A DNA stretch of 36,785 nucleotides, from positions 1 through 36,785 of the forward strand of contig DASPGW010000272.1 of NCBI GenBank assembly GCA_035620395.1, written 5' to 3'. The notes beneath the pieces are model-generated. The model was not told the origin of the DNA, searched no databases, and saw only the letters and a list, made by a program, of their open reading frames with translations. Below, one piece after another: positions 1 through 36,785 of the stretch; the first letter of the stretch is position 1; every line of letters begins with the position of its first letter. The DNA is from Desulfuromonadales bacterium (GTDB lineage Bacteria > Desulfobacterota > Desulfuromonadia > Desulfuromonadales > DASPGW01). Made by a program: the position numbers and the translations under genes.

Positions 1-2
1 TT

Positions 3-482
3 CCCCGCTCGAACATGCCGGCCTACGCCTTCCTGAACGATGTCACTGTCGACCCGGAGTATACCCGGAAAAAAATGACGGCTCTCGATTTCCCCTACGC
101 AGAGGAGCAGATCCGGGCGCTGACCGGCAAGACGGAGATGGCCGCCATGATCGCCTACCTGCAGAAGCTGGGCAGCGATATCCCCTGGCGTGAGGCGGCG
201 CGTACCGAGATCGTGGGGGAACTTCGCAATCCCTATCAGGGCGACTCCTCGGTGTTTCCGGAGGGTGAAGCCCTCTACCAGGAGCACTGCGCCGCCTGCC
301 ACGGTGCGGATCTCACGGGCGGTATCGGCCCCGGGCTTGAAGATCTCGACATGCCCGACGCCGACCTCTACCAGATTCTCTACAACGGCATCCCCGAAGG
401 AGGCATGCCGGCATTCGCGGCGGTCGGTTCCGACCGGACCTGGAAACTGGTCAACTACCTGAAATATCAGAAGAGGCATTGA
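3..482 (+). CDS. ccoO: cbb3 oxidase subunit II (CcoO), 3' end, with extra haem-c domain
   Basis: This is the C-terminal part of the membrane-anchored cytochrome c subunit of a cbb3-type oxidase; the gene begins before the window and the frame enters at base 3. The first part (SNMPAYAFL, then a helical stretch ending near IAYLQKLG) matches the usual end of CcoO. Instead of stopping there, the protein continues into a second small cytochrome c domain with a CAACH haem motif (bases 288-302) and a likely Met ligand in GGMPAF. Canonical CcoO carries one haem c near its N-terminus (outside the window), so this protein probably has two. The stop codon overlaps the next start (TGATG), which indicates translational coupling. 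Family assignment is confident; the haem total is inferred. Confidence 0.88.
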   Translation, partial: PRSNMPAYAFLNDVTVDPEYTRKKMTALDFPYAEEQIRALTGKTEMAAMIAYLQKLGSDIPWREAARTEIVGELRNPYQGDSSVFPEGEALYQEHCAACHGADLTGGIGPGLEDLDMPDADLYQILYNGIPEGGMPAFAAVGSDRTWKLVNYLKYQKRH

Positions 483-625
483 TGGACTGGGCTTCGCTGG
501 CCTATCTGGCCGTCACCATCGGGCTTTTCGCGGTCTTTGCGGTGATCGTCGTCCGCACGTACAGCCGCAAGGGGAAAAAGCGGATGGAAGAACCCAAGCA
601 CCGCATGCTGAATGATGACGATTAA
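482..625 (+). CDS. ccoQ: cbb3 oxidase small subunit CcoQ
   Basis: A 47-residue single-span membrane protein. Residues 4-25 form one hydrophobic helix, followed by a basic stretch (RTYSRKGKKR) and an acidic end (NDDD). Size, topology and position between ccoO and ccoP fit CcoQ/FixQ, which stabilises the CcoP interaction with the oxidase core. The ATG overlaps the ccoO stop codon. Its C-terminus PKHRMLNDDD closely resembles that of the ccoS product further downstream (PKHRMLDDDE), so a CcoS-like origin cannot be ruled out; the position argues for CcoQ. The gene ends 19 bases before the ccoP start. Confidence 0.75.
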   Translation: MDWASLAYLAVTIGLFAVFAVIVVRTYSRKGKKRMEEPKHRMLNDDD

Positions 626-644
626 TCAAACAGAGGAGTATTCC

Positions 645-1160
645 ATGTCCATGCTCGATGAGCACCGGCATAAGCACCCGACCCATGATTTCGACGGCAT
701 TGTCGAGAACCGGGAAACCCGGCCGCCTGCATACTTCACCGCTCTCTTTTACGGCCTGATCCTCTGGGGAGTAATCTTCAGCGCCTATTATCTGCTGAGC
801 GGCTGGAGTTCGGCAGACGAATTCCGGCAGAAGATGGACACCCACCAGCAGCTGCAGGCCCAGCGGCAGCCGCCTGCGCCGGGGGCTTCGGCGGTCGGGG
901 CCGTGGCGGCTAAGCCGCCGGCGGATACAGCCGCCGGCAAGGAACTGTATGCCAGCCACTGCGCCGCCTGTCACGGTGCCGAAGGAAAAGGCGGCATCGG
1001 TCCCGACCTGACTCGCCCGGACTACAAATACGGACGCACGCCGGAAGCGGTAGCTGAGAGCATTCGCAACGGCCGACCGGCCGGCATGCCGGCCTTCGGC
1101 AGCCAACTTTCGGCCGCTGAAACGGAGAGTCTCACGGCTTTTGTGCTCTCCCTGAAATAA
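645..1160 (+). CDS. ccoP: cbb3 oxidase subunit III (CcoP), single-haem form
   Basis: Membrane-anchored cytochrome c subunit of the cbb3 oxidase, 171 residues. The ATG at 645 follows a GAGGAG ribosome site; an in-frame ATG at 612 lies inside ccoQ and is less likely. The N-terminus has the CcoP signature (HDFDGIVENR, residues 15-23), then one membrane helix at about 30-51, a Pro/Ala-rich linker (about 75-95), and one cytochrome c domain with CAACH at 106-110 and a likely Met ligand in GMPAF (about 148). Known CcoP proteins usually carry two haem-c domains; this one has one. The missing domain appears to be compensated by the extra haem domain on CcoO. The protein would shuttle electrons from a periplasmic donor to CcoO and then the CcoN core. 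Confidence 0.88.
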   Translation: MSMLDEHRHKHPTHDFDGIVENRETRPPAYFTALFYGLILWGVIFSAYYLLSGWSSADEFRQKMDTHQQLQAQRQPPAPGASAVGAVAAKPPADTAAGKELYASHCAACHGAEGKGGIGPDLTRPDYKYGRTPEAVAESIRNGRPAGMPAFGSQLSAAETESLTAFVLSLK

Positions 1161-1164
1161 GCCT

Positions 1165-1201
1165 GCGGGCGGGGGGGATGTCTCCTGCCCCCCCCGCCCG
1201 C
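1165..1201 (+). repeat. GC-only hairpin between ccoP and ccoG
   Basis: A 13-bp perfect inverted repeat (1165-1177 against 1189-1201), made only of G and C, with an 11-base loop. No U tract follows, so it is not a standard intrinsic terminator. It ends 8 bases before the ccoG start. It may act as an mRNA processing or stability element separating the structural genes from the assembly genes. Confidence 0.6.
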
Positions 1202-1209
1202 CTCTTGAG

Positions 1210-2457
1210 ATGAATACCACGCGACCACATCGCCTCGGCACCTGGCGCCGGTTTTTACAGTGGGCCTGCACCCTGACCCTGCTGGCGATTCCCTTCCTCC
1301 GGATCGACGGTCGGAGCCTGTTGCGCCTCGATCTCCCGACGCTCTCCCTGCAGGCGTTCGGCCACACGTTCCGGATCGAGGAGCTCTACCTCTTCCTGCT
1401 TTTTGCCATTGCCCTGGTTCTGCTTTTTCTCCTGGTGACCCTGGCTCTGGGGCGCGCCTGGTGCGGTTGGGCCTGCCCGCAGACCACCCTTGTCGATCTG
1501 GCCGAGGGATTCGCCCGGCTGATCGGCGTTCGGGTCACGGCCGGCCACATGGAAAGGAACAGCTGGCAGACCGTGCTGCTGCAGCTCTTCTATCTGACCG
1601 TTTCGCTGTTAATTGCCGCCAACCTGGTCTGGTACTTCGTGTCGCCCTACGATTTCTTTCCCCGACTGTTGGCGGCTGACCTGGGGGGCGGTATTCTTCT
1701 GACCCTGGCCATCACCGCCGGCATCGTCTGGCTTGACCTGGCCTTTGTCCGCCGGCTGCTCTGCCGGGAGTTCTGCCCGTACGGCCGTTTCCAGACGGTG
1801 CTGGTCGACCCCGGCACCCTGACCCTGCGTTATCATCCGGACGAGGCGGCCCGCTGCATCCGCTGCAACGCCTGTGTCCGGGCCTGCCCGACAGGAATCG
1901 ATATCCGCCGCGGCTACCAGATCGAATGCATCAACTGCGGCCGCTGCCTCGATGCCTGTCGGGAAGTGATGGCCCGCCGCGGCGAGCCCGGCATCATCCG
2001 TTACACGTTCGGCCTGGAGGGAAAGGGGCTGAAGGCACTGTTCAACCTGCGCATGGGGATGGTGCTGGTCGCCCTGGCCGGCGTTACGACCGCGCTGGTT
2101 CTGTCTGCCGTCCAGCTGCCCGAGGCCAGCCTCAAGCTCTCCCGCACCGCCGCCGCTCCGCGGCAGCTGGAGGATGGCCGGCTGGTCAATTTCTTCACGG
2201 CCTATATGACCAATCGGTCAACCGCAGCCGGGGCGTTCACCCTGAGAGCCCACCTGGCGGATGGCTCACCGCTCGAGATCCGGGGGCCGGCGACGGACTT
2301 TCAGCTGGCCGCCGGGGAGCGCCGCCGCCTCGATTTCGCCGTCGTTGCAGCGGCGAGCCCGCGGCCAGAGACGGTGCCGGTCACCTTCGTGCTGCGCGAC
2401 AGTCAAGGGCGGGTTACAGCTCGCGCCGCAGCGTTCATCACCGCACCACAGGAGTAA
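1210..2457 (+). CDS. ccoG: cytochrome oxidase accessory protein CcoG (RdxA/FixG)
   Basis: Membrane-bound iron-sulfur protein of 415 residues needed for cbb3 oxidase assembly; the CcoG family is linked to copper reduction for the oxidase. The sequence shows an N-terminal helix (about 15-32), helices near 60-80, 120-143 and 158-180, and a GRAWCGWACPQT motif (81-92). A ferredoxin-type cluster pair follows: CIRCNACVRACP at 216-227 and CINCGRCLDAC at 240-250. A further helix lies near 283-302, with a C-terminal immunoglobulin-like periplasmic domain. It is somewhat shorter than many CcoG proteins. No clear Shine-Dalgarno is seen apart from CTTGAG just upstream; the strong 13-bp hairpin lies immediately before the start. 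ccoH starts 5 bases after the stop. Confidence 0.9.
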   Translation: MNTTRPHRLGTWRRFLQWACTLTLLAIPFLRIDGRSLLRLDLPTLSLQAFGHTFRIEELYLFLLFAIALVLLFLLVTLALGRAWCGWACPQTTLVDLAEGFARLIGVRVTAGHMERNSWQTVLLQLFYLTVSLLIAANLVWYFVSPYDFFPRLLAADLGGGILLTLAITAGIVWLDLAFVRRLLCREFCPYGRFQTVLVDPGTLTLRYHPDEAARCIRCNACVRACPTGIDIRRGYQIECINCGRCLDACREVMARRGEPGIIRYTFGLEGKGLKALFNLRMGMVLVALAGVTTALVLSAVQLPEASLKLSRTAAAPRQLEDGRLVNFFTAYMTNRSTAAGAFTLRAHLADGSPLEIRGPATDFQLAAGERRRLDFAVVAAASPRPETVPVTFVLRDSQGRVTARAAAFITAPQE

Positions 2458-2462
2458 TCCGT

Positions 2463-2918
2463 ATGTCTGGAACCTTGCCCGCCAATCGCTGGCCGTACCT
2501 GCTGCTGCTCCTTGGACTGCTGTTTCTCGGCGTGACGGGCTGGTCCGTCTATCGGTCGGCCACCGGTGTCAGCGCCGTAACGGACCGTCATTACTATTCC
2601 CATGGCCTGCGCCACAACGACTCCCTGGTCGAGAAGAAGGTCGCCGAGAGCCTTGGCTGGCGGATAGCCGTCAGTCTGCAAAACGGCTACCTCGCCTCGC
2701 AGTTGACCGGGAGAGACGGGCAACCCGTAACCGGCGGCGATGCCCGACTGGTCATTCCGGCCAGAAAACGGTCCGACATCATCCTGCAGCTGACAGAAGA
2801 TGCCGCCGGCCGCTACGGCGCCAACCTCCCCGGCGAACTGCAGGGGGAAATCCAGGCCATGCTGACCTTCAGCCACGGCGGCGCCACCCTCCGCCGTCCG
2901 CTGCTGCTTAATCTCTGA
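2463..2918 (+). CDS. ccoH: FixH/CcoH-family cbb3 assembly protein
   Basis: A 151-residue protein with one N-terminal membrane helix (about 11-28) and a periplasmic remainder, consistent with CcoH/FixH. This family helps assemble the cbb3 complex and works with the copper ATPase CcoI. The ATG at 2463 follows CAGGAGTAATCCGT, a good ribosome site. The part after the helix contains a short YYSHGLRHNDSL segment resembling the Y-x-x-G region of FixH proteins. It sits between ccoG and ccoI, the classical FixGHI order, with 5-base and 3-base gaps. The periplasmic part is diverged, so the assignment relies partly on context. Confidence 0.72.
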   Translation: MSGTLPANRWPYLLLLLGLLFLGVTGWSVYRSATGVSAVTDRHYYSHGLRHNDSLVEKKVAESLGWRIAVSLQNGYLASQLTGRDGQPVTGGDARLVIPARKRSDIILQLTEDAAGRYGANLPGELQGEIQAMLTFSHGGATLRRPLLLNL

Positions 2919-2921
2919 ACG

Positions 2922-5378
2922 ATGACTGAAACTGCTGACCTCTGCGCGCATTGCGGGCTTGCCATTGCGCCGCGCGACCTGGTGATCGACACCGTTGCGG
3001 ACGTTCCGCGCCGTTTCTGCTGCCAGGGCTGCCGCGGGGCCTACCGGATCATCACCGGCGCCGGCCTCGGCGGTTTTTACGCCAGACGCGCCTGGACCGA
3101 ACCCGGAGTCCCCGAAGGCGCTTTCACCGCCGCTTACGACGACGCCTTTCTTTCCCGCTTCGTCAGCCAGACGGAGGCGGGCGCCGAGATCTCCTTTTTC
3201 CTTGATGGAATCCGCTGCGCCTCCTGCATCTGGCTCATCGAAAGGATCCTCGGAGCCCTGGACGGAGTGGTCGAGGCCCGGGTCAATTACGGCAACCACA
3301 GGGTGCGCGTCCGTTTTGACCCGCTGCACATCACCCCCTCCGGGATCTTTGCAGCTGTCGGCCGCATCGGCTATCTGCCGCGCCCCTATACCCCAGCCGA
3401 GGCCCAGCGCTGGGCCGAGGCGGAGCGGCGCAGCCTGCTGCTGCGTTTCGGCACCGCCTTTTTCCTCTCCATGCAGCTGATGGGCTACTCGTTTGCCCTC
3501 TACGCCGGCTATTTTCAGGGGATCGACGCCAAAACCCGTGACCTGATGCAGTATCTGGCCGCCCTGGTGACCACGCCGGTCGTCTTCTATGCCGGCTGGC
3601 CGTTCCTGCGCGGCGGCCTGCGCAGCCTCATCAACCGTGTCCCCAGCATGGACCTGCTGATCGCCGTCGGCGTCCTCGCCGCCTACGGGGCCAGCCTGCA
3701 TGCCCTGGTGGCCGGCGGTGAAGTCTACTTCGACACGGCCGCCATGATCGTCACCCTGATCCTCGCCGGCCGCCTCTTTGAAAACGCCGCCAGACGCCGC
3801 GCCTCGGCCGGCGTCGATCGCTTGCTGCGTCTGGCGCCCGATACCGCCAGACGTCTGGAGGGGGACGTCGTCGTGGAAATTGAGGCGGCCCGGCTCGCTC
3901 CGGGGGATGTCATAGTGGTCCTGCCGGGCGAACGGTTTCCGGTCGACGGCCTTCTTCTGGCCGGCGAAACCGAGGTGGACGAGGCCGCCGTCAGTGGCGA
4001 GCCGCTGCCGGTCTGGCGCCGACCGGGAGAACCGGTGACCTCCGGCACCCTCAACCTCTCGGCCGCCGTCAACGTGCGCGTCACCGCTGCCGCTACCGAC
4101 TCCTTCATCGCCCGCATCGCTCGCCTGGTCGAAGAGGCGCAGGCGCGCCGGGCGCCGGTGCAACGGCTCGCCGACCGCGTGGTGGCGATCTTCGTGCCGG
4201 CTGTAGGACTGGTCGCCGCTGCGACCTACGCCTGGTGGACGCTCTTTCCCGGCGGCGGCACGACTCCCCTGCTGGCGGCGGTGGCGGTCCTGGTCATCGC
4301 CTGTCCCTGCGCCCTGGGACTGGCGACGCCGACCGCTGTTCTGGTCGCCACCGGCGCGGGCGCTTCCCAGGGCATCCTCTTTCGCGGGGGGGACGTCCTG
4401 GAGGCGACCGGTCGGCTGAACCTGGCCGCCTTCGACAAGACCGGCACCCTGACCCGGGGCCGTCCCATGGTAGCGGTTATCCGGCCCGCAGTCGGCAGCA
4501 AGGCGGAACTGTTGCGGCTTGCCGCCCTCGCCGAAGGGGGAGCGAACCACCCCCTGGCGCGGGCCATCCTTGCCGAAGCGCAGCGCCGGGGGATTGCCGC
4601 CGGCACCGGCGAAGGCGTGCGATCTCTGCCCGGCCGGGGACTTGAATGCGACACCCCGGGCGGCTTGCTTCGCGTCGGCAGTCGCCCCTTTCTGCAGCAG
4701 GTCGGGATCGAGCTCCCCCCCCCTGACGAAGGGCAGGAGCTGACCGAAGTTCACGTCGCGCTCGGCGCGGAATACCGCGGCGCCCTGTTTCTTACTGACG
4801 GCCTGCGTCCGGAGGCCGCCGAAATCGTCGCCCAACTCAAACGCCTCGGCGTTCGGTCAGCCCAGCGGACCGGCGACAGTTAGGCTGCCGGCGGGCGGAT
4901 CGGTCGCGATCTGGGGATGGAGGCGGTCCACACCGGCATGACGCCGGAGCAGAAAACGGTCTGGGTAAACGCTGCCGTCGGGCGAGGCGATCGGGTCCTC
5001 ATGGTCGGGGACGGCATTAACGACGCTCCGGCCCTGTCGGCGGCAACTGTCGGCTGCGCCATGGCCGGCGGCACCGACATCGCTCTGGAAACTTCCGACC
5101 TGGTCTTCACCCGGCCCGACCTGAGCTGCCTGACGCTGGCACTGGTGCTCGCCCGGCGCACCCTGCGCATCATCCGGCAGAATCTTTTCTGGGCATTTGC
5201 CTACAATGTGCTGGCCATCCCTCTTGCGGCCGCCGGCAAGCTCACCCCGATCCACGCTGCGGCGGCCATGGCCCTGAGTTCGGTCTGCGTGGTGGGCAAC
5301 AGCCTGCGGCTGTGCAAATTTCAGGTCACGGGTCCAAAGTCCCGGGTCCAAGGTCGAGGATCAACACCGAACCCTTAA
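2922..5378 (+). pseudogene. ccoI: copper-transporting P1B-type ATPase (CcoI/FixI), interrupted by an in-frame TAG
   Basis: A copper-exporting ATPase that supplies copper for cbb3 oxidase assembly. Seen in one frame: an N-terminal Cys-rich region (C8-x-x-C11, CCQGC about 33-37), a heavy-metal-associated domain with C99-A-S-C102, membrane helices, the actuator motif SGE (358-360), CPC (461-463), DKTGT with phospho-acceptor D505, the HP dipeptide (543-544) and GDGINDAP (696-703), then two C-terminal helices. Codon 654 (4881-4883) is TAG. Downstream codons stay in the same frame, so this is a nonsense codon, not a frameshift. Without readthrough the product lacks the hinge motif and last helices and should be inactive. 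Residues just before the stop (SAQRTGDS) also depart from the usual hydrophobic strand before TGD. Explanations are a sequencing error, recent decay, or suppression. The last about 15 codons run into an intergenic repeat. Confidence 0.85.
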
Positions 5379-5401
5379 CTTTTCGACTTTGGACTCGGGA
5401 C
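5339..5401. repeat. inverted repeat of the GTCCCGGGTCCAAGG family
   Basis: The left arm (5339-5357) and right arm (5383-5401) match at 17 of 19 positions and can form a long hairpin. The repeat covers the 3' end of ccoI and the space before ccoS. The 17-base sequence at 5339-5355 recurs at 27928-27944 behind glpK, so this is a dispersed intergenic repeat family. Confidence 0.75.
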
Positions 5402-5412
5402 ATGGAGAATTT

Positions 5413-5619
5413 ATGCTCACATCGACCGTCATTCTCATCCTGCTTTCCCTGTTTCTCGGCACCGGCGTCTGGCTGGTCTTTGTCTGGGCCGTAAAGAAAG
5501 GGGAGTTCGACGACATCGAAGGGCCGAAGCACCGGATGCTCGATGATGATGAAGATCATCCATGCATCAGGCAGGAGGGCCAGGATGCAACCAGCGAGGA
5601 GAAATACCGTGACCTTTAG
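5413..5619 (+). CDS. ccoS: cbb3 oxidase maturation protein CcoS
   Basis: A 68-residue small membrane protein. One hydrophobic helix covers residues 3-27, followed by the CcoS signature (KKGEFDDIEGPKHRMLDDDE): a Gly-x-Phe/Tyr-Asp-Asp-x-Glu-Gly pattern and an acidic end. CcoS is required for haem/copper cofactor insertion into cbb3 oxidase. The ATG at 5413 has GGAG 7-10 bases upstream. The C-terminal tail is a little longer than usual. The stop codon lies inside the next gene (11-base overlap), which indicates coupled translation. Together with ccoG, ccoH and ccoI it completes the GHIS assembly set. Confidence 0.85.
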   Translation: MLTSTVILILLSLFLGTGVWLVFVWAVKKGEFDDIEGPKHRMLDDDEDHPCIRQEGQDATSEEKYRDL

Positions 5620-6028
5620 AACATTCTGCCTGCTTATCGCTCTGCTTCACGGTCTGCTGATTCTGCCCGCACTGGCGGAGAATCGGGCAACTACCCGCTT
5701 CGAGCTGTCGGCAGCGGCCGGCGGACCCGCCGTCCTCGAATTCGCGGCTGCCCCTCTCGTTGCGATGACCGTCATCCCTTTTCGCCTGGAGCTGAAAAAT
5801 GCCGACGGCACGCCGCTCACCGGAGCCGAAATCCGCTGCGAACTGACCATGCCTTCCATGCCGATGCCCGAGAATCGCCCGAAGATTACCGAGCGTGACG
5901 GAGCTTACGTTGGCGACATGATTTTTACCTGCACCCGAGGCGCCTGGCGTTTCACCTGCGTCGTCACCCCGCCAGACGGGGGGCAGCGGACGCTGGCCTT
6001 CGATATCCCCAGGGTGCAGATGAAATGA
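5609..6028 (+). CDS. secreted FixH/YtkA-like protein
   Basis: A 139-residue exported protein. The GTG start at 5609 is chosen because AGGAG lies 8 bases upstream and translation begins directly with a signal peptide (residues 1-21, hydrophobic core LLIALLHGLLILPALA, likely cleavage after ALA). An ATG at 5585 is possible but has no good ribosome site. The mature part resembles the YtkA/FixH beta-sandwich (PFRLELKNADGTPLTGAEI, then a TMPSMPMP motif about 75-82), in which Met-rich loops suggest copper or metal handling. Overlap with ccoS (11 bases) and the next gene (ATGA) places it in the cbb3 assembly operon, so a role in copper delivery to the oxidase is plausible but inferred. Confidence 0.7.
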   Translation: MTFRTFCLLIALLHGLLILPALAENRATTRFELSAAAGGPAVLEFAAAPLVAMTVIPFRLELKNADGTPLTGAEIRCELTMPSMPMPENRPKITERDGAYVGDMIFTCTRGAWRFTCVVTPPDGGQRTLAFDIPRVQMK

Positions 6029-6708
6029 CCGATCCCCTCTTTTCCATGGCACTGTTCACCGGCCTGCTTGGCTCGGGACACTGTCTCGGCATGTGCGGCG
6101 GTCTCGTTGCTGCCTTCTCCCTCCCCCTCTCCGGCGACCGACAGCGGGGCGGACTCCCATTCCACCTGCTCTACAATACAGGCCGGATCACCACCTACAC
6201 CCTGATCGGCCTTGCGGTCGGCTGGCTCGGCTCGGCCATTGCGTACGCCGAGGCCTTTGCCACTTTCGCTCGAATTATTCTCCTCTGCTCCGATCTTTTC
6301 ATTATTCTGATCGGCCTCGGCAGCGCCGGCATCTTCCGGAGCTTCAATCTCCTGAGCCTCGAATGCGCCAGCCCCGTCCGTGTCCTGACCGTCGCCGTAC
6401 GCGGCCTGCGCCGCCTCCCGCCGGCGGTCGCCGCACTCCCGCTTGGGCTGCTCTTCGGCTTTATTCCCTGCGGCTTTCTTTACGCCGTGGCGATTACCGC
6501 TGCCCAAAGCGCCGCTCCTTTGCAGGGAGCGCAGATCATGCTCGCCTTCGGGCTCGGAACCGCCCCCGCGCTCCTGCTGTTCGGGACGGCGGCACACTGG
6601 CTGGGGGCCAGAGCCCGCCACTGGATGCTCCTCGGCGCTGGTGTCATGGTTGCCCTGATGGGCGCCTGGAACTTATTCCGGCACCTGCAGATGATGGGGG
6701 TATGGTAA
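6025..6708 (+). CDS. SafE/DsbD-like integral membrane protein (cbb3/copper associated)
   Basis: A 227-residue polytopic membrane protein with about six helices. It belongs to the sulfite-exporter TauE/SafE-like (UreH, DsbD-like) group often placed beside ccoGHIS; members of that group have been tied to copper transport or cbb3 biogenesis. The N-terminus carries GSGHCLGMCGG with a C-x3-C pair (C20, C24), and the middle has GFIPCGFLY; these cysteines in membrane helices are typical of the group. The start overlaps the previous stop (ATGA). It is the last gene of the cluster: the next 179 bases carry no gene. Substrate is not known. Confidence 0.78.
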   Translation: MTDPLFSMALFTGLLGSGHCLGMCGGLVAAFSLPLSGDRQRGGLPFHLLYNTGRITTYTLIGLAVGWLGSAIAYAEAFATFARIILLCSDLFIILIGLGSAGIFRSFNLLSLECASPVRVLTVAVRGLRRLPPAVAALPLGLLFGFIPCGFLYAVAITAAQSAAPLQGAQIMLAFGLGTAPALLLFGTAAHWLGARARHWMLLGAGVMVALMGAWNLFRHLQMMGVW

Positions 6709-6887
6709 CCCCTGCGGGGCGAAAAAAAATCCTCCTCTCCGCTTGAAATTGTCGTTTTCCTGTTTATGCTTTTATCTCCGAACGCGTGTCGGACCTCCAC
6801 TTTTCTTCTGCAATTACATCTTCCTCTCCAGCATCGAATATTGTTCATCCAGGCGGCTTGGGAGCGGCAACTCCCGAAGGAGGCATC

Positions 6888-7055
6888 ATGCATAGCGACC
6901 AGCGTGGCAACCTGTCAAAAAAATCTTTTTCGCGATGGGCTTCGCTTTCGCCGACTGAAAAGCAGGATGAATTCAGGCAACTGATAGACAGCCCGTACTG
7001 GCACCTTTTGCCCGAGGACGTCCGGAGCCGTATCCGCAGCCTCGTTTCAAACTGA
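6888..7055 (+). CDS. small hypothetical protein, 55 residues
   Basis: A short open frame with a very good ribosome site (GAAGGAGGCATC directly before the ATG at 6888). The product is polar, begins MHSDQRGNLSKKSF and has a helical C-terminal half with charged residues (LSPTEKQDEFRQLI, then LLPEDVRSRIRSLV). No cysteines, signal peptide or membrane segment are seen. I do not recognise a family. It stands alone: the SafE-like gene ends 179 bases upstream and the next gene is on the other strand. The strong ribosome site is the main evidence that it is real. Confidence 0.55.
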   Translation: MHSDQRGNLSKKSFSRWASLSPTEKQDEFRQLIDSPYWHLLPEDVRSRIRSLVSN

Positions 7056-7330
7056 TCACTCCCTCCTGCCCGCCTTCTGCAGCAAAAGCTTTCGAAAATC
7101 CTTCGAAACCCACCCGCACGTCCCAGCAGGGAACGCCTCCAACTCGCCGGATTGGCTCTAAAAAGCTGCCTGCAGCGCAGCAGGCAATCTGCACCTGTTC
7201 GGGCACTTTCGTCAGGGATTTGCAGAACTCAGGACTTCCGCAGAGGGGAAGGGGCTCGATAACAAAGGGACTTACGGCGGGAAAACAGACAGCCGGATGG
7301 AAGTAGGTCAGTGGCTGAGGAGGGGCCGAA

Positions 7331-8248
7331 TCAAGGAGAGGGATGCGGAATTCGATGCGGGACAAACTGCTCCCGTCGTTCATCCCAGCGATAACCACCG
7401 GCATCCCATATCTCCTCCAACTGCCGCCAGTTGAGGTGGATATCCTTCATGCTGTCCACGGTATCTGAAGCCTGCAACATCTCGGAGTCGTCGATGACAT
7501 TGTCGCCATTCAGGTCGGCCCATTGAAATGGACCAATACGCAGTTGCGTTGCTCCCGTCACTGGCGAAGGGGTGTTGCGTCCATTGGGATTGGCAACCGC
7601 CTCGCCGCTGAATGTCCCCTCCCTGCCCAGCTCAGCAGCACGATCCACCTTGACCAGGTAGGCAATCATCCGGCGCTCCTCGCCGGGCTTGACGATCCAG
7701 CGGGCTGTACCCTCCTCATTATCGAGGCTCGAGGGAGGAGGGCTGGCCTCGATCAGCTTCCAGCCGGGCGGAAAGTGCTCGCGGAGAATAAATCCCTTCA
7801 TCTCGGAGCCGGCCTCCAACCGAACCTGCACCGGAATACTGCTGCCGGGCGCTGCAAATTTGGGGAGCACCCGCTCGGCCAGCAGACTATCAGCGGGCGC
7901 CTGCTGACGCTGTACAAAGAAGTAGACTGCCGCCAGGACGAAAAGGACCAGAAAAATGGGGAGGGCGCGATAAATCAAACGGCGGGGCGGAAGGGCTGGC
8001 TCCGCCATCGTACAGATACCGGTTCCGCCTTGCAGGATATCCTCGACGGGAGCCTCCAGCGCTTCGGCAAGACGCAGCGCGTTCTCCCGCTTGATGGAAG
8101 GATAGCGGTTGTTCTCCCAGCGGGAAATGGTGTCGGTGGTCACTCCAACCACCTTGGCCACATAAAGCTGGGTCAGTTTTTTTTCTTCGCGGATCCGGCG
8201 GACGGCAGCTCCGTCAAGACAGACCGTCGGGGGGAGCATTTGTGTCAT
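7331..8248 (-). CDS. membrane-anchored XRE-family regulator with extracytoplasmic EF-hand
   Basis: A 305-residue protein with an unusual order of parts. Residues about 15-72 are an XRE/Cro-type helix-turn-helix (RRIREEKKLTQLYVAKVVGV, then TISRWENN). Residues about 93-112 are one membrane helix after a basic PPRR stop. The remaining 190 residues would be outside the cytoplasm: a beta-rich domain (about 125-235) resembling DUF11/CARDB-like folds, then a canonical 12-residue EF-hand loop DLNGDNVIDDSE at 245-256 (Asp/Asn/Asp at 1, 3, 5 and Glu at 12), as in dockerin-type calcium sites. This suggests a one-component sensor: outside ligand or calcium, inside DNA binding. GAGG 6 bases before the ATG supports the start. 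It is transcribed away from the ATP-grasp operon and may regulate it; that link is inferred. Confidence 0.85.
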   Translation of the reverse strand: MTQMLPPTVCLDGAAVRRIREEKKLTQLYVAKVVGVTTDTISRWENNRYPSIKRENALRLAEALEAPVEDILQGGTGICTMAEPALPPRRLIYRALPIFLVLFVLAAVYFFVQRQQAPADSLLAERVLPKFAAPGSSIPVQVRLEAGSEMKGFILREHFPPGWKLIEASPPPSSLDNEEGTARWIVKPGEERRMIAYLVKVDRAAELGREGTFSGEAVANPNGRNTPSPVTGATQLRIGPFQWADLNGDNVIDDSEMLQASDTVDSMKDIHLNWRQLEEIWDAGGYRWDERREQFVPHRIPHPSP

Positions 8249-8272
8249 TTAAGCCTCGCAGAAATCCGGACG

Positions 8273-8302
8273 AGTGTAGCAGAATGCTCCCAATGGAGTA
8301 AA
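8273..8302 (-). promoter_or_regulatory. possible promoter of the XRE-EF-hand gene
   Basis: On the minus strand, TTTACT (8302-8297) and TACACT (8278-8273) are 18 bases apart, each a 4/6 match to sigma-70 hexamers. A transcript would start about 20 bases before the ATG. Only a weak case. Confidence 0.35.
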
Positions 8303-8573
8303 CACAAATACAGAACGTCGTATTCTCTCAATTTAACCACCCGACATCGACAGACTTAAACAGCTGTAACTACCTGCATCCGACCCGACATCGGATCCGC
8401 CCCCGGTTGTCAGTCGGCCTGAAAATGAGGGGTTGGCTTCGCCTCCATCCGGTTACGTATCCAGACAACAATAACGGAAATTTCTTTTTTTCCTGCAAGG
8501 CCTCTTTATTTTCGCCGTTCTGTATGTATAACCATCGATAATCAAACAATATTTTTACTTGTTTTTTTCCCCG

Positions 8574-8602
8574 TTGACACAACATTCAAAGGGGAGTATA
8601 TG
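8574..8602 (+). promoter_or_regulatory. strong sigma-70 promoter of the ATP-grasp/KamA operon
   Basis: A perfect TTGACA (8574-8579) and TATATG (8597-8602) lie exactly 17 bases apart, after an A/T-rich upstream stretch. A start near 8609 gives a leader of about 160 bases before the first gene at 8771. Confidence 0.75.
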
Positions 8603-8608
8603 GAGTTT

Positions 8609-8733
8609 GACGGATACGTTCCGGCCGGGAATGCGCAAGAAGACGATGCATAAAAAGCAACCCCTTTTTATAGCCGCCAGCCTCCCAGGCTACCCGGACC
8701 GATGGCACGCATCCGCTGCTCCCCCGTCGGGGG
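8609..8733 (+). ncRNA. structured 5' leader RNA, candidate riboswitch or regulatory element
   Basis: The leader between the promoter and the first ATP-grasp gene is rich in nested pairings. An outer stem pairs 8611-8618 with 8708-8715 (7 of 8, one A-C mismatch). Inside lie hairpins TTCC/GGAA (8619-8622 with 8628-8631), ATAAAAAG/CTTTTTAT (8650-8657 with 8664-8671) and AGCCT/AGGCT (8679-8683 with 8687-8691). ATGC/GCAT (8631-8634 with 8647-8650) is an alternative. A separate CCCCC/GGGGG hairpin (8721-8733) follows, and its C arm could alternatively pair with the AAAGGGG ribosome site at 8758-8764. No U tract follows, so translational control is more likely than termination. I cannot assign it to a known riboswitch class. 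Confidence 0.5.
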
Positions 8734-8770
8734 AACGGTAATACTTCGAAGGCTTTTAAAGGGGTTCACC

Positions 8771-9850
8771 ATGCACGTTGCACTCACCTTCAATCTGCGG
8801 CAGGAGTCCGTCCAGGAAGTGGAACCGCCCGCGGAGCCTCCCTCCGAACCTCCCTCGCCAGTAGCCGACGACATCTACGCCGAGTGGGATGACATTCACA
8901 CGATCAAGGCGGTGGAGGCGGCGTTGGCTTCGCAACATCAGGTCAGCCTCGTCGAGGCCGACCTCGACGCCTTCGAAACCTTTCGCAAGCTTCGTCCCGA
9001 TCTGGTCTTCAACATTGCCGAGGGTCTGCTGGGCAACAGCCGCGAGGCGCAAATCCCGGCGATGCTCGACATGCTCGGCATCCCCTACACCGGCAGCGAT
9101 CCGGTCACCCTCGGCATCTGTCTCGACAAACGGCGGACCAAGGAAATACTTGCCTGCCACGGGGTCCCCACCCCCCGCTTCGCCGTTGTCCATTCCTTGT
9201 CGGAAATCCCCGGCCGCCTGCGCTACCCGCTGATGGTCAAGCCGATCCTCGAAGGCTCCAGCAAAGGAGTTACGGACAAGGCACTGGTGCAGGACCGTCG
9301 TGCACTGCGCCGGCAGATAGAGTGGGTGCTCAACACCTACCAGCAGCCGGCGCTGGTCGAAGAGTTCCTCCCCGGCAGGGAGTTTACCGTCGCCCTGCTC
9401 GGCAACGGCTCGTCACTGCAGGCGCTGCCGATCGTAGAGATCAACTTCGACACCCTGCCGGCAGGGGTGAACCCCATCTATTCCTTTGAAGCCAAATGGC
9501 TCTGGGACCGGGAAGAAAACCCCCTGCAGATCTTCTCCTGTCCTGCTCCAGTGGAACCGCTCCTGAGAAAGAACATCGAAGAGACGTGCAAACGGGCCTT
9601 CCGGGTGCTGGGCTGCCGTGACTGGTGCCGGATCGACGTGCGTCTGGATGCCCGCGGATTGCCCAACATCATCGAACTCAACCCCCTTCCCGGCATCCTG
9701 CCGCGGCCGGAACAGAACAGCTGCTTCCCCAAGGCGGCAAGGGCGGCCGGCCTTTCCTATGAGCAGATGATTCTAGGCGTGGTAGAAGCCGCCAGAGAAC
9801 GGCTCGGATTGAGCCAGGGGGGGCTGGATGAACGTCGCTGTATGCTATAA
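8771..9850 (+). CDS. Ddl-like ATP-grasp ligase (first of a tandem pair)
   Basis: A 359-residue ATP-grasp enzyme related to D-alanine-D-alanine ligase, expected to join a carboxylate to an amine through an acyl phosphate. Catalytic features appear intact: a nucleotide-binding Lys in MVKP (K157), a glycine loop EGSSKG (161-166), E197/E198 in LVEEFLPGREF, R287-I-D289, and the magnesium ligands E302/N304 in IELNPLPG. An unusual acidic, proline-rich insertion (residues 14-40, EPPAEPPSEPPSP) sits near the N-terminus where Ddl has its first substrate loop. The ATG at 8771 follows AAAGGGGTTCACC; an in-frame ATG at 8702 falls inside the structured leader and has no ribosome site. The 23-base overlap with the second ligase indicates coupling. 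It is probably not the housekeeping Ddl, since no cell-wall genes are nearby. Confidence 0.85.
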   Translation: MHVALTFNLRQESVQEVEPPAEPPSEPPSPVADDIYAEWDDIHTIKAVEAALASQHQVSLVEADLDAFETFRKLRPDLVFNIAEGLLGNSREAQIPAMLDMLGIPYTGSDPVTLGICLDKRRTKEILACHGVPTPRFAVVHSLSEIPGRLRYPLMVKPILEGSSKGVTDKALVQDRRALRRQIEWVLNTYQQPALVEEFLPGREFTVALLGNGSSLQALPIVEINFDTLPAGVNPIYSFEAKWLWDREENPLQIFSCPAPVEPLLRKNIEETCKRAFRVLGCRDWCRIDVRLDARGLPNIIELNPLPGILPRPEQNSCFPKAARAAGLSYEQMILGVVEAARERLGLSQGGLDERRCML

Positions 9851-10844
9851 CCGTGTCCCTCCCAAGCTGTTCAAGGGGGAGGCCGGCGACCGAATTTCCG
9901 AGAAGGGGGCCGAAACCGAGGCCCGCGCCGTCAGCAAGGCCCTCAAGGAGCTTGGGCACGCACCCAAGCTGGTCCCCCTTGGTGCCGATGTCGCCAAGTT
10001 CATCGATGATCTGCGTACCGCGGCACCGGAGGCGGTCTTCAACCTCTGCGAAGGGTTCTGGGGCGACAGCCGAAAGGAAATGCACGTCGCTGCCCTTCTC
10101 GACCTGCTCGGCTACGCCTACACCGGAGCCACCCCGCTTTCTCTTGGTCTTACCCAGGACAAGGTCCGCACCAAAGACCTGCTGATGCGCCACGGCCTGC
10201 CCACCCCCAAGTACATCCTGGTCAAGATGGGCGAACATTTTCCCAAGACCCGCGACCTGGCCTATCCCCTGATCATCAAGCCGCGATTCGAAGACGCCTC
10301 GCTGGGTATCACCCTCGACAGCATCGTCGAGAGCGAAGCCGCCCTGAAAAGACGCATCCAGTACGTGCACGACACCTACCATCAGGGTGCGCTGGTCGAA
10401 GAATTCATTGAAGGGCGGGAAATCAATGCTGCAGTGCTTGGCAACGCCCCCTTTGAGGCGCTGCCACTCTCCGAAATCCGTTTTCAGCCGGGGCTGAGCC
10501 GGTCCATCGTCAGCTACAACGGCAAGTGGCTGGAGGAATCGGCGGAATACGCGAAGACCGAACCGGTCTGCCCCGCGCCCCTCAAGGCCAAGGAGGAATT
10601 CCTCCTTCGGGATGTCGCCCTGCGTGCCTACAAGATTCTTGAATGCCGTGACTATGCCCGGGTCGACATCCGCCTGCGCAACGACGTACCGTATATTCTC
10701 GAAGTCAACGCCAATCCCGATATTGCTCCCGGCGCCGGCCTGGCCAGGGCCGCACGGGCGGCTGGACTGACCTACCCGAAGCTGATCGACCGCATCCTGC
10801 AGATGGCGCTCAAGCGCAAGGAGACCGTGCATGCGAAACCTTAA
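9828..10844 (+). CDS. Ddl-like ATP-grasp ligase (second of a tandem pair)
   Basis: A 338-residue ATP-grasp ligase, clearly diverged from its upstream neighbour but with the same fold. Visible residues are K151 in IIKP, the loop EDASLG (155-160) in place of the EGSS loop of true Ddl, E191/E192 in LVEEFIEGREI, R278-V-D280, and E292/N294 in LEVNANPDIAPG. Loss of the second loop serine and the NANPD pattern suggest a substrate other than D-alanine. Two such ligases in tandem could add two units in sequence or form a heterodimer. It overlaps the preceding gene by 23 bases and the acetyltransferase by 14 bases. The substrate is unknown. Confidence 0.85.
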   Translation: MNVAVCYNRVPPKLFKGEAGDRISEKGAETEARAVSKALKELGHAPKLVPLGADVAKFIDDLRTAAPEAVFNLCEGFWGDSRKEMHVAALLDLLGYAYTGATPLSLGLTQDKVRTKDLLMRHGLPTPKYILVKMGEHFPKTRDLAYPLIIKPRFEDASLGITLDSIVESEAALKRRIQYVHDTYHQGALVEEFIEGREINAAVLGNAPFEALPLSEIRFQPGLSRSIVSYNGKWLEESAEYAKTEPVCPAPLKAKEEFLLRDVALRAYKILECRDYARVDIRLRNDVPYILEVNANPDIAPGAGLARAARAAGLTYPKLIDRILQMALKRKETVHAKP

Positions 10845-11313
10845 GCGCGAGGACCTGCCCGATCTCATTCGGGTCCTCAACGAGACCGGGGCATTTAACG
10901 ACATCGAAGTTGGCTGTGCCGTGGAACTGCTCGGCATCGTTCTCGATGACCCGAACCAGAAAGACTATATCGTGGCCGTCGCCGAGGATGACGGGCGGGC
11001 CGTCGGCTATGTGCTCTACGGGCCGGTGCCGTTGACCGAGGGAAATTTCGACCTCTACTGGATCGCCACCGATCCCAGGGTACAAGGGAGAGGCTTTGGC
11101 CGGAAACTGCTGGCCCACGCCGAAGCGGATGCCCGTACCCGCGGCGGCAGAATGATCTGCCTGGAAACCTCTTCCCAAGGCGGATATGAGCGTACCCGGC
11201 TTTTTTACGAACAGGCCGGCTACGTCGAAGAATCGAGGATTCTTGATTTTTACCGCCCTGGCGATGATCGCATCACGTACGTTAAACGCTTTTCCACCAA
11301 GGAGAAGAGCTGA
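10831..11313 (+). CDS. GNAT-family N-acetyltransferase
   Basis: A 160-residue single-domain GNAT. The acetyl-CoA-binding motif is VQGRGFGRKLL at 84-94 (Q/R-x-x-G-x-G/A pattern), after the beta-strand DLYWIATDP. The C-terminal part has the expected LETSSQGGYERTRLFYEQAGY segment (motif B). It would transfer an acetyl group to an amine. Its place between two ATP-grasp ligases and a lysine-2,3-aminomutase-like enzyme suggests it caps an amino group of the product, as in the known compatible solutes N-acetyl-beta-lysine and N-acetylglutaminylglutamine amide; this is inference. It is shorter than the AblB beta-lysine acetyltransferases. It overlaps the previous gene by 14 bases; kamA starts 5 bases after its stop codon. 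Confidence 0.87.
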   Translation: MRNLKREDLPDLIRVLNETGAFNDIEVGCAVELLGIVLDDPNQKDYIVAVAEDDGRAVGYVLYGPVPLTEGNFDLYWIATDPRVQGRGFGRKLLAHAEADARTRGGRMICLETSSQGGYERTRLFYEQAGYVEESRILDFYRPGDDRITYVKRFSTKEKS

Positions 11314-11317
11314 GACG

Positions 11318-12400
11318 ATGGAGACCTGGCAAAGACTTTTGCAGGCAAGCGTCACCCGGCCCGGCGACCTGACCCGCCGGTTTGGCGTCGACCCCCGTCC
11401 CCTGGAGGCGGTAGCCGAGCGCTACCCCATGCGCGTCAACCCCTATTATCTCAGCCTCATCCAATCGGTCGACGATCCGATCTGGCGGCAGGCCGTTCCC
11501 GCCGCGGACGAACTGCACGACCAGGTCTGCCCCGCCGACCCTCTGGAGGAGGAAAACCAGAGTCCGGTCCCCAACCTGATCCACCGCTACCCCGACCGGG
11601 CGCTCTTTCTGGTCTGTTCCGAATGCGCCATGTATTGCCGTTTCTGCACCCGCAAGCGCAAGGTTGGCGGAGAGAACATGGTCATCAACCGCGAAACTCT
11701 CGAGGAGGGCCTTCGCTACCTCCGGAACCATCCGGAAATCCGGGACGTCATTCTCTCCGGTGGCGACCCCCTGCTGCTCGCCGACGAGCGTCTGGAGTGG
11801 ATTCTCAAGGAACTGCGGGCCATTCCGAGCGTGGAGATCATCCGCATCGGGACCCGGGTGCCAGTCGTCCTGCCGCAGCGGATCACGCCGGCACTGGTGC
11901 GGATCCTGCGACGCTTCCACCCCCTCTACATCAACACCCACTTCAACCATCCGGCCGAGATCACCGACCTCTCGGCCCGGGCCTGCGGCCGACTCGTCGA
12001 TGCGGGCATCCCCCTGGGAAACCAGTCGGTACTGCTGCGCGGGGTGAACGATGACCCCGGGACAATGAAGCGGCTGATGCAGAAGCTGCTCGCCATCCGG
12101 GTCAAGCCCTACTACATCTACCAAGCCGACATGGTGCAGGGGACCGATCATTTCCGCACGACCGTCGAGGAAGGGATCGGCATTATCCGCGCCCTGCGCG
12201 GGCACACTTCCGGCCTGGCGGTTCCCGCTTACGTCATCGACGCCCCGGGCGGGGGAGGCAAGATCCCGCTTCTCCCCGACTATTTGCAGGAATTGGGCGA
12301 TGACGTCGTGCTGAAGAATTATCTGGGTGAAACTTACCATTATCGCAACGCTTCCCCGGCAAAGGAAGGCGAACGCCAGGATGATGCCATAGGACAATGA
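11318..12400 (+). CDS. kamA: lysine-2,3-aminomutase-like radical SAM, PLP-dependent enzyme
   Basis: A 360-residue member of the KamA/AblA family, which moves an alpha-amino group to the beta carbon using a [4Fe-4S] cluster, S-adenosylmethionine and PLP. The cluster motif is C103-x3-C107-x2-C110 within CAMYCRFCTRKRKVG. SAM contacts are in SGGDPLL (from 147). The PLP lysine is K315 in APGGGGK. D271 (YQADMVQG) and D308 (VIDAPGG) sit where C. subterminale KAM uses two aspartates to hold the lysine side-chain amine, so lysine is a reasonable substrate; glutamate aminomutase and EpmB are alternatives. The C-terminus lacks the long Cys-rich zinc extension of some KAMs. The ATG at 11318 is chosen over an upstream in-frame ATG inside the GNAT gene. 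The stop overlaps the next start (ATGA). Confidence 0.87.
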   Translation: METWQRLLQASVTRPGDLTRRFGVDPRPLEAVAERYPMRVNPYYLSLIQSVDDPIWRQAVPAADELHDQVCPADPLEEENQSPVPNLIHRYPDRALFLVCSECAMYCRFCTRKRKVGGENMVINRETLEEGLRYLRNHPEIRDVILSGGDPLLLADERLEWILKELRAIPSVEIIRIGTRVPVVLPQRITPALVRILRRFHPLYINTHFNHPAEITDLSARACGRLVDAGIPLGNQSVLLRGVNDDPGTMKRLMQKLLAIRVKPYYIYQADMVQGTDHFRTTVEEGIGIIRALRGHTSGLAVPAYVIDAPGGGGKIPLLPDYLQELGDDVVLKNYLGETYHYRNASPAKEGERQDDAIGQ

Positions 12401-13044
12401 TCAAGGGTCTTTTCTGGGACAATGACGGCATTCTGGTGGACACGGAGCCCCTCTATTTCCGCGCCACCAGAGAGGTTCTGGCCGGATTCGGCGTCGAGCT
12501 GACGCAGCAGCAGTTTGTCGACATCTCGCTGAAAGACGGCAGCAGCCTCTTCTCGCTTGTCGCGGACAACCTGACAACGGCAGAACTGGGTGCGGCTCGG
12601 CGGTCCAGAGACGAGCGATATGCCGAACTGCTGCGGGAGGAAACCAGGATAATACCGGGAGTCGAGGAAACTTTGGCCGCCCTGCACGGGAGGGTAAGGA
12701 TGGCCATCGTGACCAGTTCACGGTCCGAGCACTTCGCTCTCATCCACGACCGTTCAGGATTGCTCAAATACTTCGATTTCGTTTTGACCCGCGATGACTA
12801 CGTCAGCTCCAAACCGCACCCCGAACCGTATCTGACGGCCTTGCGCAAAAGCGGCCTGCGCCCCGAAGATTGCCGGGTTATCGAGGATTCGGAAAGGGGC
12901 CTGCTCGCGGCGTGCCGGGCCGGGCTGCGCTGCCTCGTCATCCCCGGCAAGTTGACCCGGAGCGGGGATTTCTCTTCGGCAGAGCGGGTCCTGACCGACA
13001 TCCGCGAGGTGCCCGCCGCCCTGCAGGACCTTCCGCCCGGTTAA
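12397..13044 (+). CDS. HAD-superfamily phosphatase (beta-phosphoglucomutase-like)
   Basis: A 215-residue HAD hydrolase of subfamily IA. Motif I is WDNDGILVDTE with nucleophile D8 and acid/base D10. The cap domain covers about 16-80, motif II is IVTSS (about 109-113), motif III includes the Lys of SSKPHPEPY (about 135), and motif IV is IEDSERG. Asn at position 9 replaces the usual hydrophobic residue between the aspartates, which is unusual but tolerated. Members remove phosphate from sugar phosphates or other small metabolites. It overlaps kamA by four bases (ATGA) and closes the five-gene operon, so it may dephosphorylate an intermediate or the final product of that pathway; the substrate is unknown. 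Confidence 0.82.
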   Translation: MIKGLFWDNDGILVDTEPLYFRATREVLAGFGVELTQQQFVDISLKDGSSLFSLVADNLTTAELGAARRSRDERYAELLREETRIIPGVEETLAALHGRVRMAIVTSSRSEHFALIHDRSGLLKYFDFVLTRDDYVSSKPHPEPYLTALRKSGLRPEDCRVIEDSERGLLAACRAGLRCLVIPGKLTRSGDFSSAERVLTDIREVPAALQDLPPG

Positions 13045-13077
13045 ACATCACGGCCAGGAGGAATGTGAAAAATTCTC

Positions 13078-13106
13078 TTGAATTCCCGTTGGACATCCTA
13101 TAGTAT
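13078..13106 (+). promoter_or_regulatory. promoter of the candidate small RNA
   Basis: TTGAAT (13078-13083) and TAGTAT (13101-13106) are 17 bases apart, with TATAGT as an overlapping alternative -10. Both are close to sigma-70 consensus, and the region is AT-rich compared with its surroundings. It begins 34 bases after the HAD gene, with no gene immediately downstream. Confidence 0.6.
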
Positions 13107-13112
13107 TTAGTT

Positions 13113-13187
13113 TGAACGTTGGTCCGGTCTTCCGGATCGACAGTTCGGCCCCGTATACACCCCCCCTCCGTGTACGGGGTCTTTTTA
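13113..13187 (+). ncRNA. candidate small RNA with anti-Shine-Dalgarno loop
   Basis: From the predicted start (about 13113) to the end of the terminator the transcript would be about 75 bases. It holds two hairpins: GGTCCGG/CCGGATC (13121-13127 with 13132-13138, seven pairs including one G-U, loop TCTT), then the terminator hairpin 13149-13180, whose loop is C-rich (CCCCCCCTCC). The loop contains CCTCC, complementary to a Shine-Dalgarno sequence, a feature of several bacterial small RNAs that block translation. It contains no convincing open frame. It could also be the leader of the following gene, with the terminator as an attenuator. Confidence 0.5.
13149..13186 (+). terminator. intrinsic terminator 1 (end of candidate small RNA)
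   Basis: The arms CCCCGTATACAC and GTGTACGGGG form a stem with a small bulge, followed by TCTTTTT. Standard Rho-independent form. Confidence 0.8.
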
Positions 13188-13326
13188 TGCCTTCCTGATC
13201 CCTTCTCACCCTGAATTCCGGCATCCCGAACGCCAGACCTATCCATCTAGCCGCAGCAAAGCGGCTGGGCCTGCCAGCTATTTTGATTGCATGCCCTCCG
13301 GTTATTTTGTAGAATCGCGCCATGTT

Positions 13327-13359
13327 CCCCTGGCTCCCCCAAAAAAGCCAGGGGGTTTT
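13327..13359 (+). terminator. intrinsic terminator 2
   Basis: CCCCTGGCT (13327-13335) pairs perfectly with AGCCAGGGG (13346-13354), followed by GTTTT. The U tract is short, so efficiency is uncertain. Confidence 0.65.
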
Positions 13360-13360
13360 C

Positions 13361-13395
13361 GCCCCGTGATACCCCTCCTTCACGGGGCATTTTTT
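13361..13395 (+). terminator. intrinsic terminator 3, with a CCCCTCCT loop
   Basis: GCCCCGTGA (13361-13369) pairs perfectly with TCACGGGGC (13380-13388), followed by ATTTTTTG. The loop TACCCCTCCT again exposes an anti-SD-like CCTCC. Its outer stem (GCCCCGT/ACGGGG) and loop resemble terminator 1, suggesting duplication. It lies 91 bases before the DUF255 gene. Confidence 0.8.
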
Positions 13396-13485
13396 GTTTC
13401 TGTCCCCCGCCCCCTCCCCTGCCGGCCACTTGCCTGAAAAGACTGCGAATGCTACTGTTGAAGCGTACCGGGAAAGGGCGCTTCG

Positions 13486-15627
13486 ATGAAACATCCTCTT
13501 CGCAATGGGCAAGACCCAGTTACCCGACTCTCCGGAATCGACCTGAGCATTCTCCCCCTCGACGGGGGTGAGCATTACAACCGCCTTATTTTCGAAAAAA
13601 GTCCCTACCTGCTGCAACACGCCGAAAATCCCATCGACTGGCACCCCTGGGGAGAGGATGCCTTCGCCAGAGCCAGGGCCGAGGACAAACCCGTCTTTAT
13701 CTCCATCGGCTACTCCACCTGCCACTGGTGTCACGTCATGGCCCACGAGTCCTTCGAGGACGCGGAAGTCGCCCGGGTCATCAATCGTCACTTCATCGCC
13801 ATCAAAATCGACCGGGAGGAACGCCCGGACCTCGACAATACCTATATGGCCGTCTGCCAGATGATGACCGGCAGCGGCGGCTGGCCGCTCAACCTCGTCC
13901 TGACGCCCGAGAAAAAACCGTTCTTCGCCGCCACCTACATCCCCAGAACCGCACGCATGGGGATGGCCGGGCTGACCACCATCCTGGAGAAAATCGCCGA
14001 ACTCTGGCTCACCGACCGGAGCCGGCTGCTGCAAACGGGTGAAGAAGTCCAACTGGCACTGCATCGGTTCGAGCAGGGTGCGACGACCAGTCGACCGCTC
14101 TCCGAGGCCCCCCTGCGGCAGGCCTTCGAGCAGTACGCGCAGACCTTTGACCGGCACGACGCCGGGTTTGGCAATGCCCCCAAGTTCCCGGCTCCGCACA
14201 ATCTTTCGCTGCTGCTGGGAATCTGGCAGCGGACCGGGGAAGAGAAGGCCAGGGTCATGGCATTGCAGACCCTGCAGCGCCTGCGCCTGGGCGGAATCTT
14301 CGACCAGATCGGTTTCGGCCTGCACCGCTACTCGGTCGACGCCCGCTGGCTGGTGCCGCACTTCGAGAAAATGCTCTACGATCAGGCACTGGCGGTCAAC
14401 GCCTACCTCGATGCCTGGCTGGCCACGCAGGACACCTTCTACGCGCAGGCCGCCAGGGAAATCCTCAGCTATGTTCTGCGCGACCTGAGCCATCCGGAAG
14501 GCGGCTTCTATTGCGGCGAAGACGCCGACTCGGAGGGCGCCGAAGGGACCTTTTATCTCTGGACCCCGGCGCAGGTCACGGAGATTCTCGGCAAGGAACT
14601 CGGTACGATCTTCTGCCGCAGCTACGGCATCACCGAGGCGGGAAACTTCGAGGGGAAAAGCATTCCCCATCTGGAAGAGGATATAGCGACCCTGGCCAAT
14701 CGCGTCGGCGTTGAACCGGGGCAACTGGCCGACCTCCTCGCCGAGGGAAGGCGGAAACTCTTCGCGGCCCGACAAAAGCGCGAGCGCCCCCACCGCGACG
14801 ACAAGATCCTCGCCGGCTGGAGCGGGCTCACGATCGCCGCCCTGGCCCGGGCCGGCGCCGCGCTGAACGAGGCCGAGTTGATCGAAGCAGCGCGCCGGGC
14901 TGCAGATTTCGTCCTCGCCAACCTGCGCCGCAAGGACGGGCGGCTTCTGCGCCGCTGGCGGCAGGGTGAAGCGGCCATCCCCGCCTTCCTCGAGGATTAT
15001 GCTTTTCTCGGTTGGGGTTTGACGGAACTCTTCCTGGCCGGCTTCGACAGCCAGTGCCTGGAGTCGGCTCAGGAGTTGTCCGATGCCATGCTGGCGCTTT
15101 TCGACGACGGACAGGGGGGGCTTTTCGATACCGGCGCCGATGCCGAAAAAGTCCTCATTCGCGGTCGCTCCCTGCAAGACGGCGCCATCCCCTCCGGCAC
15201 CTCGGTGGCGACCTTCAACCTGCTGCGCCTGGGGCGCCTCACCGGCAACACCGCCAGGGAGGCAAAAGGGGAGGCACTGCTTGCGGCCAATCTCGACCAG
15301 GTGAACCGCTACCCTGCCGGCTACGCCCAGTTGCTCAGCGCCCTCGACTACGCCCTGGGGCCGAAGACCGAGATCATCCTGGCCCCGGCGGCCGATGGCA
15401 GTCCGCCACAGGCGTTGCTCGCCGAATTGCGAAGGCGCTTTCTGCCGCGGACGCAGGCCATCGTTTACCGGGCCGGCGATACCCGACTGGAGAGCCTCGC
15501 TCCGATCGTTCAGGGAAAAGGTCCCGTCGAAGGCATTGCCGCAGCCTGGGTCTGCCGGGACCACACCTGCCTGCCACCGGTGACCACCCCCGAGGAACTT
15601 GCCGCACTTCTCACCAGAACGCCGTAG
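13486..15627 (+). CDS. DUF255 thioredoxin-domain protein (YyaL/SPATA20 family)
   Basis: A 713-residue protein with the typical YyaL architecture: an N-terminal thioredoxin-like DUF255 domain and a long alpha/alpha-barrel part resembling glycosidases or epimerases. The N-terminal signature is clear: [17 protein letters not shown] (39-55), then the [14 protein letters not shown] active-site region with C79-H-W-C82. Further conserved blocks include [11 protein letters not shown] and [26 protein letters not shown], the acidic GEDADSEG loop and [10 protein letters not shown]. The biochemical function of the family is unsettled. The start follows AAAGGGCGCTTCG. The stop codon lies inside a perfect inverted repeat, so the extreme C-terminus may have been reshaped by repeat insertion. 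Length is in the normal range. Confidence 0.9.
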
Positions 15628-15652
15628 GGGCGGGTGACAAACCCGCCCCTAC
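15624..15652. repeat. perfect 12-bp inverted repeat (GTAGGGGCGGGT)
   Basis: GTAGGGGCGGGT and ACCCGCCCCTAC flank a 5-base loop. This palindrome type is a common dispersed intergenic repeat in GC-rich bacteria. It contains the stop codon of the DUF255 gene. The next 50 bases hold degenerate direct repeats of the form CTCGTGCCTTG (three imperfect copies), ending at the 3' end of the pyrophosphatase gene on the other strand. Confidence 0.8.
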
Positions 15653-15704
15653 CTCGTGCCTCGTGCCTTGTACCTTTTGCCTAGGGCATCGTGCCTTGAA
15701 CCTC

Positions 15705-17354
15705 TCACCCCTTGAGCACCTTCAGCAGGTGAGGAACCAGCTGTTTTTTCCGGGAAAGTACCCCCCTGAGTTCGAAAAGATTTTCCTCGATTTGGGGGTA
15801 GCCGATCAGATAGGGAAGTTCCCTTAGCCCCAGGACCAGCAGCAGGCTCGTCTCCTGGACGATGTCGGTGACCAGCAGCCCGGCCACGTCGAGACGACGT
15901 TCCGCCCTGAGTTCCTCCAGGCTGGCGGCGATGCGCTCCTTCATGGATTGGAACTCGTGAAAACTCACCACCTCTACCTGCCCCACGCCGAAGTTGCGCT
16001 CGCCAACGGAATATTCCTTGAAATCGCCGAGAATCAGGTCACGGATACTCGGGTAGGCGGCCAGCGTACTGCCGGCGGCAAAAATGCGGCGGCCGAACTC
16101 CTGGTAATCGAGCCGGGCACGCTCGGCGAGCCACCCGGCCATCTCCCGGTCGATGGAGGTAGCGGTCGGCGACTTGAGAATAACCGTATCGGAGAGCAGG
16201 CCGGCGAGCATCAGCCCGGCCGTGCTCGGGTCCGGCTCGATGCCGGCCTGGCGGTAGAGGGTGGCGACCAGGGTGCAGGTGCTGCCCAGCGGCTGGTTGA
16301 TAAAACGGATGGGATGGTCGGTGTGAAAATTCCCCAGCCGGTGATGGTCGATGACCTCGAGGATCTCCACCTTGTCGGCGCCAGCGACCGCCTGGGAAAG
16401 TTCGTTGTGGTCGACCAGAATCAGCTTCACCGCCGAGGGCGCGAGCAGGGTGCTCTTGGTCGCCACCGCCGCCACCTTGCCGGCGGCATCCAGCACGATC
16501 ACCCCGGGGTCCCGGCTGTGGAGCAGCTTGAGGCGGAGGTCGTCGAGGCGATCCGGCAGGCCGACCGTCTCGAAGCCATCCTTGAGCAGGCAATGCACGG
16601 GGGTGGCCAGACGGGTCAGCCAGGCACTGTTGGCCGTGTCGAAGGGGGTCGAGAGGATGCTCACGCCGTTCTGCCGGGCCAGAGCGAGTATCTCGTCCGT
16701 CACCGGCAGACTGCCGGTGACGATCAGCACCCGCACGCCGGCTTCCACCGCCTTGCGCTGAATGTTTTCCCGGTCGCCGGTAATCAGGACGATCCGGCGC
16801 GGGTCGAGTCCTGCCATGATCCGGCGGAAGGTGGCCGAAGCCATCGCCCCGACATAGAGATCGAGTTCCTCCACTGCCTCCGCCGCCACCAGATGCAGCG
16901 CCTTCGCCCTGAGGCAGTCGCGGATCGAGGCGGGGGAGGCGAGCAGCTTGCGCAGATCCTGCTCCCGGCTCGGAATCAGGAAGCGCTCGGCCACCCGCTT
17001 GAGAACCAGCAGTCCCATCGGTTCGCGATTGCCGTCGATCACCGGCAGCAGACGGATGCTGTGCTGGTGGAAAAGTTCCATGGCCCGAGCCAGTGGCGCC
17101 TCCCGGTCGATGGTGATGACCTGGCTGGCGACGACGTCGCGGACTCGGGGATAGACGTCCACCAGCAGGGTCGGCAGGGGTACGTCAAGCTCGTCGAGGA
17201 CGAACTCCGTCTGCCGGTTGATGTTGCCGGCCCGCGCCGGCTGGACATTTTCCTGCCCCTGCCGGCTGCGCAACCGCGCATAGGCAATGGCACTGCAGAT
17301 CGAATCGGTGTCGGGGTTTTTGTGGCCAACGACATAAATGATGGGTTTGCTCAT
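15705..17354 (-). CDS. ppaC: manganese-dependent inorganic pyrophosphatase with CBS and DRTGG domains
   Basis: A 549-residue regulated family II pyrophosphatase. The N-terminal DHH part has VVGHKNPDTDS with metal ligands H11, D15 and D17. It is split by a regulatory insert: CBS motif (about 66-125), DRTGG-like domain (about 145-250) and a second CBS motif (about 250-305). The catalytic part resumes with LVDHNE (about 313-318) and IDHHRLGN (D336-H337-H338). The DHHA2 C-terminal domain carries SRKKQLVPHL near the end. Such enzymes hydrolyse pyrophosphate and are controlled by adenine nucleotides bound at the CBS pair; in some relatives diadenosine polyphosphates activate. The ATG at 17354 has AAGGAC upstream. 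The DUF3108 gene ends 34 bases upstream on the same strand. Confidence 0.9.
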   Translation of the reverse strand: MSKPIIYVVGHKNPDTDSICSAIAYARLRSRQGQENVQPARAGNINRQTEFVLDELDVPLPTLLVDVYPRVRDVVASQVITIDREAPLARAMELFHQHSIRLLPVIDGNREPMGLLVLKRVAERFLIPSREQDLRKLLASPASIRDCLRAKALHLVAAEAVEELDLYVGAMASATFRRIMAGLDPRRIVLITGDRENIQRKAVEAGVRVLIVTGSLPVTDEILALARQNGVSILSTPFDTANSAWLTRLATPVHCLLKDGFETVGLPDRLDDLRLKLLHSRDPGVIVLDAAGKVAAVATKSTLLAPSAVKLILVDHNELSQAVAGADKVEILEVIDHHRLGNFHTDHPIRFINQPLGSTCTLVATLYRQAGIEPDPSTAGLMLAGLLSDTVILKSPTATSIDREMAGWLAERARLDYQEFGRRIFAAGSTLAAYPSIRDLILGDFKEYSVGERNFGVGQVEVVSFHEFQSMKERIAASLEELRAERRLDVAGLLVTDIVQETSLLLVLGLRELPYLIGYPQIEENLFELRGVLSRKKQLVPHLLKVLKG

Positions 17355-17388
17355 AAGTGTCTCTGTCCTTTTCGCTATTGGCATAATC

Positions 17389-18213
17389 CTATTCGCGCAG
17401 CTTGCCGCGCACGCTGCCGATGCCGATGACATTTTCCACGATCCCCCGCTGCGGTCGGCCGAGGTCGTCGAACCAGACGTAGACCGCGCCGCCTCCGGTA
17501 TCCAGAATTTCCTCATCGAGGATCGCCCGGCCGAGCAGGCCATGACGGGGGAAAAAAGGGTCGTCCGGCCGCTGCTCGTCGGTCAACATTTCGATCCGGA
17601 TTTCTTCTTTCCCGGTGCGGCTGAAGGTCGGGACGGCATGGCGGCTGCCGGGCCTGAGCGGGCCGAAATGACCGGTCCGGAAGTTGTAGAAGGCAGTCAG
17701 GATGTCGTTCGGCGGCGCCTCGCCGGACATCGGCAGCCATTCATCCTTGTAAAATCTGTCGTTGCGGGCTCGCTGGAAGCGCACCTGGTGCCGGTCATGG
17801 TCGAAGGTATAGAGACGGGTCGTGTCGCTGCGCTCATTCTCCTTCCCCTTGATGATGCGGGATTCGAAGGAAAGCGACTGCAGTCGGCCGTCCGGGCCGA
17901 CCTCCATGAGGGAAACGTAGCGCTGCATGCGGTCACCGGTGAGCCAGGCGGCCACCCCGAGGGTTCTCGCCTCGAGAACCGCCCGGTAGGTGCCGGGCCG
18001 TTCGCCGGCGGCAAGGGCAAGACGCCCCTCGGCCAGCCGCTCGAACCAGAGAAAGGAGATATCGTAAACCAGCGATTCCCCGACCAGGGCCGACAGCGGC
18101 AGGGGACGCTCCTGCAGCACCGGATAGTCGGGGCGAAGTTCGTCGCCGCGCAACGGCGACGCCGCCAGGCAAAGCAGAGTGCTGCAGAAAAAAAGAATGG
18201 ACCGTTTTCTCAC
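17389..18213 (-). CDS. exported DUF3108-family protein
   Basis: A 274-residue protein. The GTG start at 18213 is chosen because GGAGGAG lies 5-11 bases upstream and translation then begins directly with a signal peptide (VRKRSILFFCSTLLCLAASP; likely cleavage about residue 21-24). The mature part matches the DUF3108 beta-rich pattern: LVGESLVYDISFLWFERLAEGRL at the beginning, FYKDEWLPMSGEAPPNDILTAFYNFR in the middle, and a C-terminal VYVWFDDLGRPQRG strand. The family's role is unknown; members are periplasmic or outer-membrane associated. It is in the same orientation as the pyrophosphatase and may be its operon partner. The 205 bases upstream to the ArsR gene hold a divergent promoter region. 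Confidence 0.8.
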   Translation of the reverse strand: MRKRSILFFCSTLLCLAASPLRGDELRPDYPVLQERPLPLSALVGESLVYDISFLWFERLAEGRLALAAGERPGTYRAVLEARTLGVAAWLTGDRMQRYVSLMEVGPDGRLQSLSFESRIIKGKENERSDTTRLYTFDHDRHQVRFQRARNDRFYKDEWLPMSGEAPPNDILTAFYNFRTGHFGPLRPGSRHAVPTFSRTGKEEIRIEMLTDEQRPDDPFFPRHGLLGRAILDEEILDTGGGAVYVWFDDLGRPQRGIVENVIGIGSVRGKLRE

Positions 18214-18337
18214 CTGGCTCCTCCGCAGACCATGGGCGACTCGCCGCCGCCGGGGCCTGGTTTTCCGGGCAAGTCTAATGTCACTCCGGACGGAAGTCGA
18301 GTAAATCCCGTCGAAACAGGTCGGCAAAGGTAAATTC

Positions 18338-18366
18338 TTGACAACGGCCTTGAAACTTTATAAATA
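18338..18366 (+). promoter_or_regulatory. promoter and possible operator of the arsR-rlmI pair
   Basis: A perfect TTGACA (18338-18343) is followed by the AT-rich TTTATAAATATTCATATATT (18357-18376). The best -10 is TATAAA at 18359 (15-base spacing) or TAAATA at 18361 (17). The imperfect palindrome AAATATTCATATATTT overlapping the -10 is a plausible ArsR operator for autoregulation. Confidence 0.5.
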
Positions 18367-18418
18367 TTCATATATTTGCAGATGGCAGAAAAATCGGACC
18401 CGGATGGAGACCTTCCGT

Positions 18419-18718
18419 ATGGAAAAAATGGAATTCGACAAGATGCAGAGCTACGATCGCGAGGCGGAAATCCTCAAGGTCCTCGGCCACCCCGTACGCC
18501 TGAAGATTGTCGCCGGGCTCATTTCCCAGACCTGCAACGTAAAGAAGATATGGGAATGTCTTGGTCTTCCCCAGGCGACCGTCTCCCAGCACCTGGCTCT
18601 GCTGAAGAACAAAGGGATCATCGAAGGGCGGCGCGAAGGGGTCGAGGTCTTCTATCATGTGGTTTCGGCGGAGGCCCGGCAGATCGTCGGCGCCCTTTTC
18701 GGAACGGGCCGGTGCTGA
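18419..18718 (+). CDS. ArsR/SmtB-family transcription regulator
   Basis: A 99-residue winged-helix repressor. The start at 18419 is chosen because GGAGACC lies about 8 bases upstream; ATGs at 18404 and 18428 are possible. The ArsR core is clear: AEILKVLGHPVRLKIVAGL (about 14-32), then the recognition region CLGLPQATVSQHLALLKNKGII (about 48-69) and the wing GRREGVEVFYHV. Two cysteines (QTCNVKKIWEC) flank the alpha-3 helix at the position where ArsR proteins of the ELCVCDL type bind arsenic or soft metals; here they are C-x6-C rather than C-x-C, so the ligand is uncertain. The stop overlaps the start of the methyltransferase gene (TGATG), so the two are co-translated. Confidence 0.85.
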   Translation: MEKMEFDKMQSYDREAEILKVLGHPVRLKIVAGLISQTCNVKKIWECLGLPQATVSQHLALLKNKGIIEGRREGVEVFYHVVSAEARQIVGALFGTGRC

Positions 18719-19893
18719 TGCCTCGACTCATACTGCGCCCGGGCCATGACCGCCGTCTCCGGGCGGGGCATCCCTGGGTCTTCAGTAACGAAATCGACCA
18801 CATCGACGGCATCCCTAGTGGCGGGGATGCCGTCCTGGTTTTCAACTCCCGCGGTGATTGTCTCGGTACCGCGTATTATAACCCGCACTCGCTGATCGCC
18901 GCCCGCCTGCTCTCCCGCCAACCGGAAGAAATCGACGCTGTCGATTTCTTCCGGGAGCGGCTCACTGCCGCCCTCGACTATCGCCGCCGGCTCTACGGGG
19001 AACTGAACGCCGTGCGCCTGGTGCACGGAGAGGGGGATGGCCTGCCCGGCCTGGTGGTCGACCGCTACGGCGAGGTACTCTCGGTTCAGTTCCTCACCCT
19101 GGGGATGGAGAGGCGGCGAGAGCAGATCCTGCTGGCGCTGCGGGAACTGTTCGCGCCCGCCGCCATCGTCGCCCGCAACGACGTTGGAGTACGGGAGTTG
19201 GAGGGGCTGCCGCAGCAGGTGGAACTGCTCTACGGGGAGTTGCCGCCACAGGTGCTTATTGACGAGCACGGTCTGCGCCTCCGGGTCGATGTCACCGGCG
19301 GCCAGAAGACGGGGCACTTCCTCGATCAGAAGGAGAACCACCTGGCCCTGCGTGGCCGGGTGGAGGGCGAGCGGGTCCTCGACCTTTTCTGCTACTCGGG
19401 AAGCTGGTCGGTGCATGCTGCCAGCTTCGGCGCCCGCGAAGTCACCGGCGTCGATATCTCCGCCGGGGCGCTCAGCCTGGCGGCCGAGAATGCCAGACTC
19501 AACGAGCTGCAGTCGGCCTGTTCCTTTGTCCGGGCCGATGTCTTCGACCTGCTGCGCGACTGGGGACGCACGGGGGAGCGTTTCGGCACGGTGATTCTCG
19601 ACCCGCCCGCCTTCGTCAAGAGCAAGAAGAAGCTCCCCGAGGCGATCCGCGGCTACCTCACCATCAACCGTCGGGCGATGGAACTGGTCGCCCCCGGGGG
19701 CTATCTTTTCACCTGCTCCTGCTCGCACCACCTGCAGCGGGAAATCTTTCTCGACCTGCTGCGCCAGGCTGCCGCCCAGGCCGGCCGCAACGCCCGCCTG
19801 CTGGAATTGCGCGGCCAGGCCTTCGATCATCCCGTCCTGCTCGCCTGTCCCGAAACCGACTACCTCAAGTGCGCCATCCTGCAGCTTTCCTGA
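18718..19893 (+). CDS. rlmI: 23S rRNA (cytosine-5)-methyltransferase RlmI family
   Basis: A 391-residue SAM-dependent RNA methyltransferase. The N-terminal PUA domain starts with LRPGHDRRLRAGHPWVFSNE. The central part has the conserved GQKTGHFLDQKENH, followed by the SAM-binding DLFCYSGSWSVHAA (motif I), the acidic GVDIS, the catalytic DPPAFVKSKK (motif IV) and the CSCSHHL cysteine (motif VI). The family modifies C1962 in 23S rRNA (RlmI) in E. coli. The ATG overlaps the arsR stop codon, an odd pairing since rRNA methylation is not usually under ArsR control. A strong terminator follows 17 bases after the stop. Confidence 0.88.
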   Translation: MPRLILRPGHDRRLRAGHPWVFSNEIDHIDGIPSGGDAVLVFNSRGDCLGTAYYNPHSLIAARLLSRQPEEIDAVDFFRERLTAALDYRRRLYGELNAVRLVHGEGDGLPGLVVDRYGEVLSVQFLTLGMERRREQILLALRELFAPAAIVARNDVGVRELEGLPQQVELLYGELPPQVLIDEHGLRLRVDVTGGQKTGHFLDQKENHLALRGRVEGERVLDLFCYSGSWSVHAASFGAREVTGVDISAGALSLAAENARLNELQSACSFVRADVFDLLRDWGRTGERFGTVILDPPAFVKSKKKLPEAIRGYLTINRRAMELVAPGGYLFTCSCSHHLQREIFLDLLRQAAAQAGRNARLLELRGQAFDHPVLLACPETDYLKCAILQLS

Positions 19894-19910
19894 GACGGAT
19901 CCAGCCACGA

Positions 19911-19950
19911 CAATGCAAAAAGGACGGCTTCTGCCGTCCTTTTTGCATTG
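19911..19950. terminator. bidirectional intrinsic terminator
   Basis: A perfect 17-bp stem (19911-19927 with 19934-19950) with a 6-base loop; the arms contain AAAAAGGACGG and CCGTCCTTTTT, giving a U tract on either strand. It separates rlmI from the convergent tautomerase gene, about 30 bases after that gene's stop. Confidence 0.9.
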
Positions 19951-19979
19951 TCAGTCGAAGCGGAAAAAACTTCAACAGG

Positions 19980-20177
19980 TCACTTGCCGGCCCGGATGTT
20001 GGCCACGGTCTTGCCGCGCAGCCCCCAGTTCTCCGCCGGAACTTCCTCAATGATGACGTGGGTGGTCTCGGGATTTTTTCCCAGCACCTCCCGCATGACA
20101 TCGGTGATCCTAGCGATGACCAGACTCTTCTCTTCCTGGCTGATCCCTTCGACGGTTTTGATAGTCACTACAGGCAT
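19980..20177 (-). CDS. 4-oxalocrotonate tautomerase-family enzyme
   Basis: A 65-residue tautomerase-superfamily protein. After removal of the initiator Met, Pro is the N-terminal catalytic residue (MPVVTIKTVEG), and the rest matches the small 4-OT fold: GISQEEKSLVIARITDVM helix, then THVIIEEVPAENWGLRGK. The ATG at 20177 has AAAGGAG about 9 bases upstream. In the family it would catalyse keto-enol tautomerisation of small acids; the substrate here is unknown. It is transcribed alone, convergent with rlmI and ending at the shared terminator. Confidence 0.9.
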   Translation of the reverse strand: MPVVTIKTVEGISQEEKSLVIARITDVMREVLGKNPETTHVIIEEVPAENWGLRGKTVANIRAGK

Positions 20178-20339
20178 GGCGGTCGCTCCTTTCCGCTGTT
20201 TTAGGCAGGTATCAGTATAGCCAGAGCCCATCGGGATGCAACCGGCACGCCGGTGAATAAAGCGGTGGCAACAGGCTTGGGATTCGAGCCTGAAACCATG
20301 AAGAAGCGTCTCTCGCCCGCTCCTTGCAGTCGCTGGAGC

Positions 20340-20390
20340 CGCGGAGAACACAGAGAAAAACGGGACTTGTCTTTCTCTGCGCTCTCTGCG
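20340..20390. repeat. CTCTGCG-type inverted repeat
   Basis: The left arm (20340-20358) and right arm (20372-20390) match as an inverted repeat at 16 of 19 positions; the right arm reads TTTCTCTGCGCTCTCTGCG. This resembles a widespread intergenic repeat of Gram-negative genomes. It lies in the 281-base space between the tautomerase gene and the 3' end of bioC, where I see no gene. Confidence 0.75.
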
Positions 20391-20458
20391 CCTCTAGAGA
20401 GCGAAGCGAACGAGCGTGCAAATGCCTTGTTTTGAATCCGGGGAATTAAAACAGCCGG

Positions 20459-21289
20459 TCAGGACTTGCGGGCCAGTCCATAGATGACGTGGTAGGTAGC
20501 GGGGATCCCGAGCGCATCGCGGCCGAAGCGCTCGGCATAGAGGGTGCTCAAGCGGTGCATCACGCGCCGGGAGGCGAGGCCCGCCGGGCGTTCGGCGCTG
20601 GCGTTCTGGGCGCCGATCTTTTTCAGGGAGCGCAGCAGGGCGGCCACGTCCGGGTGCTGCTCCACCTCATCTTCGGCGAACAGCTGCAGCGGCTGCAGCC
20701 CGACGGAGGCCAGGGCCCGCTCCACCTCGGCTTCGCCGGGAAAGGTGTGGGCGTGGGAGAGATGCTCGCCGCCTGCTTCGTGCACGGCCAATCGATGCGC
20801 CTCCCGCAGCTCCCAGAGGGTGCGCTCGCCGTACATGGCGAAGGCGAGCAGACCGTCGGGGCGCAGCACCCGGGCGGTCTCGGCCAGGGCCGCCGGCAGG
20901 TCGTTGAGCCACTGGAAGACACTGGCGGAAAGGACCAGATCGAAGCGGTCGCCGCGAAACGGCAGGGCCTGGGCGTCGGCATCCACCGCCGGCAGCCCGC
21001 CGAGAGTTTCGGCCGCATGCCGGGTCATGCCGTGAGCGAGGTCGGAAACCACCAGGGAGGCGTCCGGACAGAGTCGGAGCAGGCGGCGTGCCAGTTCCCC
21101 CGTTCCCGTCCCCACCTCCAGCGCCATCGTCCCGGTCTGGATATGCGGCAGCACGAGATGCAGCAGACGCGCTGCCACCCGTTTCTGCACCCGTGCGTAA
21201 AGGTCATAGTCCACGGCGTGACAGGAGAAGTTGCGGCGCACCTGCCGGATGTCGATCGGCTGCCGGCTCAAGAGAGAAATTCCCGCCAT
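20459..21289 (-). CDS. bioC: malonyl-ACP O-methyltransferase BioC
   Basis: A 276-residue SAM-dependent methyltransferase that would methylate malonyl-ACP to start pimeloyl-ACP synthesis for biotin. The start at 21289 lies inside bioH's 3' end (22-base overlap) and gives the BioC-type N-terminus (DIRQVRRNFSCHAVDYDLYARVQ). SAM motif I is LEVGTGTGEL (57-66); later blocks include DADAQALPFRGDRFDLVLSA and VFQWLNDLPAALAETARVLRPDG, typical of BioC. The C-terminal SLKKIGAQNA segment is also found in BioC. It is the last gene of the minus-strand operon bioW-bioF-bioH-bioC. Confidence 0.9.
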   Translation of the reverse strand: MAGISLLSRQPIDIRQVRRNFSCHAVDYDLYARVQKRVAARLLHLVLPHIQTGTMALEVGTGTGELARRLLRLCPDASLVVSDLAHGMTRHAAETLGGLPAVDADAQALPFRGDRFDLVLSASVFQWLNDLPAALAETARVLRPDGLLAFAMYGERTLWELREAHRLAVHEAGGEHLSHAHTFPGEAEVERALASVGLQPLQLFAEDEVEQHPDVAALLRSLKKIGAQNASAERPAGLASRRVMHRLSTLYAERFGRDALGIPATYHVIYGLARKS

Positions 21290-22071
21290 CGGCGGCAGAC
21301 CTCCTGCGGCTGGCTGAGAAAAGGGGCATGGCCGAGGCCCGGCAGCAGCTCCAGCTTGGCCGCCGGCAGACGCTCCGCCAGATAGTCGGCGGCGCCGGGC
21401 AGGGTGATACGGTCGAGCTCTCCGTGCTGCACCAGGACGGGGGGCTCGATGGCACCCAGTCCGCTGCGCAGGTCCCCAAGCCGCAGCGTCTCCAGAGCGG
21501 CCAGGGCCACTTCTGGCTCGGGCAGACGGCCGCCGCGCACGGCGAAATCGGCGATGCGCCGGTAGCACTCGCGGGGCAGTTCTTCGCTGGCGAACTGCAG
21601 GGCGAAGAAGTCGCCCATGGTCTTGAGGTAGTTGCGCTTGAGGTCCCGGGCCATCGCCCGTATCTGGAGATCGGGGAGCCCCGCCGTCCAGTCCGCGGCG
21701 GCCGTGAAGCGGGGGGTGGTGCCGACCAGGATGAGCCGGCGCAGCCGCTCACGGAGTGCCGGACAGAGCTCGAGCGCCACCTGCCCGCCCAGCGACCAGC
21801 CGATCAGGGAGACCTCGCGCAGGTCGAGGGTATGAATCCATTCGGCCAGGTCGGCGGCGAAGTCGGCCAGGCCGTAGCCCGTTCCCGGATCGGAATCACC
21901 GTGACCGCGCAAGTCGGGGGCCAGCACCCGGTAGTCGCCGGCCAAATCTTCGATAACCTCGGCAAAGACCGCCGACGACATCGACCAGCCGTGCAGCAGG
22001 ACCACGGCGGGCCCGCTGCCGGCCTCCCGCCAGGCGATCTGCCGGCCGTCGGCCAGGGTCAGTTTCTTCAT
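21268..22071 (-). CDS. bioH: pimeloyl-ACP methyl ester esterase BioH
   Basis: A 267-residue alpha/beta hydrolase. It removes the methyl group from pimeloyl-ACP methyl ester to end chain synthesis in the BioC-BioH pathway. The catalytic triad is visible: S93 in GWSLGG, D220 in HGELDR and H248 in GLGHAPF. The oxyanion segment is LLHGWSMSS (25-33). Start ATG at 22071 overlaps the bioF stop (ATGA), and the 3' end overlaps bioC. GWSLGG, rather than a generic GxSxG, and the position between bioF and bioC make BioH the best call over other esterases. Confidence 0.87.
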   Translation of the reverse strand: MKKLTLADGRQIAWREAGSGPAVVLLHGWSMSSAVFAEVIEDLAGDYRVLAPDLRGHGDSDPGTGYGLADFAADLAEWIHTLDLREVSLIGWSLGGQVALELCPALRERLRRLILVGTTPRFTAAADWTAGLPDLQIRAMARDLKRNYLKTMGDFFALQFASEELPRECYRRIADFAVRGGRLPEPEVALAALETLRLGDLRSGLGAIEPPVLVQHGELDRITLPGAADYLAERLPAAKLELLPGLGHAPFLSQPQEVCRRWREFLS

Positions 22072-23240
22072 GCTGCGTCCCCCACCGCCTGCAGGATCAG
22101 ATCGGCCGCCGCCGTCAGCTCCTCCGGGCGGTGGACGGCCATCACCGTCGCCCGCAGCCGGCAGCGCCCCGGCGGCACCGTTGGCGGCCGAATCCCCTGC
22201 AGCAGCACCCCGCCGGCCAGCAGTCGCTCGGCCGCGGCCATGGTCGGACCGGGCTCGCCGGTCAGCACCGGCACGATCTGGGTGACGCTGCCGAGCAGGT
22301 CGACCCCGCCCTGCTGCAGGCGGCCGGCGAAGAGCTCGCGGTTGGCTGCCAGAGCCTGCCGCAGCCCCGCCCCTTCCGGGCTTTCGACTAGGTCGACGGC
22401 GGCGAGGGCCGAGGCCGGTACCGCCGGCGGCAGGCTGGTGGAGAAGATGAAGGAGCGCGAGCGGTTGATCAGCGTGTCGACGACGACCCGGTCGGCGGCC
22501 AGGTAGGCGCCGGCGCAGCCCAGGGCCTTGCCGAGGGTCCCCATGTGCAGGTCGATCCTGTCGAGGCAGCCGAAATGCTCCCCCGTTCCCCGCCCGCCGG
22601 CGCCGAGCACGCCGGTGCCGTGGGCGTCGTCGACCATCAGCAGGGCGTCGTATCGCTCTTTCAGCCGGACCAGTTCGGGCAGCGGCGCCATATCGCCGTC
22701 CATGCTGAAGACCCCGTCGGTGACGATCAGCCAGCGGCCGCGGCGGCGCGGCGCCTCGGCCGCCAGAAGTGCCTCGAGAGCGGTGGCATCGGCGTGCGGA
22801 TAGACGAGGGTGCGCGCCCGGCAGAGGCGACAGCCGTCGATGATCGAAGCGTGATTGAGTTCGTCGGAGAAGATCACGTCGTCCTCGCCGAAAAGACCCT
22901 GGAGAATGCCGGTGTTGGCCGCGTAACCGCTGTTGAAGAGGAGGGCGGCGCCGGTCCCCTTGAAGGCGGCCAGGCGCTCCTCGAGGCAGGCATGCGGCGG
23001 CATCGAGCCGGAGATCAGCCGGCTGCCGCCGGTGCCGGCGCCGTAGCGGACGGTCGCCTCGCGGGCCGCCTCGATCAGGGCGGGATGGCCGGCCAGGCCA
23101 AGATAGTTGTTGGAGCAGAGCAGCAGCACCTCCCGCCCGGCGTGCAGGGCGTGCGGCCCCTGCAGACCGTCGAGAGTGCGCAGGCTGCGGCGCATCCCCG
23201 CAGTGTCGAGCTGCGCCAGTTGTTGCCGCCACTTTTCCAT
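22068..23240 (-). CDS. bioF: 8-amino-7-oxononanoate synthase BioF
   Basis: A 390-residue PLP-dependent enzyme of the alpha-oxoamine synthase family. It condenses a pimeloyl thioester with alanine to form 8-amino-7-oxononanoate, the first step of the biotin ring pathway. The PLP lysine is K238 in MGTLGKALG; H207 in VDDAHGTGVLG and the SDELNHASIIDG block (125-136) are the other cofactor-site motifs. SNNYLGLAGHP (43-53) is the N-terminal substrate region. The length is normal. It begins two bases after bioW and overlaps bioH by four bases, so the four genes are one translational chain. Confidence 0.93.
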   Translation of the reverse strand: MEKWRQQLAQLDTAGMRRSLRTLDGLQGPHALHAGREVLLLCSNNYLGLAGHPALIEAAREATVRYGAGTGGSRLISGSMPPHACLEERLAAFKGTGAALLFNSGYAANTGILQGLFGEDDVIFSDELNHASIIDGCRLCRARTLVYPHADATALEALLAAEAPRRRGRWLIVTDGVFSMDGDMAPLPELVRLKERYDALLMVDDAHGTGVLGAGGRGTGEHFGCLDRIDLHMGTLGKALGCAGAYLAADRVVVDTLINRSRSFIFSTSLPPAVPASALAAVDLVESPEGAGLRQALAANRELFAGRLQQGGVDLLGSVTQIVPVLTGEPGPTMAAAERLLAGGVLLQGIRPPTVPPGRCRLRATVMAVHRPEELTAAADLILQAVGDAA

Positions 23241-23242
23241 GG

Positions 23243-24043
23243 CTATCCCTTCCAGGGAGCGGCGCCGTGCAGCGCCCCGATGCTATCGACGAGCAGCACG
23301 GAGCGCTCGAGGTGTTCGATGAGTGCCGCCAGGTCGAGACCTTCGCGGCGGACGAAGAAGGCCCGCCCTCCCCGCTCCTCCCCCAGCGGCTTGAGGTGAG
23401 GGAAACGGACGTAGCCGAGGGCCGGGGCGGCGACATAACCGGCGGTGTAGGCGGGATCGTCGGACCAGCAGAGCTCGGCGACGATGCCGGGAGCCGAGAG
23501 CACCTTGGCGGCGAGCACCAGCGCTTCGCGCACATGGGGGTTGTCCAGCCCCAGCGCGGCCAGTCCCCGGCGAAGCTCCCCTTCGGCAGCCGGCGCCAGG
23601 TCCATGCGGCTCGCCCGCACACCGCGTGCCCGGTCCGGCTCCAGGCGCTGGCCGCTGGCCGCATCGACCAGCATCGCTCCGCGCATGCTGCAGCCGCCGG
23701 GCGCCGAGCCCTCCGCCAGCGCCGTCATGGCCAGGCGAGCGGCATCCGCATCGACGCCGGCCCCGGCGAGAAAATGCAGCGCCGCCTGTCGCCCCTGCCG
23801 CCAGTCGGTCACCGTCACCGTGCGCAGGTCGGGCAGCCGGCCCCGGCGCAGAACTGCCGGCGGGATCGCCTCGACGCTCAGCCGGATGTCATCGGCGACA
23901 CCGCGCGGATGTTCCAGAGCGCGGCGCAACAGTTCGGCGGCCAGACGTTCCAGTTCGCTCGCCGGCGCCAGGCGTTCGGCGCCGGAGAGGTGGATGCCGC
24001 CGCGGGAGGCGTGCATGCGGATACTGAAGAGTTCCGGGGTCAT
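23243..24043 (-). CDS. bioW: 6-carboxyhexanoate-CoA ligase (pimeloyl-CoA synthetase) BioW
   Basis: A 266-residue protein of the BioW family, which converts free pimelate, ATP and CoA to pimeloyl-CoA. The N-terminus after ATG 24043 (ELFSIRMHASRGG, then HLSGAERLA) matches the BioW start with its conserved R-M-x-A-S motif. Later blocks include GARMDLAP-like RASRMDLAP, a HVREALVLAAKV helix, and a C-terminal YVRFPHLKPLG with GGRAFFV that resembles the end of BioW. An in-frame ATG 36 bases upstream is less likely because it overlaps the predicted promoter. No good ribosome site is seen; the promoter predicts a very short or absent leader. Coexistence with bioC and bioH is unusual. Confidence 0.88.
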   Translation of the reverse strand: MTPELFSIRMHASRGGIHLSGAERLAPASELERLAAELLRRALEHPRGVADDIRLSVEAIPPAVLRRGRLPDLRTVTVTDWRQGRQAALHFLAGAGVDADAARLAMTALAEGSAPGGCSMRGAMLVDAASGQRLEPDRARGVRASRMDLAPAAEGELRRGLAALGLDNPHVREALVLAAKVLSAPGIVAELCWSDDPAYTAGYVAAPALGYVRFPHLKPLGEERGGRAFFVRREGLDLAALIEHLERSVLLVDSIGALHGAAPWKG

Positions 24044-24050
24044 GGAGCGG

Positions 24051-24079
24051 AAGCTAGCACGCAGCGGTAGAGTTGTCAA
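24051..24079 (-). promoter_or_regulatory. promoter of the bioWFHC operon
   Basis: On the minus strand, a perfect TTGACA (24079-24074, within the right-hand operator arm) and TAGCTT (24056-24051) are 17 bases apart. Transcription would begin at or just before the bioW ATG (24043), so the mRNA may be leaderless. Confidence 0.6.
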
Positions 24080-24105
24080 CCTGGTAGTTGGCCAATGGTT
24101 GACAA
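24073..24105. promoter_or_regulatory. BirA (biotin repressor) operator
   Basis: TTGTCAACC (24073-24081) and GGTTGACAA (24097-24105) form a perfect 9-bp inverted repeat with a 15-base spacer. This matches the known BirA operator form (TTGTAAACC-N14/15-GGTTTACAA) with the variant central bases found in many non-enteric bacteria. It overlaps the -35 of the bioW promoter and sits between lhgO and bioW, so biotin repression of the operon is expected. Confidence 0.88.
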
Positions 24106-24112
24106 GTATGTT

Positions 24113-25330
24113 TCACCCCAGCCCGAAGCTCTCCCGCGCCTTCCCGGCGACCACCTTGCCGATGGCAATCGATGCCGTGGCCGCCGGCGAAGGGGCGTTG
24201 AGCACGTGGATCATCCCCTCTCCCTCGACGATGCGGAAGTCGTCGAGCAGCTTCCCCGCCGCGTCGACCGCCTGCGCCCGCACCCCCGCCCCGCCGCGCA
24301 CCACATCCTCTTCCCGCAGGGCCGGGATCAGGCGCTGCAGGTCCCGGACGAAGGCGTTCTTGCTGAACGAGCGGTAGTATTCCTGCAGACCGGTCAGCCA
24401 GTAGCGGCCGGCCAGCCGCCAGAACCCGCCGTAGCCGAAGGTCTCCAGGGTGTCGAACAGGGAAAAGCTGAGCCGGTGGTAGCCTTCGCGCTTGAACGCC
24501 AGCACGGCGTTGGGGCCGGCCTCCACCCTGCCGTCGATCATCCGGGTGAAGTGGACGCCGAGGAAGGGAAAGGCCGGATCGGGGACGGGGTAGATGAGGT
24601 CGCGCACCAGATTGCGGCGCGCTTCGGCCAGTTCGTAGTACTCGCCGCGGAAGGGGACGATCCTGACTTGCGGGTCGCTGCCGGCAAGCCGGGCGATCCG
24701 GTCGCTCTGCAGGCCGGCGCAGTTGACGATAAAGCGGCTCAGCACCGCATCGCGGGAGGTCCCGAGCCGGAAACCGTCCGCTGCCCGACGGATGCTCACC
24801 ACCCGGCTCGAAGTGCGGATTTCGCCGCCCCGGCGGCGGACGACTCCGGCATAGGCTTCGGTCACCGCCACGTAATCGACGATGCCGGTCTGCGGCACGT
24901 GCAAGCCGGCGAGCCCCGCCACCTGCGGTTCGAATTCCCGCAGTTGCGCGGCATCGAGGCGACGCAGCCCCGCCAATCCGTTTTGCCGCCCCCGCTGCTC
25001 CAGTTCTGTCAACTGCGGCAGTTCTTGCTCACGGGTAGCGACCACCACCTTGCCGCACCGCTCATGCGGCACGGCGTGCTCGGCGCAGAAAGCATAGAGC
25101 GCTTCCCGGCCGGCGGTGCAATTCTGCGCCTTGAGCGAACCGGGACGGTAGTAGAGTCCGGAGTGGATGACGCCGCTGTTGTGGCCGGTCTGGTGCGCCG
25201 CCAATCGCGCCTCTTTCTCCAGAAGCACCAGCGACAGGCCGGGAGTGGCTTCGAGAAGGGCCATGGCGGTGGCGGCGCCAACGATGCCGCCGCCGATCAC
25301 GGCGACGTCATACCGCTTGCCGTCGGCCAT
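24113..25330 (-). CDS. lhgO: L-2-hydroxyglutarate oxidase (LhgO family)
   Basis: A 405-residue FAD-dependent oxidoreductase. The dinucleotide-binding motif is VAVIGGGIVGAATAMAL (9-25), with the acidic end LLEKE. Further family blocks are HQTGHNSGVIHSGLYYRPGSLKA, FRGEYYEL, PVPDPAFPFLGVHFTRMIDG and, near the end, NAPSPAATASIAIG, all typical of LhgO/L-2-hydroxyglutarate dehydrogenases. It would oxidise L-2-hydroxyglutarate to 2-oxoglutarate and feed electrons to the membrane quinone pool. The ATG at 25330 has GGGAG about 9 bases upstream and follows the small HTH gene by one base. It is followed directly by the biotin operator. Confidence 0.88.
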   Translation of the reverse strand: MADGKRYDVAVIGGGIVGAATAMALLEATPGLSLVLLEKEARLAAHQTGHNSGVIHSGLYYRPGSLKAQNCTAGREALYAFCAEHAVPHERCGKVVVATREQELPQLTELEQRGRQNGLAGLRRLDAAQLREFEPQVAGLAGLHVPQTGIVDYVAVTEAYAGVVRRRGGEIRTSSRVVSIRRAADGFRLGTSRDAVLSRFIVNCAGLQSDRIARLAGSDPQVRIVPFRGEYYELAEARRNLVRDLIYPVPDPAFPFLGVHFTRMIDGRVEAGPNAVLAFKREGYHRLSFSLFDTLETFGYGGFWRLAGRYWLTGLQEYYRSFSKNAFVRDLQRLIPALREEDVVRGGAGVRAQAVDAAGKLLDDFRIVEGEGMIHVLNAPSPAATASIAIGKVVAGKARESFGLG

Positions 25331-25331
25331 C

Positions 25332-25517
25332 TCAGTGCTCCCGCACCAGTGCCTCGGCCTCAAGTTTCACGTCGTCGATGTTGACCCGGGCCACCTTTCC
25401 CGCTTCCCTTTCGCAGCGGACCAGCCCTTCATCCACCCAGGTCAGGATCAGCGCCTTCTTCACGCCAAATGCGGCTGCGGCGTCCTCCGGGGTATACCAG
25501 GTTTTAATCATGGCCAT
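25332..25517 (-). CDS. small MerR/excisionase-like HTH protein
   Basis: A 61-residue protein with a winged-helix pattern (WYTPEDAAAAFGVKKALILTWVDEGLVRCER, a helix-turn-helix followed by a wing), like the DNA-binding domains of MerR or excisionases. AGGAGGTCGCACG directly precedes the ATG at 25517, a near-perfect ribosome site. It has no effector domain. The stop lies one base before the lhgO start, so it is co-translated with lhgO and may regulate it or its own operon. It could also be a leftover of a mobile element, but no integrase is nearby. Confidence 0.75.
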   Translation of the reverse strand: MAMIKTWYTPEDAAAAFGVKKALILTWVDEGLVRCEREAGKVARVNIDDVKLEAEALVREH

Positions 25518-25578
25518 CGTGCGACCTCCTTTCCGTCAGGGGGCGTTCACTACCAAGTATACCCCGCAAGCGCGATCC

Positions 25579-26235
25579 TTAGCGTTCGATACGGATATCG
25601 TCGTACCAGGCCGTAGCCGACCCGCCCGTGTTGTCGGTATCGGTCATGATGGCGATAGCGCCGACCCTCGGCGGTTCTTCGCCGAAAAGCAGCCGGTAGT
25701 CCTCGTAGACGTTGCGGCGTTCGCTGATCCAGCGGCCGACATTTTTCCTGCCGCTCTGCACTGCAACCATGACCGCGTTGCCGGTAAAGGGGTTGGGGAC
25801 ATGCTTCCCCCTGGGGAGCTTGTTGGCCCAGATGTAGTTGATGCTTTTCGTCTTCGGAAAGAACCAGTGGGGGAAGACGACATAGACCCGAGCCGGATAG
25901 TCGTCCCCTTCCTTCTTCGTTTCGTCCCCCTTGTCGAGGATGTTGGCCACCTTCCAGCGCCAGGCGAGGAAGGGGTAATCCCGAAGCGAATATTCCATCT
26001 TGAAGATGAGGCCCGACGCCGCGTCGCGGCTCTCCGCCTTGAGCACGTGGCTGCCGTCATTGTCGTGGGCCACGAGATAGACCGTCCGCCCCTTGAACTC
26101 CTTCACCTCCCACTCTGGCCGCAAGTTATCTTCGAAGTCGTCGATGAGCACGCTGCGTTCTGCAGCTCCGGCAGCGACGGCGACGGTCAGACCAGCAAGC
26201 AGCAGAAATATCTTGAACCCCCCTCGCCAAGGCAT
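25579..26235 (-). CDS. exported DUF3047-family protein
   Basis: A 218-residue protein with a signal peptide (residues 1-26; FKIFLLLAGLTVAVAAGA, cleavage about AGAA|ERS). The mature part begins VLIDDFEDNL and shows DUF3047 features: FLAWRWKVANILDKGDETKKEGDDYPARVYVVF and YIWANKLPRGKHVPNPFTG, then VGAIAIMTDTDNTGGSATAWYDDI at the end, a lectin/jelly-roll-like beta sandwich. Function in the family is unknown; carbohydrate or cell-surface binding is only inferred from the fold. The ATG at 26235 has AAAGGAG about 9 bases upstream. It is divergent from glpK. Confidence 0.8.
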   Translation of the reverse strand: MPWRGGFKIFLLLAGLTVAVAAGAAERSVLIDDFEDNLRPEWEVKEFKGRTVYLVAHDNDGSHVLKAESRDAASGLIFKMEYSLRDYPFLAWRWKVANILDKGDETKKEGDDYPARVYVVFPHWFFPKTKSINYIWANKLPRGKHVPNPFTGNAVMVAVQSGRKNVGRWISERRNVYEDYRLLFGEEPPRVGAIAIMTDTDNTGGSATAWYDDIRIER

Positions 26236-26378
26236 GCGCTGAACTCCTTTCACGTGGTGCCTCTTTCTTCGGGAAAGCAGAATCATGGCAGTGATCCGAT
26301 GAACGTTGTCTTAACTTTACCAGATTCCGGCGCATATTCTTTCGGCGAGGGGAGCCAAAAAGTAGCAATTATACTATC

Positions 26379-26406
26379 TTGACTCATCTTGCTGCTCCCC
26401 TATACT
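26379..26406 (+). promoter_or_regulatory. promoter of glpK
   Basis: TTGACT (26379-26384) and TATACT (26401-26406) are 16 bases apart, each a 5/6 match to sigma-70 consensus. A start near 26413 leaves about 33 bases before the glpK ATG. Confidence 0.65.
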
Positions 26407-26445
26407 TATCCAATCCGCTCAACCACCCGTCTCACTGGAGACCGC

Positions 26446-27924
26446 ATGATGCACTTCGTTCTCGCCATCGACCAAGGGACCACCGGCACCACCGCCCTGC
26501 TCATCGACCGCGACCTCGTCATCCGCGGCAAGGTGACCGTCGAATTCCCCCAGCACTATCCGCAGCCGGGCTGGGTGGAACACGACCCCGAGGAGATCTG
26601 GTTTTCGGTGCTGCAGGCGATCCGCAGGCTGCTGCAGGAAACGGCCGTGCCGGCATCGGAAATCGTCGCCATCGGCATCACCAACCAGCGGGAGACCACC
26701 CTGCTCTGGGAACGTGCCACCGGGCGCCCCGTCGGCAACGCCATCGTCTGGCAGTGCCGGCGCAGCGCCGACATCTGCCGCGAGCTGAAAGAGAAGGGAG
26801 TCGAGCCGCGCATCCGCGAGAAAACCGGCCTGGTGCTCGACCCCTACTTCTCCGGGACCAAGATCACCTGGCGCCTGCGGCAGGAGGCACCGCTGCGCCG
26901 GCGGGCCGAAGCCGGCGAACTCGCCTTCGGCACCGTCGACTCCTTCCTCGTCTGGCGGCTGACCGGCGGTGTACGCCACGTCACCGACGTCTCCAACGCC
27001 TCGCGGACCCTGCTCATGGATCTGCGCAGCCTCGCCTGGGACGACGAACTGCTCGGCCTGTTCGAAGTGCCTCGGCCGCTGCTGCCCGACATCCGCCCCT
27101 CCTCCCAGGTCTACGGCCACACCAAAGGGCTGGAGATCCTGCCAGACGGCATTCCGGTGGCCGGCATGGCCGGCGATCAGCAGGCGGCACTCTTCGGCCA
27201 GGCCTGCTTCGCCCCCGGGGAGGCGAAATGCACCTACGGCACCGGCGCCTTTCTGCTCGAGAACACCGGGGCCGAGATCGTCGCCAGCAAGAGCGGCCTG
27301 CTGACCACCGTCGCCTGGCAGATCGGCGGCGAGGTCAGCTATGCCCTCGAGGGGAGCGCCTTCATTGCCGGCGCCGCGGTACAGTGGCTACGCGACGGCC
27401 TGGGGCTCTTTCAGAACTCCATGGACATCGAGGCGCTGGCCGCCTCGGTGCCCGACAGCGGCGGGCTGGTCTTCGTCCCGGCGCTGACCGGCCTGGGGGC
27501 GCCGCACTGGAAGAGCGAGGCGCGCGGCGCCATTCTCGGCATCACCCGCGGCACCACCGCCGCCCACCTGGCGCGGGCCACCCTCGAGGGGATCGCCCTG
27601 CAGATCGGCGACCTGGTGGCGGCAATGACCGTCGACCTGGCCAAGCCACCGGCCCTGCTCAAGGTCGACGGCGGTGCCGCCCGCAACAACCTGCTGATGC
27701 AACTGCAGGCCGACCTGATCGGGCTGCCGGTGGTCCGGCCGCAGACGGTGGAGACCACGGCGCTGGGTGCGGCAATGCTGGCCGGGCTGGCGGTGGGATT
27801 CTGGCGCACCCTCGACGAGATCAAGGCAAGCTGGCGGGAGGATCGGCGATTCCTGCAGCAGCGGCCACAGGCGTGGCGGCGGGAGCTGCTTGAGCGTTGG
27901 CGGCGGGCGGTGGAAAAAGCTTAA
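26446..27924 (+). CDS. glpK: glycerol kinase
   Basis: A 492-residue FGGY-family kinase that converts glycerol and ATP to glycerol-3-phosphate. The N-terminal phosphate-binding loop is AIDQGTTGTTALLID (7-21), and other glycerol kinase blocks are AIGITNQRETTLLWE, AIVWQCRRSADIC, DPYFSGTKITWRL, a GDQQAALFGQACF loop and LVFVPALTGLGAPHWKSEARGAILG. DGGAARNNLLMQ is the C-terminal ATP-site signature. The ATG at 26446 (adjacent to a second ATG) has GGAG 6-9 bases upstream. No glpF or glpD is next to it. A dispersed repeat begins 4 bases after its stop. Confidence 0.95.
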   Translation: MMHFVLAIDQGTTGTTALLIDRDLVIRGKVTVEFPQHYPQPGWVEHDPEEIWFSVLQAIRRLLQETAVPASEIVAIGITNQRETTLLWERATGRPVGNAIVWQCRRSADICRELKEKGVEPRIREKTGLVLDPYFSGTKITWRLRQEAPLRRRAEAGELAFGTVDSFLVWRLTGGVRHVTDVSNASRTLLMDLRSLAWDDELLGLFEVPRPLLPDIRPSSQVYGHTKGLEILPDGIPVAGMAGDQQAALFGQACFAPGEAKCTYGTGAFLLENTGAEIVASKSGLLTTVAWQIGGEVSYALEGSAFIAGAAVQWLRDGLGLFQNSMDIEALAASVPDSGGLVFVPALTGLGAPHWKSEARGAILGITRGTTAAHLARATLEGIALQIGDLVAAMTVDLAKPPALLKVDGGAARNNLLMQLQADLIGLPVVRPQTVETTALGAAMLAGLAVGFWRTLDEIKASWREDRRFLQQRPQAWRRELLERWRRAVEKA

Positions 27925-27927
27925 AAT

Positions 27928-27996
27928 GTCCCGGGTCCAAGGTCCAAGATCCAAGGTCTTGAGACCAGGGACCCGGGACCAGAGACTCGGGACCTG
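27928..27996. repeat. second copy of the GTCCCGGGTCCAAGG repeat family
   Basis: The stretch holds GTCCCGGGTCCAAGGTCCAA followed by inverted copies (GGGACCCGGGACC, ACTCGGGACC). Its first 17 bases are identical to 5339-5355. It lies between glpK and a minus-strand gene. Confidence 0.75.
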
Positions 27997-28000
27997 CGAC

Positions 28001-28321
28001 TTAAAGGTCGTTCAGCAGCCGGTAAATCTTCTGCTCCATCTCCCAGACCGCCGCCGCCCGGTCTTCGGCCCCCTGCTCCTCGAGCAGCAGCCGGGCGCGG
28101 TCCAGACGGCCGTGCGCCTTGAGCAGGACCGGAGTCAGGTCGGCCTCCAGCCGGATGCGCGGGATCTCTCCCACCGACTCCTGCAGTTCGCGCAGCCCTT
28201 CCATCGCCTGGTTGACCGGCTTCAGGACCTGCCCCGCCAGCTCTTCATCCAGCCCCTGCAACTGCCCGCTGAGAGCTTTGACGTCGCTGACCAGCTCCCG
28301 GTATCTATCGGAAATACTCAT
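28001..28321 (-). CDS. hypothetical helical (coiled-coil) protein, 106 residues
   Basis: A charged, entirely helical protein with heptad-like spacing (RYRELVSDVKALSGQLQGLDEEL, then LQESVGEIPRIRLEADLTPVLLKA), suggesting a coiled coil or helical bundle. No membrane helix, cysteine or known motif is visible. AGGAGG lies 8-13 bases before the ATG at 28321, a strong ribosome site. It is a stand-alone gene between two repeat/terminator regions. Function unknown. Confidence 0.7.
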   Translation of the reverse strand: MSISDRYRELVSDVKALSGQLQGLDEELAGQVLKPVNQAMEGLRELQESVGEIPRIRLEADLTPVLLKAHGRLDRARLLLEEQGAEDRAAAVWEMEQKIYRLLNDL

Positions 28322-28432
28322 CGGAAAACCTCCTGTGGGGGGCAGCCAGTCGCCGGCTGCCGCAGAGCGCGTATGTTAGACAAAGCGGCGGGCAAAGACA
28401 ACGGAAAATCCGCCCGAATCAAAGGTTAAACG

Positions 28433-28468
28433 AAAAGCCCATCCGGGCAATCGCCGGAGGGGCTTTTT
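28433..28468. terminator. bidirectional terminator between two minus-strand genes
   Basis: AAAAGCCC (28433-28440) and GGGCTTTT (28459-28467) pair around an inner TCCGG/CCGGA stem, with A and T tracts at the outer ends. It would terminate the nucleoside-recognition gene transcript coming from the right. Confidence 0.75.
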
Positions 28469-28513
28469 CTTCAGGAGGCAGGGGCGAGAAAATTTTTGCG
28501 GACCGCCCGGGCG

Positions 28514-29449
28514 CTAGAAAATCAGCAAATGCAGTACGCCGCGCACCAGTATCCCGGCAAGCCCCCCAATAACCGCCGGCCGCGCCACCGCCGCGACCCG
28601 TGGCCCGGCGGCGGCCAGGATCGAGACCCCGACCACGTCGAGGGGGGTGATGATGAAGCCGGCCAGGCGGTGGAACTCCGCCATGGTCATGACATTCTGC
28701 TTGATGAGTTCGAGGGTGACCCCCATCATGGCCGTCCCGCCCGCCAGGTATTTGGTGGCCAGCGGCAGGACCGCCGAGCCGGGCAGGCCGATCAGGTTGA
28801 GGGCCGGCGTCAGCGCATGCTCCAGCAGGGTAATCGCCCCGGCTCCCTTCAGCAGGTTGACGGCGAAAATGGCCAGCAGCAGGGCAGGGATGGCATTGAG
28901 GACGATCTGCACCCCCTCCTGGCCGCCGCCGACCATCACCGCCCAGAGGCTGCGCCGCGACTTTTCCGGACGCGGAGCCGCCGCGGCGGAATCGGCCCGT
29001 TCCCCCCCGAGAGAGCGGGTCAGGACGTAATAGGTCAGGCTCGCGGCCGCCAGCCCGCCGACCAGGGAAATCAGGACGACGGCGCCCAGGTTCATCCCGG
29101 CCGCGGCCATGGGAAAGAGCACGTTGGCCTGCGGCATGGCGAAAACCATGGCGAGGGTGGCGGCGATGCGGCGCTGGTGGGTGCCGTCCCGGTCCTGGAT
29201 CGACAGGGTGGCGATCGGGCCGGCAAAACTGATCAGCAGCAACTGCAGCATGGCGAACACCCCGGTGCCGGGGATGCCGAAGATCCGCAGGGGCGGCGCC
29301 AGGACGCGGGCGGTCCAGGCGAGAACACCCCGGTCCTCCAGGGCCTTCATCAGGGCGAGCATGATGACCATGACCGGCAGCAGCAGGTGCAGGGCGAGAT
29401 CGAGGGCCGTGCGGCCGGAGGCGAGAATGATCGTGACCAGTTCTTGCAA
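28514..29449 (-). CDS. nucleoside-recognition (Gate) domain membrane protein
   Basis: A 311-residue polytopic protein with two repeats of the nucleoside-recognition/Gate motif; N-terminal half with GRTALDLALHLLLPVMVIMLALMKALED and ISFAGPIATLSIQDRDG, C-terminal half with VLNAIPALLLAIFAVNLL and LATKYLAGGTAMMGVT. Related proteins are SpmA/SpmB and the YjiG/YjiH type; transport roles are suspected but not proven. The likely start is TTG at 29449 because it preserves the conserved N-terminal ASGRTALDL block; only a weak ribosome site (TGGA) is seen, so the start is uncertain. A terminator lies about 45 bases beyond the stop. Confidence 0.82.
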   Translation of the reverse strand: MQELVTIILASGRTALDLALHLLLPVMVIMLALMKALEDRGVLAWTARVLAPPLRIFGIPGTGVFAMLQLLLISFAGPIATLSIQDRDGTHQRRIAATLAMVFAMPQANVLFPMAAAGMNLGAVVLISLVGGLAAASLTYYVLTRSLGGERADSAAAAPRPEKSRRSLWAVMVGGGQEGVQIVLNAIPALLLAIFAVNLLKGAGAITLLEHALTPALNLIGLPGSAVLPLATKYLAGGTAMMGVTLELIKQNVMTMAEFHRLAGFIITPLDVVGVSILAAAGPRVAAVARPAVIGGLAGILVRGVLHLLIF

Positions 29450-29669
29450 GGTTTTTTCCAGGGGGTTCAGATGTTGGTTTCGGAAAGGAGCAAGGCCCCG
29501 TTCATGGCATGCGGCAAGGCGCCTATCCTAACGCAAAATCTGGCGGCAGCCAAGGATTTCCAGTCCCCCGGGATCAGCCAGGCTCCACACCCCGTCCTCT
29601 GAATCGATGCTGCATCTGGTAAACTGGTAGCAAACGCATCTTCCAGGGACGGAGAGAGGGAAATCGGTC

Positions 29670-30038
29670 ATGAACAAGGATAACGTCCTGAACGTTCTGG
29701 AGCAGTCGGAAGAGAAGAAGGAACGCTTTCTGGTGGCCTGGAAACGGGGGGTGGATTTCCTCGGTTCGCACCTGTTCGGCCCCGGCACCACGGCAACCGC
29801 CCGCGACAAAGACGAACTGCGGCCGTTGCGGGAACAGGTCGAAGCGGTGTTCGACGCCGAGAGCGGGGGCGAGGAACAGTTTCTGGCGGCGATGGTCAGC
29901 TTTTACGACCCGGCCTGGGGGGAAGAGTTGGCGGCGCGCACCAATTGCTACAAATCGTTGTGCGGTCTGACTTACAATCTGGATCACGAGAGGACGGAGA
30001 TTCTCTGTGAATTGCTGCGGAATAACCAAGGGTGGTAA
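29670..30038 (+). CDS. hypothetical protein, 122 residues
   Basis: A soluble, charged protein with mostly helical character (EEKKERFLVAWKRGVDFLG, then LRPLREQVEAVFDAESGG) and three cysteines late in the sequence only (NCYKSLCG, ILCELL). No signal, membrane span or known catalytic motif is seen. GAGAGGG lies about 10 bases upstream of the ATG. The 220 bases before it (from 29450) hold no gene and no clear promoter. It converges with the diguanylate cyclase gene. No family recognised. Confidence 0.6.
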   Translation: MNKDNVLNVLEQSEEKKERFLVAWKRGVDFLGSHLFGPGTTATARDKDELRPLREQVEAVFDAESGGEEQFLAAMVSFYDPAWGEELAARTNCYKSLCGLTYNLDHERTEILCELLRNNQGW

Positions 30039-30056
30039 GCCGGCACGTCCCAACTT

Positions 30057-31490
30057 TCAGGCTGGACTCTCGGAGTGGTCAGCGGCCCGAGAAATCCGAT
30101 TTTTTCCTTGGACCTTTGACTCGTACATTGCACCGTCGGCAAGCTGGACGAGTTGATCGAAGGACCGCACATTATCACTGAAGAAAGTTGCGACCCCGGT
30201 ACTGGTGGTGATCTTCTCGATTTTCAGACCTTCGAATGTGTGCTCGTGAATAATCGACCGCAGCCTGCTTCCCAAATCGAGGGCGCCATCCGCCGTTGTA
30301 TTCGGGAGAAGAACCGCAAACTCATCTCCTCCATAACGGGCTGCTATATCGCTCTCCCTGATCACATTCTTGACGATGCGCCCTATCTGCCTGAGCACTT
30401 CATCTCCCTGGGTGTGGCCGCAGGTATCGTTGACCGTCTTGAAATCGTCAATATCGAAGAAAATAAGCGAAAGGGGGGTGTTATAACGAACTGCCCTTGA
30501 AAACTCCTCGTCGAGGCGGTTGTAAAAATGCCGATGGTTATAGAGTCTTGTCAATCCGTCGCGAATGGACATCTCCTCGAGATACTCCTGCGCCGTCTTC
30601 ATCGATTCGAATAACGTCGCGTTCTCCAGAGCATTTGCGGAAATGTTGGCGGCCAACTGACACAGTTTGTAGATTCTTTCGGTTATTCCATCCTTCAACG
30701 ACGACGCGGTCCTCAGAAAAAAAGTTCCGATGACGCTCTCTTTCTTAACGATAGGAACGACAATGATTGAATTGAATTCGATGCCTTTTAAATGCTCCTG
30801 AACAGACTTCATTAGTGGATCGTTTTTGATATCGTTTACCACTACAGCCTTTTTTGTCTCGATTGCCTTACCTATCTCTGGGTACTTTCTCAAATCAATT
30901 GATATTTCGAGGTCTTCTTTAAGATCACTACTTGCTTTTACGATGAGGGACCCCGAAGATGAAACACTAACGATAGAACATCTTGCGATATCTATTACGT
31001 TAGACATTTTTTCAACAATCAGTCGAAGTATATTCATCGGGTTTCGTGACGCGGCCATAGCCTCGGATAGTTCAAGAAGGAGGAGAAGGTCTCTGTGCTC
31101 CAACTCAGCATAGTACCCTTTTGACCGGAGATGAGCGTCGACCCTTGCCAGAATCTCGGGTGGATACATGGGCTTCGTGATGTAATCGTCCGCTCCAGCT
31201 TCCAGACCGAGGATTACGTCTTCTTTTTTCGCACAGGAAGTAAGAAGGATTACAGGTATCCTTCGTGTCTCAACCCTCTCCTTCAGACCCTTGCAAATGT
31301 CTATTCCACTTCTCCCCGGCATTTCGACATCCATGATGATCAGGTCGGGCTTATAATTTGCAACCAACGCGATTGCTTCCTCTCCGTTCCTGCCCTCAAT
31401 GACATCGTAGCGAATTTTCAAGGAGTCTTTCAGTATCTCCCTGACAAAAAGCTCGTCATCAACAATTAATACTTTTCGCTTGTTTTCCAT
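30057..31490 (-). CDS. response regulator-GAF-GGDEF diguanylate cyclase
   Basis: A 477-residue signalling protein. Residues 1-120 are a receiver domain with the acidic pair D11/D12, phospho-acceptor D54 (LIIMDVEMPG) and the conserved Lys in YITKP (about 106). Residues about 140-300 look like a GAF domain. The C-terminal GGDEF domain has an intact active site RYGGDEF (387-391) and, five residues before it, the inhibitory I-site RESD (378-381), so it should make cyclic di-GMP and be feedback-inhibited. The ATG at 31490 is preferred to a TTG three codons earlier. The gene is visibly more AT-rich than its neighbours (especially 30700-31100), suggesting recent acquisition. No histidine kinase lies nearby. 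Confidence 0.92.
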   Translation of the reverse strand: MENKRKVLIVDDELFVREILKDSLKIRYDVIEGRNGEEAIALVANYKPDLIIMDVEMPGRSGIDICKGLKERVETRRIPVILLTSCAKKEDVILGLEAGADDYITKPMYPPEILARVDAHLRSKGYYAELEHRDLLLLLELSEAMAASRNPMNILRLIVEKMSNVIDIARCSIVSVSSSGSLIVKASSDLKEDLEISIDLRKYPEIGKAIETKKAVVVNDIKNDPLMKSVQEHLKGIEFNSIIVVPIVKKESVIGTFFLRTASSLKDGITERIYKLCQLAANISANALENATLFESMKTAQEYLEEMSIRDGLTRLYNHRHFYNRLDEEFSRAVRYNTPLSLIFFDIDDFKTVNDTCGHTQGDEVLRQIGRIVKNVIRESDIAARYGGDEFAVLLPNTTADGALDLGSRLRSIIHEHTFEGLKIEKITTSTGVATFFSDNVRSFDQLVQLADGAMYESKVQGKNRISRAADHSESPA

Positions 31491-31527
31491 ATAATCCAAA
31501 ATCCTTGGCTGCCGAAGGCACTACTGG

Positions 31528-31564
31528 AAAATAGCTTTTTATAATTCACAATGTCAATGACATT
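31528..31564 (-). promoter_or_regulatory. promoter and palindromic operator of the diguanylate cyclase gene
   Basis: On the minus strand TTGACA (31557-31552) and TATTTT (31533-31528) are 18 bases apart. The -35 lies inside the perfect palindrome AATGTCA-A-TGACATT (31550-31564), a good candidate repressor site. The rest of 31500-31720 is AT-rich and shows no gene. Confidence 0.5.
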
Positions 31565-31720
31565 AGTTGCCAAAACTAAAGCAATAGAACCTTGCCTTCA
31601 ACTTCAATCCAGACCGCTTCACCGGCAACCTTTTTCGACCGCTCTCAACAGGCCTTCTGCCTCGGGTCTTCAGAAATGCGGGCAGCTACAACTTGAAAAC
31701 CCGAGCATGCGATGTTCCCC

Positions 31721-32599
31721 TCACCCCTCCCCCGCCCGCTCCAGCAGAAAGTCGACGAAGGCCCGGTCGGCGCGGGAGAGGTAGCCGTCGGCTTTCCAGG
31801 CGATCCACAGGTCGAGGTGCAGCGGCGGGTCGAAGGATACGGCCGCCAGTTCGGGGTCGCCGACGACGACCATGCGCAGGAAGGTAGAGACGCCGAGCCC
31901 TTCCTTCACCAGCGAGCGCACCAGCGAGAAGAGGTTGGTCTCGAAGACGACCTGCGGCTCGATGCCGCGCTCGGCCAGCAGCTCGTCCATCAGCTCCCGC
32001 ATGTGGTACCCCTCCTTGAACAGCACCAGCGGCTCGCGCAGGAACTCCTCCAGGCGGACGGCGCCGCGGGCAGCGAGCGGGTGACCGGCGGGGACGCAGG
32101 CGACGATCTCCTCGCGCAGGAAGCGCCGGCCGGCGAGCCCCTCGGGGACCTTGCCGCCGGCGATCACGCCGATGTCGATCTCGCCGCGGGTGATCATCCG
32201 CTGGATGCGCGCGGCCCCCTCGCCATTGACCGAAAGCTGCAGATGGGGGAAGCGCTCGCGGAAGTGGCAAATCACCTTGGGGAAATAGTACGAACTCATC
32301 ATCGGCGGGATGCCGATGCGCACCTCGCCGCGCTCGAGTCCGCGCAGCTCAGCCATCTCCGTCTCGGCGGCACGGCAGTTGTCGAGGATGCGTTCGGCAT
32401 GGCGCCGGAAGACCTCCCCCTCGGCGGTGAGCGACACCCGCTTGTCCTGGCGGTTGATGAGCGTCAGCTCCAGCTCCTCCTCCAGCTTGCGGATCGCCAT
32501 GCTGACGGCCGGCTGGGCGACGTGCAGTCGCTCGGCGGCACGGGTGAAGCTCTGCAGTCGGGCGATCTCGACAAAGGTTCTGATCTGGCGCAATTCCAT
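31721..32599 (-). CDS. LysR-family transcription regulator (YnfL-like)
   Basis: A 292-residue LysR regulator. The N-terminal winged helix is typical (MELRQIRTFVEIARLQSFTRAAERLHVAQPAVSMAIRKLEEEL, with recognition helix QPAVSMAIRKLE, residues about 29-40). The remainder is the two-lobed effector domain (GEVRIGIPPMMSS begins lobe 1; IVACVPAGHPLAARG the hinge). The start at 32599 is preferred over 32611 because GGAGG is placed 5 bases before it. It is divergent from an MFS exporter across a 46-base palindrome, the same arrangement as E. coli ynfL-ynfM, so it probably controls that transporter in response to a small ligand. Confidence 0.9.
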   Translation of the reverse strand: MELRQIRTFVEIARLQSFTRAAERLHVAQPAVSMAIRKLEEELELTLINRQDKRVSLTAEGEVFRRHAERILDNCRAAETEMAELRGLERGEVRIGIPPMMSSYYFPKVICHFRERFPHLQLSVNGEGAARIQRMITRGEIDIGVIAGGKVPEGLAGRRFLREEIVACVPAGHPLAARGAVRLEEFLREPLVLFKEGYHMRELMDELLAERGIEPQVVFETNLFSLVRSLVKEGLGVSTFLRMVVVGDPELAAVSFDPPLHLDLWIAWKADGYLSRADRAFVDFLLERAGEG

Positions 32600-32613
32600 C
32601 GCAGCCTCCATTT

Positions 32614-32659
32614 ATAAGCAAAACATATCATATTCATCAATACAATATATTTTACTTAT
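32614..32659. promoter_or_regulatory. long imperfect palindrome, probable LysR operator
   Basis: The outer 20-base arms (32614-32633 and 32640-32659) match as inverted repeats at 16 of 20 positions, starting ATAAG and ending CTTAT. It is AT-rich and lies in the 117-base divergent space between the LysR and MFS genes, so it is the likely regulatory site for both. It contains the T-N11-A type half-sites expected of LysR boxes. Confidence 0.7.
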
Positions 32660-32716
32660 GATCAATGGCCCGCTAAGGTACATACAGGATCGCAGCAAGA
32701 TGCGGGAGACTTTACA

Positions 32717-33970
32717 ATGGGGCGGCAGGCGGACTACATCGAACGGGGAACGGCGGACTACCGGCGGGCCAACATGGCGCTCTTCATCGCCGGCTTCGTT
32801 ACCTTTTCGACCCTTTACGACTTCCAGCCGCTGCTGCCGGTCATCAGCCGCGAGTTCGGCGTGTCGCCGGCGGCGGGCAGCCTGGCGCTGTCGGTGGCGA
32901 CCTTCGCCCTGGCGGTCACCCTCCCGATATCCGGCAGCCTTTCGGATGCGCTCGGCCGGCGGGTGCTGATGGGGACGGCGCTGGCGCTGACCTCGCTGCT
33001 CGCCCTGGCCACCGCCGTCGCCCCGTCGGTGCCGACCCTGCTGGCGCTGCGACTGGCGCAGGGGATGGTGCTTGCCGGAGTGCCGGCCGTCGCCATGGCC
33101 TACCTGAGCGACGAGATGTCGCCGCGCGCCGTCGGCGCCGCCATGGGACTCTACATTGCCGGCAACGCCTGCGGCGGCATGACCGGCCGCATCCTCACCG
33201 CGGTCCTGGCCGACCACCTCCCCTGGCGCGGTGCGATCGCCGTCATCGGCGCCCTCTGCCTGGCGCTGAGCCTGATGTTCTGGCCGCTGCTCCCCCCATC
33301 GCGCCGCTTCCAACGCCGCCCCTTCCGCCTCGGGCCGCTCACCACCTCGCTCCTCGGCCACCTGCGCGAGCCGAGGCTGCTCTGCCTGTTCGCCCTCGCC
33401 TTCACCTGCATGGGCGCCTTCGTCACCCTCTACAACTACGTCACCTTCCGCCTGCTCGCCCCCCCCTACTGGCTCAGCCAGTCGCAGGTCGCCTCGATCT
33501 TCATCGCCTATGCCTTCGGCGCCTTCGGCTCGAGCGCCATGGGCGGACTGGTCGAGCGCGTCGGCCGCAGCCGCATCCTCTTCACGGCGCTGGCGGTGAT
33601 GGCCGTGGGCGTGCTGCTGACCCTGCTGGCGCCGCTGGCCGCAGTGATCGCCGGCATCGTCGTCTTCACCATCGGCTTCTTCGGCGCCCACGCCGTCGCC
33701 TCGGCCTGGGTCGGCGCCAGCGCCTCCACCGCCCGCGCCCAGGCCTCCTCCCTTTACCTGCTCTTCTATTACCTGGGATCGAGCATCTCCGGCACCGGCG
33801 GCGGCGTCGTCTGGAGCGCCTGGGGCTGGCCGGGCGTCGTCGCCCTGATCCTCGGCCTGCTCGGCGCCGCCCTGCTCGCGATGCTGCGCCTGACGGCACT
33901 GGCGGCGCAGCCCGGCGCTGCGCCGGCGGCGCCGCTCACCCCGGTGGAGTGCGGACCGGCGGCGGAGTGA
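32717..33970 (+). CDS. MFS exporter of the YnfM type
   Basis: A 417-residue major facilitator with about 12 helices. The conserved loop 2-3 motif appears as SGSLSDALGRRVLM (residues about 73-86), and the second half has a related VERVGRSRIL. The N-terminus FIAGFVTFSTLYDFQPLLPVIS is typical of YnfM/MFS drug-resistance-like members. The ATG at 32717 has GGGAG about 9 bases upstream. It is divergent from the LysR gene and is probably its main target. The last 35 bases overlap the 3' end of the next gene on the other strand. Confidence 0.88.
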   Translation: MGRQADYIERGTADYRRANMALFIAGFVTFSTLYDFQPLLPVISREFGVSPAAGSLALSVATFALAVTLPISGSLSDALGRRVLMGTALALTSLLALATAVAPSVPTLLALRLAQGMVLAGVPAVAMAYLSDEMSPRAVGAAMGLYIAGNACGGMTGRILTAVLADHLPWRGAIAVIGALCLALSLMFWPLLPPSRRFQRRPFRLGPLTTSLLGHLREPRLLCLFALAFTCMGAFVTLYNYVTFRLLAPPYWLSQSQVASIFIAYAFGAFGSSAMGGLVERVGRSRILFTALAVMAVGVLLTLLAPLAAVIAGIVVFTIGFFGAHAVASAWVGASASTARAQASSLYLLFYYLGSSISGTGGGVVWSAWGWPGVVALILGLLGAALLAMLRLTALAAQPGAAPAAPLTPVECGPAAE

Positions 33971-35186
33971 GGGCCATCTCCCGGGGCGGCGATGCGAGCA
34001 ATTCCGAATCGCCGCACGCCTCTTCTTCCTGAGACAACGGGACTGCTGCCTCCTCGGCCGGAATCCGGATGCGCTGCACGGCGACCAGATTCACGGCCGC
34101 CAGCACGGCCCCGGCGATAAAGGGAATGCGGTAGTCGAGCATCCAGAGGGCGCCGCCGAGCACCGGCAGAGCGACGGCGGCGATGTGGTTGATGGTGAAG
34201 CCGACCGCCATGCTCGGTGCGATGTCGCGGGGGTCGGCCACTTTCTGGAAGTAGGTGTTGATGGCCACGGCGAAGTTGAACAGGATGAAGTCGACGATGT
34301 ACATGGCCGCCGCCAGGTACCGTGAGCTGGTGAAGGCGTAGGTGAGGAAGACGCAGATGATGCCGGCATACTCGATGGAGAGGATGCGGCGCTCGCCGAA
34401 GCGCAGGATGGCCCGGCCGATCAGGGGGTTGAGGAAGAAGTTGATGGCGTTGTTGACGATGAAGAGAATCGTCATCTCCCGCACCGTGAAATGGAAGATC
34501 TTCACCAGCAGGAAGAGGGAGAAGGCAATGAAGATCTGCCGCCGGGCGCCGGACATGAAGGTGAGAAAGTAGAAGAGGAGATAGCGGCGGCGCAGAACCA
34601 TCCGCTGGCGCTGGAGCGGGACGCTCGGGCAGCTCGGGTTCTGGCAGAGGCTCCAGAGGCCGAGCAGCACCACGAGGCCGCCGATGGCCAGGTACATCCC
34701 GCGAAAGTCCAGAAACCCACCGAGGAACCAGATCAGCCCACCGGTCGCGATGCTGGCCAGGGCGGCGAGGCTGCGCAGCCGGCCGTAGACCAGGGGGACG
34801 GTCGTCCTGGTGAAATATTGCAGGGTCAGGGAGTTGTTCGTGGTTTCAAAGTAATGAAAGCCGAAGCTCATGACGAGCGTCGTGACGATGAGTCCGCCGA
34901 AACTCGGGAAGAAGCCGGCAAGGGCCACCCCGATGCCGAGGCAGAGGATGGAGAAGGCCGCCAGGCGGTGTTCGCGGACCAGCAGGAGGACGAAGACCAC
35001 CAGCAGGGCGAGGAAACCGGGGATCTCCCGGATCGACTGGAGGAGCCCCACCTCGCCGCCGTCGAGGGCCACCACCTCGACGGCGAAGTTGTTGAAGAGA
35101 ATGGACCACCCCTGCAGGCCGAGGGTCGAGGCGACCGTGAGGACGAGCAGGAAGCGGAGCATCGGCCGCTGTTCGGAAAGGTTCAC
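33936..35186 (-). CDS. MFS transporter, second member
   Basis: A 416-residue MFS-type protein with about 12 predicted helices (first helices: MLRFLLVLTVASTLGLQGWSILFNNFAVEVV and REIPGFLALLVVFVLLLV). It shows little motif similarity to its neighbour. The start is uncertain: GTG at 35186 gives a sensible N-terminus, GTG at 35192 or ATG at 35162 are alternatives, and no clear ribosome site exists; the frame remains open far upstream. It ends in a soluble, acidic and proline-rich tail (residues about 380-416). Convergent with the YnfM-like gene, 3' ends overlapping by 35 bases. Substrate unknown. Confidence 0.78.
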   Translation of the reverse strand: MNLSEQRPMLRFLLVLTVASTLGLQGWSILFNNFAVEVVALDGGEVGLLQSIREIPGFLALLVVFVLLLVREHRLAAFSILCLGIGVALAGFFPSFGGLIVTTLVMSFGFHYFETTNNSLTLQYFTRTTVPLVYGRLRSLAALASIATGGLIWFLGGFLDFRGMYLAIGGLVVLLGLWSLCQNPSCPSVPLQRQRMVLRRRYLLFYFLTFMSGARRQIFIAFSLFLLVKIFHFTVREMTILFIVNNAINFFLNPLIGRAILRFGERRILSIEYAGIICVFLTYAFTSSRYLAAAMYIVDFILFNFAVAINTYFQKVADPRDIAPSMAVGFTINHIAAVALPVLGGALWMLDYRIPFIAGAVLAAVNLVAVQRIRIPAEEAAVPLSQEEEACGDSELLASPPREMALTPPPVRTPPG

Positions 35187-35522
35187 GGGCACCCGGCGCA
35201 GGCATTCGAATGGGCTGGCACAAATCGCCGGCCGATGCCCGGACAAGCACGTCCGGACTATCAGGCGGCCTTCCTGAGATACACCTTTCGCCGCCGCCCT
35301 GTCAACGCTCTTTGCGTCCCCTTTGACCGGCAAGCGCAGCCTGCAATAAACCGTCAGCCCGCCGCTTCAATCTTCCCTTGCAAACATGATTTCTAAACGC
35401 TATCATTGAAATCAAAAGTCATGTTCGCTTAACATTCCCTCCGGTTGTCGCTTGCCCGGCCGAGCTGTTGCGGGCACCGCGGGCAGGAGGATGAGATGAA
35501 CATGTGAAGGGAGGAAACTACC

Positions 35523-35696
35523 ATGTGGCTGAAAAACTGCGGGAGAACCGTTATCTGCGTTAATGGCAAATGCTTCGACAATGCCTCGGCCGCCGGCCGG
35601 TACGTAATGGAACTGTCGAGCCGGGGTCAGGCCGTGTCCGTCACCCGTCAGCTCGACATGAGCCAGTGCTTCATCCCGGAAGCGAAGAAGGACTGA
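35523..35696 (+). CDS. small cysteine-containing hypothetical protein, 57 residues
   Basis: A short frame starting at ATG 35523 with GGGAGGAAACTACC immediately upstream, a very strong ribosome site. The product begins MWLKNCGRTVICVNGKCFDN and has four cysteines (C6, C12, C17, C49), which may bind metal or form disulfides. No signal peptide is obvious. It ends in a basic/acidic PEAKKD tail. I do not recognise a family. It lies just before the TPP riboswitch region but its own transcription is separate; a CCGGCG/CGCCGG hairpin follows the stop at 35697-35723. Confidence 0.6.
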   Translation: MWLKNCGRTVICVNGKCFDNASAAGRYVMELSSRGQAVSVTRQLDMSQCFIPEAKKD

Positions 35697-35771
35697 CCGG
35701 CGAAGTTCTTTCGGCCGCGCCGGAGAAGACGTGGACTTGCCAGGTTGCCGTTTCCCGCGCCGACAAAACCA

Positions 35772-35801
35772 TTGACTTTCCGTCGCCGGTCCTGCTAGTT
35801 T
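35772..35801 (+). promoter_or_regulatory. promoter upstream of the TPP riboswitch
   Basis: TTGACT (35772-35777) and TAGTTT (35796-35801) are 18 bases apart, about 20 bases before the aptamer. A moderate match. Confidence 0.5.
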
Positions 35802-35821
35802 TACCACTCACAACTGAAAAC

Positions 35822-35908
35822 GCCCTAGGGGAGTTTTACACTGAGAGTCCCGCGCGAGCGGGGCGACCCTTTGAACCTGATCCGGGTCATGCCGGCGTAG
35901 GGAAGCGG
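35822..35908 (+). ncRNA. TPP (thiamine pyrophosphate) riboswitch
   Basis: The element has the conserved THI-box blocks in order: GGGGAG, CTGAGA (35841-35846), ACCCTTTGAACCTGATC (about 35866-35882), GGGTCATGCC and the closing GGCGTAGGGAAG. These are the thiamine-binding core and P4/P5 regions of the known TPP aptamer. It lies directly upstream of a ThiF-type gene, as expected, and probably represses it when TPP is abundant. Confidence 0.93.
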
Positions 35909-35935
35909 CGCGTACCACCGGAAAACCAAATCCGG

Positions 35936-35963
35936 AAGGGGCCGCTTTTCGCGGCCCCTTCTT
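35936..35963 (+). terminator. expression-platform hairpin of the TPP riboswitch
   Basis: AAGGGGCCGC (35936-35945) pairs perfectly with GCGGCCCCTT (35951-35960) around a TTTTC loop, followed by CTTATTT. The U tract is interrupted, so it could act as a weak terminator or as a block to ribosome loading just before the ATG at 35973. Confidence 0.7.
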
Positions 35964-35972
35964 ATTTCGACC

Positions 35973-36779
35973 ATGATGATACTACTCAACGAGCGACCCA
36001 TCGAGACGGCCGAAGCCGTCACCCTCTTCGCCCTGCGTGACCGGGAGAAGCCGGATGCCGACGTGCTCATCGTCAACGGCTTTCCGGCGGTCGCCGACCG
36101 GCCTCTGGCCGAGGGGGACCGGGTGGCGCTGATACGCCGCGGGGAACAGCCGTCGCCCGAGGAACTCGAAGCCCTGATGGCGGCCCGCCACACCCCCGGC
36201 GTGCACGAGAAGGTCAAGCGGTCCACCGTGGGAATCGCCGGCGCCGGCGGCCTCGGCTCGGCCATCGCCGTCGCCCTGGCCCGCATCGGCGTGGGACGGC
36301 TGGTGATTGCCGATTTCGACGTGGTCGAGCCCTCCAATCTTAACCGCCAGCAATTCTTCGTCGACCAGATCGGCCTGCCCAAGGTCGACGCCCTGAAGTC
36401 CAACCTGCAGCGGATCAACCCCTACGTGCAGGTGGCGCCCTTCTTCGGCCGGATCGACGCCGAGAACGTTCCCCGGCTCTTCGGCATGGTCGATGTGATG
36501 GTCGAGGCCTTCGACGCCGCCGACCAGAAGGCGATGCTGGTTGAATCCTTTCTCGGCCGCTGCCCCGGCAAGCCGCTGGTCGCCGCTTCGGGACTGGCCG
36601 GGTTCGCCCCCTCGAACACGGTAACCACCCGCCGAGCCGGGCGCAACTTCTACCTGGTCGGCGACGGCGAAACTGCCGCCCGCCCCGGCGAGGGGTTGAT
36701 GGCGCCGCGGGTGGGAATCGCTGCCCATCACCAGGCCAACGCCGTGTTGCGGCTGCTGCTCGGCGAGGAGCCGGGGTGA
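35973..36779 (+). CDS. thiF: ThiF-family adenylyltransferase with N-terminal ThiS-like domain
   Basis: A 268-residue protein for thiazole synthesis. Residues about 1-60 resemble a ThiS sulfur carrier (VLIVNGFPAVADRPLAEGDRVALIRRG) but continue straight into the next domain without a free C-terminal Gly-Gly. Residues about 80-268 are the E1-like adenylyltransferase: GIAGAGGLGS (88-97, ATP site), IADFDVVEPSNLNRQQFF and KVDALKSNLQRINP. It lacks the Cys-x-x-Cys zinc pairs of MoeB/E. coli ThiF. It would activate the ThiS C-terminus for sulfur transfer. There is no clear Shine-Dalgarno; the ATG follows the riboswitch hairpin by 12 bases. The stop overlaps a possible GTG start of the next gene at 36776. 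Confidence 0.88.
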   Translation: MMILLNERPIETAEAVTLFALRDREKPDADVLIVNGFPAVADRPLAEGDRVALIRRGEQPSPEELEALMAARHTPGVHEKVKRSTVGIAGAGGLGSAIAVALARIGVGRLVIADFDVVEPSNLNRQQFFVDQIGLPKVDALKSNLQRINPYVQVAPFFGRIDAENVPRLFGMVDVMVEAFDAADQKAMLVESFLGRCPGKPLVAASGLAGFAPSNTVTTRRAGRNFYLVGDGETAARPGEGLMAPRVGIAAHHQANAVLRLLLGEEPG

Positions 36780-36785
36780 ACGTAG

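Follow-up and report, generated by a model that had tools for sequence, protein, structure and literature searches.

The leader that precedes an ATP-grasp/lysine 2,3-aminomutase operon in the window (the whole stretch of DNA analysed, 36,785 nucleotides from a Desulfuromonadales bacterium) is almost certainly a conserved structured cis-regulatory RNA, and probably controls access to the Shine-Dalgarno (SD) sequence of the first gene. Judged from its sequence, it may well represent a previously undescribed class of riboswitch-like leaders that act on translation by strand exchange over the SD.

Promoter, leader and regulated operon

The promoter (8574-8602, + strand) consists of a -35 element, TTGACA (8574-8579), a 17-nt spacer and a -10 element, TATATG (8597-8602). 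It had been described in an earlier note as near-perfect, which is true of the -35; the -10 matches TATAAT at only four of six positions, so that the promoter was missed by a strict scan. The motif recurs with similar spacing in homologous leaders, TTGAC[A/G] being found at a similar distance in all 45 that are not truncated (one is). From promoter spacing the leader was taken to start at about 8609, and it runs to 8770, the first gene starting at ATG 8771, in agreement with the gap of about 160 bases reported earlier. The covariance model R1, which has the window sequence among its 27 training sequences, matched the window at 8608-8716 (83.7 bits).

A scan of the leader revealed no terminator-like site before the first gene, as the earlier note had stated, and so no intrinsic terminator of the kind needed for transcription attenuation. 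No conserved short reading frame was evident in the leader, judged from alignments alone, in which indels do not come in threes. Starting instead at the in-frame ATG 8702, the first ligase would gain 23 codons, which run through hairpin P5 (8702-8770, + strand). ATG 8771 is favoured as the start because the SD is conserved.

The operon (+ strand) encodes a D-Ala-D-Ala ligase-like ATP-grasp ligase, the first gene controlled (8771-9850), a second ATP-grasp ligase (9828-10844), a GNAT-family acetyltransferase (10831-11313), a lysine 2,3-aminomutase-like radical SAM enzyme (11186-12400, although its true start may be inside the frame) and a HAD-family hydrolase (12397-13044). Alignment of the aminomutase to 2a5h showed that D293, D330 and K337 are kept. 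In lysine 2,3-aminomutase the two aspartates bind the lysine side chain and K337 binds PLP, thus formation of beta-lysine is likely. A capped beta-lysine peptide may be what the operon makes, given its GNAT protein and its two D-Ala-D-Ala ligase-like enzymes. Derivatives of beta-lysine act as osmolytes (PMC3543383, PMC9337991).

In other classes, the upstream regions that were read place distant ATP-grasp orthologues directly after another gene and without the leader. At three such loci (L169, L171 and L172, upstream of about 1480) the preceding gene reads by eye as a pyruvoyl-dependent arginine decarboxylase, a hint that the pathway may involve amines or polyamines.

Conservation and folded core

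Counting the window's own, 47 genomes of the order have an orthologue of the first ATP-grasp gene with at least 64% identity, and 46 of these orthologues are preceded by a leader of about 150 to 170 nt. For the 47th (G089), the leader lies about 0.8 kb upstream of the gene, with inserted DNA between. This insert, between leader and SD (L086, about 1276-1984), has terminator-like repeats and an IS200-like look; it resembles a small transposon and is a natural separation of the core from its expression platform. Over the first 110 leader bases mean identity was 53%; over a stretch of equal length upstream of the promoter it was 31%.

R1, built from 27 sequences, recovered 17 leaders on which it had not been trained (E-values 4e-25 to 3e-4) and missed two divergent ones (L026 and L028). 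Among the 277 genomes of the class that were searched it matched in 46, all of one order, and roughly one in three searched genomes of that order has the operon. In a sample of the phylum, R1 also matched one genome outside the class, in which promoter, leader, ligases (79% and 69%) and aminomutase (82%) occur together, suggesting transfer of the whole cassette. Searching the window's own genome with R1 gave no second copy above noise; matches on contigs C18 (22.9 bits) and C248 (20.8 bits) were discarded, neither having a visible promoter or SD. Pattern matches in Calditrichia and Verrucomicrobiaceae (L094 and L103) were not confirmed by the covariance model.

The fold of the window leader on its own is no more stable than that of dinucleotide shuffles (z = -0.33, with 74 of 200 shuffled sequences doing as well), so single-sequence folding was dropped as evidence and structural significance comes from comparison only. 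When cores were folded separately, most shared one plan: a two-part stem P1 with an asymmetric 3' bulge, an unpaired junction, and hairpins P3 and P4. In the window (all + strand) the 5' strand of P1 spans 8611-8629 (outer 8611-8621, inner 8623-8629) and its covarying 3' strand 8693-8715 (inner 8693-8700, outer 8705-8715). The outer stem proposed previously, 8611-8618 with 8708-8715, forms seven of eight pairs by inspection and is in register with conserved P1. Next comes the junction (8630-8647), conserved and single-stranded, of GCGCAAGA(C)GA type in the alignments and of GCGCAAGACGA type in most core folds, which is a candidate ligand-binding element. In alignment and core folds, P3 is made up of a 5' arm, GC-AUAAAAAG (8648-8657), a loop, CAACCC (8658-8663; consensus CRACCC in the core folds of homologues), and a 3' arm, CUUUUUAU-A-GC (8664-8674); they also give P4 as AGCCU-CCC-AGGCU (8679-8691, arms 8679-8683 and 8687-8691). 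Comparison of homologues places P5, UCCCCC-GUC-GGGGGA, at 8720-8734 (arms 8720-8725 and 8729-8734); its place recurs in most of them and its sequence varies. The inner hairpins and the CCCCC/GGGGG hairpin seen before are present as P3, P4 and P5.

Covarying pairs in homologous leaders, on which the earlier note had made its reading depend, were looked for and found. Across 48 aligned copies, 17 of the 27 core pairs had changed on both sides, including 13 of 13 modelled P1 pairs. Double-sided cells numbered 109 (34.8 ± 4.7 when shuffled, 14 to 42 with the pairing slid) and pairing cells made up 82.8% (74.6% shuffled, 38 to 56% slid), counts that are inflated and lean towards structure because the copies share ancestry and their cores were aligned by fitting them to the model. 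The slid controls and the replacements in P1 (U-A to G-C, A-U and C-G) nevertheless appear hard to explain otherwise. In an all-against-all covariation ranking, nine of the 27 model pairs came among the first 60 out of several thousand column pairs (the hypergeometric figure for this ranking assumes about 7000 pairs). P3 is mostly invariant in sequence and has little support from covariation.

Alternative pairings over the ribosome site

The loop and 3' arm of P3 contain an anti-SD strand, AACCCCUUUUUAUAGCC (8659-8675, + strand), able to form 8 to 15 contiguous base pairs with the SD strand, GGCUUUUAAAGGGGUU (8751-8766, + strand), in all 46 leaders. At its centre RACCCC in the P3 loop complements GGGGUU in the SD of the first gene, both motifs being present in 46/46, with six invariant pairs and a mean of 10.7 contiguous pairs. 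Upstream of the SD, GGC(U) forms a second block that is complementary to GCC after P3; it occurs in 42/46, compared with about five expected from shuffles, and by inspection, the four leaders without GGC can pair GCUGG with CCAGC instead. Pairing of leaders with their own SD beat all 2000 re-assignments between species (10.7 against 9.9, maximum 10.6). As the six core anti-SD/SD pairs barely vary, almost no covariation comes from them.

Since it is complementary to the SD strand and also pairs within P3, strand 8659-8675 has two possible partners. One is the 5' arm of P3, in the local pairing AUAAAAAG/CUUUUUAU; the other is GGCUUUUAAAGGGGUU, which covers the SD. Full pairing with one precludes full pairing with the other, and through this shared strand the sequence provides the mutually exclusive pairings over the SD that characterize an expression platform. 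The CCCCC arm of P5, put forward earlier as a competitor for the ribosome site, does not fit this role, as the sequence of P5 is not conserved and the conserved anti-SD is 8659-8675 (46/46). When whole leaders are folded, the predicted minimum-energy structure includes a helix sequestering the SD in 35 of 46; when the core is folded alone, most sequences give P1/P3/P4. How far apart the states lie in predicted energy differs widely from species to species. As far as can be read from sequence, the anatomy of the leader is that of a strand-exchange translational switch.

Without a signal, the long anti-SD/SD helix would form and hide the ribosome site (OFF). Binding of a ligand at the P1/P3/P4 junction would stabilize P3, whose 5' arm rivals the SD for the anti-SD strand, and so free the SD for translation (ON). 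In a less favoured scheme of opposite polarity, the bound core would offer its CCCC loop to the SD, giving a pseudoknot across P1; such a loop-SD pseudoknot could form with P1 persisting, as both helices cross topologically.

Leader copies, rival readings and known RNAs

Three diverged copies of the leader precede other operons, and mgtE lies immediately upstream of two of these copies. In G047 the order is mgtE, leader, short ORF, mgtC and a C39/RLAN-RimK/GCS2/FGase operon; in G083 it is leader, short ORF and a C39/RLAN-RimK/GCS2/FGase operon; and in G074, a complete genome without a close ATP-grasp orthologue, it is mgtE, leader, short ORF and a DUF5698/DUF2179 gene. The contexts of the leader are therefore ATP-grasp/KamA, MgtC with C39/RimK/GCS2/FGase, and DUF5698, which may be functionally linked, although the non-canonical copies number only three. 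Searches at 23 further C39/RimK/GCS2 operons and 29 further DUF5698 genes of the order found no leader, which makes the extra contexts few in number and probably of recent origin; a second covariance model gave no further convincing context. The non-canonical leaders end at short ORFs of about 30 to 47 codons, unrelated in sequence, between the SD and the next gene (L081, about 1808-1955; L082, about 2036-2164; L083, about 7330-7430, - strand). In L083 (7463-7565, - strand), the copy before the DUF5698/DUF2179 gene of G074, P3 is kept and the CCCC anti-SD loop is lost; thus, that copy may not switch by anti-SD/SD exchange.

We lean towards a ligand-binding riboswitch rather than a protein-bound leader. 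A product of the operon or a regulator that bound P1/P3/P4 could shift the anti-SD equilibrium, by autoregulation or as a global regulator, and both the almost exclusive association with a single operon of a single order, which suits a lineage-specific protein regulator, and the movement of the whole cassette together are consistent with this. However, copies before unrelated operons, including that in G074, argue against autoregulation by the operon's enzymes, an argument that does not reach a global RNA-binding protein, and overall a protein-binding leader seems unlikely. Together with the out-of-class cassette, the same diverged copies favour a diffusible signal over purely local autoregulation. 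From the regulated genes and the proximity of mgtE, this signal is suggested to be ionic, osmotic or a pathway product, the leading idea because beta-lysine derivatives are osmolytes and Na+ riboswitches act on ablA elsewhere.

The same osmotic and ionic contexts (mgtE, mgtC and beta-lysine) and an AU-rich P3 in competition with the SD helix would also suit a physical sensor that needs no ligand, either an RNA thermometer or an RNA whose helix stability registers ionic strength or Mg2+. A simple thermometer, however, needs no conserved unpaired junction sequence, and the differing energy gap between species also makes such a sensor improbable. Conservation of the promoter along with the leader could reflect a constitutive 5' UTR that affects mRNA stability or enhances translation without switching; this is very improbable, as compensatory changes in P1 and strict loop-SD complementarity are hard to explain without alternative pairing. 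Membership of GEMM-I or another known riboswitch family can be practically dismissed. The likeness to the 3' part of GEMM raised in the earlier note is superficial, and the Rfam covariance search proposed there, run with Rfam 15, matched neither GEMM nor any other family above gathering score in the leader and gave no match in ten related loci. Sub-threshold matches around the leader (E up to 10) were trivial and on the opposite strand. The Na+-I (DUF1646) motif, which we take to be included in the Rfam 15 library, also had no match in the leader or the ten loci. The leader is therefore assigned to no named class, and would work like anti-SD translational riboswitches.

In the preQ1 and SAM-II translational riboswitches part of the aptamer domain itself sequesters the SD. 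An element of this type also appears to sequester the SD here, although sequence and fold are unrelated and, unlike in those riboswitches, the anti-SD is formed by the loop and one arm of a hairpin that is itself enclosed by a stem. The Na+-I riboswitch (DUF1646 motif) can control the lysine 2,3-aminomutase gene ablA for the osmolyte beta-lysine, as well as genes that carry magnesium or potassium transporter annotations (PMC9337991); the leader similarly precedes lysine 2,3-aminomutase-type and Mg2+-linked genes. In contrast, the reported ablA case involves transcription termination (PMC9337991), whereas the window leader has no terminator and targets the SD. The proX motif (riboswitch candidate SRC-29-1; PMC8632094) shares a link to osmoprotectant genes and a ribosome site that RNA can occlude, but proX encodes a betaine/proline betaine transporter (PMC8632094), and the comparison implies no homology. 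The Geobacter yjbM and nifV motifs (PMC11109978) are likewise rare, complex leaders of related bacteria near or containing the SD, but have other genes and three to four representatives each; the main text of that paper holds no mention of an aminomutase or ATP-grasp leader. No published description of the present leader was found in the literature searched.

The earlier proposal of a cis-regulatory element, possibly reporting a signal related to the pathway product, gains from covariation, lineage-wide conservation, SD sequestration and the copies before other operons. A fuller but tentative reading is that of a new riboswitch class, mostly of one order and horizontally mobile with its promoter, which senses an ion, an osmolyte or a beta-lysine-derived peptide and coordinates synthesis of an osmolyte-type peptide with Mg2+-linked genes through strand exchange at the SD. 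If true, it would add to the few known RNA sensors of osmolyte or ion homeostasis. The leader is a well-supported candidate for an orphan riboswitch, with a clear expression platform and about 50 known examples, and offers a handle on an uncharacterized two-ligase/aminomutase pathway, and the identity of its ligand would reveal the operon's signal and perhaps its product.

Elsewhere in the window, an ordinary TPP riboswitch (35817-35920, + strand) scored above the Rfam gathering score. A copper-type P-type ATPase (2922-5378, + strand) is apparently split into two open frames, 2922-4883 covering model positions 1-412 and 4917-5378 positions 428-560, which appears to be a frameshift, an assembly error or a truly broken gene.
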